Below are positions 1 through 64,000 of a stretch of 64,000 nt of DNA, piece by piece. Source of the DNA: Patescibacteria group bacterium (lineage in GTDB: Bacteria > Patescibacteriota > Microgenomatia > UBA1406 > GWC2-37-13); the NCBI GenBank assembly GCA_026004455.1, contig BPJE01000001.1, forward strand, positions 248,001 through 312,000. The letters run 5' to 3'. The stretch's first letter is position 1; every line of letters begins with the position of its first letter. Under the pieces are notes generated by a model, which ran no database searches, had not been told where the DNA came from, and saw only the letters and a program-made list of their open reading frames with translations. Position numbers and translations under genes: made by a program.

Positions 1-51
1 ATTGAAAAAGGAACCTTGCCTGGAATTGAAGCATTAAAGGACAGTCCTTAA
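1..51 (+). CDS. C-terminal end of an unidentified protein (cut by window start)
   Basis: Frame 1 is open from the first base to a TAA at 49-51 and encodes the last 16 residues of a protein, with GTLPGIEAL in the middle. It ends one base before a strong hairpin, as expected for the end of a real gene. The fragment is too short to name. Confidence 0.5.
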   Translation: MEKGTLPGIEALKDSP

Positions 52-80
52 AAGGACAGAACCTTTAAGGTTCTGTCCTT
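52..80. terminator. Bidirectional hairpin terminator
   Basis: The stretch is an almost perfect inverted repeat: a 14-base arm beginning AAGGACAGAACC is followed after one base by its exact complement. It lies between the end of the upstream plus-strand gene and the minus-strand DUF192 gene, whose TAA stop falls inside the repeat. It probably ends transcription from both sides. T-runs are short, so termination is inferred from position and symmetry. Confidence 0.65.
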
Positions 81-484
81 ATTATCTCCACTACTTGATT
101 AACTTTTTCTTTTGAACTAACAGTGACAATTTCTTCTGATTTTAAAATTGATGGCAAAAAATCTTTACCAACAACTTTTCCATCAACAAGCCAATAAATA
201 TCAAGGTCTAAATATGTATCTTGATTCCAAAAAGTTCGATAATCTTTATCAGGAAAAATAAAGACCATCCCATCTGCACCATTTAACTCTTTTTTATTTT
301 TATAAAACATTAATCCCTTTTGCCATTCTTGAGGATTTTTAGCCGTCAAAAGACTGTATTTTTTACCATTGATTTTAATCTGATAAAAATTATTTGAAGA
401 TGATTTTTTAAAAATCAAAAAAGCTAAAAATAAAATTATCAAAATTACAATTAATATTTTTTTAAACATTTTTAAATAATTCAA
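65..484 (-). CDS. DUF192 family protein, membrane-anchored
   Basis: This 139-residue protein has one hydrophobic N-terminal segment (about residues 8-26) followed by a DUF192 domain. The family's hallmarks are visible: GLMFYKNK near residue 58, DGMVFIFPD near 71, a FWNQDT motif near 86 and LDIYWLVDGKVV near 94. DUF192 proteins are small, soluble beta-rich domains of uncertain function, usually exported or membrane-tethered. The gene stands alone between the hairpin and an AT-rich spacer, with no Shine-Dalgarno in front of its ATG. The family assignment is firm; no biochemical role is claimed. Confidence 0.85.
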   Translation of the reverse strand: MNYLKMFKKILIVILIILFLAFLIFKKSSSNNFYQIKINGKKYSLLTAKNPQEWQKGLMFYKNKKELNGADGMVFIFPDKDYRTFWNQDTYLDLDIYWLVDGKVVGKDFLPSILKSEEIVTVSSKEKVNQVVEIIRTEP

Positions 485-730
485 AAAAATAAATAAAACA
501 AATCTAATTATTAAAATATTAATTAAATCAAGTAAATATTTTTATATTTTTCTTTAAATATTTTAAAACAAAAATAATAATTAAACAAAATTTAATTTCA
601 AAATGAACGAATTTTTTATAAAATAATTGATTAGTAAAAAATAATATTAATCAAAAAAACTTCAATTTATATTTATTTTTTAAAAAAAGTTATATAATCT
701 AACAATTAGGTTATCTAATTAAATTAAAAT

Positions 731-1891
731 ATGAAAAATAACAAAGCTTTACTAACAATTTTTTTAATTGTCTTTATTGATCTTATTGGTTTTGGAATTA
801 TTTTGCCGCTTTTACCTTTTATTGCCGAAAAATATCAAGCTAATCCAGCTCAAATTGGTTTTTTAACAGCCACTTATTCTTTTTTTCAACTTTTAGCGGC
901 GCCGGTTTTAGGCAGACTTTCTGATAGATACGGAAGAAAAAAAATATTAATTCTCTCTCAATTAGGAAGCGCTATTGGATATGTGCTTTTAGGAATAGCT
1001 AATAGTTTGCCAATTTTATTTTTATCAAGGATTATTGATGGTATCACTGGTGGCAACATCTCTATTGCTCAAGCATATATTGCTGATGTCACTGATAAAA
1101 AAGATCGTGCTCGCGGTATGGGCTTGATTGGAGCGGCTTTTGGATTGGGCTTTATCTTTGGCCCAGCAATCGGTGGCGCCTTGTCAAAAATCTCTTATTC
1201 TACGCCAGCATTTTTAGCAGCATTTGTATCTTTATTAACAATTATATCTACTTCTTTATTTCTTAAAGAAAAAGTTAATTTAAAAAAAGCAACTCACAGT
1301 AAAAAAACTGAGTTTAATCTTAAGGAATTTAAAAAAATTTTGCAAATTCCAAACTTTGTTATTTTAGTTTTAATTTTTTTTCTTATTAATTTAGCTTTTT
1401 CTTTAACTCAAGGCAATCTTGCTTTATGGACAGAAAAAACTTTTGGATATGATGTTTCAAAAAATGGATTTATTTTTGCTTATATTGGTATTTTAGCGGT
1501 ATTAGTCCAAGCAGCGTTTTTACCTTTTTTAATAAAAAAATTAAATGAAAGCGCTATTTTAAAAATCGCTGCTTTTAATTTATTTTTAAGTTTTTTACTG
1601 ATTTTTTTGGCAAAAAATGAAATAATATTTTATCTTGCTTTAACTTTTATGCCATTAGGTAATGGTTTAGCTAATCCGTCAATTCAAGCAATTGCTTCAG
1701 AAGATGTCAAAAAAGAAAAGTATGGTGAAACTTTGGGATTTTTACAATCAGCTGGATCACTAGGTCGAATATTAGGACCGATTATTGGTGGTGAACTTTT
1801 TTATATTTTTGGCAAAGATATCCCTTTTGGTTTTTCCGCTATTATTTTATTTATAGTATTTTTAATCACTTTAAAAGCTTTTAAAAAATAA
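731..1891 (+). CDS. MFS transporter, TetA-like drug efflux type
   Basis: A 386-residue integral membrane protein with the twelve-helix pattern of the major facilitator superfamily. The loop 2-3 signature GRLSDRYGRKK lies near residues 61-71, and the acidic GLGFIFGPAIGG stretch near helix 5 is typical of drug/proton antiporters of the TetA/multidrug group. It probably exports a small molecule in exchange for protons; the substrate cannot be told from sequence. The AT-rich spacer just upstream has TATAAT at 692-697 and a partly symmetrical stretch around 700-720 that could be a promoter and operator. Length is normal for the family. Confidence 0.85.
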   Translation: MKNNKALLTIFLIVFIDLIGFGIILPLLPFIAEKYQANPAQIGFLTATYSFFQLLAAPVLGRLSDRYGRKKILILSQLGSAIGYVLLGIANSLPILFLSRIIDGITGGNISIAQAYIADVTDKKDRARGMGLIGAAFGLGFIFGPAIGGALSKISYSTPAFLAAFVSLLTIISTSLFLKEKVNLKKATHSKKTEFNLKEFKKILQIPNFVILVLIFFLINLAFSLTQGNLALWTEKTFGYDVSKNGFIFAYIGILAVLVQAAFLPFLIKKLNESAILKIAAFNLFLSFLLIFLAKNEIIFYLALTFMPLGNGLANPSIQAIASEDVKKEKYGETLGFLQSAGSLGRILGPIIGGELFYIFGKDIPFGFSAIILFIVFLITLKAFKK

Positions 1892-2015
1892 TTGTTAAAT
1901 TATCACCATCAACAATTTTCACTACTTGATAAAAATTTTTTTTAATTTTCTCTGTAAAATTTAAATTTTTTTTGATATTATATATAAAAGCACTTTAAAA
2001 ACTTATTCCCTAGCG

Positions 2016-2053
2016 CGCTTGCTAAAGCTATCGCTTAAGGCGATTAGCAGGCG
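2016..2053 (+). repeat. GC-rich hairpin upstream of tRNA-Asn
   Basis: Two nested inverted repeats form one long hairpin: CGCTTGCTAA at 2016-2025 pairs with TTAGCAGGCG at 2044-2053, and ATCGCT pairs with GGCGAT inside it. It is markedly more GC-rich than its surroundings and ends 11 bases before the tRNA. It may be a repeat-element remnant or a processing or termination structure. Confidence 0.55.
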
Positions 2054-2064
2054 AGAAAATCAAT

Positions 2065-2137
2065 TCCCCTGTAGCTCAATTGGTAGAGCAGGTCGCTGTT
2101 AACGACAAGGTTCCAGGTTCGAGACCTGGCGGGGGAG
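2065..2137 (+). tRNA. tRNA-Asn (GTT)
   Basis: A complete cloverleaf can be folded. The acceptor TCCCCTG pairs with CGGGGGA (one G-T pair), a D arm contains GTAGCTCAATTGGTAGAGC-type sequence, the anticodon loop is CTGTTAA, and a perfect T stem CCAGG/CCTGG encloses TTCGAGA. The discriminator is G at 2137, and the CCA tail is not encoded (GCA follows). Confidence 0.95.
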
Positions 2138-2139
2138 CA

Positions 2140-2244
2140 AAAGCGAACGATTGGCGTAATTTAAGATTGTATCAAAAGATTTTAGAAGATTATAATCTAC
2201 TGGTTTATTATCATAAGTTAAATTCTGAATTTTATATAAAATAA
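2140..2244 (+). pseudogene. Open C-terminal coding fragment abutting the 3' end of tRNA-Asn
   Basis: From the end of the tRNA the frame stays open for 34 codons to TAA at 2242-2244. It encodes a protein-like, charged and aromatic sequence containing NDWRNLRLYQKILEDYN and LVYYHKLNSEF. There is no start codon. The composition looks like a genuine protein tail rather than AT-rich spacer. It may be the leftover end of a gene brought in by recombination at the tRNA. The family is not recognised. Confidence 0.4.
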
Positions 2245-2254
2245 AAAACAGATT

Positions 2255-2728
2255 TTATTTTAAATATTTCTTATATTTTCCAAAACAAAGTCGTGGTCCA
2301 AAACCTAAAGGATGAAGCTTTTTAATTGAAGTAATTAAAATCTTATTTTTATCTGAATCAGAGACTAAAATTTTTATATCCTCTTTTGTTAATTCAGCAA
2401 ATTCCCAAAGAAGTTGTCTACAAATTCCACACGGACCTGAATGAATTTTTACCTTAAAATAATCACTTTTGGAAATAATAGCTATTTTTTTGATATTATA
2501 TTCACCAGCAGTTACCATTTGAGAAATAGCTGATCGCTCAGCACATATTCCTCCATAAGCACAAGTATTAATATTTACCCCTCGATAAATGTTTCCTTTT
2601 TTTGTTAACAAAGAACAGCCTACATAAAATTGTGAATAAGGATCATAAGCATTTTTTAGAATTTTTTCTGCTTCATTAACTAAATTTTGATCTTGTTTTG
2701 AAAGTTTGTTAAATAGAATTTTTGTCAT
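2255..2728 (-). CDS. cdd: Cytidine deaminase
   Basis: A 157-residue member of the tetrameric cytidine deaminase family, which hydrolyses cytidine or deoxycytidine to uridine for pyrimidine salvage. The zinc site is intact: Cys62 and the catalytic Glu64 lie in ICAERSA, and Cys100 and Cys103 in GPCGICRQ. Substrate-binding residues are suggested by FYVGCSL near residue 34 and NINTCAYGG near 52. Length is slightly above the usual 130-140 residues because of a longer C-terminus. It stands alone, with no Shine-Dalgarno in front of its ATG. The assignment is secure. Confidence 0.93.
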   Translation of the reverse strand: MTKILFNKLSKQDQNLVNEAEKILKNAYDPYSQFYVGCSLLTKKGNIYRGVNINTCAYGGICAERSAISQMVTAGEYNIKKIAIISKSDYFKVKIHSGPCGICRQLLWEFAELTKEDIKILVSDSDKNKILITSIKKLHPLGFGPRLCFGKYKKYLK

Positions 2729-2819
2729 ATTAAAACAAAAAATTTTGTTTAAAAAAAGTTATTTTTATTTTTAAAATAATTATCAATTATTAAAATTCAT
2801 TTTTAACTTTATTTAAATT

Positions 2820-4262
2820 TTATTTACTTTCTTGAAATGTCTTTGTTAATTCTTCTAAAGATGAATAAGTATTTACTCCATCAGGTATATCTCCATTTTC
2901 CCTCGACATAATAACATTAGAGGTTGATCCCTCAGCTCCAGTATTTATAATTTGTAATGATTTTATGTTTTCATTTCCTTGACTATTTCTTATACAAGTT
3001 AGTGTTTCTAGAATACCAGCAGTTATTCTATAAGAAGAAGGAGTTTTTTCAGATTCATGAGTTTGGTTTAAAACAAAAGTTAATACTTGTTCTCCACTTT
3101 CAGTTTCAGCTAAAATCATCCAAGTAACATCTTTGGTCGTAGAAAATTTTGAGTGCAATGAATCTTCTAAATTATTAAGTAATAAATTAATCTTTTCATT
3201 TAAAATTGGATTTTGAGAATCTTGTAAGAGTTTCTGTAAATTATTAATCATATCAAGTTGATTATTATTCATTTCTGTTGCATTAGCGATTTGCACAATA
3301 ATGCCATCAGATGGAGGATTCTCTAATATTTCTGAAAACTGTTTTCCCCTAAGTGTTTTTATTTTCTCATTTTTAAAAAGTAAGAAAACCGGAGAATAAT
3401 CTTGTTCGATTGTTAAATCCCCTGAATAATCTGAATGCTTTGTAATATTTCTGTCTTTTATTTCATAAATTCCTGTTGCAGGCATAGCATAATTACTAGG
3501 AACAAGTAGACTGTAAAAAAAAGACTCGTTTTTTATTTTTTCATAATCCAAATCAAAAATATTTGCTGGTTTAAGCCAACCGGCTCCAAATATCAGTCTT
3601 ATTCCTTGCTTAATTTCTATACCCAATGCATTTGTATGAGATCTATAAGGATCAGTTCCCAAATAGAATAAATTTTCTTTAGTTCTTTTTGTGGGATCTG
3701 GTTCAAGTAAATATATATTTGGAGAAGCAGAAGTTCCTACTGTTTGCCAAGGAAGTTTAAGTTTAAATTCTGTATTTTTTAAGGGAATTGTTAAGGTGTT
3801 AAAATGATGCCCATTAATATTGTCTTTATAAGTTCTTATATTAAAATCTGGAGGCACCCATTCAGGAATATTAATATTATTATCTTTTTCTTTTATTATC
3901 GCTTCACTAAAAACAATATTTTTAGGAAAATCTTTGGAAAAAACATCTCTCACGCCTTCTTCTAAATAATAAATCATGTTTTTTGGAAAATCGCTTGGAA
4001 TTCTTAAAGACATTTTAGACAAACGCTCAATAATATAATTAATATTAGGATTAGAATCTTCTAATGGTAATTCTTGAATATGTGCTATAGTACGAATTAA
4101 TGTTATACCAGCAACTGTATCTTCAAAATTTTTTCTACCTGTAACTGGATCAACGGATGTTGTCATACAGTTTAATTGGTATAAGCCCATCATAGCAACT
4201 GTTAATAATATAAAATGTTTTAAATAATCCATTTTTAGTTTTATTCTTTCTGGCATTCTCAT
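2820..4262 (-). CDS. Hypothetical protein with N-terminal membrane segment
   Basis: A 480-residue protein I do not recognise. A hydrophobic segment lies at about residues 14-32 and is followed by NCMTTS, so a membrane anchor or signal peptide is likely; the Cys is not in a canonical lipobox. The start may be the ATG of MDYLKH, ten residues further in. The rest is soluble, rich in Asn, Glu and Pro, with Trp-containing segments but no metal or nucleotide motif that I can see. AT-rich spacers of about 90 and 180 bases flank it. It is probably lineage-specific and outside the cytoplasm. Confidence 0.6.
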   Translation of the reverse strand: MRMPERIKLKMDYLKHFILLTVAMMGLYQLNCMTTSVDPVTGRKNFEDTVAGITLIRTIAHIQELPLEDSNPNINYIIERLSKMSLRIPSDFPKNMIYYLEEGVRDVFSKDFPKNIVFSEAIIKEKDNNINIPEWVPPDFNIRTYKDNINGHHFNTLTIPLKNTEFKLKLPWQTVGTSASPNIYLLEPDPTKRTKENLFYLGTDPYRSHTNALGIEIKQGIRLIFGAGWLKPANIFDLDYEKIKNESFFYSLLVPSNYAMPATGIYEIKDRNITKHSDYSGDLTIEQDYSPVFLLFKNEKIKTLRGKQFSEILENPPSDGIIVQIANATEMNNNQLDMINNLQKLLQDSQNPILNEKINLLLNNLEDSLHSKFSTTKDVTWMILAETESGEQVLTFVLNQTHESEKTPSSYRITAGILETLTCIRNSQGNENIKSLQIINTGAEGSTSNVIMSRENGDIPDGVNTYSSLEELTKTFQESK

Positions 4263-4444
4263 AGAAAATAATTCAAAAATTTGAATTAATTATTAAAAAC
4301 AATGTATAAAAATTTTTATAAATATTTTTAGATGTTTTTATATAATAACATATTTTATATAATTTTTATAAAATTATTGAACCATATAAAAAATATTATT
4401 TATTTTTTAAACAAAAACATAAAATCAATCATTAAATAAATCAG

Positions 4445-5359
4445 TTATTTTACAAATCTTTCAAAATATAAAAACTTTTGATACATATATGAACTTGTTA
4501 TTTTTTTGAAAATATTTTTTTCTGCTAAATCAGTAAAATAATTTGCCACATCAGAAAGACAAGAAAAACAAATCCAGTAATATAAATCATTATTAAGTTT
4601 TATTTTATTTTTAGCTACCTGATTGTAACTTTCAAAAAAAACATTAAAAATATCTTCCCAGTGTTTTTTTGCCCCATCTGGAAAAGACCACTCACAAAGA
4701 GAATGAGCCAGATCTTTTATTGCTGGACCTTTACAAGACCAATCAAAATCAAGAATCGCAGATACTTTATCACCCTTATAGAGAATGTTTCCAGGTCGAT
4801 AATCATTGTGGATTAAATATTTATTGTTTTTATTTTTATTTACCCAGGTTTTATAAAATTCAAGCTCATTTATAAATTTATCTCCGCCCTCTGAAAATTT
4901 AATAAATTTATCTTTTATTTTTAAAGCACGATTAATTTCAGTAAAAATATTTCTTTTTCTAGCAATTTTAATATCTGCGACATAACTAACATTATGAATG
5001 TTAGCCAATTCAAATGCAGCATTTTTTACTTTTTCTAAATCTGGTTTTTTATCATAACTTATTTCTAAAGATTTACCTTCAATAAATTTAAATATCACAA
5101 TAACTGATTTTCTAAAGGTAAAAAAAGTTTTATTATCAACTGTTTTTATTATTTGCGCAACAGGTATATTTTGTTTTGATAAATAATCTAACCAAGTGAT
5201 TTCAAACAAAATATCTTTTCTTAAATCTCTTTTACTAATTCTTGCTATATATTTTTTATGATTATCTTTTATTAGATAAACTTTATTATCAGGACTTTCT
5301 CTTATAAGTTTAAAATTAGTTACACTTATATTGTATTTGTCTCTAATTTTTTTTATCAT
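4445..5359 (-). CDS. Phosphotransferase of the APH/homoserine kinase II/choline kinase fold
   Basis: A 304-residue protein kinase-like small-molecule phosphotransferase. The catalytic loop LIHNDYRPGNILY (Asp and Asn near residues 184-190) and the metal-binding ILDFDWSCKGP (near 207) are both present, as in aminoglycoside phosphotransferases and homoserine or choline kinases. The N-lobe has the expected Lys in KKYIARISKRD. The substrate is unknown; a hydroxylated amino acid, amine or sugar is plausible. It is divergent from the next gene, with only about 10 bases between the starts. The fold assignment is firm, the specificity is not. Confidence 0.8.
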   Translation of the reverse strand: MIKKIRDKYNISVTNFKLIRESPDNKVYLIKDNHKKYIARISKRDLRKDILFEITWLDYLSKQNIPVAQIIKTVDNKTFFTFRKSVIVIFKFIEGKSLEISYDKKPDLEKVKNAAFELANIHNVSYVADIKIARKRNIFTEINRALKIKDKFIKFSEGGDKFINELEFYKTWVNKNKNNKYLIHNDYRPGNILYKGDKVSAILDFDWSCKGPAIKDLAHSLCEWSFPDGAKKHWEDIFNVFFESYNQVAKNKIKLNNDLYYWICFSCLSDVANYFTDLAEKNIFKKITSSYMYQKFLYFERFVK

Positions 5360-5368
5360 AATATTATT

Positions 5369-6079
5369 TTGTATAAATTAATTATACCAATAAAAATACA
5401 TAAAATAAAAATTAATTTAAAAATAGTTTTTTCAGGTGTTTTTTTGGTTATACTTCTCTACTTTTTATTTTCATTTTTCTACACTCAATACAAATACTCT
5501 TTAATTAAAAAGTTAAATCCTAATGTACAAATTAGTTATTTTAAAAAATATTTAGGAGAGCCTGTTATCATCAATTTTTCAAAAAATAATCAACAAAAAG
5601 AATATATTTTTATTAATAAACATTTTTATACTCAAGCAATAACTGATAAAAATGATAAAGTTTTAGGTTTTTTTATTACCTTAAAGGACAAAAATTTTAA
5701 TCCTCAAATTAAAAATCAAGTTTTCCAAATCACTCTTGGTAAATCAACCTTATATGATATTGCCAAAAACTATCAACCAGAAAAATGTCTTGGTTTTTTA
5801 GGTAATACTGCGAGAAATTATTATCTTGAAGAATACTATTTTGGAAGAGTGGGAAAATATTTAAAATATGTTTTTGGCTATAATGATGCTGGATTTTATA
5901 ATGAAAAAAACAATCTTTCTTTTTTAATCGGCAAAACAAAAAATAATGACAATTTATGCGAAAATCTAAAAAACAAAAACACAAAAAATATCATTATTAA
6001 TACTTATGGTGTATTAATGGATAACAATCTAGAATTTGAATACGCAGTAGATAAAAATACTCTAGATTTTGATTTTTAA
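5369..6079 (+). CDS. Hypothetical single-pass membrane protein
   Basis: A protein of about 236 residues, not recognised, with one strong membrane segment (about residues 20-42) and a soluble remainder rich in Lys, Asn and Tyr. A conserved-looking stretch YYLEEYYFGRVGKYLKYVFG sits in the middle. The start is uncertain: the reading begins at a TTG at 5369, there is no ATG before the membrane segment, and no ribosome-binding site is visible. The divergent kinase-like gene starts at 5359. A clear terminator follows the stop. Confidence 0.6.
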   Translation: MYKLIIPIKIHKIKINLKIVFSGVFLVILLYFLFSFFYTQYKYSLIKKLNPNVQISYFKKYLGEPVIINFSKNNQQKEYIFINKHFYTQAITDKNDKVLGFFITLKDKNFNPQIKNQVFQITLGKSTLYDIAKNYQPEKCLGFLGNTARNYYLEEYYFGRVGKYLKYVFGYNDAGFYNEKNNLSFLIGKTKNNDNLCENLKNKNTKNIIINTYGVLMDNNLEFEYAVDKNTLDFDF

Positions 6080-6092
6080 CATAAAAAAATAT

Positions 6093-6114
6093 CCCGCCTA
6101 AGATGGCGGGTTTT
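6093..6114 (+). terminator. Rho-independent terminator after the membrane-protein gene
   Basis: CCCGCC pairs with GGCGGG across a six-base loop and is followed by TTTT. It lies 14 bases after the stop codon at 6079. A near-identical CCCGCC/GGCGGG hairpin recurs at 38554-38571. Confidence 0.75.
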
Positions 6115-6124
6115 AAAAAAGTTT

Positions 6125-6152
6125 AAAAAATCATCTTCCCGCTTGGGAAGAT
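6125..6152 (-). terminator. Rho-independent terminator after hsp20
   Basis: ATCTTCCC at 6133-6140 pairs perfectly with GGGAAGAT at 6145-6152 over a four-base loop. Read on the minus strand, the stem is followed by GATTTTTT, a good T-tract. It lies just downstream of the hsp20 stop. Confidence 0.8.
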
Positions 6153-6166
6153 TAAAAAATTTTAAT

Positions 6167-6586
6167 TTATTTAGTTTTAACAGGAATTCTTTTTGGTTTA
6201 GCTGCCTCAGCGATTTTCGCAGTAATTGTCACAACACCATTCTCTACTTTTGCCTCTAAAGTTTTTTCATCAACTGCTCGAGGCAAAGTAGTGGTGTAAT
6301 CAAATGAGGCAACTCGATCCATTCGGTAAACAACTTTTCTTTTTTCTTTTTCCTCTTTTTTCTCTTCCACTTTAGCTCTAATTCGAAGTACTCCATCCTC
6401 AAAAGTGACATCAACTTTATCTGCAGGCACTCCTGGAACAGCAGCTTTAACAACGACTTGATCATCTTCTTCATAGACATCAAGTCCTTCAGTCATTGTT
6501 AATTCTGGTAGATCCTCTTCATCTTCCCAAGCAAAAAATGGTTTTAAAAAAGAGCGAGTAAATGGATCAAATCTCACTATGGCCAT
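6167..6586 (-). CDS. Small heat-shock protein Hsp20 (alpha-crystallin family)
   Basis: A 139-residue ATP-independent chaperone that holds unfolding proteins. The alpha-crystallin domain runs from about residue 30 to 122 (VYEEDDQVVVKAAVPGV at its start, an acidic/basic EEKKEEKEKRK hinge in the middle). The C-terminal tail carries KRIPVK, the I-x-V anchor used for oligomer assembly. The gene has one of the few excellent Shine-Dalgarno sequences in the window (AAAGGAGGTGA, ending about 6 bases before ATG). Upstream lie a TTGACA/TATACT promoter and two CIRCE-like repeats, so heat-shock control by HrcA is likely. A terminator follows, making it monocistronic. Confidence 0.95.
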   Translation of the reverse strand: MAIVRFDPFTRSFLKPFFAWEDEEDLPELTMTEGLDVYEEDDQVVVKAAVPGVPADKVDVTFEDGVLRIRAKVEEKKEEKEKRKVVYRMDRVASFDYTTTLPRAVDEKTLEAKVENGVVTITAKIAEAAKPKRIPVKTK

Positions 6587-6609
6587 ATCTATTCACCTCC
6601 TTTCATTTT

Positions 6610-6636
6610 TTAGCAAACTTATAATAAGATTGCTAA
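6610..6636 (-). promoter_or_regulatory. CIRCE-like operator, promoter-proximal copy
   Basis: A 27-base 9-9-9 inverted repeat. The arms read TTAGCAAAC and GATTGCTAA on the plus strand and match as complements at 8 of 9 positions. The outer hexamers TTAGCA/TGCTAA equal those of the HrcA operator CIRCE (TTAGCACTC-N9-GAGTGCTAA). It lies between the promoter and the hsp20 start codon. Confidence 0.75.
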
Positions 6637-6640
6637 TATA

Positions 6641-6667
6641 TTAGCAGTATAATATAAAGTCTGCTAA
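6641..6667 (-). promoter_or_regulatory. CIRCE-like operator overlapping the promoter
   Basis: A second 27-base 9-9-9 inverted repeat with arms TTAGCAGTA and GTCTGCTAA, complementary at 7 of 9 positions and again with the CIRCE hexamers. It covers the -10 box and the spacer of the hsp20 promoter, where bound repressor would block polymerase. The two copies are four bases apart. Confidence 0.75.
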
Positions 6668-6675
6668 TTTGTCAA
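6646..6675 (-). promoter_or_regulatory. hsp20 promoter
   Basis: On the minus strand a perfect -35 TTGACA (6670-6675) is followed after 18 bases by TATACT (6646-6651). The position about 60 bases before the hsp20 ATG and the overlapping operators support it. Confidence 0.75.
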
Positions 6676-6682
6676 GAGGTAA

Positions 6683-7261
6683 TTAAAATGGTAGTGTTAA
6701 TGGAGTATCGTTTTTACTGTTGTCTTCTAAATATTTTTTCCAATTAACTTTTATTGCTAATTTACCATTTGGAGTAGGATAATAAATTTCATTATATTTC
6801 ACTCCAAAATCAAAAAGCTCTTTAGTTAGCATCACATCATCAGTACAATATTTTTTAAGTTGATCAATCTTTCCTTCTTTATACAAATTAATTGCCTCAA
6901 GTCCAGAACCAGACTTTTTTTTATTTAAAGTCGCCAGAACAATCTCATTTAAGGCAATTCGTCGACCAACTTTTTCTTTAATATCCTCTAAAATATCAAA
7001 AGTTTTAAAGTGATTTAAATTTCCAGGGTAATAAGCTTGCAAAACCTCAAGATCAAAACTTTTTATATTAAAACCAATTATGTATGAGGCTTTTTCAAGA
7101 AAGGAAAAAATTTTATTGATTTCTTTTTCTTCAAAAGAAAAAGTTTTTGCACTGGCATAATCAAAAATAACCGCAACACTAATCTCTAATTTTTTTGGAT
7201 CAGAAAACTCTCTAAATGAATATTTTGTTTCCACATCAAGAACTACGGGAAAATTTTTCAT
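6683..7261 (-). CDS. RNase H-like 3'-5' exonuclease (YprB/DnaQ-like)
   Basis: A 192-residue exonuclease-fold protein. Motif I is LDVETK with Asp9 and Glu11, motif II is FNIKSFD near residue 80, and motif III is YCTDDVMLTKELF near 138, with the Asp of a YxxxD-type signature. This is the pattern of the RNase_H_2/YprB family and of predicted single-domain DEDD exonucleases in Patescibacteria. I chose the ATG at 7261 rather than the upstream one at 7297. It starts right at the conserved core and right after the preceding stop, whereas the longer reading would overlap the upstream gene. Nucleic-acid cleavage is inferred from the fold. Confidence 0.7.
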   Translation of the reverse strand: MKNFPVVLDVETKYSFREFSDPKKLEISVAVIFDYASAKTFSFEEKEINKIFSFLEKASYIIGFNIKSFDLEVLQAYYPGNLNHFKTFDILEDIKEKVGRRIALNEIVLATLNKKKSGSGLEAINLYKEGKIDQLKKYCTDDVMLTKELFDFGVKYNEIYYPTPNGKLAIKVNWKKYLEDNSKNDTPLTLPF

Positions 7262-7262
7262 A

Positions 7263-7661
7263 TTAATTTTTTTTGTTTTCAGATTTATAAATTTCAACTT
7301 CTAAAATATTTATGTTATCAAAGTTGTTTTGGATTTTTGAAACAGGAATTTTATTTAGTTTTTCTTGATAATTATTACATATTTGAGTAAAAAACTGAAA
7401 AAATCTTTCTTTTTCCTCATCGTTTTGAAAATCATTAATTTTTTTCATAAAAAACTCGTCTAACTTTCCCAAACTCCACAAAATCTCAACAAATTTTTTA
7501 TTTTGAAAATCAAAATTTATTAACGACCCTTGAATTGGCTTTAATCTAAACTTCATCATTTTTATTTGGGTAAACATCTCTTCAAACGAAGGTTTTTTTT
7601 CTAAAGATTTTTGAAATTGTATTAGCTCTTCAATAATATCTTGAGTTTTTTTTCTTCTCAT
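7263..7661 (-). CDS. Hypothetical helical protein
   Basis: A 132-residue, Lys- and Phe-rich, apparently all-helical protein that I do not recognise. It begins with a basic MRRKKTQDII segment and has no membrane segment or cysteine motif. Its stop is directly followed by the start of the exonuclease-like gene, so the two are probably co-transcribed and possibly functionally linked. It is divergent from the yqeY-like gene 17 bases away. Confidence 0.6.
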   Translation of the reverse strand: MRRKKTQDIIEELIQFQKSLEKKPSFEEMFTQIKMMKFRLKPIQGSLINFDFQNKKFVEILWSLGKLDEFFMKKINDFQNDEEKERFFQFFTQICNNYQEKLNKIPVSKIQNNFDNINILEVEIYKSENKKN

Positions 7662-7677
7662 AGGTTATAATTATTAT

Positions 7678-8133
7678 ATGTTAAAACAAAAAATACAAGA
7701 GGACCAAATTCAAGCATTAAAATCAGGCGATAAAGACAGGCTTGATGTTTTAAGATTTATTCTTTCTCAAATTAAAAATAAAGAGATTGATAAAAATCAA
7801 CCATCTGGTGGAGAGTTAACAGATGAAGAGGTAATTTTAGTTTTAAAAAAAATCGCTAAAGAGTTAAAAGAGTCAATTGAGGCTTTTAAAAAAGGAGGAA
7901 GAGAAGATTTGGTTAAAGAAAATGAAAAACAATTAGCAGTTGTTAATCAATATTTACCAAAAGAATTATCTGATTGGCAATTACAACAAGCAATTGAAAA
8001 AATAATTGCCGACAACAAAGATATTTTTGAAAAAAATCCAAAAGCAATCATTGGTATTTGTATGAAGAGTCTTCGCGCTCAAGCTGATTCCTCAAGAATT
8101 ATGAAAATTTTATCAACATATGTCAAAAATTAA
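7678..8133 (+). CDS. YqeY/GatB-domain protein
   Basis: A 151-residue protein matching the YqeY family, which resembles the tRNA-binding tail domain of GatB/GatE amidotransferase subunits. Typical features are the N-terminal LKSGDKDRLDVLRFILSQIKNKEID and the C-terminal PKAIIGICMKSLRAQAD helix-loop region. Length is normal for the family (about 150). YqeY's exact function is not established; a role related to tRNA or amidation is inferred from the fold. It overlaps the next gene by 14 bases, indicating translational coupling. Confidence 0.88.
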   Translation: MLKQKIQEDQIQALKSGDKDRLDVLRFILSQIKNKEIDKNQPSGGELTDEEVILVLKKIAKELKESIEAFKKGGREDLVKENEKQLAVVNQYLPKELSDWQLQQAIEKIIADNKDIFEKNPKAIIGICMKSLRAQADSSRIMKILSTYVKN

Positions 8134-8452
8134 AAAAATTATTTTTTTTCTTGTTTTAATTTTTTTTGTTTCCTCTCTTATTCCTAATATTTTAAATTAT
8201 AAAAACAAGATGGAGTTTTATAATCAAATAAAAAATGATTATGAAAAAGAAGTGAAAAAAAACATTGAGTTAAAAACAAAGATTGCTAAACAAAAAAGTG
8301 TTGATGAGGTTGAAAAAATCATAAGAAATAACTTGAATCTTACTAAACAAAATGAAGTGGTAGTGATTATTCCTTCACCAACAATTTTACCTTCACCAAC
8401 ACCAACAATAGTTTTAAAAAACTGGCAAAAATGGATAAGGGTATTTTTTTAA
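8120..8452 (+). CDS. FtsB/DivIC-like septum protein
   Basis: A 110-residue bitopic membrane protein: a short cytoplasmic start, one membrane helix (about residues 7-24), then a coiled coil (about 28-75) and a Pro/Ser/Thr-rich tail with repeated SPTPT/PSPT motifs. This architecture is that of the FtsB/DivIC/FtsL division proteins, which bridge septal peptidoglycan synthesis to the divisome. The coiled coil ends in VEKIIRNNLNLTKQNEVVV, the usual FtsB-type segment after the heptads. It is translationally coupled to the yqeY-like gene. Confidence 0.65.
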   Translation: MSKIKKIIFFLVLIFFVSSLIPNILNYKNKMEFYNQIKNDYEKEVKKNIELKTKIAKQKSVDEVEKIIRNNLNLTKQNEVVVIIPSPTILPSPTPTIVLKNWQKWIRVFF

Positions 8453-8459
8453 AAATTAG

Positions 8460-8530
8460 TTACGGGGCCGGGAGTCGAACCACGGTCTAGGAGATTATGA
8501 GCCTCCTGTGCAGCCGTACACTACCCCGTA
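8460..8530 (-). tRNA. tRNA-Met (CAT)
   Basis: On the minus strand, acceptor TACGGGG pairs with CCCCGTA, the anticodon arm is GGAGG-CTCATAA-TCTCC, and the discriminator is A with no encoded CCA. The first acceptor pair is T-A, which argues against an initiator tRNA; an elongator Met or a CAT-type Ile tRNA remains possible. The T arm (CGTGG/CCCGG around TTCGACT) has two mismatched pairs and the D loop is short, which is unusual. Confidence 0.85.
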
Positions 8531-8554
8531 TATATTTATATTATAATATAAATT

Positions 8555-9487
8555 ATGAAAAATTTCACCCTTTCAATCATAGTTCCTGTGTATAATGAAG
8601 AAAAAAATATTGATCCATTTTTAAATCGAATTCTTGAGGTGATTAAAAAATATCAATATGAGATTATTTTTGTTAATGATGGATCAACTGATAGAACTGA
8701 AGAAGTTATAAAAACTTATTGCCAAAAAAATAAAAATATAAAACTAATTTCTTTTACTCGCAATTTTGGCCATCAGATGGCGCTTTTTGCTGGGTATAAG
8801 TTTTCAAAAGGAGAGGCAGTGGTTTCAATTGATGCTGATTTACAAGATCCGCCAGAGTTAATTGATGAGATGATAGAAAAATGGTTTAAGGGTAAAAAAA
8901 TTGTTTATGCTAAAAGACAACAAAGACAAGGAGAAAGTTTTTTTAAATTGATAACTGCTAGGATTTTTTATAAGCTAATTAATTTTTTGTCTGATGTGCC
9001 AATTCCTCAAGAGGTTGGTGATTTTCGTCTTCTTGATAAAGAGGTTGTTGATTATTTAAATAATTTACAGGAAAAACCAGAGTTTTTGCGAGGTCTTGTG
9101 GCTTGGCCAGGATTTGAAACTGATTATATCTATTTTAAAAGAGATAAAAGATTTTCTGGAAAAACTCATTATTCACTCTCAAAAATGATTAATTTAGCTT
9201 TAAATGGAATTACTTCTTTTTCTATTAAACCGCTTCGATTATCAACTTATTTTGGATTTTTAGTTTCTTTATTAGCAATTTTAATTGTTGTTTTTAAATC
9301 TGTTCAACATTTTGTTTTTCATCAAGGCGATTGGTTACCTGGTTGGGCATCACTTTTTTTCTCAATTGTTTTTTTAGGTGGAGTGCAATTGATTATGATT
9401 GGAATTATTGGTGAGTATTTGGGTAAAATATTTAAAGAAATTCAAAATCGACCAAATTTTTTAATTAAAGAAAAAATCAATTTATAA
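8555..9487 (+). CDS. Family 2 glycosyltransferase, DPM1/GtrB-like
   Basis: A 310-residue membrane-bound glycosyltransferase that would load a sugar from a nucleotide donor onto a polyprenyl phosphate at the inner membrane face. The GT-A fold starts with SIIVPVYNEEKNID; the metal-binding Asp-Ala-Asp is at 93-95 in IDADLQDPPE, and QEVGDFRLLD follows near 151. Two membrane helices close the protein (about 232-255 and 268-292), as in GtrB and bacterial DPM1 homologues. The next small membrane gene starts 6 bases after the stop and is probably co-transcribed. Confidence 0.88.
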   Translation: MKNFTLSIIVPVYNEEKNIDPFLNRILEVIKKYQYEIIFVNDGSTDRTEEVIKTYCQKNKNIKLISFTRNFGHQMALFAGYKFSKGEAVVSIDADLQDPPELIDEMIEKWFKGKKIVYAKRQQRQGESFFKLITARIFYKLINFLSDVPIPQEVGDFRLLDKEVVDYLNNLQEKPEFLRGLVAWPGFETDYIYFKRDKRFSGKTHYSLSKMINLALNGITSFSIKPLRLSTYFGFLVSLLAILIVVFKSVQHFVFHQGDWLPGWASLFFSIVFLGGVQLIMIGIIGEYLGKIFKEIQNRPNFLIKEKINL

Positions 9488-9492
9488 AAATT

Positions 9493-9642
9493 ATGAAAAA
9501 TTTAGGTTTAATTTTAATTGTTATTGGTTTAGCACTTTTAATTTTTGTTTTTATTAACTTTTTAAAGGAAAAAAATAAAATTGCTTCGCCAATACCAGAG
9601 GCTGAGGGAGTGAAAGTAATTTTTATTACTCCAACAAAGTGA
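9493..9642 (+). CDS. Small single-pass membrane protein (49 aa)
   Basis: An ATG six bases after the glycosyltransferase stop opens a 49-codon frame ending in TGA. The product has one membrane helix (about residues 4-24) and a short polar tail with SPIPEAEGVKVIF. Spacing and composition suggest a real co-transcribed gene. It has no recognisable family and could be a small partner of the glycosyltransferase. Confidence 0.55.
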   Translation: MKNLGLILIVIGLALLIFVFINFLKEKNKIASPIPEAEGVKVIFITPTK

Positions 9643-9660
9643 TTATTAATATACAATAAT

Positions 9661-9996
9661 TTATTGTTCTAAATTAAACCTAAATATTTTTCCTTCTCCT
9701 CCTAAAAATAAAATATCAATTATATTTAAGATCAGATAAGCAGAGACAAAAAGAATAAAACCAATTAAAGCATAACGAATTGTGCCTTGAGCTTTTTTTA
9801 CCTTTTCTGCATTACCAAATGAGGTTAAGTATTGAAAAGCGCCGTAGACAAACATAATAAACAAAATTAGGATAATAAAAGCAGTTGACATATTTAAAAT
9901 ATTACCAAAGACTATTTCTAAACAAGAAAGTGTTGGCACATCATCAACCATACATTTGTCCCATGACGTAGTAATATTTTGAGCAAGTACTGGCAT
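9661..9996 (-). CDS. TrbC/VirB2 pilin-like membrane protein
   Basis: A 111-residue protein with two membrane helices (about 35-57 and 75-98) joined by the basic loop TSFGNAEKVKKAQGTIRYA. This layout is that of VirB2/TrbC-type pilins and the many pilin-like small proteins of Patescibacteria. An N-terminal cleavable segment ending in VLAQN may precede the mature protein, which has a Cys pair (DKCM...LSCL) near the start. Its upstream neighbour on the same strand, 6 bases away, has the same architecture, so the two probably form one transcription unit. A role in a surface filament or secretion channel is inference. Confidence 0.65.
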   Translation of the reverse strand: MPVLAQNITTSWDKCMVDDVPTLSCLEIVFGNILNMSTAFIILILFIMFVYGAFQYLTSFGNAEKVKKAQGTIRYALIGFILFVSAYLILNIIDILFLGGEGKIFRFNLEQ

Positions 9997-10002
9997 TTTT
10001 TA

Positions 10003-10371
10003 TTATTGAATTAATTTTGGGAAAACAATTGGTCGAGAGATACCAAGACCCATATTTAAAATTTGCTCCATCACAGTAACCACTGCTAATACGGCAAAAA
10101 TTAAGATTAAACCAACCAAAGCAGCTTGAATTTTTTGTCTAGCTTTATCAACATTTTCTTTATTTCCACCAGATGTTATCCATTCAAAAGCGCCAAGAAG
10201 AAGATATAGTAGAGCTACCAATCCAGCAACCACAAAAAACATTCTAATTAAAAAAGTTAATACTTGATCAAAACTAGGAATCCTAAAACCTAAGGCGACT
10301 TTTGAAATAGGAACATCGCCTACAGATGAAGCTTGTGCTAAAATAACAGAGTTTAAAAGTGTGTTTAACAT
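10003..10371 (-). CDS. TrbC/VirB2 pilin-like membrane protein
   Basis: A 122-residue paralogue of the following gene. It has a hydrophobic start ending in VILAQA (possible signal cleavage) and two membrane helices (about 42-62 and 82-106). The connecting loop ITSGGNKENVDKARQKIQAA is the conserved G-N-x-E-x-V-x-K-A motif of this family. It is first in a two-gene unit read leftward. Patescibacteria commonly carry such tandem genes; whether they form pili is unproven here. Confidence 0.65.
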   Translation of the reverse strand: MLNTLLNSVILAQASSVGDVPISKVALGFRIPSFDQVLTFLIRMFFVVAGLVALLYLLLGAFEWITSGGNKENVDKARQKIQAALVGLILIFAVLAVVTVMEQILNMGLGISRPIVFPKLIQ

Positions 10372-10456
10372 ATAAAAAAATAATATATAAATATTTTCTC
10401 TTTGTCAAGTTCTATTTTTATTTATCTTAACCAACAAAAATATATCAAACAATATC

Positions 10457-11409
10457 ATGGATAATTTTGAAATGAATAAATTATCACAAATAGCTTTTAC
10501 TTGGGGGGTTATATAAAAACAACACGTCTATTATGGCTATTTCAAAAACATTAAAAGTTCATAGGGAAACAATTGAAATTTGGATTTCAAGAATTAAACA
10601 TAATTTTCTTGTTGTAGTAAAGGATTTATTGATTTATTAATGAATACATTAATACCAAAAAAGATAAAAGAAAGAAAAAAAGAAAAGTTGATGGACTATT
10701 AAAAGCAAGAATATTTAGAATAAGAGAAGAAAATAAAGGTTGCTGTGGGGTTAAAATTAAAAAATATTTAACCGATGAAACTGGTTTAAGCCCTGGAGTA
10801 ACAACAATTTATAGAATATTAAAAGAAAAATATCAATTAAGAAATAGGTGGAGGAAAAATCAACCACGAGGAATAGTTCCCAAAGCAAATTATCCTCGAC
10901 AAGTAATACAAATGGATAGTGTTGATTTTGGAAGCATATTTACTTTTACTGCTATTGATATCTTTTCAAAAGAAATTTCTGCCAAACTTTATTTATCTTT
11001 AACAAGTTATCAAGTATAAGATTTTTTAAATTATAATTTTAACACAAGATTTAATCATGTAGAACTTTTACAAACTGATGGAGGTTTAGAATTTAAAAAC
11101 AACTTTAAAAGAAAAGTTTATCTTTATGCAACTAGATTTAGAATATCTCGTCCATACCGAAAAAATGAACAAGCTTTTATTGAAAGTTTTAACAGAACTT
11201 TAAGAAAAGAATATTTAGGCTGGAGTAAATACTCAAAATCAGAATTACCAATATTAGAAAAAGAACTTAATCAATATTTAGTATACTACCATGAAAAAAG
11301 AGCTCATTTAAGCTTAAACATGATGACACCAAATGAATTTATTAAAAATTATCAATTAATTGGATATTTAATGGAAAAGATTGCTGAATTTTTTTTATTC
11401 CCAAACTAA
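10457..11409 (+). pseudogene. Decayed DDE transposase (integrase-core, IS481/IS3-like)
   Basis: Joining frames gives a transposase with a helix-turn-helix start (ISKTLKVHRETIEIWI), a linker (TGLSPGVTTIYRILKEKYQL) and an integrase core. All three catalytic positions are readable: VIQMDSVDFG (first Asp), LLQTDGGLEF (second Asp) and NEQAFIESFNRTL (Glu). The C-terminal YHEKRAHLSLNMMTP is typical. The gene is broken by a frameshift at the G run near 10505, at least one more shift between 10620 and 10690, and an in-frame TAA at 11017-11019. Terminal inverted repeats were not identified. Its end overlaps the end of the frameshifted GAF-ANTAR gene. Confidence 0.85.
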
Positions 11410-11974
11410 AATTATTGCTTCAGCTATTTCTTTTAAAGTTTTTCGTTTTCTCATTGCTTCATTTATTATTTGTTTGTAAGCATAATTTTCGCTTAACTTT
11501 TCTTTTTCCATTAAAATTCCTTTGGCTTTTTCAATTATTTTTCTTTCCTCAAGTTTATTTTTAAAAAAATTTATCTGTCTTTCAAGATAAACTTTTCTAA
11601 AAGCAGAAGTAATAATTTTGACAATTGTTTGCAATGTTTTTACTGTTGTTTTATCAAACTGATAAGGGTTTTTGTTTTGTAAATTAATTACCCCTATCAC
11701 TTCCTTTTCATCATAAATCGGGATTGATAAAAAAAGCTTCATATTTATCCTAAAGATTTTTATGAGGAATTCTTGAACCAATTAAAATGAGTTTATTTTT
11801 ATCTTTATCGTAAAAATATATTAAACATGAATCAACTTCAATAACTTGATCAATAATTTTAATTAATTTTTTTAAAAAAGAATCAAAAGTAAGTTTATTG
11901 GAAACAATTATTTTAAAAAGCAAATCAATAATTTTAGCCAATTTATTATTAATTTTCATTGAAATAAATACCAA
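11395..11974 (-). pseudogene. GAF-ANTAR regulator interrupted by a frameshift
   Basis: Two adjacent frames together encode one protein. The first (from 11974) has the N-terminal half of a GAF sensor domain ending SRIPHKNL and stop. The second (to 11395) resumes with NMKLFLSIPIYDEKEVIGVINLQNK and then an ANTAR RNA-binding domain (IEKAKGILMEKEKLSENYAYK). ANTAR proteins act as transcription antiterminators. The break is at an AAAAA run near 11756-11760, a one-base shift. It abuts the dehydrogenase gene (11975), suggesting one former operon. It is probably inactive unless the shift is programmed or a sequencing error. Confidence 0.75.
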
Positions 11975-12967
11975 TTATACTAAATTTTTCGAAGCATTAT
12001 TCAAAAAAGCCTTAATATTTTCAATGGTTGTTTTTGTTATTCTTTCTAATGCCTCTTTAGTATTAAAGGCGTTATGGGGAGTAATAATTACTTTTGGGTG
12101 ATTAACTAAAACATGATCTAAAACTAAAGTTTTTAAATCAATATCTTTTTTATATGATGAAGTCATCACCTCAATCTCATCCATGATCTCTTTTTCTCCT
12201 TCCAAAACATCCAATCCAATACCAGCCAAAATCCCTTTTTCTAAAGCTAAAACCAAAGCTTCAGTCTCAACTAATCCTCCTCTGGCAGTATTAATTAAAA
12301 AACTACCCTTTTTAAAAAGCTCAATATTTTGCTTGTTAATAAGATGATGAGTCTCTTTTGTATAAGGAAGATGAAGAGAGACAACATCACTTTTCTTAAG
12401 TAAAGTTTCCAAATCAACATAAAAAAAACCTAAACTTTTTGCCAACTCTTCTTTTTTTGTTCGATTAAAAGCTAAAACATTCATTCCAAAACCTTTGGCA
12501 ATTTTAATCACCTCAATCCCAATTTTTCCTGTCCCGATAACACCAATAGTTTTTCCAAAAAGATCAACGCCACGAATATTTTCATGATTAAAATCAAAGA
12601 TTTTTCCTTGATTGATTGATTGGTAAATTTTTCTTGTCAATGTTAAAATAAGAGCAAAAGTATGTTCAGCCACAGTTCGCGAACCATATTCTGGAACATT
12701 TGCCACTAAAACTTTTTTTCCTCGACAATACTCAACATCAATATGATCAAAACCAGTTGATCGAGTAGCAATAAACTTTAAATTAGGTAAATTATCAATG
12801 ACTTCTTTTGTAACTTGTGAATAAACAAAAGTAGAAATAACCTCAGCATCAGAAAAATTTTTTACATTATCAATCGTTAGCTTTTCCTCAATCAACAACG
12901 CCTCAGGAAAACTTTCTCTCAACAAATCTCTCTCCCAACTAGCAACTTCAAAAAATAAAATTTTCAT
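11975..12967 (-). CDS. D-2-hydroxyacid dehydrogenase (D-lactate dehydrogenase type)
   Basis: A 330-residue NAD-dependent enzyme that interconverts 2-keto acids and D-2-hydroxyacids; D-lactate from pyruvate is the likely reaction in a fermenter. The Rossmann motif IGVIGTGKIG is at about 141-150. The catalytic triad is suggested by Arg in NTARGGLVET (near 236), a Glu in LDVLEGEKE (near 260) and His in ITPHNAF (near 297). The N-terminal substrate domain has ATRSTGFDHID near 67. Length and order are those of LdhA-like enzymes. The GAF-ANTAR reading frame begins immediately after its stop. Confidence 0.88.
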   Translation of the reverse strand: MKILFFEVASWERDLLRESFPEALLIEEKLTIDNVKNFSDAEVISTFVYSQVTKEVIDNLPNLKFIATRSTGFDHIDVEYCRGKKVLVANVPEYGSRTVAEHTFALILTLTRKIYQSINQGKIFDFNHENIRGVDLFGKTIGVIGTGKIGIEVIKIAKGFGMNVLAFNRTKKEELAKSLGFFYVDLETLLKKSDVVSLHLPYTKETHHLINKQNIELFKKGSFLINTARGGLVETEALVLALEKGILAGIGLDVLEGEKEIMDEIEVMTSSYKKDIDLKTLVLDHVLVNHPKVIITPHNAFNTKEALERITKTTIENIKAFLNNASKNLV

Positions 12968-12984
12968 ATTTTAATTATAATCTA

Positions 12985-13130
12985 AATAAGTTAAAAATCC
13001 AACCAATTAAGATTATTCCCAAAGCTACTACTGAGAAAAAACTAATCAAAAGTTTTGTCTTCATTGCTTTTTTAAATTCATTACCTAAAGTAAAGCGAGA
13101 CTAAATGTGGCTATCCAAAAAATAGTTGAT
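12985..13130 (-). pseudogene. Truncated permease remnant (copy A)
   Basis: This stretch is highly similar, base for base, to 14720-14860, the C-terminal part of a permease pseudogene. Both share CTACTGAGAAAAAACTAATC and AAAAGTTTTGTnTTCATTGC. Copy A has no open frame and fades out in the region that reads TGTTGCCATCAT in the other copy. The two remnants are in the same orientation and bracket the 481-residue gene. Confidence 0.75.
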
Positions 13131-13187
13131 TAATAAATTGATTAATTATTATTTAAAAAAAATCTTATAGTATGATAAAATATAAAC

Positions 13188-14633
13188 ATGAGAGAACCAT
13201 TAAATCTTATTATAGACCAACTAAATTTACTTAATTTTAATTTTCCAAGAGATAAGGAAGGAAATATATTATGTCCTATATTAAACATACCCCCTAATCA
13301 ACCACGAAAAGATTCTAATCCTAATTTTATCGAAGGAATAATCGAAGAAGCAAAAAAATTAGGTTTCAATATTCTTAATAATCGTTATTTTTATTCTTGT
13401 ATCACTACTGCCGCCTCCCCTCATACACCGATAAAAATTAATGAAATGCCAGCTCATTTACTAGTTTGGTGGTGGGGAGAAAATAATACAAGAATAGATT
13501 TTCTTGCTCTTTCAAAATTACCAACTAATGAAAAAAAAGAAATAATTGAAATTATTGCAATAAATACAACAATTGCTCTCAAAAAAATACTTGAAAATAT
13601 TGGTGAAGAAAATTTTCAAAATGTTGAAATTTATGGTCTAGTAGGTCATTCTACGCCTGATGCAAGAAAACAAACTGGTCTTTCTAGAGGAGCTCAAAGC
13701 GCTAAAGATGGTCATCTTAATATTGTTTATCACCCATATAGTCAATATCAAGACATGGTAAAATTAAAAACAATTACTCCGGAAGAACTTTTAAAACACA
13801 CAGGAATTATAGACACAATTATTATAAAACAATGGGGTAACTTTTTAAGTAATTTAGCAAGAAGAATCATTCAAGAAAAAGAAATAAATATTACTACTGA
13901 ATTAAAACATGGAAGCTCTCAAGACCAAGTTAGTTTTTATGAAGGAATAAAAATAAATTGTTATAAAGAACCTATTCCGCTTACAAAAGCTTTATATATA
14001 ATAAGTGAAATTGTTAATGTTTTTAATAATATTTATGAAATAATACAACAAGGATGTGAAAATTATTGGAAAAATATTCACAATCCTAACTCCAATCCGC
14101 AAGAATTAAAACATCAAATAATACAACAAATAATGCAACAAATAAATTCTCAAAATCTAAATGATAAAAAACAAATTGAAAGCATTGTTGATTTTGCTTT
14201 TTCATTTAAACCTACTTATGGACAAATATGTAATTTTCTTCAAGATAGCAGTTTAAATGATAAATCAAGAAAAGAATTAGAAAGATTAAAAACAAAGTAT
14301 GAGAAAAGAAGAAAAAAATTATCAGAAATGACAGAAAAAGAACTTGATCAATTAGTAAAAAAAATTTCTCATTATTATGATATTGATGAAATTATTGCTA
14401 AAAGTATACTTACTCTAATACAACATCAAATTGCTGATCCTTCAATGTCTTGGAAAAATATAGAGTTTACTTGGCCACCTCAATTATCATTAGCATATGC
14501 CATAGAAAATTATGATATAAAAAATGATGAAATAAAAGTAAGAAAAATTACTATAGCTTTTCGATTTATGAGTAATAAAGGAGTTTTTGAAGATATGGCT
14601 GGAGCAATTATAAAAAGAAATGAGGCATTATAA
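13188..14633 (+). CDS. Novel hypothetical protein (481 aa)
   Basis: A long intact protein, not recognised. It is soluble, with no signal or membrane segment. An alpha/beta-looking N-terminal half (about 1-240) contains a striking polar block: GLVGHSTPDARKQTGLSRG around residue 151, then AKDGHLNIVYHPY. The His, Asp and Arg residues there could form an active site. The C-terminal half (about 300-420) is Gln/Lys-rich and helical, including LERLKTKYEKRRKKLSEMTEKE written as a coiled coil. It lies between two remnants of the same permease, so it may have arrived with a duplication or insertion. Confidence 0.6.
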   Translation: MREPLNLIIDQLNLLNFNFPRDKEGNILCPILNIPPNQPRKDSNPNFIEGIIEEAKKLGFNILNNRYFYSCITTAASPHTPIKINEMPAHLLVWWWGENNTRIDFLALSKLPTNEKKEIIEIIAINTTIALKKILENIGEENFQNVEIYGLVGHSTPDARKQTGLSRGAQSAKDGHLNIVYHPYSQYQDMVKLKTITPEELLKHTGIIDTIIIKQWGNFLSNLARRIIQEKEINITTELKHGSSQDQVSFYEGIKINCYKEPIPLTKALYIISEIVNVFNNIYEIIQQGCENYWKNIHNPNSNPQELKHQIIQQIMQQINSQNLNDKKQIESIVDFAFSFKPTYGQICNFLQDSSLNDKSRKELERLKTKYEKRRKKLSEMTEKELDQLVKKISHYYDIDEIIAKSILTLIQHQIADPSMSWKNIEFTWPPQLSLAYAIENYDIKNDEIKVRKITIAFRFMSNKGVFEDMAGAIIKRNEAL

Positions 14634-14711
14634 AAATACTTTTTGATATTATTGACTACATTTTAAAAATAATCAATAAAAAAATCTCTTTTCTAAGTTA
14701 TAAATAACAAC

Positions 14712-15055
14712 TTAATAAACAAGATTAAAAAACCAACCAATTAAAATTATTCCTAAAGTTACTACTGAGAAAAAACTAATCAAAAGTTTTGTTTTCATTG
14801 CTTTTTTTAAAATCATTGCCTCAGGTAAAGAAAGACCAACTGTTGCCATCATAAAAGATAAGGCTGTACCAAAAGGTACGCCTTTGGAAACTAAAGCTTG
14901 CATAATAGGAATCACGCCAACTGTATTGAAATAAAAAGCAACTATTAAATAGTTACCATGAGTCATAAATAAAAAAATTAACAAATTCACTAAATGCTCC
15001 TGGTGTCAAATGAAAAACAAAAAAATTTAACCAATCAACCAATTTTTTAATTCGT
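14712..15055 (-). pseudogene. Frameshifted permease remnant, DUF318/ArsP-like (copy B)
   Basis: The frame ending at 14712 encodes the last third of a predicted permease: GVIPIMQALVSKGVPFGTAL, then LSLPEAMILKKAMKTKLLIS and a final membrane helix. Upstream, in a different frame, the same protein continues as LVDWLNFFVFHLTPGAFSEF followed by VNFFIYDS, which fits this family's middle. At least one frameshift near 14985 and loss of the N-terminus make it a pseudogene. Such permeases often sit with ArsR regulators and thioredoxin-like proteins; both occur, the second broken, near 23.1-23.7 kb. Confidence 0.7.
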
Positions 15056-15102
15056 TAAAAAATGTCAATAATTTTATCAATCAATTGAAGTTTTAAAAAG
15101 AA

Positions 15103-15620
15103 ATGAAAAAATATCTGGGAAAGAAATTATTTAACTTTTTCTCCTCTTCAAAAAGTAGTATCGATAATGGATTTTTTGACTCGCCAATGGTAAATCATGA
15201 TACAAAAATTACTGTTTTCAATGAACTTTTTTCACCCCAACGAAAACCAAAATTTATTGCTAGCTATAAATCAACTGATTGCTTATCAAGAGAAATTAGA
15301 AATTTTAGTATTGGAAACATTCTCCAGTGAGTAACTTTTTTCCTTATACTAATTATGATATTGTTGATGGTTTTCGAACAATGGGTTTGTTTGTTTCATA
15401 TAACTTAATTATTTTTAAAATTGCTTGTGATCTGAAAATAACTTTTGATTTTATTTTGCCCTCTGTTTTAGGCGTAAGTTAATTTTCCACGAATATCTAT
15501 TTATTGTGTCAAAAAAGTATAACTACACCTTAAAGGAATAACTTGGATTATTTTAAAGAACAAATTAGAAGATCATTTAGGACTTTTTTTAAAGATAAAA
15601 ATATTTCTTTAAGAATTTTT
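15103..15620 (+). pseudogene. Degraded ORF, possibly a transposase
   Basis: A 75-codon frame (15103-15330) encodes SPMVNHDTKITVFNELF and a Cys-containing YKSTDCLSREIRNFSIGN. After it, in another frame, comes SNFFPYTNYDIVDGFRTMG, and further on DYFKEQIRRSFRTFFKDKN. The pieces look like successive parts of one protein split by indels. The Asp-rich pattern and the graveyard setting suggest a transposase, but I cannot place it in a family. Confidence 0.35.
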
Positions 15621-15654
15621 TTAATTCTTTTATTTTTCCATTAATATAAATATA

Positions 15655-16368
15655 TTATAACCAATTAAAAGTAAATTGATAAATTTTTCTAAATTCTATT
15701 TTCATTACTTTTGTTTTTTTCCCAAAAAAATTTAAACAATCTTTTTCTAGAAATAAGCCATTAGCTGAAGATAAAATAAAAAAATCATCGGTTAAACCAT
15801 AATATAATTGATAGTAATCCTTAAATTCATTAGCTTCTGAATAAACATAAAGATTATTTCTAAAATACAATGCCATATTAAAACCAAAAATTTTTTTACT
15901 ATTTTTTTTAATTGTATCAACCGCTTTAAGAATCGCGCTTTTTAAATTAAAATCAATCTGATATTTTTCAATTAAAGATAAAATTTTTCGTGCTCCTACT
16001 TCTCCGTCGAGTTTAAAAGGAATTTTTACCTTACTTACCATTCCATTAAAAACATAAATAAAATTTTTAGTTAAAAAAGGTTGAGTAAAATCAAGACGTA
16101 GTTTTTGAGAAAAAAAACTAGCGCTTCGACTGTGTAAAAAAATTTTTTTTGCTCGAGTAGTAAATTTTATTTTTTTTATATCTTCCCAAATAGGTTGATT
16201 TGATTTTAAAAGATAATTCCTCTCTCCATTTTCATAAAAAATACCCCAACCATCTTTTTGTTCATCTCCCTCAGGGCTAGGATTTTCTAAACTCATCGAT
16301 GCAAATTTTTTTAATACTGGCATTACTGGAAAACTTTTATTTGAAAAAACAATAGCGAATCTACACAT
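15655..16368 (-). CDS. Class II glutamine-amidotransferase-like Ntn hydrolase, last gene of the LysW operon
   Basis: About 237 residues. The start is the ATG at 16368, giving MCRFAIVF with the catalytic Cys at position 2, freed by Met removal. This is the same opening as EgtC and Dug3 (MCR...). Family landmarks are DGWGIFYENG (near 40), HSRSAS (near 79) and FNGMV (near 109, the oxyanion Asn-Gly). Class II amidotransferase domains hydrolyse the gamma-amide of glutamine; EgtC and Dug3 hydrolyse other gamma-glutamyl bonds. The gene overlaps the end of lysJ by 8 bases and so is translationally coupled to it. No synthetase domain is attached. My inference is that it may release the product from LysW in place of LysK; an ammonia-supplying role is the alternative. 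Confidence 0.8.
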   Translation of the reverse strand: MCRFAIVFSNKSFPVMPVLKKFASMSLENPSPEGDEQKDGWGIFYENGERNYLLKSNQPIWEDIKKIKFTTRAKKIFLHSRSASFFSQKLRLDFTQPFLTKNFIYVFNGMVSKVKIPFKLDGEVGARKILSLIEKYQIDFNLKSAILKAVDTIKKNSKKIFGFNMALYFRNNLYVYSEANEFKDYYQLYYGLTDDFFILSSANGLFLEKDCLNFFGKKTKVMKIEFRKIYQFTFNWL

Positions 16369-17548
16369 TATCAAATTTTAAAAAACTTTTAACAATTTTT
16401 TCAAAATGTTGATCTAAAATTTTTTTTGTTAAAATTAAAGGCGGTAAAAAACGAACAACATCATTTCTTGCCGGCAAAGCAATAATTCTATTAGTTTGCA
16501 TTTCTTTAAGAATCTTATCTCGTAAGTCTTCTCTCACTTGGACACCAATCATTAGACCCTTACCTCGCACATTTTTTATTATTTTCGATCTCAGTTTTTT
16601 TAATTTATTAAAAAAGTAGTAACCTGTATCATTAACATTATCCAAAAATTTATCATTAATTGTCTCAAAAACCGCTAAAATTCCTGCAGCTGCTAATGGA
16701 TTACCTCCAAAAGTTGAAGTTTGTAAACCTTGATATAATTGATCTGCTAAATTATTTTTTATCAAAATAGCTGAAGCTGGAATTCCACCAGCTAGTCCTT
16801 TACCTAGAAGTAAAATTTCTGGAGTAACTTTAAAAAATTCAGATGCAAAAAACTTACCCGTTCTTCCTATTCCTGTTTGTATCTCATCAATGATTACTAT
16901 AGCCTTTTTCTTTTTAGCAATTTCAAATATTTTTTCAACAAATAATTTATCAACAATATTAATTCCTCCATCGCCTTGAATTAATTCTAAAACAACTACT
17001 CCTACATCATTTTGAAATTTTCGTTCTAAATCGATAATATCATTAAATTTAACTCTTACTATGTATTTTTCTAATAAACTAGGTATGCCTTTTTTATATT
17101 TTTGTGAATCAGTGATTGCAACACTTAAAAAAGTTTTACCATGATAAGCATCAGTAAAAGCAATAATTTTTTTTCTTTTTGATAAATATAAACCTATTTT
17201 AACTGCATTGTCAACAGCCTCGGACCCAGATGAGGCGAAAATTACTTTATAACTTGCACCAAGCAACTCTTCGGTCTTTTTTTTAATTAAATATGCCGCT
17301 TGAGCCCGGGTTTCGTTACTAAAACTCCCATGAAGATTAATAAGTTTGTTAATTTGCTCTGTTAAAAATTTATTTAAAATAGGATGATGATACCCTAAAA
17401 TATTAACACCATAATTGCTACCTAAATCTAAATATTGATTGTCTTTATTATCATAAAGAAAAACCCCTCTTCCTTTTGTCAATAATAAACCTCGATTAGG
17501 ATAAGTTTTTACAATAGTTAAATTTTCCAAGAAAAAATAATCTTTCAT
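16361..17548 (-). CDS. lysJ: LysW-gamma-L-lysine/ornithine aminotransferase (ArgD/LysJ family)
   Basis: A 395-residue class III PLP aminotransferase. The PLP-binding region shows SSGSEAVDNAVKIG (near 105), the Asp of VVIIDEIQTGIGRTGKFFA (near 218) and the Schiff-base Lys in LLGKGLAGGIP (near 248). In the carrier pathway it transfers an amino group from glutamate to the LysW-bound semialdehyde. It lies between lysZ (11-base gap) and the amidohydrolase (8-base overlap). By sequence alone it could also be ArgD; the lysW-lysX context decides for the carrier-protein version. Confidence 0.88.
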   Translation of the reverse strand: MKDYFFLENLTIVKTYPNRGLLLTKGRGVFLYDNKDNQYLDLGSNYGVNILGYHHPILNKFLTEQINKLINLHGSFSNETRAQAAYLIKKKTEELLGASYKVIFASSGSEAVDNAVKIGLYLSKRKKIIAFTDAYHGKTFLSVAITDSQKYKKGIPSLLEKYIVRVKFNDIIDLERKFQNDVGVVVLELIQGDGGINIVDKLFVEKIFEIAKKKKAIVIIDEIQTGIGRTGKFFASEFFKVTPEILLLGKGLAGGIPASAILIKNNLADQLYQGLQTSTFGGNPLAAAGILAVFETINDKFLDNVNDTGYYFFNKLKKLRSKIIKNVRGKGLMIGVQVREDLRDKILKEMQTNRIIALPARNDVVRFLPPLILTKKILDQHFEKIVKSFLKFDNV

Positions 17549-17559
17549 TATTTTAAATA

Positions 17560-18372
17560 TTACAATGTAATAACTGTACCTTTTTGTTCTAATAATAATT
17601 TTCTTATTGGATAATTTACCCTTCCATCACCAAAAAAAGCTTTTTTTAAACCGTGTTCAAACGACATTTTTGTATAAATAATTTTTTTCTTCATAGTTCC
17701 CTCAGCGCTATTTAAAAAACTATCAAGTTCAAAAAATCTTATTTCTTTTACTAAAGAGTTTGGATTATTAAAATCTTTTAACAAGCCTTTGGCAGAGATA
17801 AGATAAATTAGTGTTTTTATTTTTAAGCTTTTTACTAATTGAAAAACAGCGGCATCATTATCCACATTAAGAATTTCACCTTGATTGGAAACCGCCGGTG
17901 AACAAATTACAGGAAGATAACGATAAGAAAGTAAAATTTTTAATAGTTTAATATTAACTTTTTTTATCTTGCCACTTAAATCGCCAGTTATTAATTTAAT
18001 TTTATTACCTTCTTTTACGTATAAATATTTTTTTCTCTCCGCTAACCAAATTTCTCCATCTATCCCTGATAATCCCACCGCTTTAACATCGTTTTTTATC
18101 AATAAAGAAACAAGCTTTTTGTTTATCCACCCAGCATAAGCCATTAAAAAAACCTTCATAAAATTCTCATCTGAAAAGTAACTCGTTATTCCTGATGTTG
18201 AAGTAATTGTTCTAATAGGAATTCCTAATTGCTGTGCTAATCGATTACGAAATTTGCTAGCACCATGAACTACAATTAATTGACCAGGATATTTTTTCCA
18301 CAACGAGGCTATGTCATTACAGATAGCGGAAAAATTTAAATTTTCATCACCACCTATCTTTATTAAAAACAT
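17560..18372 (-). CDS. lysZ: [LysW]-aminoadipate/glutamate kinase (LysZ)
   Basis: A 270-residue amino acid kinase of the ArgB/LysZ group, phosphorylating the side-chain carboxylate of the amino acid held on LysW. Visible are the phosphate loop IKIGGDEN (5-11), VVHGASKFRNRLAQQLG (near 34), and AVGLSGIDGEIW near 118, where the GxDG is characteristic of LysZ rather than ArgB. The C-terminal half has VDNDAAVFQLVKSLK. It follows the homocitrate-synthase-like gene after 57 bases and precedes lysJ by 11. Confidence 0.87.
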   Translation of the reverse strand: MFLIKIGGDENLNFSAICNDIASLWKKYPGQLIVVHGASKFRNRLAQQLGIPIRTITSTSGITSYFSDENFMKVFLMAYAGWINKKLVSLLIKNDVKAVGLSGIDGEIWLAERKKYLYVKEGNKIKLITGDLSGKIKKVNIKLLKILLSYRYLPVICSPAVSNQGEILNVDNDAAVFQLVKSLKIKTLIYLISAKGLLKDFNNPNSLVKEIRFFELDSFLNSAEGTMKKKIIYTKMSFEHGLKKAFFGDGRVNYPIRKLLLEQKGTVITL

Positions 18373-18429
18373 ATATTGATAAATTAAATTTATAGAAAAT
18401 TTATAATCGACGCCTAATATTTTTTTGAA

Positions 18430-19608
18430 TTATTTTTTTTGATAACCTTTACTATCAGCAATAATCATTAATATGTCTTCTGGATTATTAATTTGTTGAT
18501 ATCTAGAAAAAGTAGATTTAAACTCTTTAGTAATTATCTTTGCTTGCTCTTTGGTAATATGATAACCTTTAATTTCCTTAAGAAAATAATAGATTAAATT
18601 TGTTCCGGATAAAGGTCCTAACAAAAAAGTTGATTTATTTACACCAAATCTATGTAAAGGAATTCCTTCATAAGATTGTTTATTATTTAAAACAGCTTTT
18701 TGATGAACACCTGCAACATGAGTCCTATTGATTAAAGAAACTGGTTCTGTTGACGGTACAGGCATATTTAAAATACTACCTAAAAGAACGTTTAACAAAT
18801 AGCATAATTTTAAATCATAATTTTTTACATAATTTTTGTCTTCTAAATATAAATTTAGAAGTAAACCCGTTAACGAAGTTATTCCCGATCGCTCACCAAT
18901 ACCCAATATAGTAGTATCCACATAATTAGCGCCACTTTTTACTGCGGTTAAAGCATTAATCAAAGAAAAACCTCTAGTATTATGAAAATGAACTTCTAGA
19001 TTTACTTCAGGATATCTTTTTCGCAAATACTGAATTTTTTTCTCTACTTCTTGCGGAATAGCTATTCCCACTGTATCTGGTATTCCTAAAGTATCAACAT
19101 ATCGATGTATCGCATCATAAAGATTAAGTACCTTATTTAAATCGGATCGAAAAAAATCTTCAGCAGAAAATCTTATATATAAATCAGGATGCTGTTTTTT
19201 TAAATTTATAATAATTTTTATCACTTCATCTATTAATTTTCTTAAAGAGTTACTATAAATAGCACCACTGTATGGAGAAAGATTGAGATATAAATTTAGA
19301 CCATTAAAACCTGCTTTTAACGCTGAAAAAATATCTTCTTTTTTAATACGGCAATGGGCTAAAAATTTAACTTCTTTATATCCTAATTTTAATGCTAATG
19401 ATTTAAGAATTTCAAAATGAGATATTTCTTCTTCCGAAACTACTGGCGAAAAAAACTCAAACATTCTCACTCCTAATTTTAGTAAGTTTTGAAAAATAGC
19501 TTTTTTATCTTCTAAACTAAACTTATATTTACGGGCATCAAAAAGCAAAGAAGATTGTTGACCCTCACGAAAAGTAGTATCTATTACACCTTTAAAATTA
19601 GTTTTCAT
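18430..19608 (-). CDS. Homocitrate synthase / isopropylmalate synthase family enzyme
   Basis: A 392-residue member of the DRE-TIM metallolyase family. The start has DTTFREGQQ (residues 10-18) with the metal-binding Asp and catalytic Arg. HFHNTRG near 211 supplies two metal-binding His, and LGIGERSG near 239 is the second family signature. It lacks the LeuA regulatory dimer domain, fitting homocitrate synthase (2-oxoglutarate plus acetyl-CoA), the entry enzyme of the aminoadipate route. Citramalate or another acyl substrate cannot be excluded. Its ATG overlaps the lysY stop by four bases (ATGA). Homoaconitase and homoisocitrate dehydrogenase genes are absent from the window. Confidence 0.8.
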   Translation of the reverse strand: MKTNFKGVIDTTFREGQQSSLLFDARKYKFSLEDKKAIFQNLLKLGVRMFEFFSPVVSEEEISHFEILKSLALKLGYKEVKFLAHCRIKKEDIFSALKAGFNGLNLYLNLSPYSGAIYSNSLRKLIDEVIKIIINLKKQHPDLYIRFSAEDFFRSDLNKVLNLYDAIHRYVDTLGIPDTVGIAIPQEVEKKIQYLRKRYPEVNLEVHFHNTRGFSLINALTAVKSGANYVDTTILGIGERSGITSLTGLLLNLYLEDKNYVKNYDLKLCYLLNVLLGSILNMPVPSTEPVSLINRTHVAGVHQKAVLNNKQSYEGIPLHRFGVNKSTFLLGPLSGTNLIYYFLKEIKGYHITKEQAKIITKEFKSTFSRYQQINNPEDILMIIADSKGYQKK

Positions 19609-20657
19609 ATTGGATGTAATCCGCTAAATTCTAAACCTAAATTTTCCGGCCAGTTATACATAATATTTAAACACTGTACTGCTTGCCCGGCAGTTCCTCT
19701 TACTAAATTATCAATTGCTCCAATTAAAATTAAACGTTGACTTCTTTTATCAATATCAAAACCTATATCACAATAGTTTGTTCCCCAAAGAATTTTAGGT
19801 TCAGGATAACGATAAATTCCTGTTTTTTGTTTTACTAAACGAATAAAATATTCATTTTTATAATATTTCCGATAGGCTAACCAAATATCTTTTTCTTTTA
19901 TCTCTTTTTTTAAAAAACAGTGAATGGTGACCAAAATTCCTCGCACCATATCAATAGCAGTCGCAGAAATATCAACTCTTATTTTTTTATTAATTTTTGA
20001 AAGAAACATTTCGATCTCAGCTGTATGACGATGACCAGAAGGAAGATAAGAACGAACACAATGAGTTCTTTCTGGATGATGAGTCGCTAAAGAAAAATTT
20101 TTCCCTGATTGTGAACTACTCATTTTTGCATCAATTATAATTGGATAAGGTTTAATGAGATCCAACGCTACCAAAGGATAAAGCGTTAAGAGAGAAACTG
20201 TTGCTTCACAACCGGGAATAGCTACATAATTAGATTCTTTTATCCTCTCACGATTTAATTCAGGTAAACCATAGACAAATTTTTTTAAATATTCTGGTCG
20301 TTGGTGAGGAATTTTATACCAATTTAGCCAAACTTTATCATCTTCGAGTCGAAAATCAGCACCACAATCTATAATTTTATCGGCTAGAGAGATAAATTTA
20401 TCAATGTAATTCATAGAAACACCATTTGGCAAACAAATAAACAATACATCAACTTTGTCTTTAATATCATTAATTGAAGAAAAATCTAAATCAATCAAAC
20501 CCCTAAGATTGGGATGAATTTGAGAAACTTTTTGTCCTTTTAATCTTTCACTTGTCAAATAGGTTATTTTTACTTTTGGATGGAAAGCCAGTATCCTTAA
20601 AACCTCTCCCCCAGTATATCCTGAACCACCTATTATTCCAATTTTTAATTTTTTCAT
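19605..20657 (-). CDS. lysY: [LysW]-aminoadipate/glutamate semialdehyde dehydrogenase (LysY/ArgC family)
   Basis: A 350-residue NADPH-dependent reductase of the ArgC family. The nucleotide motif is GIIGGSGYTGGEVLRIL (8-24), the catalytic Cys lies in AIPGCEATVSLL near 148, and His in LPSGHRHTAEIE near 210. It reduces the acyl phosphate made by LysZ, still attached to LysW, to the semialdehyde. It is 15 bases from lysX and overlaps the homocitrate-synthase-like gene by four bases. It ends with a TGA stop, useful evidence that TGA is not recoded here. Confidence 0.88.
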   Translation of the reverse strand: MKKLKIGIIGGSGYTGGEVLRILAFHPKVKITYLTSERLKGQKVSQIHPNLRGLIDLDFSSINDIKDKVDVLFICLPNGVSMNYIDKFISLADKIIDCGADFRLEDDKVWLNWYKIPHQRPEYLKKFVYGLPELNRERIKESNYVAIPGCEATVSLLTLYPLVALDLIKPYPIIIDAKMSSSQSGKNFSLATHHPERTHCVRSYLPSGHRHTAEIEMFLSKINKKIRVDISATAIDMVRGILVTIHCFLKKEIKEKDIWLAYRKYYKNEYFIRLVKQKTGIYRYPEPKILWGTNYCDIGFDIDKRSQRLILIGAIDNLVRGTAGQAVQCLNIMYNWPENLGLEFSGLHPI

Positions 20658-20672
20658 GTCTATAAGTTAAAA

Positions 20673-21527
20673 CTAAATTTTATTTTTTTGAAATAAATCA
20701 ATACAATAATCAATAATCGCTCCCGAAATACTAACTCCTGTAGGCTCTTCAGAATTTTTAAACTCCATAGTATGATTTATTTCATTGATTAAATAACCCT
20801 CTTTTGTTTCAAAAATATCCATTGCTAAAATACCACCACCAACCGCTAGTGACGCTTTTTGACAAATAAGTTCTAAATCCCTATTAATTGGGCAATTAAA
20901 AGCCTTACCTCCGCGAGCGGTATTGGTTATCCAATGAGATGACTTTCGGTATATTGCTGCAATTACATTATTTCCAACACAAAAAGCTCTAATATCTCTG
21001 CCATTTTTATCAACATATTTTTGAATATAAAAAGCTTGATGATGAGGAGAAGTAAAGTGATTTTTATGTTCAATTATTGCTTCTAAGGCATCTTTATCAT
21101 TGACTTTTGCTAATAATCTTCCCCAAGAACCTAAAGTTGGCTTTATTACTACCGGAAAACCTCCCACTGATTCTACAAACTCTAGTGCCTGCGATAAAGA
21201 AAAAACAATAGCAAAAGGGATTGTGGGAACATTATTTTTTTTAAGCAAAAGAGAGGTAAAAAATTTATCCTCGCAATTTTGAGTTACTGATAAAGAATTA
21301 ACTACTTTAATTCCGCAACTTTCTAAAAAAGCAGTAAGATATCTTCCTTTAGTATTAGAAACACTACGATTAAGCGCAATATCAAAATCAAAAGGAAAAA
21401 AACTTTTCTCAAGAATTAAGTTTCTTATATCATATAACTTCAAATTTACTTTTCTTTTTTTAGCAGCTTTAATTATCAATTTCTCATCTCCTCTAATTGT
21501 GCTATGAAATAGACCTATACTAATCAT
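20673..21527 (-). CDS. lysX: LysW-aminoadipate/glutamate ligase (LysX, ATP-grasp)
   Basis: A 284-residue RimK-type ATP-grasp ligase that joins the alpha-amino group of the substrate to the side chain of the C-terminal Glu of LysW. Landmarks are the ATP-binding GGFPVVIKPTLGSWGRLLAK (near 121), RDIRAFCVGNNVIAAIYR (near 180), NTARGGKA (near 203) and the metal/product motif INEINHTMEFKNS (near 248) typical of LysX and ArgX. It is ten bases downstream of lysW. Choice between aminoadipate (lysine) and glutamate (arginine) is not readable with confidence. Confidence 0.9.
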   Translation of the reverse strand: MISIGLFHSTIRGDEKLIIKAAKKRKVNLKLYDIRNLILEKSFFPFDFDIALNRSVSNTKGRYLTAFLESCGIKVVNSLSVTQNCEDKFFTSLLLKKNNVPTIPFAIVFSLSQALEFVESVGGFPVVIKPTLGSWGRLLAKVNDKDALEAIIEHKNHFTSPHHQAFYIQKYVDKNGRDIRAFCVGNNVIAAIYRKSSHWITNTARGGKAFNCPINRDLELICQKASLAVGGGILAMDIFETKEGYLINEINHTMEFKNSEEPTGVSISGAIIDYCIDLFQKNKI

Positions 21528-21537
21528 ATATTTTTAT

Positions 21538-21711
21538 TTACTCACCCCAATCTTCTTCTACTTGAGGTGCTTCTTCTAAATCAACTTTATTTTTTTCTAA
21601 TGAAACAACAACTAAACGACTGCCACATTCTTGACAAGTAATTATTTCAGAAACTTCTAAATCATCTTGAAAATTAAATTGATTATCACAAATAGGACAT
21701 GTTCCTTTCAT
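21538..21711 (-). CDS. lysW: LysW amino-group carrier protein
   Basis: A 57-residue acidic carrier, too short for most gene finders. It begins MKGTCPICDNQF and has a second pair TCQECGSRLV, so a four-Cys zinc ribbon (Cys5, Cys8, Cys26, Cys29) is complete. It ends in VEEDWGE, the diagnostic EDWGE tail whose terminal Glu carries the growing amino acid through its gamma-carboxylate. It is the first gene of the operon and sits about 65 bases after an excellent promoter, with lysX 10 bases downstream. No Shine-Dalgarno is visible. Identification rests on the tail, the zinc ribbon and the neighbours and is very secure. Confidence 0.95.
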   Translation of the reverse strand: MKGTCPICDNQFNFQDDLEVSEIITCQECGSRLVVVSLEKNKVDLEEAPQVEEDWGE

Positions 21712-21782
21712 AGAAATTAAATTAATAATAACTTTTAATTTTTTTAAATTATTCTTTACCTGTAACTTTTAATTGACAAGAG

Positions 21783-21811
21783 ATTATATCTACCAGAAAA
21801 TATTTTGTCAA
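21783..21811 (-). promoter_or_regulatory. Promoter of the lysW operon
   Basis: On the minus strand TTGACA (21806-21811) and TATAAT (21783-21788) are both perfect and exactly 17 bases apart. The predicted start leaves a leader of roughly 65 bases before lysW. A weaker plus-strand promoter for the divergent gene (TTGTCA at 21805-21810, TAAAAT at 21829-21834) overlaps it, so one regulator could control both. Confidence 0.85.
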
Positions 21812-21860
21812 AAAAAATAAAAATTTGATAAAATTTTTAATATTTTGTAAAATTTTTAAA

Positions 21861-22487
21861 ATGAAAACTATTCAACAAACAACCCTGGAAATAATTTTAG
21901 AAAAACCAGAAATTGCTGAAATTTTGTCAACTAATTTCGTTAATATATCTTCTATTGCAAGAAAAATTAAACCTATTGTAGAAGAAAAACTCTTAAAACC
22001 AATAACATTAATAAGTATTATTATTGCCCTTAAAAGAATTAAAGAAAAAATGCCTAAAGAAGAAAGAATCTTCAATGAAATACCTGAAATTATGATTAAA
22101 TCTGGTTTTACTGAAATAATAATCGATGTTAATAAAAATCAAAAAAAAATAAACAATATGATAAGAGAAATTTTTCCAAATAAAAATTTAATATTGACTA
22201 AAGGCGATAAAGAAATTACTTTTTTAATTAATTCTAAACATTACAATAAAATAAAAAATCAATTTAAAACCAAAAAAGTAATCACAAACTTAGATATATT
22301 AACTTTAAATTTTTATGAAGACATAATTGAAATCCCAGGTGTATATTATAAAATTTTAAGAGGTTTTAAAATCAATCAAATTCCTCTAGTAGAAATTTTT
22401 TCTACTTACTCTCAATTATCATTGGTCGTTAAATCTATTCACATAGAAAAAGCAATTAAACTTTTAAAAAATATTCTAGAAATTTAA
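21861..22487 (+). CDS. Hypothetical protein with ACT-like C-terminus, divergent from the lysW operon
   Basis: About 208 residues; I took the ATG at 21861 (MKTIQQTTLEI) over the upstream ATG at 21825, whose residues are AT-spacer-like. The N-terminal 65 residues look like a helix-turn-helix-type or helical domain (ILSTNFVNISSIARKIKPIV). The C-terminal part KINQIPLVEIFSTYSQLSLV followed by a helix IEKAIKLLKNIL resembles the ACT repeat of aspartate kinases, which binds amino acids. An amino-acid-sensing regulator of the neighbouring operon is a reasonable inference, not shown. Confidence 0.55.
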   Translation: MKTIQQTTLEIILEKPEIAEILSTNFVNISSIARKIKPIVEEKLLKPITLISIIIALKRIKEKMPKEERIFNEIPEIMIKSGFTEIIIDVNKNQKKINNMIREIFPNKNLILTKGDKEITFLINSKHYNKIKNQFKTKKVITNLDILTLNFYEDIIEIPGVYYKILRGFKINQIPLVEIFSTYSQLSLVVKSIHIEKAIKLLKNILEI

Positions 22488-22537
22488 TTTTTTAATTGTT
22501 ATTTTTTCTCACAGTTTTGTTTTTTTATCTTATTTTA

Positions 22538-23043
22538 ATGAAGAAAAAAATTTATTATTTATTTTTTTGTTTTATTTTTTGATCTTTTTGTTTTTTCTTA
22601 TTTGGTAAAAAAGATTTATTTGTCCAGTTTAATTTTGACATAACTATAAACTGCAAAATCATATCTCTCAAAAATTTGACCATTTCTTATCTTACCTTAT
22701 TTTAATTGTCAGTTTTGAGTTTTATTAATTTATTAATTTTGATCATTATTCTTGTTCGAAAAAAAATTTTTTCTATTTTAATTTTTATTTCTTTTGTTAC
22801 TGCTCACTTGATTAAAATTGTTGGTAAAGATTTCTTACATCAGCCCAACTGCCATCTATGTTTAATCGCTATAAACTCTTTTTTAATTACCCATTTTATC
22901 TTTTTAATATTTAAATTAAAAATTAAACCTTTATATAAATTTTTTACTTTTTTCTTTTGGTTTTTATTTTTTTAATGCTTTTTTATCGCGTATTTTTTGG
23001 AGAACTCTAGACAACTGATATTTTAGAGATATTTTTTAAGATT
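22538..23043 (+). pseudogene. Decayed duplicate of the PAP2 phosphatase
   Basis: This stretch copies the intact PAP2 gene at 25482. It has the same start (MKKK...), the same ARKK/VRKK loop, then FISFVTAHLIKIVGKDFLHQP against FIPFVFAHLIEVVGKAFLHQ. Near 23005, TAGACAACTGATATT matches GGACAACTGATGTT of the active-site end. An in-frame TGA near 22580, frameshifts, and deletion of the PSGH region make it non-functional. An 89-codon frame at 22706-22975 is what remains open. Confidence 0.75.
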
Positions 23044-23123
23044 ATATTTAGTTTTTTCTTTATTTTTTTGTGAAATATCAAATTTATCACCTATATTTTT
23101 TAGTTATTATTCATTATTAATTA

Positions 23124-23345
23124 TTAATTTTTTATTTCTTCAATATCATTTTTAAAGCCTGCCATCACCGGCTTGCCATTAATTGCTAAAACCAGCGACT
23201 GCATCACTCCCATTTCAATGATTTTTGAAATATCAGTAATATACTCTACCTCAACATCTAATTTAAGTTCAGAAACAGCTTTTTTTGTTAACTCATAAAG
23301 CGCTTTACAAGTAACGCATCCTGATCATAAAACCTGAATTTTCAT
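23124..23345 (-). pseudogene. Thioredoxin-like small protein (TM0996/MTH895 type) with an in-frame TGA
   Basis: A 74-codon frame from an ATG at 23345 would encode MKIQVL-stop-SGCVTCKALYEL and continue through DVEVEYITDISKI and LAINGKPVMAGF to TAA. The usual sequence of these small disulfide proteins has Gly where the TGA stands; GGA to TGA is a single change. The CxxC (SGCVTCK) and everything after it are intact. It follows the ArsR gene by 5 bases, a common arrangement with permeases. Because TGA ends other genes here, it is probably a nonsense mutation. Confidence 0.65.
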
Positions 23346-23350
23346 ATTTT

Positions 23351-23665
23351 TTAAATTAAACTTTTAATAAATTCTAAAAATTTTTTTCCTTTATCAGTTA
23401 AAAAATATCTTTTAAATTTTCCTTCCTGATTTGAATAAACAAAGTTTTTTTCAGCTAAATCAGCTAAATGATGAGAAATTAATGTTTGGGAAAATCCAGT
23501 TAAACTAATTAAATCACAAACACAATGAGGCTCCTCAAGGGCTTTTAATATAGCAATTTTTGAAGCCACTGATACTTCTTTTAAATCATTCTCTAAATTT
23601 TGACAATGTTTAAAATCAATTCTTTGATGTTTTCTCTGACAACGACAAGTAAGTTGAGAAGGCAT
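23351..23665 (-). CDS. ArsR-family metalloregulator
   Basis: A 104-residue winged-helix repressor. CVCDLISLTGFSQTLISHHL (residues 49-68) holds the CxC metal-binding motif of arsenite/cadmium-type sensors followed by the recognition helix; a second Cys cluster CRCQ lies at the N-terminus. It controls its own promoter, to judge from the palindrome between the -35 and -10 boxes. The next gene is the broken thioredoxin-like one, and remnants of the kind of permease usually found in such operons lie about 8-10 kb away. Confidence 0.88.
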   Translation of the reverse strand: MPSQLTCRCQRKHQRIDFKHCQNLENDLKEVSVASKIAILKALEEPHCVCDLISLTGFSQTLISHHLADLAEKNFVYSNQEGKFKRYFLTDKGKKFLEFIKSLI

Positions 23666-23776
23666 AAAAAATCAATTCCTAATTTCTAATGTTTAAATAA
23701 CTCGCAAACTCGTAAATAAAATAACTTTATTAACTTTGCAAACTTTATGAACTTTATAAACTTTTTTTGATTTTTT

Positions 23777-23806
23777 ATTATATATGAACCATAATTCATA
23801 TGTCAA
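23777..23806 (-). promoter_or_regulatory. Promoter and palindromic operator of arsR
   Basis: On the minus strand TTGACA (23801-23806) and TATAAT (23777-23782) are perfect and 18 bases apart. The spacer is filled by an inverted repeat, ATATGAA at 23782-23788 and TTCATAT at 23795-23801. Repressor bound there would block polymerase. The distance to the ATG at 23665 is about 105 bases. Confidence 0.8.
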
Positions 23807-23925
23807 GTGAATTTTAATAAAAAAAATAACTATATAACTTTAAATAAAAAAGTAGAAAATCATAAAAAGGTCATTGAAAAAATAGTTTAAAGTTTTTTTT
23901 AATTTAATAATAAAGACTCTATAAT

Positions 23926-24699
23926 TTAAGTTTTTAATCTATTATCTAAAGCACCAATTTGACCAGCAATAGAAATTCTATAATTACCACAAACGATAAC
24001 ATAATTTTCTCCCTCTCTTACAGCTTCTTTACCTCCAAGAATATTTTCTATTTCCTCTGGAGTTATTTTTAGAAAAATATTAGGTGAAAGATCAGAATCA
24101 GAATTTAGAAAATCACTAATTGATATACTATTGTCTCTAATAAATTGATTAATTTCTTTATTATTAGCGCTTTTTTCACCCATTTTATATTCATAGAGAA
24201 TCAAAAATCTCAAAGAGGGTATATTAGTTCTTCCGCTTATTTCTAATGGAAAAAAATAAATACCTGGATTTTTTTTTATTGACTTTATTAATGATGTTAT
24301 TGCAGTGTTACTAACATTAGCACCTTCAACTTGAAAACCTTTTTTTATTAATACATCTAATTCTTCAGGGCCTAATTCCTCTCCTAATTCTCGAGCTAAA
24401 TCAGCTAAAGGATTTAATAGATCACTTTGAGAATTAAAAAAATCTATAGCAGCTTCCTCATTTGAAAACCCTGAAACTCTAAAATCATCTCCCTCTTGCG
24501 TTAAACCTTCATCTAATTCAGATGAAAGTTTTACACTTCCACCAATAATTCCATAATTTGGTTTGTCTTTTGCGCTTCTTTTTTTATTAGCAAAAAGATA
24601 ATAATTGCCATCTTCATCTCTGATAATTAAACCAACTCCTACACTTAGTCTAATTTTTTCTTTAGATGATTGAATTTCTTCTTCTTTGCGTATAGTCAT
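23926..24699 (-). CDS. Nudix-like hydrolase with an interrupted Nudix box
   Basis: A 257-residue protein. VGVGLIIRDEDGNYYLF (near 20) and YGIIGGSVKL (near 48) are the usual lead-in to a Nudix box, and DLARELGEELGPEELD (near 100) carries the catalytic REL-x-EE-x-G part. Between them lies an unusual acidic insertion of about 40 residues (SELDEGLTQEGDDFRVSGFS). Nudix enzymes hydrolyse nucleoside diphosphates linked to X, but the interrupted box may change or abolish activity. The C-terminal half is unassigned. The gene stands alone. Confidence 0.6.
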   Translation of the reverse strand: MTIRKEEEIQSSKEKIRLSVGVGLIIRDEDGNYYLFANKKRSAKDKPNYGIIGGSVKLSSELDEGLTQEGDDFRVSGFSNEEAAIDFFNSQSDLLNPLADLARELGEELGPEELDVLIKKGFQVEGANVSNTAITSLIKSIKKNPGIYFFPLEISGRTNIPSLRFLILYEYKMGEKSANNKEINQFIRDNSISISDFLNSDSDLSPNIFLKITPEEIENILGGKEAVREGENYVIVCGNYRISIAGQIGALDNRLKT

Positions 24700-24785
24700 G
24701 CTTTTATTATTATATTATAAAAATAATAAATTATTATATATTATATCCTATGAAGTCATAATTTTAAAATATTTGTTAAAAAAAT

Positions 24786-25435
24786 TTAACTATTAAAAAT
24801 CTCTGCCATCTCAAGAAGGATTTTTTCTGGATCTTGAGCAAGAACAAATGCTGATGCTAATATCACTCCTTTCGCTCCAAGTTTTATTGCCTCTTTTACA
24901 TCATTTTTTGTTGAAATTCCAGCTCCAATAATTACTGGATGTTTTAAATATTTTATTACATCGGAAATTTTTTCTTTTTCTTTAGTTAATAATGACACTC
25001 CTGAGGCAATAAACTCTTCATTTTCATATCCTAAAAAATCAGTTTCATATTGATCAAATTCTTTTGCTGTCTCAAAATCATGACTAATTAAAATCGTTTT
25101 CAAATCATATTTTTTAGCTTTATCTAAGGTTATTTTTATTAATTTTTTTTCAATTTTGTGTTCGCTATGATTAATGATAACTCCAGTTGCTCCTGCTTGT
25201 TTTAACGCATAAGGTGATATCCAACCCATATGGCGACCTGGGTCAATTGGATCAACATGTTGTGCCCAAACTTCAATATCAACTTCTTTTTTTATCCGAT
25301 AAATATCAGTTGCTTGAACTGCAGGAATGATTTTTTGCCTTAGTTTTTTTCAATCACTTTTTTTACAATTTGGCAAAGTTTAACAGCATTATCACCTGTT
25401 GATTCTTTATAAGTCTTAAAAGAGAGAATAATCAT
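24786..25435 (-). pseudogene. tpiA: Archaeal-type triosephosphate isomerase with a frameshift
   Basis: The 3' frame (24786-25229) encodes GATGVIINHSEHK, LISHDFETAKEF and the phosphate-binding end IGAGISTKNDVKEAIKLGAKGVILASAF. Reading upstream, the N-terminus MIILSFKTYKESTGDNAV starts at 25435 and shifts frame near 25350 at an AAAAAA run, after which IIPAVQATDIYRIKKEVDI continues into the rest. The total of about 216 residues matches the short archaeal-type TPI, not the 250-residue bacterial one. As written the glycolytic enzyme is broken. If this is the only copy in the genome, a sequencing indel is more likely than loss. Confidence 0.8.
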
Positions 25436-25481
25436 AAATTAATTATAAAAAATTATTTATTTATTTGTTATCATATTTTTA

Positions 25482-26105
25482 ATGAAGAAAAAATTTTTAT
25501 ATTTGTTCTTTTCAATTTTATTTTTTGTTGTCTTTTTATTTTTTTCTTATCTTGTTAAAAAAGATATTTTTTTAAGATTGGATTTTGATACTACAGTTAG
25601 ATTACAAAATCATCTACCAAAAAAACTTGATCCTTATTTATCTTTTTTTTCGCTCATTGGTAGTTTTGAAATTTATAGCTTAATAATTTTATTAATAATT
25701 TTTGCCAGAAAAAAATTAATTTCTTTTTTAATATTTATTCCTTTTGTTTTTGCTCATTTAATTGAAGTTGTTGGTAAAGCTTTTTTGCATCAACCTCCAC
25801 CACCTTTTATGTTTCATCGTTATGCCTTGTTTTTTAATTTTCCTTCATCTTATGTTCATCCAGGTTATTCTTATCCATCAGGACATAGTTTACGAACAAT
25901 TTTTATCTCTTTTTTATTTTTTTATCTTATTTTAAAATCAAAAATGAAAAAACCAGTAAAATTTTTTTTAATAAGCGCGCTTTTGGTCTTTAATGTTTTA
26001 ATGCTTATTTCTCGAGTCTCTCTTGGTGAACATTGGACAACTGATGTTATTGGAGGAATCTTCCTAGGTGCCTCAGCTGCTTTTTTCTCTTTTTTATTTT
26101 TATAA
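25482..26105 (+). CDS. PAP2-family phosphatase (membrane)
   Basis: A 207-residue membrane phosphatase with five to six helices. The acid phosphatase signature is complete: K-x6-R-like KAFLHQPPPPFMFHR (near 104), SYPSGHS (near 130) and SRVSLGEHWTTD (near 173) with the catalytic His. Family members dephosphorylate undecaprenyl diphosphate or lipid phosphates on the outer membrane face; recycling the cell-wall carrier lipid is the likely job. A decayed duplicate lies 2.5 kb upstream. Confidence 0.88.
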   Translation: MKKKFLYLFFSILFFVVFLFFSYLVKKDIFLRLDFDTTVRLQNHLPKKLDPYLSFFSLIGSFEIYSLIILLIIFARKKLISFLIFIPFVFAHLIEVVGKAFLHQPPPPFMFHRYALFFNFPSSYVHPGYSYPSGHSLRTIFISFLFFYLILKSKMKKPVKFFLISALLVFNVLMLISRVSLGEHWTTDVIGGIFLGASAAFFSFLFL

Positions 26106-26116
26106 AAAAAACAAAT

Positions 26117-26713
26117 TTAATTTAAATGAATAATATTATTAAAATCTATTAAACTTATTTTTTTTATTTGATCATCTATTAAAATTTGCGTAATTGAACA
26201 AGGTCTAACTACTTTATATTTTGAAAAAAAATAATCTTTTGAATTTAAATACTCATCTCCAAATTCATTTCTTAAATAATCTGCAATCACTCCTCCATGA
26301 CTAATAATTAATACGCTTTTATATTTTGAATTAATTATTAAATCAACTACCTTTTTAAATCTTAAACCTGCTTTAATAGAAGATTCTTTATTAGGCAAAA
26401 GATAATCTCTTTTTAATGATGAAATTTCACATAGTTTTGTATATTCTAAATAATCTTTTACATATCGTTTATCAAAATCAATTCTTTCTTTTAAATTATT
26501 TATTATTTTTATTGGTTTTTTAATATATTTTTTTATAATAAAAGCAGTTTCTTTTGTTCGTAAACTTGGACTTGAAAAAATAATTTCAATATTTTTATTG
26601 ACTAAAAAAATTCCAGTTTTCTCAGCTTGTAATTTACCAATAATACTTAATCCAGGATTAAATAATTTTTTTTCTTTTTCTCCATGTCTTAAAAGATAAA
26701 TTGTTTTTTTCAT
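26117..26713 (-). CDS. Histidine phosphatase (phosphoglycerate mutase-like)
   Basis: A 198-residue member of the histidine phosphatase superfamily. The phosphorylated His is in LLRHGEKEK (7-15), with FSSPSLRTKETA near 47 and the second catalytic His in VLIISHGGVIADYL near 138. The substrate is unknown; family members include PhoE, CobC-like and GpmB-like phosphatases. Only three bases separate it from the upstream SDR gene, so they are probably co-transcribed. Confidence 0.82.
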   Translation of the reverse strand: MKKTIYLLRHGEKEKKLFNPGLSIIGKLQAEKTGIFLVNKNIEIIFSSPSLRTKETAFIIKKYIKKPIKIINNLKERIDFDKRYVKDYLEYTKLCEISSLKRDYLLPNKESSIKAGLRFKKVVDLIINSKYKSVLIISHGGVIADYLRNEFGDEYLNSKDYFFSKYKVVRPCSITQILIDDQIKKISLIDFNNIIHLN

Positions 26714-26716
26714 TAT

Positions 26717-27463
26717 TTATTTTATTGTCCAACCGCCATCAACCACCATTACTTGACCAGTCATAAAATCAGACTCATCTGAGGCTAAATATAAGGCTGC
26801 GTAACCAATATCTTCTCCTTCTCCAAGTCTTGGATATGGTGTTTGCAATCTATAATAGGAATTTGTTTGTTCATCTTCAAGCATGCCTGTCATCTCGGTT
26901 CTAATCACTCCTGGCGCAATACAATTGATGTTAATTTTATTTTTAGCATACTCTAAAGCCGCCTCTCTTGTTAAGGCAATTACTCCTCCTTTTGAGGCAC
27001 AATATGGCCCAATTTGTTCAAAACCAACTAGACCAGCAATTGAAGCAATATTGATAATTTTACCTTTACCTTGCTTGATCATTAAAGGAATAATTTTCTT
27101 CATAGTATAAAAAACACCTTTGAGATTAATATTTAATACATAATTCCAATCATCCTCATTTACCTCAGTTAAAGGACCCATTCTTAAAACACCAGCGTTA
27201 TTAACTAAAATATCAACTTCTCCATATGATTGAACTACTCTTTCAACCATATTAGAAACATCGTCCCAGTTTGAAACATCAGTTTTAATAAACATTGCCT
27301 CACCTCCTTGTTTTTTAATCTCATCAACTGTATTTTGTCCTTTATCTTCACGTCTATTAGCAACAACCACTTTTGCTCCTTCTTTAGCAAAAATCAAAGC
27401 AGTTGATTTTCCAATTCCTGAACCCGCACCAGTAATAATTGCCACCTTGTTTTGAAGTTTCAT
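26717..27463 (-). CDS. Short-chain dehydrogenase/reductase (FabG-like)
   Basis: A 248-residue SDR enzyme with TGAGSGIG (11-18) for NAD(P), NNAG near 88, catalytic Ser in IASIAGL (near 141) and YCASK near 153-157. The C-terminal GQVMVVDGGWTIK is the standard ending. It is closest in pattern to 3-oxoacyl-ACP reductase or glucose 1-dehydrogenase type members; the substrate is not determined. Patescibacteria usually lack complete fatty acid synthesis, so the FabG name should not be taken as function. Confidence 0.88.
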   Translation of the reverse strand: MKLQNKVAIITGAGSGIGKSTALIFAKEGAKVVVANRREDKGQNTVDEIKKQGGEAMFIKTDVSNWDDVSNMVERVVQSYGEVDILVNNAGVLRMGPLTEVNEDDWNYVLNINLKGVFYTMKKIIPLMIKQGKGKIINIASIAGLVGFEQIGPYCASKGGVIALTREAALEYAKNKININCIAPGVIRTEMTGMLEDEQTNSYYRLQTPYPRLGEGEDIGYAALYLASDESDFMTGQVMVVDGGWTIK

Positions 27464-27523
27464 AATAATTTTTTAAAAATTTATAACATATTTATATTAA
27501 TTAATTTTTTAAAACATATCAAT

Positions 27524-28015
27524 TTATCTAAAAAAATATCTTGGTCCTTTGAAATTTTTGTTTTTAAAAAATCTTTGATCTTGATTTGGAAAATTTTTTC
27601 TCATAAAACCTTTCTCATAAAAAAATTTATTTAGATTAAAATAATCTATCAAATAAGCGGTTAAAAAAATTATCAACAAATAACTAAAAACTAATAATAA
27701 AAAATTTTTTTTATAAGAAAAATCGTATTGCTTAAGTAGTTTTATTCCCAAAAAAATTGAGATAACTCCTATTACTATTAACCACCAAGGAAAATTTAAT
27801 AAAATTAAATTCAATCGATATTGATACATCGGACCATAATGAGTCCTTAATAAAAATAACATTAGATTAATAACAAAAACTGCACTAATAGTAGAAAATA
27901 AAACTCCTAAAAAAAGCAAAATTGAACCAACAACAAAATACCATTTAGGCTTCATTTTGATCTCATTATTTTCAATTTTTTCCATAATTTGTTTTTTTAT
28001 ATTTTTTCTTGGCAT
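27524..28015 (-). CDS. Membrane protein, putative anti-sigma partner
   Basis: A 163-residue protein with a charged cytoplasmic start (MPRKNIKKQIMEKIENNEI) and four membrane helices (about 27-55, 73-90 and 104-123 are clearest), ending in a basic Phe/Arg-rich tail. Its start overlaps the end of the ECF sigma gene by 19 bases. That coupling, the short cytoplasmic N-terminus and the membrane location fit an anti-sigma factor, though no zinc anti-sigma motif is visible. Function is inferred from context only. Confidence 0.55.
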   Translation of the reverse strand: MPRKNIKKQIMEKIENNEIKMKPKWYFVVGSILLFLGVLFSTISAVFVINLMLFLLRTHYGPMYQYRLNLILLNFPWWLIVIGVISIFLGIKLLKQYDFSYKKNFLLLVFSYLLIIFLTAYLIDYFNLNKFFYEKGFMRKNFPNQDQRFFKNKNFKGPRYFFR

Positions 28016-28530
28016 AGTTTTTTTAAAAATTTTTTTGCTCGAGAAAGTCTTATAGAGACTGTCCCGATTGGAATTTTTAATGAATCAGAAATTTCTTCAT
28101 ATGATAACTCTTCAAAATAATAAAGCAAAATTATCTCTTTATAACCAATTGGTATCTTTTCAAGACAACTATTTAATATTTTTTTCACTTCATCTTTCTC
28201 AATATTTTCCTCAATATTACTTTCATCAACAATCATTATCTTTTCATCTAAAGATAATTTGTTTTTATATTTTTTAAAAAAATTTACTACCTGATTATGA
28301 GCAATTCGAAATAACCAGGAAGCAAATTTTTTCTTAATATCAAAACTGTTTAAATTAACAAATACTTTAATAAAAATTTCTTGAACAAGATCATCCACCT
28401 CTTCTTTTCTGTTTGTTAAATAAAAAACATATTTTTCAATTTTTTTTTGATATCGATCAATTAAAATTGAAAACAATTGTTTATTTTTTTTAATTTCCTC
28501 AACTAGTTGTTCATCAGTTAAGTTTTTCAT
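27997..28530 (-). CDS. ECF-family RNA polymerase sigma factor
   Basis: A 177-residue sigma-70 family protein with only regions 2 and 4. Region 2 contains VDDLVQEIFIKVF (near 42) and the -10 recognition segment FASWLFRIAHNQVVNFF (near 66). Region 4 has LYYFEELSYEEISDSL (near 133) and the recognition helix PIGTVSIRLSRAKKFL. It is followed, with overlap, by a membrane protein that may be its anti-sigma factor and preceded by a small exported protein. Together these look like a cell-envelope stress unit. Confidence 0.88.
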   Translation of the reverse strand: MKNLTDEQLVEEIKKNKQLFSILIDRYQKKIEKYVFYLTNRKEEVDDLVQEIFIKVFVNLNSFDIKKKFASWLFRIAHNQVVNFFKKYKNKLSLDEKIMIVDESNIEENIEKDEVKKILNSCLEKIPIGYKEIILLYYFEELSYEEISDSLKIPIGTVSIRLSRAKKFLKKLCQEKI

Positions 28531-28534
28531 ATTT

Positions 28535-28548
28535 TGCTGCCGGCAGCA
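28535..28548. repeat. Perfect GC-rich palindrome before the sigma gene
   Basis: TGCTGCCGGCAGCA is a 14-base perfect palindrome five bases upstream of the sigma factor ATG, within the 33-base gap after the exported-protein gene. On the plus strand it is followed by a T-run. It may terminate, attenuate or hide the sigma start in RNA, or be a protein-binding site. Confidence 0.5.
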
Positions 28549-28563
28549 GTTTTTTAAAATTTA

Positions 28564-28926
28564 TTATTTATTATAACCTCTTCCATAACCTCTTGCTCCA
28601 CCTTGACCTAAACCAATACCCAAACCTAATTCAGCTTTTATTTTATTTGCTTCATCAATTTTTCCTTGAAGCATAAGGTTTCTCATCTCAACAAATTTTG
28701 AAAAATTGGTTGCATTTATTCTTGATGTGACTGGTCGATCACCCATCAATTTTTTCCAAGTATTATAATCTTTTTTAGCAAAAGCATCTAACATCTGTTG
28801 ATGACGAACTGGATCATAGTTTGGACCAACCTTTGTTGGATCGCCACGATAAGCTAAGGCGCTTTTAGCAACAAAAGCCCCAAAAACTAAAGTTAAAACT
28901 CCAGCAGTGATTATAGTTTTGTTCAT
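28564..28926 (-). CDS. Small exported protein (possible CpxP/Spy-like helical protein)
   Basis: A 120-residue protein with a signal peptide ending at ALA-Y (about residue 25), then a charged helical region (HQQMLDAFAKKDYNTWKKLM, VEMRNLMLQGKIDEANKIKA) and a Gly/Arg/Tyr-rich tail with GLGQGGARGYGRGY. It has a strong Shine-Dalgarno (AAAGGAGGTGA), rare in this window, suggesting high expression. It precedes the sigma and putative anti-sigma genes. Small helical envelope proteins next to ECF sigma genes often serve in envelope stress; here that is inference. Confidence 0.65.
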   Translation of the reverse strand: MNKTIITAGVLTLVFGAFVAKSALAYRGDPTKVGPNYDPVRHQQMLDAFAKKDYNTWKKLMGDRPVTSRINATNFSKFVEMRNLMLQGKIDEANKIKAELGLGIGLGQGGARGYGRGYNK

Positions 28927-28997
28927 ATTTTTTCACCTCCTTTCTAATAATTAATACAACTATTTTGAAAATTTCTTTCATCTGTTATAATTTTTTT

Positions 28998-29420
28998 ATG
29001 AATTGGTTAATTGCCGCTTTTTTCTCAGCTTTATTTGCCGCCTTAACTTCGATTTTGGCAAAAATTGGTGTTAAAAATATTAACTCTAATTTAGCTACTG
29101 CAATAAGAACCGTTGTCATTTTATTTTTTGCTTGGGGCATTGTCATTTATCAAGGAGGTTTAAAAGAAATCTCTCAAATTTCCAAATCAAGTCTAATTTT
29201 TTTAATTCTATCAGGAATTGCCACTGGTTTATCTTGGCTTTTTTACTTCTATGCCTTAAAGATTGGTGAAGCATCAAAAGTGGTACCAATTGACAAATTT
29301 AGCCTTGTTTTATCTATTATCTTAGCCGGAATTATTTTAAAAGAAAAAATTACTCTTCCTGTTATTCTTGGGTCAATCTTGATGACAGCCGGAGCGCTAA
29401 TAATTGCTTTAATTAAATAA
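28998..29420 (+). CDS. EamA/DMT-type small membrane transporter (single domain)
   Basis: A 140-residue protein with five membrane helices matching one EamA domain: ALTSILAKIGVKNINSNLAT near 14, LSGIATGLSWLFYFYALKIG near 73, and PIDKFSLVLSIILAGIILKE near 104. Full DMT carriers have two such domains, so this one must dimerise. The ATG at 28998 is used; the upstream ATG at 28965 would add a non-conserved stretch. The substrate is unknown. It is convergent with the nitroreductase gene, overlapping by 8 bases. Confidence 0.8.
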   Translation: MNWLIAAFFSALFAALTSILAKIGVKNINSNLATAIRTVVILFFAWGIVIYQGGLKEISQISKSSLIFLILSGIATGLSWLFYFYALKIGEASKVVPIDKFSLVLSIILAGIILKEKITLPVILGSILMTAGALIIALIK

Positions 29421-29982
29421 TCTCATAAACTTTATCTTTTCTTTGCGGTGGTTTTTCATCCATTGTTATTATCGCTTGAGGCGCTTTTTCATAATCACCA
29501 AGCCGACCCATCGCTATCATTACCCAAGGAGTATAATTTTCATCAACCAAAGTTTTAGCTTTTTCATGATCAAAACCAGCCATTTGATGAGAGTAATAAC
29601 CTAAAATTTGCGCCTGGTAAACTAAAGTTGCCACTGCTTGACCTAAATCATACTGAGCATAATAATTTTCTCCATATTGACCATTTTTTATAAAACAGCC
29701 CAAAATTAATATTGGCGCCTCTTTTGCCCAAAAATTACCATCAACTAATAAAGAGCTTAATTTATCAAAACCTTGACTACCTTTTTTTGCCACATAAAAA
29801 TACCAAGGTTGTTGATTAAAGCTTGAAGGAGTCCAACGAACAGCTTCAAATATAATCTTTAAATCATTATCAGAAACTTGCTCGCTTGAAAAAACTCTTG
29901 GACTAAATCGCTGTTTAAAAAAAGGAGTGATATTAAGATTGGTTTTATTTTCTTTGATTTTTAAAATATCTTGAGTTTTCAT
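29413..29982 (-). CDS. Nitroreductase-family FMN oxidoreductase
   Basis: A 189-residue flavoenzyme with the nitroreductase pattern: FKQRFSPRVFSSEQV (near 22), EAVRWTPSSFNQQPWYFYV (near 46) contacting FMN, and a GQAVATLVYQAQILGYYSHQMAGF core near 112. These enzymes reduce nitro compounds, quinones or flavins with NAD(P)H. The substrate is unknown. It is divergent from the peroxiredoxin gene (53-base gap). Confidence 0.87.
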   Translation of the reverse strand: MKTQDILKIKENKTNLNITPFFKQRFSPRVFSSEQVSDNDLKIIFEAVRWTPSSFNQQPWYFYVAKKGSQGFDKLSSLLVDGNFWAKEAPILILGCFIKNGQYGENYYAQYDLGQAVATLVYQAQILGYYSHQMAGFDHEKAKTLVDENYTPWVMIAMGRLGDYEKAPQAIITMDEKPPQRKDKVYEII

Positions 29983-30035
29983 AATTCAAAACTTATACTT
30001 AATTTGTAATAGTTATAATTTAACAAAAAAATTTT

Positions 30036-30494
30036 ATGAAAGCAATAAATTTTTCACTCATTGATCAAAACAATAAAGTTCATTCTCTTAAAGATTATCA
30101 AGGTCAATGGGTGCTTTTATATTTTTACCCCAAAGATGATACTCCAGGTTGCACCAAAGAAGCTTGTGGTTTTCGCGATCATCTTAATGAATTGAAAAAA
30201 CACAGTGTCGTTGTTTTAGGTGTTTCTGCTGATTCAGTTGAGTCACATCAAAAATTTGCTTTAAAATATCATCTTAATTTTCCTCTTCTTTCCGATGTTA
30301 ATAAAGAAGTAATAAAAAAATATCAAGCTTGGGGTAAGAAAAAATTTATGGGAAAAGAGTTTGAGGGAATTTTGAGAATTAGTTATTTAATTAATCCTCA
30401 AGGGGAAATTGTTAAAAAATACGAAAAAGTCAAGCCAGAATCCCATCCTCAAGAAGTACTAAATGATATACAAAATTATGAAAAACAAAAATAA
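30036..30494 (+). CDS. bcp: Peroxiredoxin, PrxQ/BCP type
   Basis: A 152-residue thiol peroxidase. The peroxidatic Cys is in YPKDDTPGCTKEACGF (Cys near 39, second Cys near 44, the PrxQ pattern with a five-residue spacing). FPLLSDVNKEVIKKYQAWG follows near 85. It reduces hydrogen peroxide and alkyl peroxides at the expense of thioredoxin; the trxA gene at 45.3 kb could supply electrons. A small zinc-ribbon gene overlaps its end by 17 bases. Confidence 0.92.
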   Translation: MKAINFSLIDQNNKVHSLKDYQGQWVLLYFYPKDDTPGCTKEACGFRDHLNELKKHSVVVLGVSADSVESHQKFALKYHLNFPLLSDVNKEVIKKYQAWGKKKFMGKEFEGILRISYLINPQGEIVKKYEKVKPESHPQEVLNDIQNYEKQK

Positions 30495-30639
30495 CTTTGA
30501 CAAAAAAGAAAAAGAAGAAGATCAATTTTTTATTCCAACACAAAACTGTCCTTTATGTGGAAAAATTATCTCCGCTATGCCTGGCACAAGAGATGCTATC
30601 TGCCAAAACTGTGGCTATAAAGACCCTTGTTGTGAGTAA
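30478..30639 (+). CDS. Small zinc-ribbon protein (53 aa)
   Basis: An ATG inside the last codons of the peroxiredoxin gene opens a 53-residue frame in another phase. It has a Lys/Glu-rich start and two Cys pairs: NCPLCGKI (near 24) and AICQNCGYKDPCCE at the end. The four main cysteines would bind one zinc. Overlap with prxQ indicates translational coupling. The function is unknown. It also rules out a long start for the next gene, whose extended reading would run through this one. Confidence 0.65.
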   Translation: MKNKNNFDKKEKEEDQFFIPTQNCPLCGKIISAMPGTRDAICQNCGYKDPCCE

Positions 30640-30658
30640 ATATGATATAATAAAAAAA

Positions 30659-31825
30659 ATGAATTTATCAACTAAAAACATTAACTTAGGAATAAAAGAT
30701 ATTGATCCAGTTTTTGGATCAGTAGTTCCTCCAATTTTTCCAACTTCTACCTATATTTTTAAAAATGCAAAACAAGGCGCTCAAAGATTTTCTGGTAAAG
30801 AAAAAGGGATGATTTATTCTCGCTTTACCAATCCAACTGTTGATATATTAGCAAAAAGAATTGCTTCTTTAGAAGGAGCAGAAACTGCGATAATCACTGC
30901 CTCTGGAATGTCAGCGATAACTTTAGTGCTTTTGCATTTTTTAAATAAAGGTGATCATATTTTAGCTCATAAAGTTGTTTACGGAGGTACTTATGAATTT
31001 ATAAGTCGTATATTGCCTAGATATGGTATTGAAATTGATTTTATTGATTTTAAAAACGAAAAAGAAATAACTTCCAAAATAAAACCAAACACTAAAATTC
31101 TTTATTTTGAAAGTCCAACTAATCCTTTACTTGAAATTATTGATATTGAAAAAATCGTAAAAATTGGAAAAAATAAAAAAATTCTCACAGTTTTTGATAA
31201 TACTTTTGCTCCTCCACCTATTCAAAATCCTATAAAACTAGGTATTGATATTGTTATTCATAGTTTAACTAAATATATTGGTGGTCATTCTGATTTAATT
31301 GGTGGAGCAATTATTGGAAGAAAAAAACTCATCGATGATTTATTTAACAAAAGCTTTATTTTTTTTGGTCCAACTATGTCACCATTCTCTGCATATTTGG
31401 CATTAAGAGGATTATCAACTTTAGAAATAAGATTAAAACAACAATCAAAAAACGCTCTCACAATAGCTCAATTTCTTGAAAAACATCCAAAAATTGAAAA
31501 AGTTTTTTATCCTGGTTTACCTTCTCATTCAGATTATAAAATAGCAAAAAAGCAAATGACCGATTTTGGTGGAGTTTTATCTTTTATAGTTAAAGGTGGT
31601 TATAAAAATGGTGAAAAATTGGTAAATAAAGTAAAAATTATTCATTTAGCCGTATCGCTTGGAGCAGTTGAAAGCCTTATAGAACATCCTGCCTCAATGA
31701 CTCATTCAGAACTGACACCTGAAGAGAGAAAAAAAGCTGGGATCGAAGAAGGATTAATAAGACTATCTGTAGGTTTAGAAGATATAGATGATTTAATCTC
31801 TGACTTAAAACAAGCTCTTTCATAA
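30659..31825 (+). CDS. Cys/Met-metabolism PLP enzyme (methionine gamma-lyase / cystathionine lyase type)
   Basis: A 388-residue trans-sulfuration family enzyme. I use the ATG at 30659; the 54 codons upstream in the same frame are the shadow of the zinc-ribbon gene. PLP contacts include YSRFTNPTVD (near 59), ASGMSAI (near 86), FDNTFAPP (near 184) and the Schiff-base Lys in IHSLTKYIGGHSD near 207. The C-terminal region SLGAVESLIEHPASMTHSEL is typical of gamma-lyases and synthases. Degradation of methionine or cystathionine, or synthesis of cystathionine, cannot be told apart. The HAD gene follows after four bases. Confidence 0.85.
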   Translation: MNLSTKNINLGIKDIDPVFGSVVPPIFPTSTYIFKNAKQGAQRFSGKEKGMIYSRFTNPTVDILAKRIASLEGAETAIITASGMSAITLVLLHFLNKGDHILAHKVVYGGTYEFISRILPRYGIEIDFIDFKNEKEITSKIKPNTKILYFESPTNPLLEIIDIEKIVKIGKNKKILTVFDNTFAPPPIQNPIKLGIDIVIHSLTKYIGGHSDLIGGAIIGRKKLIDDLFNKSFIFFGPTMSPFSAYLALRGLSTLEIRLKQQSKNALTIAQFLEKHPKIEKVFYPGLPSHSDYKIAKKQMTDFGGVLSFIVKGGYKNGEKLVNKVKIIHLAVSLGAVESLIEHPASMTHSELTPEERKKAGIEEGLIRLSVGLEDIDDLISDLKQALS

Positions 31826-31829
31826 TTTT

Positions 31830-32258
31830 ATGAAAAAACAAAATGCAATTATTGTTGATTTAGATGGAACATTAGCTATTTTTGAAGGAATTAGGGATGG
31901 GTTAGATTTTTCTAATCTACTAAATGATAAAGTAAATCAACCAATAAAAAAAATTTTACTTATGTATAAAAAATACAATAAAAAAAATAAAATTATAATC
32001 ATTTCTGGAAGACCTAATAACAAAAATACTTATAATCAATCAGTCTTATGGCTTAAAAAAAATAAAATACCTTATGACTATCTTTATTTAGTAGATATCG
32101 AAGGACAACCTGATCATGAAAATAAAAAAAATTTTTACGAAAAAAATATTAAAAACAAATTTAATATTGAATTTGTCTTAGAAGATAGAAATAGTGTTGT
32201 AAAAATGTGGAGAGATCTCAACTTAACTTGTCTTCAAGTTGCTGAAACAAATTATTAA
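31830..32258 (+). CDS. HAD-superfamily phosphatase resembling polynucleotide kinase 3'-phosphatase
   Basis: A 142-residue HAD protein: motif I IVDLDGTLA (7-15, nucleophile Asp9 and Asp11), motif II IIIISGRP (near 51), and motif IV near the end as FVLEDRNSVVKMWRDL. The short cap-less form and the GRPNNKNTYNQSVLWLKKNK stretch resemble the 3'-phosphatase domain of phage T4 polynucleotide kinase. Removal of 3' phosphates from nucleic acid ends is a reasonable guess. It is co-transcribed with the PLP enzyme gene. Confidence 0.72.
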   Translation: MKKQNAIIVDLDGTLAIFEGIRDGLDFSNLLNDKVNQPIKKILLMYKKYNKKNKIIIISGRPNNKNTYNQSVLWLKKNKIPYDYLYLVDIEGQPDHENKKNFYEKNIKNKFNIEFVLEDRNSVVKMWRDLNLTCLQVAETNY

Positions 32259-32262
32259 ATTC

Positions 32263-32466
32263 TTATTTTTTTCTACAAGTATTTATCTCAAATAAACTAT
32301 ATAATCCGCAAAAACCGATTAAGCCGGTGGCAATTAAGATCAATCCAACTGCCAAAAGTACCCATCTTGGCCAATCAGCCACTTGAGTAGCTAAAAAAAC
32401 TGTTATCACTCCTAAAATTATCCTAACTTTTTTATCTAAATCACCAACATTTTGTTTAATTTTCAT
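32263..32466 (-). CDS. DUF2892 inner-membrane protein
   Basis: A 67-residue protein with two membrane helices (about 13-28 and 33-52) and the DUF2892 layout: N-terminal MKIKQNVGDLDKKVRIILG, then TGLIGFCGLYSLFEINTCRK with two cysteines. Such domains occur alone or fused to rhodanese (YgaP). It is last in the arsR-DUF302/glutaredoxin unit. A role in sulfur or thiol chemistry at the membrane is inferred from the neighbours. Confidence 0.85.
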   Translation of the reverse strand: MKIKQNVGDLDKKVRIILGVITVFLATQVADWPRWVLLAVGLILIATGLIGFCGLYSLFEINTCRKK

Positions 32467-32478
32467 AGTTTTAAAAAA

Positions 32479-33105
32479 TTAATTTTTAATATTTAAAATC
32501 TCTTTTAATCTTTCTTTGTCAAAACCAATTATATACTCTGCTTCATCATTATCATAAACTACTTCAGTTACTGGCACACCCATCTGACCAGTTTTTCTTA
32601 CCATTTCCTCTGCTTCTTTTTGATTTAAATCAACTAAAACATGATCGTATTTTACTTTATTACTATCCAACCATGAAGCCTCCATTTTACAATACGGACA
32701 AGTGGTAGTAGCGTAAAGTTTAATACTTTTTACCTTTAATGGTCCAACACCGCAAGAATTATTAACCAACTCCTTCATTTTTTTCTCAGCTTGTGAAGCC
32801 ACTTCAATCACTGCCGGGTCATTAGTAATTTTCCCTAAAAGATTGATATTGCCAACTCCAACCATAACTTGATCATCTTTGTTTAAAACCATTAACTGAC
32901 ATGGTAAAAGACCAACTAAATTTGTATCAGCAGCAATGATATTACCCAACCAATCTTCAGAACAAATATTAAAAACTTTTCCTTTATTGTTAGGTAAATC
33001 AACTTCACTTAAAACTTTTAAATCAATTTTTTTAACATTAGTTTTTAGATTCTCTAATGTTTTATCAAAATCAAACTCTGATTTTCGAAAATATGCTAAA
33101 TTCAT
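32479..33105 (-). CDS. DUF302-glutaredoxin fusion protein
   Basis: A 208-residue two-domain protein. Residues 1-115 are a DUF302 domain (MNLAYFRKSEFDFDKTLENL; IIAADTNLVGLLPCQLMVLN near 58). Residues 125-208 are a glutaredoxin/NrdH-like domain with LYATTTCPYCKMEASWL (CPYC near 134) and the cis-Pro motif QMGVPVTEVVY near 171. DUF302 often accompanies metal or sulfur genes. The fusion suggests that the DUF302 part is linked to thiol-disulfide exchange. It is 17 bases from the ArsR regulator. Confidence 0.82.
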   Translation of the reverse strand: MNLAYFRKSEFDFDKTLENLKTNVKKIDLKVLSEVDLPNNKGKVFNICSEDWLGNIIAADTNLVGLLPCQLMVLNKDDQVMVGVGNINLLGKITNDPAVIEVASQAEKKMKELVNNSCGVGPLKVKSIKLYATTTCPYCKMEASWLDSNKVKYDHVLVDLNQKEAEEMVRKTGQMGVPVTEVVYDNDEAEYIIGFDKERLKEILNIKN

Positions 33106-33122
33106 AATAAAAAAATTAAAAT

Positions 33123-33386
33123 TTATAATGTTTTTTTAACAAATTTATATAAATTTTCACAAATAGAAATCGTCTTTTTACTTTTTAATCGATAATATAT
33201 CTCTTTTCCTTTTTTTTCACCATCAATCAATCCCCATTTTTTTAATTTTGCTAAATGTTGAGAAACTGCTAACTGAGATAATCCACAGGTTTTTATCAAC
33301 TGACTAACATTTTTCTCTTTATTTTTTAAACAAAGCATTAACTTTATTCTTGATAGACTAGCAAAAACTCTCAAAATATCATTCAT
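33123..33386 (-). CDS. ArsR-family transcriptional regulator
   Basis: An 87-residue winged helix protein: SRIKLMLCLKNKEKNVSQL (near 11) and the recognition helix region GLSQLAVSQHLAKLKKWGLI (near 36-55), with a beta-wing KGKEIYYRLK. It lacks the CVC metal motif, having a single CGLSQ-type Cys pair, so it may sense redox or sulfur species rather than metal. It heads the DUF302-glutaredoxin operon and a palindrome lies just before its start. Confidence 0.85.
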   Translation of the reverse strand: MNDILRVFASLSRIKLMLCLKNKEKNVSQLIKTCGLSQLAVSQHLAKLKKWGLIDGEKKGKEIYYRLKSKKTISICENLYKFVKKTL

Positions 33387-33392
33387 AAATAC

Positions 33393-33411
33393 ATATTAGC
33401 ATTTCTAATAT
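33393..33411 (-). promoter_or_regulatory. Palindromic operator upstream of the second arsR
   Basis: ATATTAG (33393-33399) and CTAATAT (33405-33411) form a perfect inverted repeat with a five-base centre, starting seven bases before the ATG at 33386. It is probably the binding site of this ArsR protein. A weak TATATT lies within it on the minus strand, so the transcript may be nearly leaderless. Confidence 0.6.
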
Positions 33412-33562
33412 AAATGAAATTTATATAAGATTTATAATTTATAGTTTTACTAAGATTCAATATTAAAAAATTTTTTTATATTTTATCCTTAAGCATGATG
33501 AAAAAAACTTATAAATGAAAAAATTTTTTATGTTAAAATATTATAATTATTGATTAAATTAT

Positions 33563-33637
33563 CGGAGCGTAGTTCAGATGGCTTAGAACGTGCGCTTTGG
33601 GAGCGCAAGGTCGTGGGTTCAAGTCCCACCGCTCCGA
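33563..33637 (+). tRNA. tRNA-Pro (TGG)
   Basis: Acceptor CGGAGCG pairs with CGCTCCG, the anticodon arm is TGCGC-TTTGGGA-GCGCA, and a perfect T stem GTGGG/CCCAC encloses TTCAAGT. The discriminator is A and CCA is not encoded. It sits at the right edge of the ArsR operon and the left edge of the copper island, a position where integration of foreign DNA is common. Confidence 0.95.
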
Positions 33638-33642
33638 CATTT

Positions 33643-34188
33643 TTATTCCTTGCAGCAATCAACTGCTTTTTTGACTAACTCACCTAATTTTTCAAATATT
33701 GAAGCTGATTTTTTTACTTCTGGTTTTTTATCATCACTTAAATATTCCACTTTTTCTGAATCATCTCTTTTAACATCTTTTGTTTTTATTACTCCAAGAT
33801 TTAATCCCCAAAAAAGACTGTATAGATGATATGATTTTTTAAATAAATCCGAAGCATTTTCTTTATCACCTTTTGTTAAATACTTTGTTCCTACCTCCAT
33901 CAACCTCATTGACGCTGCCAGTAAATGCTTTGATATACACCAAACTTCACCTTCATAATCCTTAATAATTTTTTTCAATAAACTTTTTCTCATCTCCCTT
34001 ACTTCATTTAAAAGATCTAAATATTTCTCATCACCAGTCTTATTGTAAGTAAAGAAAAAATGCTCTTCCATTGAGATTAAATTCATTATTCCAATAGATA
34101 AATCTTCATCTGAAGACAAATCAAGCTTCTCTCCTTTTTCTAACTTTTTAACTTTTTTTAAAAACTCATCAACATCAATATTTTTCAT
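33643..34188 (-). CDS. Hypothetical helical protein in the copper island
   Basis: A 181-residue, highly charged, mostly helical protein with SMEEHFFFTYNKTGDEKYLD near residue 40 and GEVWCISKHLLAASMRLMEV near 80; it ends AVDCCKE. There is no membrane segment. The His, Met and Cys residues and the location at the end of the copper/thiol cluster hint at metal or redox work. I know no named family. It is followed directly by tRNA-Pro on the other strand. Confidence 0.6.
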   Translation of the reverse strand: MKNIDVDEFLKKVKKLEKGEKLDLSSDEDLSIGIMNLISMEEHFFFTYNKTGDEKYLDLLNEVREMRKSLLKKIIKDYEGEVWCISKHLLAASMRLMEVGTKYLTKGDKENASDLFKKSYHLYSLFWGLNLGVIKTKDVKRDDSEKVEYLSDDKKPEVKKSASIFEKLGELVKKAVDCCKE

Positions 34189-34197
34189 AGTAAAAAA

Positions 34198-34719
34198 TTA
34201 ACTTTTAACTAAAAAATAAAAAATTAAACTAATAATTGTTAAAAATAAAACTGGAATAATTACTTTTTGATAATAAATAAAAACTTTTCCCTTATTTAAT
34301 CTTCGCAAAAATTTTTCAGTTAAAACACCCAAGATAAAAATTATTGATCCAACTAATACTCCAAAAACAATCTTATCAACTCCTAAAAAAACATTACCTT
34401 TAATTCCAATCATTTTATTCCAAATTAAAAAAGGTATTGTTAGTAAGTAAAAAATAACTAAAGACAAAGTTTCTCTTATAATTGGTTTTAAAAATTTTTT
34501 TTTCGCAAACCAATCAGATAACCAAAAAGCCATTGAAACAATTAATCCGCCAACCCAAACACCAGTAATCAAATCATCAACTCCAAGCATTCTTGTTATC
34601 TCAATCCCACCAACAACAGCCACAGTACAAACAGGACAAACTGCAAATACAGAATGAATAATTAATAATGAATAATTAATAATGAATAATGAAATTAATA
34701 AATAAGAAATTCTTTTCAT
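34198..34719 (-). CDS. Conserved-looking membrane protein with an extracytoplasmic CxxC
   Basis: A 173-residue protein with a signal-like start, then AVCPVCTVAVVGGIEITRML (CPVC near residue 28) and four membrane helices. The CPVC just after the first hydrophobic segment faces outward and could exchange disulfides or bind copper. Part of the N-terminus (ISLFIINYSLLIIHS-like) is encoded by the repetitive TAATGAATAATTAA filler, so the signal segment has been built from repeat sequence. Its ATG overlaps the end of the thioredoxin-like reading. Confidence 0.6.
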   Translation of the reverse strand: MKRISYLLISLFIINYSLLIIHSVFAVCPVCTVAVVGGIEITRMLGVDDLITGVWVGGLIVSMAFWLSDWFAKKKFLKPIIRETLSLVIFYLLTIPFLIWNKMIGIKGNVFLGVDKIVFGVLVGSIIFILGVLTEKFLRRLNKGKVFIYYQKVIIPVLFLTIISLIFYFLVKS

Positions 34720-35139
34720 TTTAAATTTCCATTTTGTCCGCCAGCTGACGGATTGATTTTTGATTTATCAGATAAAACTTTTATCACATCCGGTGTTCCA
34801 ATATAGCATTTACCATCGGCCCACAAAAATGGTACGCCAATTGATGAAGTGTCTAATCCGCAAACTTCCGCCACTTTGTTTAATTCTTGAGCATTAATTT
34901 GATTATTCCAAACCTCTTTTTTTTCAATTTTTATCTTTTCTTCAACTTTATTTTTTTCCATCCATTCTCTAACATCTTTACAATGAGGGCAAGTTTCGCC
35001 ATAATAATAAACAATCTTATCTTTTGAAGGAGGGAGTAACTTGAGAATTCTTTTGATTTTGAGAACCAAAAATAATATATCCTAAAATTAAAATAACTAT
35101 TGATAAAATACTCACTGTAGCAATTAATTTTTTATCCAT
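34716..35139 (-). pseudogene. Membrane-anchored thioredoxin-like protein, frameshifted
   Basis: The 3' frame (from about 35069) encodes KIVYYYGETCPHCKDVREWM, a CPHC active site, and SIGVPFLWADGKCYIG with the cis-Pro. The expected N-terminal anchor is in another frame starting at the ATG at 35139: MDKKLIATVSILSIVILILG, then SQNQKNSQVTPSF and a stop. A one-base shift near 35040 (TACTCCCTCC) separates them. The last residues PSAGGQNGNLK come from a CCGCCAGCTGACGG repeat. An intact form would be a periplasm-facing disulfide protein. Confidence 0.7.
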
Positions 35140-35166
35140 AATAAAATAATTTGAAAATTAATAATT

Positions 35167-36459
35167 TTAATCTATTACTTCTATTTTACCCCGATACATC
35201 CCCATACCGCAAGAAAAATAAATTGGTTTGTTATCTTTTGGCGTAAATTCAAATATGTTCTCTCCTTGTTTTAAAACTTGAGATATTCCTAAAGATGGAA
35301 CCACTAAATAACCCTGACAACCTAAAACATTAACACCATTAACAATCCATTTCACTGGAATATTTTTTTTAACAACCAAGTTATTTGGCTCATAGCCAGA
35401 TGAAGTAACATCCATTTTTAAAACTTGTTTTCCATCGACAATTGAAACATTGTCAATTTTTAAATTATTTTTTACAAAAAAATTATCAAAAAAATTTAAA
35501 TTAAAAAGGGTAAGAAAATTTAAAATATAAGAAATACCAATAAAAAAGACAATTACTCCCATTACTTTTAAAAAATATTGATAAAAATTAGCTTTTCTTA
35601 AATTTAAGACTAGATTAATCATCATTAAAAGTGGTACTGTTCCTAAAGCAAAAACCATCATATAAACCCCAGATAATAATGGATTACCTAAACTCATCAC
35701 ATATACCTGAACTGATTGGGTAAAACCACATGGCAAAAAATAAGTAATTGCCCCGAGTATAAAAGGCATTTTTCTTGGATATTTTTCTAGTTTTTTTTCT
35801 AAAAATTCAAAAAAACCACTAGTGTTGATAGTAAAAAAATTTTGCCATGAAAAAATTCTTCCTAAATCAAGACCTAAAAAAATCATCATCAAACCAATAA
35901 TTAAAGTTAATAATCCTCCAAAATATATTGAAGTTGATAAGGTTTTTCCAACTAAACCAAAAATCAATCCAAATAAAAAATAAGACGATACTCTCCCAAT
36001 ATTAAAACTTATCGCAGTTGTCCAATCACTTTTATTTTTTGCAATAGAAAGATATAAGGCGCCAGCAGTTGCCATACAAGTTGAGGTTGAGGCAACAATT
36101 CCAAGTAAAAAAGTTAATGGTAAAGATAAGTTATTAAAAGAAAAATCAGGTAATAAATTTAATTCTTTTAATATCAAATATGAGAAAAATAAAATCGCTC
36201 CAACTGCTAAAAATTCAAAAATATTATTGAAAATATTCTTTTCTTCTTCTAAATGATCAACTATCTCATAACCAAAAGGCTTTATCAATTGATTTAATTT
36301 TTGTATTGATACATCGCCTTGATAATAAATTTTTGCCTCTTGAGTTTTATAATCAGCAATAATTTTCTCTATATTTTTAACTTGAGAAAATTTATCTTTA
36401 ACTAAGATATTGCAAGACGGACAATGCATTCCTTTAATTTTTAATTTTTTTACTTTCAT
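35167..36459 (-). CDS. HMA-TauE/SafE-cupredoxin three-domain copper protein
   Basis: A 430-residue fusion. Residues 1-68 are a heavy-metal-associated domain with GMHCPSCNILV. Residues 75-320 form a six- to eight-helix SafE/DsbD-like membrane unit (GIVASTSTCMATAGALYLSI near 120; ITYFLPCGFTQSVQVYVMSL near 238) with paired Cys. Residues 330-430 are a cupredoxin-like domain ending FSCGMGMYRGKIEVID, whose Cys and Met would bind copper. Similar proteins are found with copper ATPases and probably move copper or electrons across the membrane. It overlaps dsbB by 26 bases. Confidence 0.82.
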   Translation of the reverse strand: MKVKKLKIKGMHCPSCNILVKDKFSQVKNIEKIIADYKTQEAKIYYQGDVSIQKLNQLIKPFGYEIVDHLEEEKNIFNNIFEFLAVGAILFFSYLILKELNLLPDFSFNNLSLPLTFLLGIVASTSTCMATAGALYLSIAKNKSDWTTAISFNIGRVSSYFLFGLIFGLVGKTLSTSIYFGGLLTLIIGLMMIFLGLDLGRIFSWQNFFTINTSGFFEFLEKKLEKYPRKMPFILGAITYFLPCGFTQSVQVYVMSLGNPLLSGVYMMVFALGTVPLLMMINLVLNLRKANFYQYFLKVMGVIVFFIGISYILNFLTLFNLNFFDNFFVKNNLKIDNVSIVDGKQVLKMDVTSSGYEPNNLVVKKNIPVKWIVNGVNVLGCQGYLVVPSLGISQVLKQGENIFEFTPKDNKPIYFSCGMGMYRGKIEVID

Positions 36460-36970
36460 AAATATTAAAAATTGAAATAATAATAATTAATAAAAAAGAG
36501 ATCATTGCCATAAATGGAATTGAAATAAATCCATAATAAAAATTTATTTTTATACAAGTTGCTGAAGAAGAAACTAAATTACAATCAATTCCTCTAATAA
36601 TATTCATTTGTATTAAATAATGAAATAAAGCGATTAAAAAACCTATTAAAGATAGCCAAAAATGATAAAAAAATACTTTTTTATCCTTAATTAATAAACC
36701 AATAAATACAATTAAGATTTGAGGATACATAAAAATTCTTTGATACCAACAAAGCTTGCATGGAGTCCATTTTAAAATATCAGAAAAACTCAAACTGCCA
36801 ACAGTTGCTAAAAAACTAATTAAAAATATAAAAATTAATCCAAATTTCTTTACTATTTTTAATAAAAAAACTCTTAATGATTTAAAAATAAAACTAAAAA
36901 AAATAAATAAAACTAAAAAAACACTTATTAAAGTTAAATGAACAAAAAAAGGGTAAATTAAATTTTTCAT
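36434..36970 (-). CDS. DsbB/BdbC-type disulfide bond formation protein
   Basis: A 178-residue four-helix membrane protein. The first catalytic pair is in WTPCKLCWYQRIFMYPQ (near 68-73), with the Arg used for quinone binding, and the second pair is CNLVSSSATC near 136-145. DsbB enzymes reoxidise DsbA-type proteins and pass electrons to quinone; BdbC is the Gram-positive form. The thioredoxin-like protein downstream is the obvious partner if functional. It overlaps both neighbours. Confidence 0.85.
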   Translation of the reverse strand: MKNLIYPFFVHLTLISVFLVLFIFFSFIFKSLRVFLLKIVKKFGLIFIFLISFLATVGSLSFSDILKWTPCKLCWYQRIFMYPQILIVFIGLLIKDKKVFFYHFWLSLIGFLIALFHYLIQMNIIRGIDCNLVSSSATCIKINFYYGFISIPFMAMISFLLIIIISIFNIYESKKIKN

Positions 36971-38478
36971 ATTTTTTGTTTTTTTAACATTAAAGAATTT
37001 AAAACTACTGATATACTTGATAAACCCATTGCTCCTGATGCTAACATCGGGTTAATCTTTCCCATCATTGCTACTGGTATTAAAATAACATTATATATAA
37101 ATGCCCAAAATAAATTAAGCCAAATTGTCTGAACTGTTTTTTTTGATAGATTAATTGCTTTTATAATTGTTTTTAAATTTTTATTCACTAAAGAGATATT
37201 TGCAGTTTCAAGAGCAATATCTGATCCTTCTCCCATAGCTATTCCAACATCAGCTGAAGCTAAAGCTGGAGCATCATTAATCCCATCACCAATAAAAGCT
37301 AAAGAATAATCTTTAATCTTTAATTTTAAATTTTTAATTATTGCTTCTTTCTCTTGAGGCAACACTTCATAAAAAATATTTTTTTCATTAATTCCTGCTT
37401 GTTTACCAATTGATAAAGCTGTTTGTTTATTATCTCCAGTGATCATATAAACCTCAATTCCCATTTTTTTAAGACTAGAAATTGTCTCAAAAGCTGACTC
37501 TTTTAAAGTATCAGCAATAACAATTCCACCTAATAACTGATTTTCTTCATAAACATAAACTACGGTTTTTCCTTGATCTTTAAATTTTTTTGCCTCCTCA
37601 AAATCATCTTTATTTTTTAATAATTTCCCAACATAAACTTTTTTTCCATTGATTATTCCTTCAACTCCTTGACCAACCAAAGTCTTAAATTTATTAACAG
37701 TTAAAAATTTAAGATTATTTTCTTTTGCTTTTTTAACAATCGCTAATGCTAATGGATGCTTGGAATGATTTTCTAAAGAGACGGCTATTTTTAAAATTTT
37801 TAATTTTGAATTTTCATTTTTCCGCCAACTGGCGGATTTGACTTTTACATTTTGAATTATATTTATAACTTCTGGTTTACCTTTTGTTAAAGTACCGGTT
37901 TTATCAAAAACAACCACCTTAACTTTATGTAAAATCTCTAGACTTTGCGCTTCTTTTATCAATATGCCATTTTCTGCTGCTTTACCACTAGCAACCATTA
38001 TTGCTGTCGGCGTCGCCAACCCCATCGCACAAGGACAAGCAACAATCAAAACCGCAATCATATTTAAAATCGCTTCATTTAAACTAACACTACCAAACAC
38101 ATACCAATAAACAAAAGTTAATATGCTTAAAATTAAAACTATTGGTACAAAATATGAAGAAATAACATCAGCTAATCTTTGAATTGGTGCTTTAGTTGAC
38201 TGCGCTTCTTCAACTAATCTAATAATTTGTGATAATAAAGTTTCTTTACCAACCTTTGTCGCTTTAAAAATAATCACTCCTTCTTGATTGATTGTTCCAG
38301 CAATTACTTTATCATCTTTTTTTTTAAAAACTGGCATACTTTCACCAGTAATCATTGACTCATCAACAGTTGATTCACCTTCAACCACCACTCCATCAAC
38401 TGGAATTTTTTCACCCGGATAAACTTTAATCAAATCACCCACCTTTATTTTTTCAATTGGTACTTTTATCTCCCTCAT
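36967..38478 (-). CDS. copA: Copper P-type ATPase, C-terminal part (split gene)
   Basis: About 503 residues from the actuator domain onward. TGES appears near 45, the ion channel VACPCAMGLATPTA near 147, phosphorylation site DKTGTLT near 191, nucleotide-binding SKHPLALAI near 236, and the hinge GDGINDAPALASADVGIAMG near 400. It uses the ATG at 38478 (a TTG at 38499 is possible). The N-terminal metal-binding domain and first four helices are in a separate gene beyond a repeat insertion. An in-frame insert (NVKVKSASWRKNENSKLK) near 217 is encoded by filler repeat with a CCGCC/GGCGG hairpin. Confidence 0.85.
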   Translation of the reverse strand: MREIKVPIEKIKVGDLIKVYPGEKIPVDGVVVEGESTVDESMITGESMPVFKKKDDKVIAGTINQEGVIIFKATKVGKETLLSQIIRLVEEAQSTKAPIQRLADVISSYFVPIVLILSILTFVYWYVFGSVSLNEAILNMIAVLIVACPCAMGLATPTAIMVASGKAAENGILIKEAQSLEILHKVKVVVFDKTGTLTKGKPEVINIIQNVKVKSASWRKNENSKLKILKIAVSLENHSKHPLALAIVKKAKENNLKFLTVNKFKTLVGQGVEGIINGKKVYVGKLLKNKDDFEEAKKFKDQGKTVVYVYEENQLLGGIVIADTLKESAFETISSLKKMGIEVYMITGDNKQTALSIGKQAGINEKNIFYEVLPQEKEAIIKNLKLKIKDYSLAFIGDGINDAPALASADVGIAMGEGSDIALETANISLVNKNLKTIIKAINLSKKTVQTIWLNLFWAFIYNVILIPVAMMGKINPMLASGAMGLSSISVVLNSLMLKKQKI

Positions 38479-38765
38479 AAAAAAATTTTTAATAAACAAT
38501 AAATAAATTTTTAGTCAATAGATAAAAAAGCTAAAAACTTAAATGTCAAATCTCCCGCCTAAAACGGCGGGCAAGCAAAACTAAAACTAAAAACTTAAAA
38601 CTAAAAAAACTTGTCATGCTGAACTTGTTTCAGCATCTTATTTTCATTGTCATTCCGCACTTGATGCGGAATCCATAAAAAAATGGATTCCTGCTTTCGC
38701 AGGAATGACAAATTTCAAAACTAAAAAATTTTTAATTTTAAATTGTAATTTTTAACTTTTAATTT
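38479..38765. mobile_element. MITE/REP-like repeat insertion splitting copA
   Basis: This segment separates the two halves of copA at a point that is continuous in related ATPases (AILIVKN then REIKVPIEK). It contains AT filler and a chain of hairpins: CCCGCC/GGCGGG (38554-38571), ATGCTGAA/TTCAGCAT (38616-38636), ATTCCGCA/TGCGGAAT (38652-38672) and ATTCCTGC/GCAGGAAT (38687-38706). The last two lie inside a larger repeat bounded by TGTCATTCC and GGAATGACA. No transposase is encoded. It looks like a non-autonomous repeat. Confidence 0.75.
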
Positions 38766-39476
38766 TTAATTTTTAACTATTAATATCGCTTCTTTTGCTT
38801 GAAGACCCATTAATTTTTTTATCGCCTCACTAGTTTTTGACTTTGCCTTTGCTTCCAAATATCTTCCTAAAAACACCAAAGCGATTATCACTACCGATAC
38901 ATCAAAATAAGGCATTAAATCTTTTTTATTAAAAAAATTTGGTAACAAAACTAAAAATAAAGAATAAAAATAAGCCACGGTTGTCCCTAAAACCACTAAA
39001 GTATCCATATTAGCTTGTCGATGTTTTAAAGAAGAAAAAGCGCTTTTGTAAAAATCTCCTCCTACCCAAAACTGAACAATTGAAGCAATAATCAATTGAA
39101 AGTAATAATTTTTAAAAAAAATTGGCGCAGTTTTTTCCAAAAATGGAAATGTCGCCCAAACTATTAAAAAAGCAAAAAATAAACTGATAAAACTTTTTGT
39201 TTTTAATTGTTTTAACTCTTTTTCTTTTTCTTTTTTTATTAGTTCTTCAAGATCCTCTTTTTTTTCTTCTTCAAAAATCACTTGATAACCAACACCCTCA
39301 ACTGCCTTTTTTATCTTATCAAAATCAATTTCTTTTTCAACAATAATTGTCGCTTTACCAGTGGCTAAATTAACAACTGCTTCTTTAACACCAGCAATTT
39401 TTTTCAACGCTTGTTCATTAACATAAACACAAGAAGCACAATGCATTCCTTTAATGAAAAAAGTTTTTTTAATCAT
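38766..39476 (-). CDS. copA: Copper P-type ATPase, N-terminal part (split gene)
   Basis: A 236-residue product with an N-terminal HMA domain, IKGMHCASCVYV (CxxC near 12-15), followed by four membrane helices (about 95-113, 123-140, 160-180, 190-210) and the RYLEAKAKSKTSEAIKKLMG stretch that leads into the actuator domain. It ends at AILIVKN where the repeat begins. The two products together contain every essential ATPase motif, so a two-chain pump is imaginable, but loss of function is the simpler reading. Confidence 0.82.
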   Translation of the reverse strand: MIKKTFFIKGMHCASCVYVNEQALKKIAGVKEAVVNLATGKATIIVEKEIDFDKIKKAVEGVGYQVIFEEEKKEDLEELIKKEKEKELKQLKTKSFISLFFAFLIVWATFPFLEKTAPIFFKNYYFQLIIASIVQFWVGGDFYKSAFSSLKHRQANMDTLVVLGTTVAYFYSLFLVLLPNFFNKKDLMPYFDVSVVIIALVFLGRYLEAKAKSKTSEAIKKLMGLQAKEAILIVKN

Positions 39477-39482
39477 AATTTT

Positions 39483-39842
39483 TTATTTAACAATTAACTT
39501 ACCATGGTACATACTCATACCGCAAGAAAAATCAAACTCGCCTTTTTTTTGTGGTGTTAATTCAATAGAAATTTTTTCATTAAGAGGTAAAAATTTTTTT
39601 ATCTTAAATTCACTAATAACCACTTCCTCAAGACAACTATTATTATCTATCCTTTTAAAATTAAGGATAGTTTTTTTTCCAAAAGGAATAATGATTTTTG
39701 ATGGCTGATAACCTCCACTTACCAAAATATCAATCTCATTTTCTGCTTCAACCGCTGACTCTTTTTTTCCAAAAAAAAACCAAATGAGAAAAATACTCGT
39801 TAACAATCCTGAAATTAAAACAAAAATTTTATCAATTGTCAT
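39483..39842 (-). CDS. Membrane-anchored cupredoxin-like protein
   Basis: A 119-residue protein with one N-terminal membrane helix (about 5-24) and an outward-facing cupredoxin domain: GGYQPSKIIIPFGKKTIL near 48, NNSCLEEV near 71, and the copper-site ending FDFSCGMSMYHGKLIVK (Cys, Met and His). Its C-terminal motif closely parallels the last domain of the HMA-TauE fusion (FSCGMGMYRGK). It probably receives or hands on copper outside the membrane. It is 6 bases upstream of copA-N. Confidence 0.82.
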   Translation of the reverse strand: MTIDKIFVLISGLLTSIFLIWFFFGKKESAVEAENEIDILVSGGYQPSKIIIPFGKKTILNFKRIDNNSCLEEVVISEFKIKKFLPLNEKISIELTPQKKGEFDFSCGMSMYHGKLIVK

Positions 39843-39848
39843 AAAATT

Positions 39849-39889
39849 TTTTAACTTTTAACTTTTAATTTTTAATTTTAAATTTTCTA
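39849..39889. repeat. AT-rich filler repeat
   Basis: The gap between the cupredoxin gene and the next remnant is made of units such as TTTTTAACTTTTAACTTTT and TAATTTTTAATTTTAAATTTT. The same type of sequence recurs at 38710-38765, 46550-46590, 49615-49670 and 59400-59490, and inside several genes. Confidence 0.6.
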
Positions 39890-40780
39890 TCACACTCCGC
39901 ATCCGCCTCCTTGTTTTGGCGGTTTTTCAATTAATCCTTTGTCAGCCAACCACTGCTTAATTCGCTGCCATCCAGAAGCTGATGAATAATCTTTTCCCAA
40001 AATTATCTGCCCAGGAATTTCTTGAAAACTTTTCCCCTCTTTATTTTTAAAGTATAAAGCTAAATCATAATAATTTCCAGGAAACCAAAAGGCATTAAAA
40101 TATTTTCCCGCCTCATACAGTCTGATTTTCGGCTGCGCATCATTTGCTGCCATTAAGTTGTAGAACTGCCAAGCAGAGCCATTCCGTGATTACAATCAGG
40201 AAATGCCGTTGAATTATTGCAGCATGGACGATAAATATTTACGCTAACTTTTTCCACTAATTTCTCTTGTTCATCTGTTAAAGAAATTAAATTAAAGTTA
40301 GCATAATAATCCATTGGTTGACTTTTTGCTAAACTCCAACCACCAGTTGAGGCAAAATTTCCGATCTGATCCTTGCCATACTGAGTAATTTCTCCCTCAG
40401 TTAAAATTTTTGATTTATTAGCCAACCCAGCTGCCCAAAAAAAATTTAAGCAAAAAATATGAGTTTTCCCGAGTGATTCTAATCTTTTTATGTTGGAACC
40501 TTTTGTTAAAATTGTCCAGTTGCTCATCAGTTAAAGGCTGTCCATTTTGCTGATAAACTTGCTTAAATTTTTCCAAGATCTATTACCCCTGACTGCAATC
40601 ATTTTTGGTCCCAAATCTCCGTAAGAAGCATTAATCTCATAACCTTTTTCCGGATTAATTTGATCAAATAAATTTTCTCTGAGTTTTATTTGAAGAAGAA
40701 ACACTCGGTCTCTTTTTTTAATCCGCCAAAAGAATTCTGCCGCCAGCTCCAAGGCAGACGGGGAATAAGATAAACAGTTA
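39890..40780 (-). pseudogene. Multiply frameshifted Cys-rich protein of the copper island
   Basis: Three open pieces (39890-40153, 40153-40527, 40531-40752) and connecting frames belong to one protein. Readable parts are GYEINASYGDLGPKMIAV, QQNGQPLTDEQLDNFNKRF, then NIKRLESLGKTHIFCLNFFW, VSVNIYRPCCNNSTAFPDC, and finally NLMAANDAQPKIRLYEAGKY with a GGGCGV end. At least three single-base shifts (near 40175, 40495 and 40580) separate them. The Cys-rich PCCNNSTAFPDCNHG centre suggests metal binding. The upstream limit is approximate. Confidence 0.65.
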
Positions 40781-41302
40781 ATAGATACTGATAAAGTCCA
40801 ACCGTTAGATAACCAAATGATGATTTGAAAGTTGTTTTTTTTAATCTTCCTGACAATTAAACTATTTAACTGCCAAAAAGTGATTCAGCAAAATAAAAAT
40901 TGACAACAACTTAATCTCTATTCCCTGAAAAGGAAAAGCCGTCAATGACGCCGCCACCCCAAATAATTGGCAAAAGAAAACCGCCGCAAACAGCGCAACC
41001 TACCGAGACTAAACTTAAAAACAAACCAACTCCCTAAATTGGTTTTTTCTGAAATAGAAGTCTGATTTTTTCTTATCAAGAAGATAGACAAAAAATGTCA
41101 AAACCACCGCAATAAGAAGATTGTTTATTATGCTCAATAACAATGGTTAAAAAAACAAACAACGGTTGGTTATCGGTTAAAAACCTTTCCCAGCTGGTTG
41201 TTCTCGTCAAAAGAAAATAATCCAAAAGTGAAAAAGAAATAAACAAACTTAAAGTTAAAAAATAATCTTTCGAACCTTGATAAACAAGAGAAATAATTCT
41301 TC
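40781..41302 (-). pseudogene. Decayed polytopic membrane protein
   Basis: No long frame exists, but joined frames on the minus strand read as a membrane protein: SKDYFLTLSLFISFSLLDYF, TTSWERFLTDNQPLFVFLTI, then IINNLLIAVVLTFFVYLLDK and GLFLSLVSVGCAVCGGFLLP. The last contains a membrane-embedded CAVC. At least three indels are needed to connect them. It probably formed part of the copper/thiol cluster before decay. Confidence 0.55.
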
Positions 41303-41925
41303 TTAAGAAAATTCATAGTTTTCTAAATTTATTAATATAACTTTTAATGACTGGTGATGATTTTTTTCTTTTATCTTTTTCCATAAGGTAAATAGCCAAC
41401 AACACCAAAATCGCCTAAAAACAAAACCGAGACCAAAAACCAATAAACTGTCCAAAATAGCCCCATCCATAGCTCCTCCCATCATGCCAAAATTCCCCAT
41501 CATCCATGGCCCCATCATTGAAAAACCACCTCCTTTTAGAAAAGTTAAAACTTTTATTATCAAAACAGCCGCTATATCTTTTTCCTAAATTTATATGAGC
41601 CTGTCTTTCGCCCTCCTCACCCATCATATTCACCATCATCTGATTCATAAAAGCATGCGATTGGCCGGTCTTCAGCCCCATAAAATACTCTCCTAAAACT
41701 TCAAAGTCCTCATCTGTTAGCTGGTTGCAGGTTATTTTTTTTGCCTGCAGCCTCTCCCAGACTTCTTTTCCTTCCTGCTCCTCTTTTTTTGTGTGTTCAA
41801 TCACCTCTTGAGAAACAAAGCGATCACTATCTTTCCCAAATCCTCCCATCATCTGTCCTTGAACTTCAAAAACTAGGTAAAAAATAAATTAAAGTCAAGA
41901 AAACCATTAAAAAAATTTTTTTCAT
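41303..41925 (-). pseudogene. Met/Gly-rich exported protein with C-terminal membrane helix, frameshifted
   Basis: Three frames combine: a signal peptide from the ATG at 41925 (MKKIFLMVFLTLIYFLPS), a central domain (QMMGGFGKDSDRFVSQEVIE ... TCNQLTDEDFEVLGEYFMGL, ... KRYSGC) and a tail FSMMGPWMMGNFGMMGGAMD leading to a membrane helix and WKKIKEKNHH. Shifts lie near 41875 and 41550. The Met-rich MMG repeats are the kind used to bind copper(I). The start codon overlaps the ccdA stop by four bases. Confidence 0.65.
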
Positions 41926-42743
41926 AATTTTCTTTTTAATAACTTATAAAAAACAAAAACAATTAAAAAAAACGTTAAAATATCAATTAGCGGATTTTGA
42001 AAATTTTTGGCAATTTGAAAAACCAAAAGCCGCAAATCTTTGTTGTAACCTTCCATTTGATACATCTGAATTTTTCCTAAAAAATTAAAAATAATGATTA
42101 AAATTCCTGAGACTATAAAAATTGCCGCTCCTAAAATTTTAAAAATGTGATAAATTTTTTGTCGGTTTTTTCCGGAAATCTTGTCGGTCATTTTTTCATA
42201 AAAAAGACTAATAATAAAAAGCGGAAAAACAATTCCTAACACATATGCCAAAGAGACAAAAACTGCCTGAATCAAACTTGGCGACAAACTGGTTAAGGTG
42301 ACTGCAGCAAATAAAACCGGCGCACAACAAGAAGAAGACAGTCCTGATAATACTCCTAAAGAAAAAACCGAAAATACATCAACTTTGGTTTTTAAATCGG
42401 GTTTTTTAAAAGAATTAAAGATTGATAATTGAAAATTAAAAATTGGCTTAAAAGTCATTATTCCCATTAAAATCAAAAATAAACCACCAAAATAATAAAT
42501 TTCTTTATGAAAACTATCAAATAAAAAAATAAAAAACCGAAAACCTAAAGCCACTGGAATTAAAATTATTGATAATCCTAAAGCATAAATTAAAGTATAA
42601 AAAACGACTTTTTTTGTTTGTTTAAAAATCGTTCCTAAATAAGAAGGCAATAAAAAAGTGATACAACATGGAGCAAATAAAGCCAAAACACCCGCTAAAA
42701 ATGAAGCGGTTAAAGAAATACCAAAAATAAAACTATTTTCCAT
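41922..42743 (-). CDS. ccdA: CcdA/DsbD-type thiol electron transporter
   Basis: A 273-residue six-helix membrane protein that carries reducing equivalents from cytoplasmic thioredoxin to the outside. The catalytic Cys lie in LALFAPCCITFLLPSYLG (near 25) and GLSSSCCAPVLFAAV (near 142), the usual paired positions in helices 1 and 4. A segment FNFQLSIFNSFKKP near 105 is encoded by filler repeat. It lies between the Met-rich remnant and DUF1573, three bases from the latter. Confidence 0.85.
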   Translation of the reverse strand: MENSFIFGISLTASFLAGVLALFAPCCITFLLPSYLGTIFKQTKKVVFYTLIYALGLSIILIPVALGFRFFIFLFDSFHKEIYYFGGLFLILMGIMTFKPIFNFQLSIFNSFKKPDLKTKVDVFSVFSLGVLSGLSSSCCAPVLFAAVTLTSLSPSLIQAVFVSLAYVLGIVFPLFIISLFYEKMTDKISGKNRQKIYHIFKILGAAIFIVSGILIIIFNFLGKIQMYQMEGYNKDLRLLVFQIAKNFQNPLIDILTFFLIVFVFYKLLKRKL

Positions 42744-42745
42744 AT

Positions 42746-43255
42746 TTATTTGACAAAGGCTTTAACTTTAAAAACTAATCGCTCGTTTTCTGGATCGTTA
42801 GTTGTGACATAAACCTCTCTTTCAACTACCCCATAAACTGGCATAATATAAGGTCGATAAATTACTTTAACAATTGCCTGTTGTCCTGGTAAAACCTCAC
42901 CTACATAATCTGAAAGGCTGTGCATACCAAACTCTTTTGATTCTTTTTTGTCAATAATAATTTTGCCAACAGTGCAACCACAGCTTGAAGAGATATTAAA
43001 AAGTTGTAAATTTTTTTGACCAGTGTTTTTAATAATAAAATCTGCTGATCTTTCTTCAGAAACCTTCATTATCCCTAAATCTTTAAAGTTATTGTTATAA
43101 CTAACTTTTGGCTTTTCTTTATCTTCTTTTTTATAAGTAATGATTTTAATATCATTAGATTTTGAAGATAAAGAAGAACTTTTAATAAAAAAATAACTCA
43201 CCAATATTAATAAAAAACTACTAACAATCACTCCAATGATTATTTTCTTTTCCAT
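42746..43255 (-). CDS. DUF1573 exported/anchored protein
   Basis: A 169-residue protein with an N-terminal membrane helix (about 5-24) and an Ig-like DUF1573 domain: NNFKDLGIMKVSEERSADFI near 55, ISSSCGCTVGKI near 87, and VKVIYRPYIMPVYGVVERE near 128. The CGC motif is a family hallmark. DUF1573 proteins sit outside the membrane and often occur with redox or cytochrome genes. It is second in the CsoR operon, four bases after csoR. Confidence 0.85.
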   Translation of the reverse strand: MEKKIIIGVIVSSFLLILVSYFFIKSSSLSSKSNDIKIITYKKEDKEKPKVSYNNNFKDLGIMKVSEERSADFIIKNTGQKNLQLFNISSSCGCTVGKIIIDKKESKEFGMHSLSDYVGEVLPGQQAIVKVIYRPYIMPVYGVVEREVYVTTNDPENERLVFKVKAFVK

Positions 43256-43259
43256 AAAT

Positions 43260-43532
43260 TTATTTGTTATAAAGCCTGGTGACTTTTAAAATTTCTTCAA
43301 TCATTCTTTTTTGTTTCGCTTGACTTTTACTCGCCATTGCTGATTTAAAACAAGTATTTAAATGATCTTTCATTAACATTTCATGGGCTGATTTTAAAAG
43401 ACCAATAACCGCTAAATTTTGTTGCATAATATCAATACAATAAGCGTCTTTTTCTGTCATTTCAATAATTTTTTCAAGAATACTTTTTGCTTTTTTCAAA
43501 TTAATTAAAATTTTTTTTCTGTTGTATTTCAT
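43260..43532 (-). CDS. csoR: CsoR-type copper-sensing repressor
   Basis: A 90-residue all-helical repressor of the DUF156/CsoR family. The three copper(I) ligands are in place: Cys in AYCIDIMQQ (near 32), His in MLMKDHLNTCF (near 57) and Cys in the same segment (near 61). Copper binding releases it from DNA. It is the first gene of the leftward copper operon and is preceded by a palindrome and TATAAT box, so it very likely controls the whole island. Confidence 0.9.
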   Translation of the reverse strand: MKYNRKKILINLKKAKSILEKIIEMTEKDAYCIDIMQQNLAVIGLLKSAHEMLMKDHLNTCFKSAMASKSQAKQKRMIEEILKVTRLYNK

Positions 43533-43561
43533 ATTCTATTTTTTATTTTTTAATTTTCCAC

Positions 43562-43584
43562 ACCTATGGTATAGGTATATTATA
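43562..43584 (-). promoter_or_regulatory. CsoR operator and -10 box of the copper operon
   Basis: ACCTAT-GGT-ATAGGT (43562-43576) is a perfect inverted repeat resembling the TACC/GGTA core of CsoR operators. Immediately upstream on the minus strand is TATAAT (43579-43584). Repressor bound at the start of the transcript would block initiation. The csoR ATG is about 30 bases further on. Confidence 0.75.
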
Positions 43585-43612
43585 ATAAATATTAAAATAA
43601 AATAAAATTTAT

Positions 43613-45139
43613 TTATTCATCATGACTGCGAAATTGGAGAGCTTCGGCGATGAAGGAGGATTCAATAATGGTTTTTCCTTGTAAATCAGCAATTGTTTGA
43701 GCGATTTTTATAGTTTTAAAATAACTACGAGCAGAAAGAGATAGTTTGTTAATTGCTTCTTTTAAAAGAGAAACGGCTTCTTTATCTAGTTGACAAAATT
43801 TTTTTACCTCAGCCGGTGTCATCTCAGCATTGGTTAAAATTTTTAATCCTTTAAATCTTTGTTTTTGTATTTCTCGAGCCGCGATCACTCTTTTTCTTAT
43901 ATCTTCACTTGTTTCAACAGGCATATTTTTTATCAGATCACTTTCCTCAATTGGCAAAACATCAATATGAAGATCAATTCGGTCCAAAAATGGCCCAGAC
44001 AGTCTTTTTTTGTATTTTAAAATTGCGCCAGGAGAGCAGCGACAAGGCTTTTTTGGATGACCCAAATATCCGCAAGGGCAAGGATTAGAGGCAGCAATAA
44101 GCAAAAATCTTGAAGGAAAAGTTAAACTGCCTTGAACTCGGGAAATTGTGATTTTTCCATCTTCAAGTGGTTGACGCAAAGCCTCAAGCACTGATCTTGG
44201 AAACTCAGCTACCTCATCTAAAAACAATACCCCTCGATGAGCTAGAGATATCTCACCCGGTGTTGGGTTAGTGCCGCCACCAACTAAGCCAATTCGCGAT
44301 ATAGTATGATGAGGAGAGCGAAACGTTCTTTTGTTAATATAAAAACTTGTTTTTAAAAGCCCAGCAACAGAGTAGATTTTTGTTACTTCAAGGATCTCCT
44401 CTTTTTCCATCGGTGGTAAAATTGAGGCAAAAGCTTTAGAAAGCAATGTTTTTCCTGTGCCTGGCGGACCTTTAAACAAAATATTATGAAAACCAGCAGC
44501 AGCGATCTCACAACCACGTTTGGCAATTAACTGACCTTTAATGTTTTCAAATAAAAACTCATAATCAGTTGGTTCATTAAAATTTATCTCAGTTCTTTCA
44601 AATAAATTTATTTTTATTTCATTATTTAGGTGAAGCACCAAATCAGATAATTTTTCAACCGGAAAAATATTAATATCATCCACTAAAGATGCCTCTTTTG
44701 CGTTATCAACAGGAATAAAAATATTGGTTATTTTTTTCTTTTTTGCCATTAAAACAATCGGCAAAACTCCAGGCACTTGTCTGATTTTTCCCTCAAGCGA
44801 AAGCTCTCCTAAAAAAAGCGATTGATTTAATTCATCTTTTTTTATTAATCCTGAGGCAGCTAAAATACCAATAGCAATAGGCAGATCAAAACCAGAACCA
44901 ATTTTTGGAATATCAGCTGGAGCAAGATTAACTGTCAATCTTGTATCAGGCATTTTAAAATTACAGTTAATAATTGCTGCTCTTACTCTTTCTTTAGCCT
45001 CATCCACTGATTTATCAGGAAGGCCAACAATAGTAAAACCAGGAAAACCTCGTTCAGCGACATCAACCTCAACTTCAATTAAAATCCCATCCAACCCCAA
45101 AGTTGTTCCGGAAAATACTCTTGATAACATTTTCATCAT
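43613..45139 (-). CDS. comM: ComM/YifB Mg-chelatase-like AAA+ ATPase
   Basis: A 508-residue protein with an N-terminal Lon-protease-like fold, an AAA+ core with Walker A GPPGTGKTLLSKAF (near 219) and Walker B LFLDEVAEF (near 299), and a C-terminal Mg-chelatase domain (FLDRIDLHIDV near 390). The zinc-type motif NPCPCGYLGHPKKPCRC near 345 is complete. ComM is a hexameric helicase that extends strand exchange during natural transformation. With comF nearby it fits DNA uptake, which is common in Patescibacteria. Confidence 0.93.
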   Translation of the reverse strand: MMKMLSRVFSGTTLGLDGILIEVEVDVAERGFPGFTIVGLPDKSVDEAKERVRAAIINCNFKMPDTRLTVNLAPADIPKIGSGFDLPIAIGILAASGLIKKDELNQSLFLGELSLEGKIRQVPGVLPIVLMAKKKKITNIFIPVDNAKEASLVDDINIFPVEKLSDLVLHLNNEIKINLFERTEINFNEPTDYEFLFENIKGQLIAKRGCEIAAAGFHNILFKGPPGTGKTLLSKAFASILPPMEKEEILEVTKIYSVAGLLKTSFYINKRTFRSPHHTISRIGLVGGGTNPTPGEISLAHRGVLFLDEVAEFPRSVLEALRQPLEDGKITISRVQGSLTFPSRFLLIAASNPCPCGYLGHPKKPCRCSPGAILKYKKRLSGPFLDRIDLHIDVLPIEESDLIKNMPVETSEDIRKRVIAAREIQKQRFKGLKILTNAEMTPAEVKKFCQLDKEAVSLLKEAINKLSLSARSYFKTIKIAQTIADLQGKTIIESSFIAEALQFRSHDE

Positions 45140-45275
45140 TTAATCATTTAAAAATTTATTTTGTCAATGGATTATAACCTACAAAAATAAAGGCGTAGGT
45201 TATTATAAAAAGATTTTTAAAAAAATATAAATTTCACTTGCAATTTAGTTTTTTTTATTTTATGATTTAAAAGTT

Positions 45276-45596
45276 ATGTTAGTTCATGCTAATAATGATA
45301 GTTTTCAAAAAGAAGTGATTGAGGGAAAAGGATTGATTCTTGTTGATTTTTATGCTGATTGGTGTGGTCCTTGTCGGATGACAGCACCAGTTCTTGAGGA
45401 ATTGTCAAAAGAATTAACTGATGTAAAAATTGTTAAAGTTAATGTTGATGAAAATCCAGAATTAGCTAGTCAATATCAAGTTTTTTCCATTCCAACTTTT
45501 ATTATCTTTAAAGATGGTCAACCAGTTCATCAATTTGTTGGTGCTATGGGTAAAGAAGGATTTTTAAATGAGATAAACAAATTTAAATCTTCTTAA
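45276..45596 (+). CDS. trxA: Thioredoxin
   Basis: A 106-residue classical thioredoxin with active site WCGPCRM near 29-35 and the cis-Pro in FSIPTFIIF near 73. It reduces cytoplasmic disulfides. Likely partners in this window are PrxQ, CcdA and the class II ribonucleotide reductase. The preceding spacer has a TATGAT-like box near 45260. Its last bases overlap the end of the convergent gene. Confidence 0.95.
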   Translation: MLVHANNDSFQKEVIEGKGLILVDFYADWCGPCRMTAPVLEELSKELTDVKIVKVNVDENPELASQYQVFSIPTFIIFKDGQPVHQFVGAMGKEGFLNEINKFKSS

Positions 45597-46018
45597 TCAG
45601 TTTTTATTACTCTGACAACTTTTCCACCGATAACTTTTAATGTTAAATGGGCTTTTGCTAAAAGATATAAAGCTAATGTTGCCAACCATCTAATGCTTGA
45701 GGTAATTGGTGCATGAAGTCCAACAACAATTTTTTCATCAGAAATTGGTAGTTTTACATTTTGATAATTTTGAAAATTTGTTGATGAGGTTGGTTGAAGG
45801 CCAAGTTTTTTTAAATCAGGTGGAAGTTCAATTGTATCTTGTCGAAGAGAAACAAAGGGTTTAACTTCTTCCTCAATTTTATGTTCAACTACTTCTTTTA
45901 TCTCAAATTTTTCTGGCGCAATTGGTTCAGCCTCTTTGTTTGAATACCCAACAACATTATTACCTCTTCTTTTATATTTAACAACCAATTCATCAATATT
46001 AGTAAAGTTTTGAGCCAT
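45593..46018 (-). CDS. Hypothetical protein (141 aa)
   Basis: A protein of unknown function starting at MAQNFTNIDELV; the longer reading from 46087 would overlap the cobalamin adenosyltransferase gene. An acidic, disordered-looking middle (EPIAPEKFEIKEVVEHKIEE) is followed by a compact C-terminal region with PISDEKIVVGLHAPITSSIR and a hydrophobic WLATLALYLLAKAHLTLKV segment. It is probably specific to this lineage. Confidence 0.6.
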   Translation of the reverse strand: MAQNFTNIDELVVKYKRRGNNVVGYSNKEAEPIAPEKFEIKEVVEHKIEEEVKPFVSLRQDTIELPPDLKKLGLQPTSSTNFQNYQNVKLPISDEKIVVGLHAPITSSIRWLATLALYLLAKAHLTLKVIGGKVVRVIKTD

Positions 46019-46043
46019 GTTTTTATTATATATAAAATTATTC

Positions 46044-46541
46044 TTAATAGAAATTGTCTTTTTTAGAAAAAAGTCTAGAAAAGGCAAATAATAAATCTGA
46101 AAGACGGTTAAGATATCTTATTATTGAAGGAAATTTTTTGAGTTTCACAACTCTTCTTTCAGCACGGCGACAGACTGATCTGACAATATGAATTATTACC
46201 GCTATTTCTGTATCGCCAGGAATTATAAACTTATTTAATGGTGGTAATTTTTTTTCAATCTCATTAATTTTATTTTCAAAATCAATAACTTTATTTTCTA
46301 AAAATTTATCTTCATTTTTTCCACCAGACAAAACTGCCATAATTTGATAAAGATCTTTTTGAATAGAAATAAAAAGATCTTTATCTTTTTTATTTTTCAA
46401 TTTAACAACAACTAATCCTAAAAAAGAGTTTAGTTCATCAATTGAACCAATTGCCTCAATTATTTTATCTGATTTTAAAACTATTTTTCCACCAAACAAA
46501 GATGTTTTGCCATTATCGCCTGTTTTTGTGTAAAGAGACAT
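46044..46541 (-). CDS. Cob(I)alamin adenosyltransferase, PduO type
   Basis: A 165-residue enzyme making adenosylcobalamin from cob(I)alamin and ATP. The ATP-binding start YTKTGDNGKTSLFGG (4-18), SIDELNSFLGL near 33 and the C-terminal RSVCRRAERRVVKL near 123 with YLNRLSDLLFAFSR are the PduO signatures. It lies just downstream of the B12-dependent ribonucleotide reductase, whose cofactor it would supply from salvaged cobalamin. No cobalamin synthesis genes are in the window. Confidence 0.9.
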   Translation of the reverse strand: MSLYTKTGDNGKTSLFGGKIVLKSDKIIEAIGSIDELNSFLGLVVVKLKNKKDKDLFISIQKDLYQIMAVLSGGKNEDKFLENKVIDFENKINEIEKKLPPLNKFIIPGDTEIAVIIHIVRSVCRRAERRVVKLKKFPSIIRYLNRLSDLLFAFSRLFSKKDNFY

Positions 46542-46544
46542 AAT

Positions 46545-46630
46545 AATAATTCAAAATTAAAAAGTCAAAATTCAAAAGTTAAAAGTTAAATTAAAGACTG
46601 TCTTTGTAAAATTGCAAAAGACAGTCTTTA
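46545..46630 (-). terminator. Hairpin terminator after nrdJ, with filler repeat
   Basis: TAAAGACTGTCTTT (46592-46605) pairs with AAAGACAGTCTTTA (46617-46630), 8 bases after the nrdJ stop. The gap beyond it to the adenosyltransferase gene consists of filler (TCAAAATTCAAAAGTTAAAA). The same GACTGTCTTTT word recurs at 53494-53507, so this terminator belongs to a repeated type. Confidence 0.65.
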
Positions 46631-46637
46631 TCAAACA

Positions 46638-48995
46638 TCATCCGCATTCACTATAGCCACAGCTATAACATTTTTTACAACCTTCCTCATGAACAAATGA
46701 GGCCTCACCACAAGACGGACAAATATCAAAAATTTTATTATCATCATTATCCATTACCGTATTAATAGTTGGTTGAGTAGTTGTTTCAACTAGTTTTGGC
46801 GCTTCTTGTTTTGGTGGTTTTGTTTCGCCATTTAATCCATAATGCATTGCTAAAACTTTAGCAATCGCATCAGGAAGACTTCTTATTTTGTCTTTTCCAA
46901 AACCATAAGTTCTGGCGCCGCCAATATCTTTTAATTGATTGATAATCTCTCTTACTCTTACCTCAACTGGTAGGTGTGAGGAAAAACGAAGAGCAGTTGA
47001 GATCATTCTTCCTAAACCTTCAGCCATAGCATAAATATCACTGCCAGCCTTACCAATAGTAATAAACATTTCCATTGGTTCTGGTGGATTACCACCATTA
47101 GTGTTTAAAGTGATAAAGGCAACCCCAACTGGAGTATTGATTTTGTAAGTTGCTCCATGAACTACCATTGGTCGTGGTTTTATTGTATAAGTAGGCGGTT
47201 TAACTTCTTGTTTTTTTTCCTCAGTTTTTCTTTCCAATACTCCCTCTCTTGATCCTTCTCTAAAGAAGGTAATACCTTTGCAGCCAAGTTTGTAGGCTAA
47301 AGTATAAAGTTTTTTTACATCCTCAACTGTATAAGTTTTGGGCGCATTAACTGTTTTTGATATTGAGGCATCAACATACTTTTGAATCGCAGCTTGAACA
47401 TAGACATGATCTTCTGGTGTTAGTTCATTAGCTGAAACAAACCAATCAGGTTTTTTTAATTTTCCTTCTTTTATCTCTTTTTCATGTTTTTGATACCATT
47501 TTTCATACAGATGATGACGAATTATATGAGTACCAAGCCTATCTTTTCTAACAAACTCAAATTCAAATACTGGTTCAATACCAGATGAGGTGTTAGCCAT
47601 AAGCGATGTTGAGCCAGTTGGTGCTTGCATTAAAAGTAAAGAGTTGCGGATACCATTTTTTCTTATTGCTTCTTTTACATCTTCAGGCAAATCTGAGACA
47701 AACTTTCCTTTTAAAAATAGTTCTTTATCAAATTTTTTAAAACTACCTTTTTCTTTAGCGATTTCAGCTGAGGCTTTATAAGCTTCATCGCGAATAATTT
47801 TATAAACTTTATCAATAAATTTTAACGACTCTTTTGAACCATAGCGAATATGAAGTTTAATCAAAGCATCAGCTAAACCCATTGTTCCAAGACCAATTCT
47901 TCTTTCACCTTCAAGTTGAGTTTTTCTAATTCCCTCAAAGATATAAGGATCCATATCAACGACGTTATCTTGAAAACGAACTGCGATTTTAACAATCCTT
48001 TTTAGTTCTTTAAAATCAAATCGGCCTTTTTTATCAATATTTTCTCCTTTAACTAAAGCTGAAAGATTAATTGATCCAAGATTACAAACTCCCCAAGCTG
48101 GTAATCCTTCTTCGCCACATGGATTAACACAAATAATTTTATTCCAATAATAGTTGTTATAAAGCTTGTTGTATCGCTCCATAAATACTACCCCAGGTTC
48201 CGCACTTCTCCAGGCAGCTTTAGCAATCAAATCCCAAATTGCTCTTGCTTTAACTGTTTTATAAACAATTATTTTTTTACCCATTTTTCGCCATTTTTCA
48301 ATATCACCATCCCATTTTTCATCATAATCAGGATCTTTTGTATCAGGAAAAACTAATTGCCAGTCCTGATCTTTTTCAACCGCCTCCATAAATTTATCAG
48401 AGACACATAAAGAAAGATTAGCGCCATTAATTTTTCTTAAATCTTCTTTAACAGTGATAAACTCTTCAATATCCGGATGCCAATCCCAAAGCATAAGCAT
48501 CAATGCTCCTCGGCGAGTTCCTCCTTGTTGAATAATATCTTTAGTGGCAACAGAAAAAATCTCGCCCCAATTAACAGGACCTGAAGAAAAACCATTAACT
48601 TTTTCCACCCTTGAGCCTCGAGGACGAAGAGTTGAAAGGTTAATTCCTACTCCGCCACCTCTTGCCATAATCTCAACCATCTGTTTTAAAGTTTCCAAAA
48701 TTCCATCTCGAGAGTCTTTTGGTGAAGGAATGACATAGCAATTATAAAAAGAAACGGCAAATCCAGTACCAGCTCCGGATAAAATTCTTCCACCAGGGAC
48801 ATATTTAAAATCTTTCATAATTGAATAAAACTCTTTTTCCCATTTTTTTCGATTGTCTTTATTTTCAACTGAAGAGACGGCTTTAGCAATTCTTTTCCAC
48901 ATCTCATCAGGTGTTTTCTCTATAGGATTGCCTTTTTTGTCTTTTAATGAATAACGATCTAAAAAGACCTTTTCTGAAACACCTGATAGTTTCAT
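46638..48995 (-). CDS. nrdJ: Adenosylcobalamin-dependent (class II) ribonucleotide reductase
   Basis: A 785-residue enzyme reducing ribonucleotides to deoxyribonucleotides without oxygen. Motifs are FYNCYVIPSPKDSRDG (near 79), GINLSTLRPRGSRV (near 116), the radical/active-site region NPCGEEGLPAWGVCNLGSIN (near 292) and APTGSTSLMANTSSGIEPVF (near 458). A C-terminal zinc-ribbon-like tail, CPSCGEASFVHEEGCKKCYS then CG, shuttles reducing power from thioredoxin. It follows nrdR by 18 bases and is followed by the cofactor-making adenosyltransferase. It ends on TGA. Confidence 0.94.
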   Translation of the reverse strand: MKLSGVSEKVFLDRYSLKDKKGNPIEKTPDEMWKRIAKAVSSVENKDNRKKWEKEFYSIMKDFKYVPGGRILSGAGTGFAVSFYNCYVIPSPKDSRDGILETLKQMVEIMARGGGVGINLSTLRPRGSRVEKVNGFSSGPVNWGEIFSVATKDIIQQGGTRRGALMLMLWDWHPDIEEFITVKEDLRKINGANLSLCVSDKFMEAVEKDQDWQLVFPDTKDPDYDEKWDGDIEKWRKMGKKIIVYKTVKARAIWDLIAKAAWRSAEPGVVFMERYNKLYNNYYWNKIICVNPCGEEGLPAWGVCNLGSINLSALVKGENIDKKGRFDFKELKRIVKIAVRFQDNVVDMDPYIFEGIRKTQLEGERRIGLGTMGLADALIKLHIRYGSKESLKFIDKVYKIIRDEAYKASAEIAKEKGSFKKFDKELFLKGKFVSDLPEDVKEAIRKNGIRNSLLLMQAPTGSTSLMANTSSGIEPVFEFEFVRKDRLGTHIIRHHLYEKWYQKHEKEIKEGKLKKPDWFVSANELTPEDHVYVQAAIQKYVDASISKTVNAPKTYTVEDVKKLYTLAYKLGCKGITFFREGSREGVLERKTEEKKQEVKPPTYTIKPRPMVVHGATYKINTPVGVAFITLNTNGGNPPEPMEMFITIGKAGSDIYAMAEGLGRMISTALRFSSHLPVEVRVREIINQLKDIGGARTYGFGKDKIRSLPDAIAKVLAMHYGLNGETKPPKQEAPKLVETTTQPTINTVMDNDDNKIFDICPSCGEASFVHEEGCKKCYSCGYSECG

Positions 48996-49013
48996 AATAT
49001 TTAAAGTATAAAT

Positions 49014-49460
49014 TTATAATAATTTTTTTATTTCTGCCTCAAAATCTTCAACATCAACAAATCTTTTGAAAACCGCCGCAAATCTAATATAGGCAATTTT
49101 GTCTATTTTCTTTAATTTTTTAGCAACAATATTGCCAATTTCTTTACTTTCTATTTCAGTGGTTTCTTTTTGTTTTAGCTCTTTTTCTACTTCATCAACC
49201 AGTTTTTCGATTTGATCACCAGTAACTGTGGTTTTATCACAAGGCAAAATCACACTTCTTCTTAATTTTTCTTTATCAAAGCGTTCTCTTCTTCCATCTC
49301 TTTTAATAACCAATATTGGTAACTCTTCAACTCTTTCGTAAGTGGTAAATCTTTTTTGACATTTTAAACACTGTCTTCTTCGTCTGACTGTTAATCCATC
49401 ATCAGAAACTCGAGTTTCGATAACTTCGGTATCTTTATTTTTGCAAAAATGACAAATCAT
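49014..49460 (-). CDS. nrdR: NrdR transcriptional regulator
   Basis: A 148-residue repressor of ribonucleotide reductase genes. The N-terminal zinc ribbon is MICHFCKNKD with RQCLKCQKRFTTYERVE (Cys3, Cys6, Cys31, Cys34), followed by the ATP-cone domain (VIKRDGRRERFDKEKLRRSV near 51). It binds ATP or dATP and then NrdR boxes. It leads the nrdR-nrdJ unit, and two box-like sequences lie just before its ATG. Confidence 0.94.
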   Translation of the reverse strand: MICHFCKNKDTEVIETRVSDDGLTVRRRRQCLKCQKRFTTYERVEELPILVIKRDGRRERFDKEKLRRSVILPCDKTTVTGDQIEKLVDEVEKELKQKETTEIESKEIGNIVAKKLKKIDKIAYIRFAAVFKRFVDVEDFEAEIKKLL

Positions 49461-49502
49461 ACTATTAGTGTTAAATTAAAATTTAAAACACTAATTGTAG
49501 TA
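49459..49502 (-). promoter_or_regulatory. Possible NrdR-box pair
   Basis: On the plus strand ACTATTAGTGTT (49461-49472) and AACACTAATTGTAGTA (49487-49502) form a symmetric pair around AT-rich sequence, each resembling half-matched NrdR boxes (ACAC...GTGT). They start right at the nrdR ATG. The matches are imperfect, so this is a suggestion. Confidence 0.35.
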
Positions 49503-49611
49503 TTGCAAGAGGTCAAAATATATAAAAACTATATCAATTAATTTTTTTAGCCTCAAGGAAAAAAAAGAGATAAAAATTCTTTAAAAAATGTGAACGAAAG
49601 TAGAAAAAGTG

Positions 49612-49672
49612 ATTAAAAATAAAAATAACTTTTGACTTTTGACCTTTGAATTTTGAATTTTAATTTATAATT
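49612..49672. repeat. AT-rich filler repeat before comF
   Basis: The spacer between nrdR and comF contains AACTTTTGACTTTTGACC and TTTGAATTTTGAATTTTAA, members of the dispersed filler family. No gene is visible in the 217-base gap. Confidence 0.55.
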
Positions 49673-49677
49673 ATCTT

Positions 49678-50376
49678 ATGTCTTTCTTAAAAGATATTTT
49701 TTTTCCAAAATTTTGTCTTAGTTGCGGAAAGCCAGGAATATATATTTGTTTAAATTGTCAAAAAAAACTTGAATATATAAAAATACAAAAATGTTTTTAT
49801 TGTAAAAAACCAAGTCTTTATAATCTAACTCATCAAATTTGTTTAAAAAACTTATCTATTGATCAAATCGGCTCAATTTTTTATTACAATGACTTTTTTA
49901 AAAAAATTATTAAAAATATTAAATACCGTTTTGCTAAAGAAATATTTAAAGAGTTATTTAAAATAATTAATGTTAATCAGATAAATTTTTTGGAACTTTA
50001 TAAAAATCTAGAAAATGATGTTTTCATTCAGCCAATTCCTCTTCATAAAAATAAATTTAAAGATCGAGGTTTTAATCAGGCATTTATAATCAGTCAATAT
50101 TTAAGCCAGTTATTAAATTTTCCAGTTATTGATATTCTTGAGCGAATTAAGGAAACGAAAAATCAAGCAGAAATAAAAGACAGAAAAAAACGCTATCAAA
50201 ACGTTAGGGGCGCTTTTAAAATAAAAAAAGATGTTGATTTAAACTTAATTAAAAATAAAAGAATTATTTTAGTTGATGACGTAATTACTACTGGTTTTAC
50301 TGTTAATGAGGCAACAAAAATATTAAAAAAAGCGGGCGTGATAAAAATTTATTGCTTTACTTTAGCTCAAGGATAA
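49678..50376 (+). CDS. comF: ComF family phosphoribosyltransferase-like protein
   Basis: A 232-residue protein with an N-terminal four-Cys zinc finger (FCLSCGKPGIYICLNCQKKL) and a second Cys pair (KCFYCKKPS). The PRTase fold has IQPIPLHKNKFKDRGFNQAF near 118 and the PRPP-binding IILVDDVITTGFTVNEA near 196. ComF is needed for DNA uptake in naturally competent bacteria. The AI-2E-type permease gene follows after 18 bases. Confidence 0.92.
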   Translation: MSFLKDIFFPKFCLSCGKPGIYICLNCQKKLEYIKIQKCFYCKKPSLYNLTHQICLKNLSIDQIGSIFYYNDFFKKIIKNIKYRFAKEIFKELFKIINVNQINFLELYKNLENDVFIQPIPLHKNKFKDRGFNQAFIISQYLSQLLNFPVIDILERIKETKNQAEIKDRKKRYQNVRGAFKIKKDVDLNLIKNKRIILVDDVITTGFTVNEATKILKKAGVIKIYCFTLAQG

Positions 50377-50394
50377 ATGATATAATAAATTATT

Positions 50395-51375
50395 ATGAAA
50401 ACACAAAAAATTGAAATTTCTAGCAAAACCATTGTTTTTACAGTTGTTTTTATCTTATTTTTATTTTTTTTATGGCAGATAAAAGAGTTAATTTTTTCTT
50501 TGATTTTAGCTTTTATTATTGCTGGTGGATTAAAACAACCAGTTGATTTTTTAAAAAATAAAATTAAATTACCTCATATGATTCTTTCAATAATGGTTTA
50601 TATTTTATTTTTACTCAGTTTTTTTTATCTTTTTTATATAATTATCCCTCCGCTTTTTATTGAGCTTGCTCACTTTCTTAAAAAATTTCCTCAAATTTTA
50701 ACAACAATTTTTCCTCAATCAAATCAATATTTTGATCTTAATTTTTTATCGCAAAATATTCCTCAATTAACAACTAGTGCAGTTGATCTAATAAAAGGTT
50801 TATTTTCAAATATTGTTTTTGTTTTTTCTGTTTTTTCTTTTTCTTTTTATTTTTTAGTTGAAGAGGAGTTTTTTTCAAAAAGTTTAAAAAAATTTTTTAA
50901 TGATAACGAGACAGAAAAGATAAATACAATTATTAAAAAAATACAAAATAAAATTAGTTTTTGGTTTTGGGGAGAGTTGTTTTTGATGTTTATTGTGGGT
51001 GTTTTGACATATATCGGACTTTTTATTTTACAAATTCCTTTTGCTTTGCCTTTGGCGATTTTAGCAGGGCTACTTGAGGTAGTTCCTAATCTTGGACCAA
51101 CTATCGCCGCTATTCCCTCAATTATTGTTGGTTTGTCATCTTCATTAGTTTCTGGCATTGGCGCTTTGGTTTTGGCAATTTTAGTTCAACAATTAGAAAA
51201 TAATCTACTTGTTCCTTTAGTTATGAAAAAGTTTGTTGGGATTAATCCAGTTGTTAGTTTGATAGCGCTTATTATTGGTGGGAAAATTGCTGGAGTTTTG
51301 GGAGTATTGTTGGCGATTCCAATAGTATTGATCTTCGAAGTTATTCTTTTGGAAATTTTAAAAAATAAAAAATAA
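50395..51375 (+). CDS. AI-2E/PerM family membrane permease
   Basis: A 326-residue protein of seven to eight helices matching COG0628. The conserved LAGLLEVVPNLGPTIAAIPS (near 222) and LVQQLENNLLVPLVMKK (near 262) are diagnostic. Members export autoinducer-2 or act as sodium/proton antiporters; the substrate here is unknown. It probably shares a transcript with comF. The VapBC promoter starts right after its stop. Confidence 0.88.
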   Translation: MKTQKIEISSKTIVFTVVFILFLFFLWQIKELIFSLILAFIIAGGLKQPVDFLKNKIKLPHMILSIMVYILFLLSFFYLFYIIIPPLFIELAHFLKKFPQILTTIFPQSNQYFDLNFLSQNIPQLTTSAVDLIKGLFSNIVFVFSVFSFSFYFLVEEEFFSKSLKKFFNDNETEKINTIIKKIQNKISFWFWGELFLMFIVGVLTYIGLFILQIPFALPLAILAGLLEVVPNLGPTIAAIPSIIVGLSSSLVSGIGALVLAILVQQLENNLLVPLVMKKFVGINPVVSLIALIIGGKIAGVLGVLLAIPIVLIFEVILLEILKNKK

Positions 51376-51380
51376 TTTGC

Positions 51381-51421
51381 TTTACTTATTGACAAAAGTA
51401 AAGTTTTTTAATATAAGTAAA
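51381..51421 (+). promoter_or_regulatory. vapBC promoter and repeated operator
   Basis: TTGACA (51389-51394) and TATAAG (51412-51417) are 17 bases apart. They are interleaved with three copies of one heptamer: TTTACTT at 51381-51387, AAGTAAA at 51396-51402 and AAGTAAA at 51415-51421. The inverted first pair and the direct third copy look like the binding sites of the VapB-VapC complex for autoregulation. Confidence 0.75.
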
Positions 51422-51425
51422 GTAT

Positions 51426-51695
51426 ATGATAATTTCTACTATCTCATCAAAAAATCAAATTACCTTACCAAAAGATATTCTTTTATCTATTGGCATTGGA
51501 CCAAAAGACAAACTATTAATAAGAAAAGAAGAAGAAAAAATTATTTTAAGTCCGCTTAAAAATTCTGTAGTTGATGAAATTGCTGGAGTATTAACAAAAA
51601 ATGTTTCAAGAAAAAAATTAAATCAACCATTAACTGAGATTAGAAAACAAACAAAAATAAAAACTGCTTATAAATTAATGAAAAAAAATGAGTAA
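51426..51695 (+). CDS. VapB-like antitoxin, AbrB/SpoVT fold
   Basis: An 89-residue protein. Residues 1-45 are a swapped-hairpin AbrB DNA-binding domain (ISTISSKNQITLPKDILLSI). The basic C-terminal part (VDEIAGVLTKNVSRKKLNQP) would wrap the toxin. The start ATG is five bases after the last operator heptamer, and the end overlaps the toxin start by 8 bases, the usual coupling in toxin-antitoxin operons. Confidence 0.87.
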   Translation: MIISTISSKNQITLPKDILLSIGIGPKDKLLIRKEEEKIILSPLKNSVVDEIAGVLTKNVSRKKLNQPLTEIRKQTKIKTAYKLMKKNE

Positions 51696-52065
51696 AAATA
51701 TTGTTATTGATACCAATGTTTTTATTCGTTATTTAGTAAAAGATAATGAAAAACAATTTCAATTTGCAAAAAAAATTTTTAAAGAAGTTGAGTCTAAAAA
51801 AACAAAAGCTTTTGTTTCCATTCTTGTAATCAACGAAATTATTTGGGTTTTAGAAAATTATTATGAAATAAAAAGAGAAGATTATCTTCCAAAATTAATT
51901 ACAATTTTTTCTTTAAAAAATTTTCAAATTATTGAGATCACAAGAAAAAAATTAATTGAAATATTTGAGATGATGTTAAAAAAGAACATTGATTTTACTG
52001 ATATTTATTTACTTAATAGTTTTTCTAAAGAAAAGATTGTTTCTTTTGATAAAGATCTAAGATAA
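51688..52065 (+). CDS. VapC-like PIN-domain toxin
   Basis: A 125-residue PIN ribonuclease. The acidic quartet is visible: Asp8 in VIDTNVFIRYL, Glu in INEIIWVLE (near 49), Asp in FTDIYLLN (near 104) and Asp in SFDKDLR at the end. Such toxins cut tRNA or rRNA when the antitoxin is lost. All catalytic acids are present, so it is probably active. The FAD oxidoreductase gene starts four bases later. Confidence 0.88.
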   Translation: MSKNIVIDTNVFIRYLVKDNEKQFQFAKKIFKEVESKKTKAFVSILVINEIIWVLENYYEIKREDYLPKLITIFSLKNFQIIEITRKKLIEIFEMMLKKNIDFTDIYLLNSFSKEKIVSFDKDLR

Positions 52066-52069
52066 AAAT

Positions 52070-53383
52070 ATGAAAGTTGCTATTTTAGGGGGTGGAATCA
52101 CAGGGTTAACAGCAGCTTATTATTTAGCTAAAAATGGTTTTGAGGTAACAGTTTTTGAAAGGCAAAAAAATTTTGGTGGTTTAGCCTCTGGATTCAAAGC
52201 AAAAAATTGGGATTGGAGTTTGGAGAGGACATATCATCATATTTTTGCCAATGATAGCGATATTTTAAATTTTTCTAAAGAGATTGGTTTTGATAAATTT
52301 TTTTTTAAAAAGCCGCAGACTTCATCGATATACGATAATAATTCAAAAGTTAAAAGACAAAAGTTAAAAGTTAATAAAAAATTTGAAGTTTATCCACTTG
52401 ATAGTCCGATTGATTTGCTTAAATTTCCCTATCTTAATTTAATTGATAAATTCCGAGCGGGAGCGATTTTGGGATTTTTAAAATTATCACCATTTTTGCC
52501 ACTTTTTGAAAAAACTACCTCAATTGATTTTTTAAGAAAAACAATGGGGAAAAAAGCTTATGAGATGTTGTTTGGACAACTTTTTCGGAAAAAGTTCGGA
52601 GAATATGCGGGAAATATTTTAGCATCTTTTTTTTGGGCAAGAATTAAAAAAAGAACTAAATCTTTAGGATATCCGGTAGGTGGATTTCAGAATTTTATTG
52701 ATTACTTGGTTGATAGATTAAAAAAAATGAATGTTGAATTAATTAGTGATTTTGAAATAAAAGAGATCTTAAAAATTCAAAATTTAAAATTCAAAATTCA
52801 AAATTATATTTATGATATTGTTATTTCCACTTTGCCAACGCCAATATTAACGAAAGTTTCAACGAAAATATTTCCCGCAGAATTTTTGCAAAATCTCCGC
52901 AAAATTAAGTATTTAAGTGCTTTAACAGTAATTATTGAGTCAAAGAAGCCGCTTTTAAAAGATGTTTATTGGCTTAATATTTCAACTCCAAACATTCCTA
53001 TTATGGCAATTGTTGAGCACACCAATTTTATTGATAAAAAATATTATGGGGGCAATCATTTAATTTATTTAGGTTGGTATTTAAAAGATAATGATAAATT
53101 AATGCTTATGGATAATGAAAATTTGACTAAGTTTATAGTGCCTTATTTGAAGTTAATTAATAACACGTTTCACGTTTCACGTTCTACGTTATACATTTTT
53201 CGTTCTCCTTTTGCTCAGCCAATTTTTGATAAAGAGTTTATTAAAGTAAAACCTGATTTTTTTACTCCAGCAAAAAATTTTTACATTGCTAATCTTGATA
53301 TGACTTATCCTTATGATCGAGGGACAAACTATGCGGTAAAACTAGGAACACAAGTAGCGGAGATAGTGTCATCTAATATTTAA
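52070..53383 (+). CDS. FAD-dependent oxidoreductase (protoporphyrinogen-oxidase/amine-oxidase-like)
   Basis: A 437-residue flavoprotein. The dinucleotide fold starts ILGGGITGLTAAYYLAKNGF (4-23), with ERQKNFGGLASGF near 31 binding FAD. Near the end, NFYIANLDMTYPYDRGTNYA is the closing motif of this family. Similar enzymes act on carotenoid, sterol or sugar precursors; the substrate is unknown. Three low-complexity segments look like filler inserts: NNSKVKRQKLKVNKK (near 91), IQNLKFKIQNYIYD (near 236) and NNTFHVSRSTLYIF (near 364). Confidence 0.8.
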   Translation: MKVAILGGGITGLTAAYYLAKNGFEVTVFERQKNFGGLASGFKAKNWDWSLERTYHHIFANDSDILNFSKEIGFDKFFFKKPQTSSIYDNNSKVKRQKLKVNKKFEVYPLDSPIDLLKFPYLNLIDKFRAGAILGFLKLSPFLPLFEKTTSIDFLRKTMGKKAYEMLFGQLFRKKFGEYAGNILASFFWARIKKRTKSLGYPVGGFQNFIDYLVDRLKKMNVELISDFEIKEILKIQNLKFKIQNYIYDIVISTLPTPILTKVSTKIFPAEFLQNLRKIKYLSALTVIIESKKPLLKDVYWLNISTPNIPIMAIVEHTNFIDKKYYGGNHLIYLGWYLKDNDKLMLMDNENLTKFIVPYLKLINNTFHVSRSTLYIFRSPFAQPIFDKEFIKVKPDFFTPAKNFYIANLDMTYPYDRGTNYAVKLGTQVAEIVSSNI

Positions 53384-53651
53384 AAAAATTGACCTAATTT
53401 CTAATTGACCTAATTAACCTAAAATAATAATAAATAAAAAAATAATAAATTTTTAATCAATAATAAATAATTCAATAATTTAATAAATTTGATAAAGACT
53501 GTCTTTTATAAGACAAAAATTACAGAACCTTTTTTCAAAATATTCCGTGCTTAATAATTGGCTTAATTTTTTAAAAAGATGTTAGATAAAAATTACCAGT
53601 GACCTTGTAGGTCAAATTACGAGATGTTTAAGATTTACTTTAATTAAAAAT
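53384..53651. other. Intergenic spacer with repeat fragments
   Basis: No gene is visible. It contains TTGACCTAATTTCTAATTG and related CCTAATT repeats (mirrored at 59500-59520 as GGTCAATTAGGTTAATTAG), a partial copy of the GACTGTCTTTT hairpin at 53494-53507 and ACAGAACCTTTTTT, which resembles the terminator arm at 52-65. Confidence 0.5.
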
Positions 53652-54002
53652 TTAAAATTTATTTGCATACTCAACATAAACTCTTTTTTGATCTTCCATA
53701 AGTTTTTGAAGTTGTTTTTCAACATTTTTCATTGCTTGTTGGACATGAGGTTTTTTGCTTAATTCTAAAGTGTTATTTAATTCAGCCCAGTGAGTTAAAA
53801 GTTGTTTTCTTCTTATATCTAAAAGCTTTTCTTATAAGCTGCCATTGAATATGGAGTGATAAATCATGCAATTCGGGAAAGTTTTGTAAATATCAGGATT
53901 ATACTCTCCTAAATTTATAGCATCTTTTAGATTAAATTTTGCACTTTTAGTAAAAGATGGGGAAGATTTTATATTTTGTTCCTTTTCTTGATATTCAGAC
54001 AT
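53652..54002 (-). pseudogene. Conserved hypothetical protein broken by two frameshifts
   Basis: The start MSEYQEKEQNIKSSPSFTKS is at 54002 and the end QLQKLMEDQKRVYVEYANKF at 53654. The middle NFPELHDLSLHIQWQLIRKA is in a different frame. Shifts are at a CCC/GAA step near 53880 and an AAAAGC/TTTT step near 53826, and they cancel. Read straight through, the protein stops after HSIFNGSL. The repaired product is a helical protein of about 116 residues with DIRRKQLLTHWAELNNTLEL. The function is unknown. Confidence 0.65.
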
Positions 54003-54102
54003 TTTAGATAAATTATATAAAAATAAAAATTTTTTATAATTTAAAATTAAAATAAAATTATTATTATTTTTTAAAAAAATATTATAAAATATTATTTTAT
54101 TT

Positions 54103-54175
54103 GCCGAGGTAGCCAAGGTGGTCACGGCGGGGGTCTGAAAAACCTCAGATGTCAGTTCGACTCTGACCCTCGGCA
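54103..54175 (+). tRNA. tRNA-Phe (GAA)
   Basis: Acceptor GCCGAGG pairs with CCTCGGC, the anticodon loop is CTGAAAA on a GGGGT/ACCTC stem, and a perfect T stem GTCAG/CTGAC encloses TTCGACT. The D stem is short (GCC/GGC) with a large loop. The discriminator is A and CCA is not encoded. Confidence 0.93.
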
Positions 54176-54223
54176 CAAAATATAATAAAAACAATAATCA
54201 AAAGAATAATAATACAATAAATT

Positions 54224-56065
54224 TTATACTGTATGCTTTTTTTTACTTATAAAATAAAGCAAAACGATAACTAAAATTAAAATGAGAATAAGAATTGATA
54301 TAAATAGTATTAATAAAAATATTTTATTATCATTTGACAATTTATTTAAAGATAAGTCAAAATTTTTCTGTTCTTTTTTTGTATTATTTTCTTTTCTTAA
54401 ATAAGGTGTTTGTTTGTTTGTTTCTATTTCTGACGTATTGGTAGAAACTAGATTTTTTTCTGAATCAACACCCATTTTAAAATTAACAAATTGATTTGTT
54501 TTTATTTTCTTTTCATCTATTGTTTTTTTATTTGTAGAGATAAATCTTGAAGTAGTTACTTTTATAGATTCCCCTGATGAATTTGTAAATCTTAACCTAT
54601 AGGGCATCCAAGGTAAAAAATCTGAGTATATTTTAAAATATCCTTTATCATCAGCTTGAGTTTGGTAAAATGGACTGTTAGAAAAGTTTAGAATTACCTC
54701 AACTTTTGCGTTAGGAATAATCTTTCCTTGAGAATCATAAGCATAACCTTCTAAATAATTAGGAATAGGCTCAAATCTAAAACTTGTTGCTGTTTTATTT
54801 TGAGCATTAACTTTAAACATGAATGAAAAAATTATATCACTAAAAAAATCTTTAATTTTTTTAGTTAAATTAGGATTAGTTAAATTAACTTTTTCTATTG
54901 TTATATCGCCAAAAAATTCTAATGGTTCAAAATTTATTTGGTCGATTTTAAAATTAAAATTACCTTTTTTATCAGCTCTAATAGGTGTTTTTGTTAATAA
55001 TTTATAACGTATAAACTCATTTGTTTTATCATCTATCTTTAAACTATAAGCTTTTATTTCAGTAAAAGGATGTGAAACTCTACCTTTAACATAAACTGTA
55101 GATGTGCTTTTATCTAAATCGTAAAAATATTCAATTAATTTAACATCATAACTTATACTTGTTGTTTTTGGTTCTAAAGGAATATCACGATGCTGTATAG
55201 AACCTTTTTGAATGATATTAATACCAGTTTCGCCTGGATAAATATCTGAATAAATCTTTTTATAATTAGAATTAATCTTAACTAAATTTTCCACAGGAAA
55301 AGAATAATTTTTATGTTTTACAACTAATCTATAAATTCCATCAGGGACAACAAAATTAAATTCTCCTTCTTCGCTCGTAATTTGAGGATTAATAATATTA
55401 CCACCAATAACATCTGAGGGTGTAAGTGGACTAAAATTTCCGTCTTTTCTTTGAACAAAAAGAGTAACTTCTGCATCTTTAATTGGTTCAAGAGTAAAAA
55501 TATCAAAAACACGACCATACGGATCCCACTTTAAACCGACACAATTTGAACTGCTATAAGCCTCTCCTAAACCGAATGTTCCTAATTGATGACCTGTTTC
55601 TCTACCAGATCTAATCTCTTCATTATTAGGATCATAGTAATTTAAAGCTAGCCAACGACGCTCGCGACTTTTTGGTGTATAACTTTGCCACTCAAAATCT
55701 TCTAATCCTCCATTTGAATTACTAATTGTTGGATTAGATTTTAATGAAGTTCCTTGAAATTGATATCCATATTTTCTATACATTTTATCTAGTTGATTTT
55801 CATCATTTTTATCTTTTTTAAAAACTTTAGCATCAACTTCAATAATTCCACTAGTACAATCTTCCGGAGAAAGACATTCAAAAATATAAGTTTCCGTATT
55901 AGGAATAAGTGTGTTTTGTCTTGCTCTTAGTCGAGCCCGATGTGGATTATTTGGTACTACATTAGCTTCTAAACATACCCACCGCTCAGCTTGTTGCTGA
56001 GCATTTACAGAAAAATATGAGGTAAATAAAAATAAAAAAAATAAAATAAAAAAATTTTTTTTCAT
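54224..56065 (-). CDS. Large secreted, membrane-anchored protein with carboxypeptidase-regulatory-like domains
   Basis: A 613-residue surface protein. A signal peptide ends near residue 22 (FSVNA-QQQ) and a C-terminal helix (about 588-609) followed by KKKHT anchors it. Between them are beta-sandwich repeats of the CarboxypepD_reg type: GRVFDIFTLEPIKDAEVTLF (near 178), EGEFNFVVPDGIYRLVVKH (near 230), and YLEGYAYDSQGKIIPNAKVE (near 438) with DDKGYFKIYSDFLPWMPYRL (near 470). Four Cys in the N-terminal 200 residues may pair. It is probably structural or adhesive. Isolated by AT-rich spacers. Confidence 0.7.
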   Translation of the reverse strand: MKKNFFILFFLFLFTSYFSVNAQQQAERWVCLEANVVPNNPHRARLRARQNTLIPNTETYIFECLSPEDCTSGIIEVDAKVFKKDKNDENQLDKMYRKYGYQFQGTSLKSNPTISNSNGGLEDFEWQSYTPKSRERRWLALNYYDPNNEEIRSGRETGHQLGTFGLGEAYSSSNCVGLKWDPYGRVFDIFTLEPIKDAEVTLFVQRKDGNFSPLTPSDVIGGNIINPQITSEEGEFNFVVPDGIYRLVVKHKNYSFPVENLVKINSNYKKIYSDIYPGETGINIIQKGSIQHRDIPLEPKTTSISYDVKLIEYFYDLDKSTSTVYVKGRVSHPFTEIKAYSLKIDDKTNEFIRYKLLTKTPIRADKKGNFNFKIDQINFEPLEFFGDITIEKVNLTNPNLTKKIKDFFSDIIFSFMFKVNAQNKTATSFRFEPIPNYLEGYAYDSQGKIIPNAKVEVILNFSNSPFYQTQADDKGYFKIYSDFLPWMPYRLRFTNSSGESIKVTTSRFISTNKKTIDEKKIKTNQFVNFKMGVDSEKNLVSTNTSEIETNKQTPYLRKENNTKKEQKNFDLSLNKLSNDNKIFLLILFISILILILILVIVLLYFISKKKHTV

Positions 56066-56251
56066 AATCTAAATAAACCTAATTAAATAGAATCATTATA
56101 ATAATAATTTTTATTATTTGTCAATAATAATAATAATATAATTCAATATAATAATTTTGTTCAATTAAAGTATTTTTAATATTTAAAAAACTATAAAAAA
56201 TAATTTTAAATTTATTTAAAATAAATGTCATATTTTTTATTAGTTAATTTT

Positions 56252-57334
56252 TTACTTCATCTCTTTTAACTTCTTTTTAAAATAATCAACATAGGGAATA
56301 ACTTTTGGATCTTGCTCATAAAGAACTGATAGATAAAGCGATAGGAAACTACCAATTGCCATCAACTCAAATGCTTGTTCAATCTTGTTTTTTCCCTCAA
56401 GTTCATACCAGATAGTTTTAATCTGATTTTGCTCAACAACATCTTTGGTAATAATAAATCTTTTTTGGATTGGAGCAGAGTAAACCGAAGAATAAAAGAA
56501 AACAAAAATTAGTAAATCTTTAAGAGTTCCAGGAAATTTTAATCCTTCCATTAGATGATGATTTAGTTCAGGGATAACTCGAAAATCAGAGATTGATTTA
56601 GCAGTTTCATTGGTTTGATTGGCAATCGCATTACCAACTCCAGTTAAGTGTTCAGAGACGATATAAAAAGGATATTTTTGATAGATATTTTGCGCTAATT
56701 TTTTTATCTTATTGTTTTCAGTTTTTACCTCAATTTTGTATTCTTCAGTTTTTGCTTTTAAATAATCAATAGCAGAGTAAATATTTTTTGCTGATTCATT
56801 AATTAAGTCTAATCTAAAAAGCAGTCCTACAATTCCACCAACAAAATAACCAAAACCAATTCGCGGCTGATTCGAGGGATTGTGAATTGGATTGATATGA
56901 TAAAATGGCATTTGATTTTCTTCAAAAAAAGTTTTTAATTCACCACCAACAGTCAAGCCAGTGATTAAAGCTTGTTTTTCTTTAGCTTGGTGAGCCATTT
57001 CTAGCACCTCTTCAGTTGTTCCAGAATATGAGGAAAGAATGATTAATGTTTTTTCATTAACAAAGTATGGTAATTGATAATTATCATTGATAATAATTGG
57101 TTTTTTTAATTTGTCTTTAAAAAGCTCTTTAATAATCAATCCTGGAAATCTTGATCCACCCATACCGCAAACAACAATGTTTTCAATTTTATCTAAATAA
57201 TTATTGGAAAAATTTATTTTTGTTGCTTCAGAGAAAGATTGTTCAAGTTGTAAAGCTAAAGAATTAACTGATTTAATAACGGTATCGCCACCCTGAAGAT
57301 CAAGAATTTTTTTTATATCATCAAGATTAATCAT
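56252..57334 (-). CDS. Bifunctional phosphoglucose/phosphomannose isomerase
   Basis: A 360-residue SIS-fold isomerase interconverting fructose 6-phosphate with glucose 6-phosphate or mannose 6-phosphate. VCGMGGSRFPGLIIKELF (near 54), ILSSYSGTTEEVLEMA (near 95) and the C-terminal NHHLMEGLKFPG (near 256) with catalytic His are the marks of the archaeal/Patescibacteria-type enzyme. It starts 23 bases from the divergent prenyltransferase. It would feed sugar precursors to cell-surface glycans. Confidence 0.87.
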   Translation of the reverse strand: MINLDDIKKILDLQGGDTVIKSVNSLALQLEQSFSEATKINFSNNYLDKIENIVVCGMGGSRFPGLIIKELFKDKLKKPIIINDNYQLPYFVNEKTLIILSSYSGTTEEVLEMAHQAKEKQALITGLTVGGELKTFFEENQMPFYHINPIHNPSNQPRIGFGYFVGGIVGLLFRLDLINESAKNIYSAIDYLKAKTEEYKIEVKTENNKIKKLAQNIYQKYPFYIVSEHLTGVGNAIANQTNETAKSISDFRVIPELNHHLMEGLKFPGTLKDLLIFVFFYSSVYSAPIQKRFIITKDVVEQNQIKTIWYELEGKNKIEQAFELMAIGSFLSLYLSVLYEQDPKVIPYVDYFKKKLKEMK

Positions 57335-57356
57335 ATTTGTTATAATTGAATTAATA

Positions 57357-58271
57357 ATGAGACGTTTTTTTATTTTACTTAAAACACTACGTGTTAGTCA
57401 ATGGATTAAGAATTTGGTGATTTTTACGGCAATTATTTTTACTGGTCAGCTTTTTAATACTCAAATTTTTATAAACACGTTAGAAGCATTTTTTATCTTT
57501 TGTCTTTTATCATCAACCTCGTATGTTTTAAATGATATTATTGACTATCCTTATGATAAAAAACATAAAGTAAAAAGATATCGACCAATCGCCTCAGGAG
57601 AAATATCTCTTCCTCAAGCGACCTTTATTGTTTTTTCTTTAACTTTAACTTCTTTAATTTTAAGTCTTTTTGTTTCGATCCAATTTTTTCTTTTAAGTAT
57701 GTTGTTTTTGTTTCTTCATTTTTTTTACTCGCTTTATTTAAAAAAATATCCAACAATTGATCTTTTTACTATATCTTTTTCTTTTATGATCAGAACTTTT
57801 GCAGGCGAGGTGGTTTCGGGTTATCATATACCAATTTGGCTTTTATTGACAATATTTTTTATCTCGCTTTTTATGGCTTCAATTAAACGTCATGCTGAAC
57901 TTTTAACTCATGGACTGGAAACAAGAGAGTCATTATATCGTTATAAAGAGCATTATTTAGATTTTTTAACTCAAACTTTTGCTGCTTTGACAATTATTGC
58001 TTATGCCACATATACTTATGTAGAAAAAATTCCTGATATTAAAACTCCTTTATCTTCATCAATTCAACAAATTTTTCCTGGATTTGAGGCAAGAAAATGG
58101 ATGATGACGACAATTCCTTTGGTTGTTTATGGAATTGCTCGTTATGCTCAGCTACTTTATGAAAAAACTGAAGGCGAGCGACCAGAAAAATTAATTACTA
58201 GCGATATTCCTTTGATTGTTACTATTATTTTATGGGGATTGATTGTTATTAGTCTAATCTATCTTTTGTAA
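57357..58271 (+). CDS. UbiA-family prenyltransferase (decaprenyl-phosphate phosphoribosyltransferase-like)
   Basis: A 304-residue protein with eight to nine helices. LRVSQWIKNLVIF near the start and the first Asp-rich motif SYVLNDIIDYPYDKKHKVKR (near 55) with RPIASGEISL are characteristic of DprE-pathway DPPR synthases within the UbiA family. A second acidic region lies around MIRTFAGEVVSGYHIP. It would attach a sugar phosphate or aromatic group to a polyprenyl carrier. It precedes recA with an 89-base spacer. Confidence 0.83.
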   Translation: MRRFFILLKTLRVSQWIKNLVIFTAIIFTGQLFNTQIFINTLEAFFIFCLLSSTSYVLNDIIDYPYDKKHKVKRYRPIASGEISLPQATFIVFSLTLTSLILSLFVSIQFFLLSMLFLFLHFFYSLYLKKYPTIDLFTISFSFMIRTFAGEVVSGYHIPIWLLLTIFFISLFMASIKRHAELLTHGLETRESLYRYKEHYLDFLTQTFAALTIIAYATYTYVEKIPDIKTPLSSSIQQIFPGFEARKWMMTTIPLVVYGIARYAQLLYEKTEGERPEKLITSDIPLIVTIILWGLIVISLIYLL

Positions 58272-58360
58272 ACTTTTGTAGGTTATAATCAATTGACAAA
58301 AAAAGAAAACTTTTGGACAATTAGAAAGTTACACTATAGTTATAATTTTTAAAAATTCTT

Positions 58361-59347
58361 ATGAAAGATCAAAACTCTCAAAAAAAACAAGCTATTAATT
58401 TAGCGATTGAACAAATTCAAAAACAGTTTGGTAAAGGATCAATTATGCGTTTTGGCCAAGGACCGGTTGTCGCAGTTGAGACAATCTCAACAGGGATTTA
58501 TTCTTTAGATAAAGCTTTGGGAGTTGGTGGAATTCCGAAAGGGAGAATTATTGAGATTTTTGGACCAGAATCTTCAGGAAAAACCACCATTTGTTTATCA
58601 ATTATTGCTGAAACTCAAAAACAAGGAGGAGTGGCAGCTTTTATTGATGCTGAACACGCTTTAGATCCAGAATGGGCAAGAAAACTTGGAGTTAAGCTTG
58701 ATGATCTTTTAGTGTCACAGCCTGATACTGGTGAACAAGCGCTTGAGATTGCCGAGACTTTGATTAGATCAGGTGGTATTGATTTAATAGTAATTGATTC
58801 TGTTGCTGCATTGGTGCCCAAAGCTGAGATTGAAGGTGAAATGGGTGAATCGCAAATGGGAGTGCAAGCAAGATTGATGTCTCAAGCCTTGCGAAAATTA
58901 ACTGGCATTGTTGCAAAATCAAAAACAACAGTGATTTTTACTAATCAAATAAGGTTAAAAATTGGAGTGCTGTTTGGCAATCCAGAGACAACCCCTGGAG
59001 GATTAGCATTAAAATTTTATTGTTCAGTAAGAATGGATGTGAGAAAAATTGAGACTTTGAAAAAAAATAATCAAGTTTACGGCGCGAGAGTGAGGGTAAA
59101 AGTAGTGAAAAATAAGGTTGCGCCACCATTTAGAGAAGCAGAGTTAGTGATCACTACTGACGGTATTGACAAGCAAGAGGCCTTAGTTGATGCTGCTTTA
59201 TCATCAGGAGTAATTAGTCGATCCGGATCGTTTTACAAATATGGAGAAAAAATTTTAGGTCAAGGTAAAGAAGAGGTAAAATCAACTTTAGCAAAGGATG
59301 AAAAATTAAAGGAGGAAATTAGAAAAAAGATAATGAAAAATGAATAA
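58361..59347 (+). CDS. recA: RecA recombinase
   Basis: A 328-residue recombinase. Walker [13 protein letters not shown] is near 67, Walker [11 protein letters not shown] near 141, loop L1 [20 protein letters not shown] near 157 and loop L2 with [15 protein letters not shown] near 206. It pairs homologous DNA and triggers repair. The C-terminus is slightly short, common in streamlined genomes. TATAAT at 58341-58346 lies 15 bases before the ATG. recX follows after a repeat-filled spacer. Confidence 0.97.
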
Positions 59348-59561
59348 TGAATAATGAAAAAAATTTGTAGTGACAGAGCATTGTCCTGTTAATGAAGTTA
59401 AAAAGATATTTTTCATTTTGAAGTTTTCATTTTTCAATGAAAACTAAAAATTGAAAACTTATTTAAAACTGAAAACTGAAAAATGAAAATTTATTTTAGG
59501 TCAATTAGGTTAATTAGAAATTGGGTTAATTTTTTTCTAATGTTAGATATTAGATGTTTTT
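59348..59561. repeat. Filler repeat between recA and recX
   Basis: The 214-base gap has no gene. It contains TGAATAATGAATAATGAAAA, the inverted pair TTTTCATTTTTCAATGAAAA, and AACTGAAAACTGAAAAATG units, then GGTCAATTAGGTTAATTAG. A GACAGAGCATTGTCCTGTT hairpin-like word occurs near 59373. It belongs to the dispersed filler family. Confidence 0.6.
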
Positions 59562-60035
59562 ATGGATGATCTTTCTTTTCTTTTTAACAAAGCCTACTTT
59601 TATTTAAAATTTCGGCCTCGAACAGAAAAAGAAATTCGCGATTATCTTTATAAAAAAATTATTAACACTCATTTTTCAAGACTTCAAGTTGAGGAAGTTA
59701 TTGAAAAATTAAAAGAGCAAGGATTAATAGATGATAAAAAATTCGTTGAGCTTTATATTAAAGACAGACTTTTACTAAAGCCAAAAGGAGAAAAAATGTT
59801 GAAAAAAGAATTAAAAGCCAAAGGGATAAAAGATGATCTTATTGATGATTATTTTCAAAATAATAGCATTGATGAAGAAAAAATTGCTAAAGAACTTTTA
59901 AAAAAAAGATGGTCGCGTTTTCAAAATCTTGATATTAACAAAATTAAAGAAAAAGCTTTTAGATTTTTGCTTTCCCGGGGCTTTTCTTATGAGGTGGTAA
60001 AAAAAACAATTGAAGATTTGTTAAAAAAAGAGTAA
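59562..60035 (+). CDS. recX: RecX regulatory protein
   Basis: A 157-residue RecX protein made of helical repeats: YFYLKFRPRTEKEIRDYLYK (near 14), VIEKLKEQGLIDDKKFVELY (near 45) and LKKELKAKGIKDDLIDDYF (near 74). RecX caps RecA filaments and limits recombination. Position directly after recA is typical. Length is within the family range. Confidence 0.9.
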   Translation: MDDLSFLFNKAYFYLKFRPRTEKEIRDYLYKKIINTHFSRLQVEEVIEKLKEQGLIDDKKFVELYIKDRLLLKPKGEKMLKKELKAKGIKDDLIDDYFQNNSIDEEKIAKELLKKRWSRFQNLDINKIKEKAFRFLLSRGFSYEVVKKTIEDLLKKE

Positions 60036-60058
60036 AATATTAATTATTATTAAAAATT

Positions 60059-60181
60059 GCTTGGAGGATTAATAAATTTAATAATAAAAAAAATGTTGTT
60101 AACAAATTTATATTCAAGTTTTTTTATAGTGGAAACGACGCGTTTTTTGTCGTAAAAAAACAACATTTATCTCCTTCAAGC
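60059..60181 (+). promoter_or_regulatory. Structured leader upstream of RNase Y
   Basis: The spacer before rny can fold into nested long-range stems: GCTTGGAGGAT (60059-60069) with ATCTCCTTCAAGC (60169-60181), AATGTTGTT (60092-60100) with AACAACATT (60159-60167), and an inner ACGAC (60135-60139) with GTCGT (60149-60153). Three concentric pairings in so short a region suggest an RNA structure. Confidence 0.5.
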
Positions 60182-60196
60182 GACAAATAAAATCAT

Positions 60197-61654
60197 ATGC
60201 TACAAAAATTTTTTCGTAAGTTTATCTCAATAAAAAAAACCCAGGAAGAGCTAATAAACAGCGCTAAAAAACAAGCGGAAGAGATTATCGCTCAAGCAAA
60301 AATTGAGGCGGAAAAAATAAAAGAAGAAGCTGAAAAAAAAGCTGGTGAAGTGGCTTCATCTGCTTTGGAAGTGGAAAAAAGACTTGCTAAAAGAGAAGAG
60401 TTAATTGAAGAAAAAGAAAATTTGATTGAAAGACAAAGACAGTCGGTTGAAGATATGAAAAAGTATATTGAAAAACTTAAAAAAGAGATTGAGGATAAAA
60501 AAAACGAGATTCTTGTTAAACTAGAAAAAATTGCCCAGATGACAAAAGAAGAGGCAAAAGATTTGCTTCTTCGTGGTTGGGAAGAAAAATTAAAAGAAGA
60601 GATTGCCAAAAAAATAAAATTAGCTGAAGAAGAGATAAAAAAAACTGCTGAGGAAAAAGCGAAAAGCATTTTAGTTGATGCAATGCGTTATGGAGCGGTG
60701 GATTATACTGCCGAATATACTTTATCAGTAGTCCAGTTGCCAAATGATGATTTTAAAGGAAGAATTATTGGAAAAGAAGGAAGAAATATAAGAGCTTTTG
60801 AATTGGCAACTGGTGTTGATGTTGATTTAGAAGAGGAAGGAGTAATAAGACTATCTTCTTTTGATGCCGTTAGGCGAGAAATTGCGAGATTATCACTTGA
60901 GAGATTGATTAAAGATGGCAGAATTCAACCACAAAGAATTGAAGAGATTGTCAAAAAAACCAAAGAAGATATTGAAAAAGAGATTTATAAAGCTGGTGAG
61001 GATTTGGCTCATCGGGTTGGTATTTTTAATCTACCAACAGAGATAATTAAGGCTTTGGGAAAGTTTAAATATCGTTATTCTTATGGTCAAAATTTAATTG
61101 TTCATACTCTTGAAGAGACAAAAATTGGCACTGCTTTAGCTCATGAACTTGGCGCTGATGTTAATGTTGTTAAACTTGGATGTTTAATGCATGATATTGG
61201 CAAGGTGATTACTGATAAAGAAGGTTCTCATGTTGAGCTTGGAGTTGAGCTTTTGAAAAAATATCGTTTTCCAGAAAAAGTTATTGGCTGTGTTGCTGCT
61301 CATCATGAAGATATTCCTTTTCCATCAGTTGAAGCAGTGATTGTTTATATTGCTGATGCAGTTTCTGGCGGTAGACCAGGTGCTCGTCATGAAGATTTTC
61401 AAGAATATTTAAAAAGAATTAAGACAATTGAAGAGATTGCTAAAACTAAAAAAGGAGTGAAAGAAGCTTATGCTTTACAAGCTGGTAGAGAGTTAAGGGT
61501 GATTGTTAAACCAGAAGAGATTACTGATGATGAAGTAACTATTGTAGCTCAAAAAATTAAAGAGGAGCTTGAGGCAAAATTTGAGGTTTTCCCAGGACAG
61601 ATAAAGGTAACAGTGATTCGTGAATACAGAGCTGAAGTGATGACAAAAATATAA
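60197..61654 (+). CDS. rny: Ribonuclease Y, lacking the N-terminal membrane anchor
   Basis: A 485-residue endoribonuclease starting mRNA decay. A long coiled coil (about 15-150) is followed by a KH domain (DDFKGRIIGKEGRNIRAFEL near 184) and an HD domain with KLGCLMHDIGKVITDKEG near 331 and VAAHHEDIPFPS near 374. The family's usual N-terminal membrane helix is missing: the first residues MLQKFFRKFISIKKTQEEL are amphipathic and basic. An in-frame TAA just upstream (60188-60190) rules out a longer start. It may associate only peripherally with the membrane. Confidence 0.93.
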   Translation: MLQKFFRKFISIKKTQEELINSAKKQAEEIIAQAKIEAEKIKEEAEKKAGEVASSALEVEKRLAKREELIEEKENLIERQRQSVEDMKKYIEKLKKEIEDKKNEILVKLEKIAQMTKEEAKDLLLRGWEEKLKEEIAKKIKLAEEEIKKTAEEKAKSILVDAMRYGAVDYTAEYTLSVVQLPNDDFKGRIIGKEGRNIRAFELATGVDVDLEEEGVIRLSSFDAVRREIARLSLERLIKDGRIQPQRIEEIVKKTKEDIEKEIYKAGEDLAHRVGIFNLPTEIIKALGKFKYRYSYGQNLIVHTLEETKIGTALAHELGADVNVVKLGCLMHDIGKVITDKEGSHVELGVELLKKYRFPEKVIGCVAAHHEDIPFPSVEAVIVYIADAVSGGRPGARHEDFQEYLKRIKTIEEIAKTKKGVKEAYALQAGRELRVIVKPEEITDDEVTIVAQKIKEELEAKFEVFPGQIKVTVIREYRAEVMTKI

Positions 61655-61661
61655 TAAAATA

Positions 61662-62999
61662 ATGAGTATGTCAATTATTGCCGATCTTCACATTCATTCA
61701 AAATACTCAAGAGCTGTCTCCCAAAAAATGGATCTTGAAAATATTGCTTATTGGGCTAGTCTTAAAGGAATAAATTTGGTAGCTACTGGTGATTGGACTC
61801 ATCCTCTATGGTTTAGAGAAATTAAAGAAAAATTAAAAGAAACATCACCAGGTATTTTTCAATTAAAAAACTATTCTCAAGTAAACTTTATCTTATCAAC
61901 AGAAATTTCAAGTATTTATTCTCATAAAGGAAAAACAAGAAGAATTCATAATCTAGTATTTGTTCCATCATTAAATACTGCAGAAAAAATCATAAAAAAA
62001 CTCTCTAATCTTGGTTATAATCTTCTTTCTGATGGACGACCAATCATTGGTCTTTCATCAAAAGAATTACTACAACTAATTTTAGAAGTTGATAAAAATG
62101 CTTTTTTAATTCCTTGTCATGTCTGGACACCTTGGTTTTCTTTATATGGTTCAAAATCAGGTTATGATTCAATTGAAGAGTCATTTGAGGAATTGTCAAA
62201 ATATATTTTTGCCATTGAAACTGGTTTATCATCTGACCCAATTATGAACTGGCAAATAAAAGAATTAGAAAATCGATCAATTGTTTCTTTTTCTGATGCT
62301 CACTCTGGCCAAAAACTAGGTCGCGAAGCAACTGTTTTTATACCTTTAAATAAAGATCGATCTGATCAATCTTATTCTTACTACGACATCTATAAAGCCC
62401 TAAAACAAGACCAAGACGCAAAATTTAAAATTGGTTTTACAATTGAATTTTTTCCAGAAGAAGGCAAATATCATTGGTCAGGCCATAGAATTTGTGGGAT
62501 TAGATATAGTCCTGATGAAGTAATTCAAAAAGGAGAAATTTGTCCAAAATGTGGCCAACCACTAACCATTGGTGTTGAAAATCGAGTAATAAAATTAAGC
62601 AGTAAAAAATTAACAACAAACGACCTTTTGTTTGTAAAAAATAATACTGGATTAACTTTTGTTTATGATAAAGAAAAAAAACATCGACCATTTGTCTCAA
62701 TTGTTCCTCTTCTTGAAGTATTAAATGAAATTTATAACTCACCAAAAAAAACAGAAAACGAATATTTAAGATTAACAAAAGAATTAGGCAGCGAGTTTGA
62801 AATTCTTCTTAAAAAACCATATGAGGAAATTGAAAAAGTTGGTGGTAAAAAACTAAAACAAGCAATTGAAATTATTAGAGAAAGAAAAGTCTATGTTGAT
62901 CCAGGTTATGATGGGGTTTTTGGAAAAGTAAAAATTTTTACTAATCAAAGCTTAAAAACTGATGAAAAACCAACAACAAATCAAATCGCTCTTTTTTGA
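61662..62999 (+). CDS. PHP-domain phosphoesterase (TIGR00375/YqxK-like) with zinc ribbon
   Basis: A 445-residue protein. The PHP metal site has ADLHIHSKYSRAVS (His10, His12), ATGDWTHPLW near 46, the Glu in LSTEISSIY near 88 and the Asp-His of SFSDAHSGQKLGRE near 210. A zinc ribbon GEICPKCGQPLTIGVENRV follows near 291, and a C-terminal helix-hairpin-helix-like part ends in a Gln/Leu/Phe tail (NQIALF), a possible clamp-binding motif. Nuclease or phosphatase activity in DNA repair is likely for this family but not established. Eight bases after rny. Confidence 0.82.
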   Translation: MSMSIIADLHIHSKYSRAVSQKMDLENIAYWASLKGINLVATGDWTHPLWFREIKEKLKETSPGIFQLKNYSQVNFILSTEISSIYSHKGKTRRIHNLVFVPSLNTAEKIIKKLSNLGYNLLSDGRPIIGLSSKELLQLILEVDKNAFLIPCHVWTPWFSLYGSKSGYDSIEESFEELSKYIFAIETGLSSDPIMNWQIKELENRSIVSFSDAHSGQKLGREATVFIPLNKDRSDQSYSYYDIYKALKQDQDAKFKIGFTIEFFPEEGKYHWSGHRICGIRYSPDEVIQKGEICPKCGQPLTIGVENRVIKLSSKKLTTNDLLFVKNNTGLTFVYDKEKKHRPFVSIVPLLEVLNEIYNSPKKTENEYLRLTKELGSEFEILLKKPYEEIEKVGGKKLKQAIEIIRERKVYVDPGYDGVFGKVKIFTNQSLKTDEKPTTNQIALF

Positions 63000-64000
63000 A
63001 AAAATCTCTAAAATTATTTTTTTATTAACTATTTTTTTTCTTCCCACTCAATTTGGTAAATATTTTTTTTTCGACTTTTCTTATCTGAATGGGCTACGAG
63101 TTGATTATCTAGCGATAAAAATTTTTTTTATTGATATTTTAATATTTATTCTTTTTGTTTTTAATTTAAAAAAAACTCTTTCTTTTTTAACTAAAAAAAA
63201 TTTTCTTTTATTTTATCTATTTTTAATAATTAATTTTTTTATTAGTACAAAAAAATTTTTAACCCTTTTTTTTATTATTAAAATCTTTGAATTTTTGATT
63301 TTTTTCTTTTTGTCAACAATTTATTTTTCAAAAATAAAACCAAAAAATATTTTGATTGTTTTTTTGTTAATAGGAATAGCTGAATTATTTTTAAGCTTTT
63401 ATCAATTTATTTTTGGTCACTCAGTTGGCAGTTTGTTTTACTTTTTAGGAGAAAGATTAATTTCAATCTCAACTCCAGGAATTGCAAAAATTATTTTTGA
63501 AAATAAAGAGTTTCTAAGAGCATACGGGACATTTTCTCATCCAAACTCTCTGGCCGGTTTTTTTCTTGCTCTTTATTTTTTTGTTTTAACAGAAAAAAAA
63601 TTTCAAAAAGACATTATTTTAAAATATCTTAATCTTTTAATTTTTAATCTATTAATTTTTTTATCATTTTCAAAAACAGCAATTATTTGTTTTTTAATTC
63701 TAAACACAGTTTATTTTTTAAAAAATAAATCTAAATGTTTTATTTGCAATATTTCAAAAATTTTTACTCCAATAATTTTATCATTATTTTTTTTATTAGG
63801 AAATACTGATATCTTAACTTTTAATAAAAGAATATTTTTATTAGCAAAAAGTATTATGATTTTAAAAAATAATTTTTTACTTGGAGTTGGTCTAAATAAC
63901 TATTTGTTTTTTCAAAGTCAAATACCAGATAAGTTGGCCCTTTTTTTTAACCAGCCAGTTCATAATATTTTTCTATTACTTTTAACTGAAATTGGTATTT
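62962..64000 (+). CDS. O-antigen ligase/polymerase-like membrane protein (5' part, cut by window end)
   Basis: The frame opens at an ATG at 62962, inside the last codons of the PHP gene, and stays open for 346 codons to the window edge. It encodes many membrane helices. RAYGTFSHPNSLAGFFLALY (near 191) and the later GVGLNNYLFF with QPVHNIFLLLLTEIG (near 310-345) are signatures of the WaaL/Wzy ligase family, where the His-Asn segment is important. It would join or polymerise surface glycans, matching the other polyprenyl-linked sugar genes here. Its start overlaps the PHP gene by 38 bases. Confidence 0.82.
   Translation, partial: MKNQQQIKSLFFEKISKIIFLLTIFFLPTQFGKYFFFDFSYLNGLRVDYLAIKIFFIDILIFILFVFNLKKTLSFLTKKNFLLFYLFLIINFFISTKKFLTLFFIIKIFEFLIFFFLSTIYFSKIKPKNILIVFLLIGIAELFLSFYQFIFGHSVGSLFYFLGERLISISTPGIAKIIFENKEFLRAYGTFSHPNSLAGFFLALYFFVLTEKKFQKDIILKYLNLLIFNLLIFLSFSKTAIICFLILNTVYFLKNKSKCFICNISKIFTPIILSLFFLLGNTDILTFNKRIFLLAKSIMILKNNFLLGVGLNNYLFFQSQIPDKLALFFNQPVHNIFLLLLTEIGI

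Follow-up and report, generated by a model that had tools for sequence, protein, structure and literature searches.

The evidence presented here supports a known lysine pathway with a different class of enzyme at its last step. Lysine is made on a small carrier protein in many uncultivated bacteria and some archaea. In the LysW α-aminoadipate pathway of Thermus, Sulfolobus and Thermococcus, made up of LysW, LysX, LysY, LysZ, LysJ and LysK, the last of these is a zinc-dependent M20 peptidase. The window, by which we mean the whole stretch of 64,000 nucleotides that was analyzed, shares LysW, LysX, LysY, LysZ and LysJ with that pathway, together with the EDWGE tail of the carrier and the AAA-type motif of LysX, whereas an unrelated cysteine hydrolase is found instead of LysK. 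We consider it very probable (about 0.85), on the strength of sequence comparison and a predicted structure, that this hydrolase cleaves LysW-γ-lysine, releasing lysine from the carrier. The initial annotation of the window had put forward the same role, and it is supported by the mutual exclusion of the hydrolase and LysK (48 loci with the former, 29 with the latter and 0 with both), by genomes that are free of M20 peptidases, and by a glycine in the active-site pocket. No earlier description of such a gene in a LysW operon was found in the open literature, although one may exist.

The LysW operon of the window

Seven genes on the minus strand, spanning positions 15655-21711, encode LysW, LysX, LysY, a homocitrate-synthase-type enzyme, LysZ, LysJ and the hydrolase. 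The initial annotation had described exactly this arrangement, and family models and sequence together confirm every gene at its place. The amino-group carrier gene lysW (21538..21711), whose product ends in EDWGE, matches PF21344 (E 3e-14) and scores 53.7 bits with TIGR01206, above the cut-off of 53.2. It is followed by lysX (20673..21527), encoding the LysW-aminoadipate ligase, with 308 bits for TIGR02144 (cut-off 275.6), a GSWGR motif and the signature HWITNTARGG; in an alignment with 3vpd, 1uc8 and 5k2m, this signature is common to the LysX proteins of the window, T. thermophilus and T. kodakarensis. The ArgC-type semialdehyde dehydrogenase gene lysY (19605..20657) scores 395 bits with the argC model TIGR01850, above its cut-off. 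Next comes the gene for the homocitrate-synthase-type enzyme (18430..19608), with HMGL-like and HCS_D2 domains (PF00682 and PF22617), for which the homocitrate synthase model TIGR02146 is the top match, though at 218 bits it lies below the cut-off of 413.6. The [LysW]-aminoadipate kinase gene lysZ (17560..18372) passes NF010659 (255 bits, cut-off 223), and the class III aminotransferase gene lysJ (16361..17548) gives 317 bits with TIGR00707, with the LysJ models NF045491 and NF042418 both below their cut-offs. The EDWGE-type tail of LysW, the GSWGR motif and substrate signature of LysX, and the presence of LysY, LysZ and LysJ place the operon in the LysW pathway, the tail and LysX motifs being used as described in PMC10433800.

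The operon closes with the gene for a class II amidotransferase-fold Ntn hydrolase of 237 amino acids (15655..16368), our proposed LysW-γ-lysine hydrolase, which was assigned from its structural model, fold matches and family alignment. Its start, ATG-TGT-AGA (MCR), occupies 16368-16360 and overlaps the end of lysJ at 16361 by 8 nt, precisely as first noted. Gene content also bears out the earlier statement that the operon contains no lysK, and a search near the operon for a riboswitch or other RNA family found none.

Family, predicted fold and active site of the hydrolase

Taken alone, the window hydrolase has no Pfam match at E<=0.01 and, in a phmmer search with the single sequence, no match in the PDB. 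As a family it is more readily placed: PF13230 matches 22 of 42 members, and the family profile has 3mdn as its sole PDB match. An AlphaFold model built from the 42-sequence alignment (pLDDT 93.7) finds its top fold matches in EgtC (4zfl, 4zfj and 4zfk; TM about 0.73), 4zfl being a substrate complex, with PRPP amidotransferase and GlmS ranking after. Hallmarks of class II Ntn amidotransferases are present, namely the fold, an N-terminal cysteine after the initiator methionine, the arginine and the Asn-Gly oxyanion hole. Alignment of the family with EgtC and GlmS sequences, verified against the PDB, identifies C2 as the nucleophile, R81 as the equivalent of GlmS R73, and N108-G109 as that of GlmS N98-G99.

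In the class II amidotransferase fold, an aspartate in the pocket binds the α-amino group of the substrate. This residue (GlmS D123, EgtC D133) is a glycine in all 42 aligned members, G125 in the window, and likewise in 103 of 103 family ORFs from a redundant set, and it is kept as aspartate in seven of seven generic class II proteins from the searched genomes. The EgtC-type HNG motif reads FNG in the family. The alignment at residue 125 fits the model, in which a helix begins at that position. In asparagine synthetase, the equivalent arginine, Asn-Gly and aspartate contact glutamine (PMC11296641). Judged by the alignment, loss of the aspartate with retention of the carboxylate-binding arginine fits what a peptide-linked, C-terminal γ-glutamyl substrate would need. 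A glycine at this position would suit LysW because the α-amino group of its terminal glutamate sits in a peptide bond.

The initial annotation had likened the hydrolase to EgtC and Dug3, and the likeness stands for fold and chemistry but not for orthology. EgtC, the γ-glutamyl-hercynylcysteine sulfoxide amidohydrolase, is like the hydrolase a class II fold without a synthetase partner domain, and the two share the MCR start, the catalytic Cys/Arg/Asn-Gly set and, as proposed for the hydrolase, hydrolysis of a γ-glutamyl amide. They differ in their operons and in the pocket, where EgtC keeps Asp133 and HNG in place of Gly and FNG, and identity in the structural match is about 13%. The EgtC model TIGR03442 is the only relevant NCBIfam match of the hydrolase; the score of 27.7 bits, where the cut-off is 218.65, falls short of EgtC equivalog status, and the neighbors seen were LysW genes and lysyl-tRNA synthetases rather than ergothioneine genes. 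Dug3, from the yeast glutathione-degrading DUG complex, is a class II amidotransferase-type γ-glutamyl hydrolase. Likened here by description only, it works in a complex on glutathione, unlike the role proposed on LysW.

Distribution of the hydrolase and its exclusion of LysK

Sequence comparison marks the hydrolase as a distinct family that resides in the LysW operons of bacteria from many groups and of a few Asgard archaea. Of 57 genomes searched, made up of the window's own and relatives, 13 gave a match. In 11 cases, counting the window, the gene is the last of a LysW-type operon, although contig ends cut some of these operons short; the other two are an orphan beside a lysyl-tRNA synthetase and a generic class II protein. 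When the contigs of the named genomes were scanned with the window hydrolase as a single sequence, there was no match; a profile scan of the named genomes recovered 56 hydrolase loci, most of them flanked by LysW genes. The LysW-linked examples come from Roizmanbacteria, Daviesbacteria, Levybacteria, Gottesmanbacteria, Dojkabacteria, Parcubacteria, Aminicenantes, Acidobacteriota, Fischerbacteria, Bacteroidota, Gemmatimonadota and others; some short contigs labelled Borrarchaeota (L058), Dehalococcoidia (L060) and Woesearchaeota (L051) are likely binning errors and were left out of the taxonomic evidence. In nearly all loci found, the hydrolase is the final or an inner gene of a LysW operon, with a median gap of 5 nt to the preceding gene and an overlap in 15 of 76. 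The commonest order is W-X-Y-Z-J-hydrolase, and W-X-Y-hydrolase-Z-J occurs in Bacteroidota, Gemmatimonadota, a gammaproteobacterial bin and three Asgard genomes; with two gene orders, the linkage has therefore outlived rearrangement. Recurrence of the gene inside LysW operons of dozens of genomes is far beyond chance.

The unlinked cases agree with a role on LysW. In Entotheonella, LysW-X-Y and Z-J occur without LysK, and the hydrolase lies elsewhere on the chromosome. The only orphan hydrolase in a genome without LysX (L079/G094, the same locus as G033/L031) has also lost its nucleophile, the MC start being gone.

LysX was used as bait so that sampling would be independent of the hydrolase. 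The window's class (374 genomes) contains 21 genomes with LysX. The hydrolase is present in all 18 intact LysX operons; in the remaining three genomes the contig breaks off within the operon. An operon-encoded LysK is found in 0 of the 21, which upholds the pairing of hydrolase with missing lysK that the initial annotation had proposed to look for in related Patescibacteria. The phylum (380 genomes) adds two further true LysX operons (G145 and G295), both with the hydrolase. Among 195 Asgard genomes, the LysX loci examined mostly have LysK, three have the hydrolase and none has both. Pooling the LysX-bait loci with hydrolase-seeded loci and removing duplicates leaves 77 LysX loci with a releasing candidate, of which 48 have the hydrolase only and 29 LysK only. 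Operons with both genes, which the initial annotation had named as evidence against its proposal, numbered 0 of 77; nine further loci have neither, mainly on truncated contigs. In canonical W-X-Y-Z-J-LysK operons (Asgard L162 and L188; also L189 and L192), LysK stands at the place of the hydrolase. Family members are absent from the LysK-type Asgard genomes, where generic amidotransferases alone match, at about <=69 bits against 175-270. An M20 gene lies near one hydrolase-type locus (L047).

The exclusion reflects few independent events rather than 77, because no more than two switches between the hydrolase and LysK labels are required on the LysX tree once characterized LysX proteins are added. 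A clean division of that tree was considered and rejected: the LysX proteins of T. thermophilus and T. kodakarensis fall beside or inside the hydrolase clade, the Thermococcus placement having weak support, and the tree as reconstructed does not split simply by releasing enzyme.

Proposed reaction and alternative explanations

The substrate, chemistry and residue roles that we infer are as follows. LysX would join aminoadipate to the γ-carboxylate of the C-terminal glutamate of LysW, and LysZ, LysY and LysJ would convert the bound aminoadipate to LysW-γ-lysine. Cys2 of the hydrolase would then attack the γ-glutamyl carbonyl, with Asn108-Gly109 as oxyanion hole. Arg81 would grip the free α-carboxylate of the terminal glutamate, and Gly125, where the aspartate is missing, would leave space for the peptide bond that links this glutamate to the remainder of the carrier. 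Free lysine would depart first, after which water would free LysW from the thioester.

An M20 peptidase of the DapE/ArgE kind, encoded elsewhere, could release lysine in the window organism, leaving the hydrolase an accessory task such as clearing dead-end LysW adducts. The window genome (895 kb, five contigs, 92% complete) has eight M20 matches, some weakly similar to the LysK model, and characterized LysK and DapE/ArgE are homologues (PMC10433800). None passes the cut-off of the LysK/N-acetyl-lysine-deacetylase subfamily TIGR01902 (best 78 versus 163 bits), so that the expectation of no lysK elsewhere in this genome holds, with M20 peptidases of other kinds present. The full-length M20 proteins fit DapE/ArgE, dipeptidase or PepT models better. 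One of the genes adjoins a GCS2-type ligase, an enolase-superfamily protein and aminotransferases, the others lie beside unrelated genes, and none is with LysW genes. Because these other M20 peptidases exist, the window genome alone does not settle the absence of an alternative releaser. LysK passes the cut-off in two of 50 hydrolase genomes. One is a Borrarchaeota bin, which has a canonical operon as well, separate from the hydrolase; the other is a Chloroflexi genome with a LysK-like gene among unrelated genes. In one such genome, G092, the LysK-subfamily gene lies away from any LysW genes. Ten of 19 tested genomes with the hydrolase operon have no M20 peptidase at all, the same search being positive in 14 of 14 controls; incompleteness of metagenome-assembled genomes weakens each single absence, and the count concerns the M20 class, other peptidase classes being possible. 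Examples are L090, where a single contig of 634 kb makes up nearly all of a ~0.6-Mb assembly, and L064/G295, which is 95% complete. With relatives that have the same operon and no M20 gene, we regard M20-dependent release as improbable.

Equally improbable, in our estimation, is that the hydrolase only primes the carrier, deamidating a LysW that ends in glutamine (EDWGQ) to the glutamate form required by LysX, as Dop does with Pup-Gln, while another peptidase releases lysine. Priming would involve the same γ-glutamyl amide bond, and carriers ending in glutamine make up 13 of 46 in the hydrolase type and two of 24 in the LysK type (L193 and L199); the three Asgard hydrolase-type carriers seen all end in glutamine. 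The difference is not significant (Fisher p 0.069), and glutamate is already the last residue in 33 of 46 hydrolase-type carriers, that of the window among them, yet the gene is kept. An exclusive association of glutamine tails with hydrolase operons was rejected on the same p value and on L193 and L199, which combine LysK with a glutamine tail; one of these genomes has no family member and the other weak generic matches only. Priming would also leave release without an enzyme in the 10 M20-free genomes. Least probable of all is an ordinary small-molecule glutaminase or γ-glutamyl amidohydrolase, EgtC- or Dug3-like, that shares the operon but leaves LysW untouched. The top fold match, EgtC, does act on a small γ-glutamyl compound; against this stand the low TIGR03442 score, the replacement of the pocket aspartate by glycine in all members, the change from HNG to FNG, and strict linkage to LysW genes in two gene orders.

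If release of lysine by the hydrolase is correct, it would supply the last step that lysine synthesis lacks in many uncultivated bacteria (Roizmanbacteria, Gottesmanbacteria, Levybacteria and others, Aminicenantes/Acidobacteriota, Bacteroidota, Gemmatimonadota) and in some Asgard archaea, organisms that a search for lysK would wrongly label lysine auxotrophs. In a core pathway, a zinc peptidase would have given way to a non-orthologous cysteine amidohydrolase, and the hydrolases would form a class II amidotransferase family whose target is a C-terminal γ-glutamyl bond of a protein rather than free glutamine. A tentative extension, which we think may well not hold, is that the hydrolase serves both ends of the pathway, deamidating glutamine-ended LysW to the glutamate form and later releasing lysine. 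Dop, the Pup deamidase and depupylase, acts on the γ-carboxamide or isopeptide of a carrier C-terminal Gln/Glu. This is the same type of bond as in LysW-γ-lysine; the glutamine-synthetase-like fold of Dop has no homology to the hydrolase, and the likeness is one of analogy only. An enzyme that both deamidates a biosynthetic carrier protein and frees the product from it would be a functional parallel to Dop on Pup in an unrelated fold.

Pathway context and a neighboring regulator

The AAA-type LysX motif, aminoadipate-forming genes in sister operons and neighboring lysyl-tRNA synthetases point to lysine as the probable product. Several sister operons encode a full homocitrate synthase, the large and small subunits of homoaconitase, and homoisocitrate dehydrogenase, and a lysyl-tRNA synthetase of class I or II adjoins many hydrolase-type operons, that of class I often downstream. 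The window genome has a fused aconitase-family protein and an Iso_dh protein in a leucine/isoleucine cluster (C1, about 215-222 kb) with aminotransferases beside them, and the homoaconitase and homoisocitrate dehydrogenase steps would fall to these two. Divergent from the operon on the plus strand (21861..22487) is a gene whose product has four N-terminal helices and two aspartokinase-like ACT domains, as judged from an alignment of 18 loci and a model with pLDDT 85.8. The top PDB matches of the model are aspartokinase regulatory domains, and on this basis we propose that the protein may be an amino-acid-sensing regulator. It is conserved upstream of many hydrolase-type LysW operons, with relatives that match ACT_7/ACT_9, and fits feedback by an amino acid.

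Carrier tails ending in glutamine

The LysW carriers of L047, L058, L059, L060, L066, L067, L090, L096, L158, L195, and the Asgard hydrolase-type loci L186 and L187 have the tail EDWGQ in place of EDWGE, a difference that would require deamidation ahead of LysX action. The same tail is found in LysW of L193 and L199, both loci with LysK; it occurs alongside either gene and is commoner beside the hydrolase. The LysW-like carrier at L059:1121-1291, with the tail DEDWGQ, lacks every zinc-binding cysteine.

M20 peptidase genes and an orphan hydrolase

The window's own genome (G000) carries two M20 peptidase genes (L181 and L182) on contig C1, at about 312-319 kb and 333-341 kb, which form a near-identical pair separated by ∼20 kb. 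One of them adjoins a GCS2-type ligase, an enolase-superfamily protein, and aminotransferases; this neighbourhood hints at an as yet uncharacterised pathway for peptides or acyl-amino acids. On contig C4, at about 28.4-29.8 kb, M20-family genes (L005, L006, and L008) are split over several frames and are apparently degraded.

An orphan hydrolase (L079; G033, contig C2, about 329283-329849), whose genome lacks LysX, adjoins a class II lysyl-tRNA synthetase. The MCR start is missing and the protein therefore has no nucleophile; its gene is probably decaying.

Operon architecture

In Asgard operons of the hydrolase type, LysZ and LysJ appear to be joined as a single protein. The apparent fusion was read at L187:11102-13111, and L186 has an ORF matching LysJ (10476-12479) that equals it in size and position.

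Divergent to lysW in the window (21861-22487, + strand), and kept upstream of many hydrolase-type LysW operons, is a gene whose product combines a helical N terminus with two ACT domains resembling those of aspartokinases; this protein probably senses an amino acid and regulates the operon.
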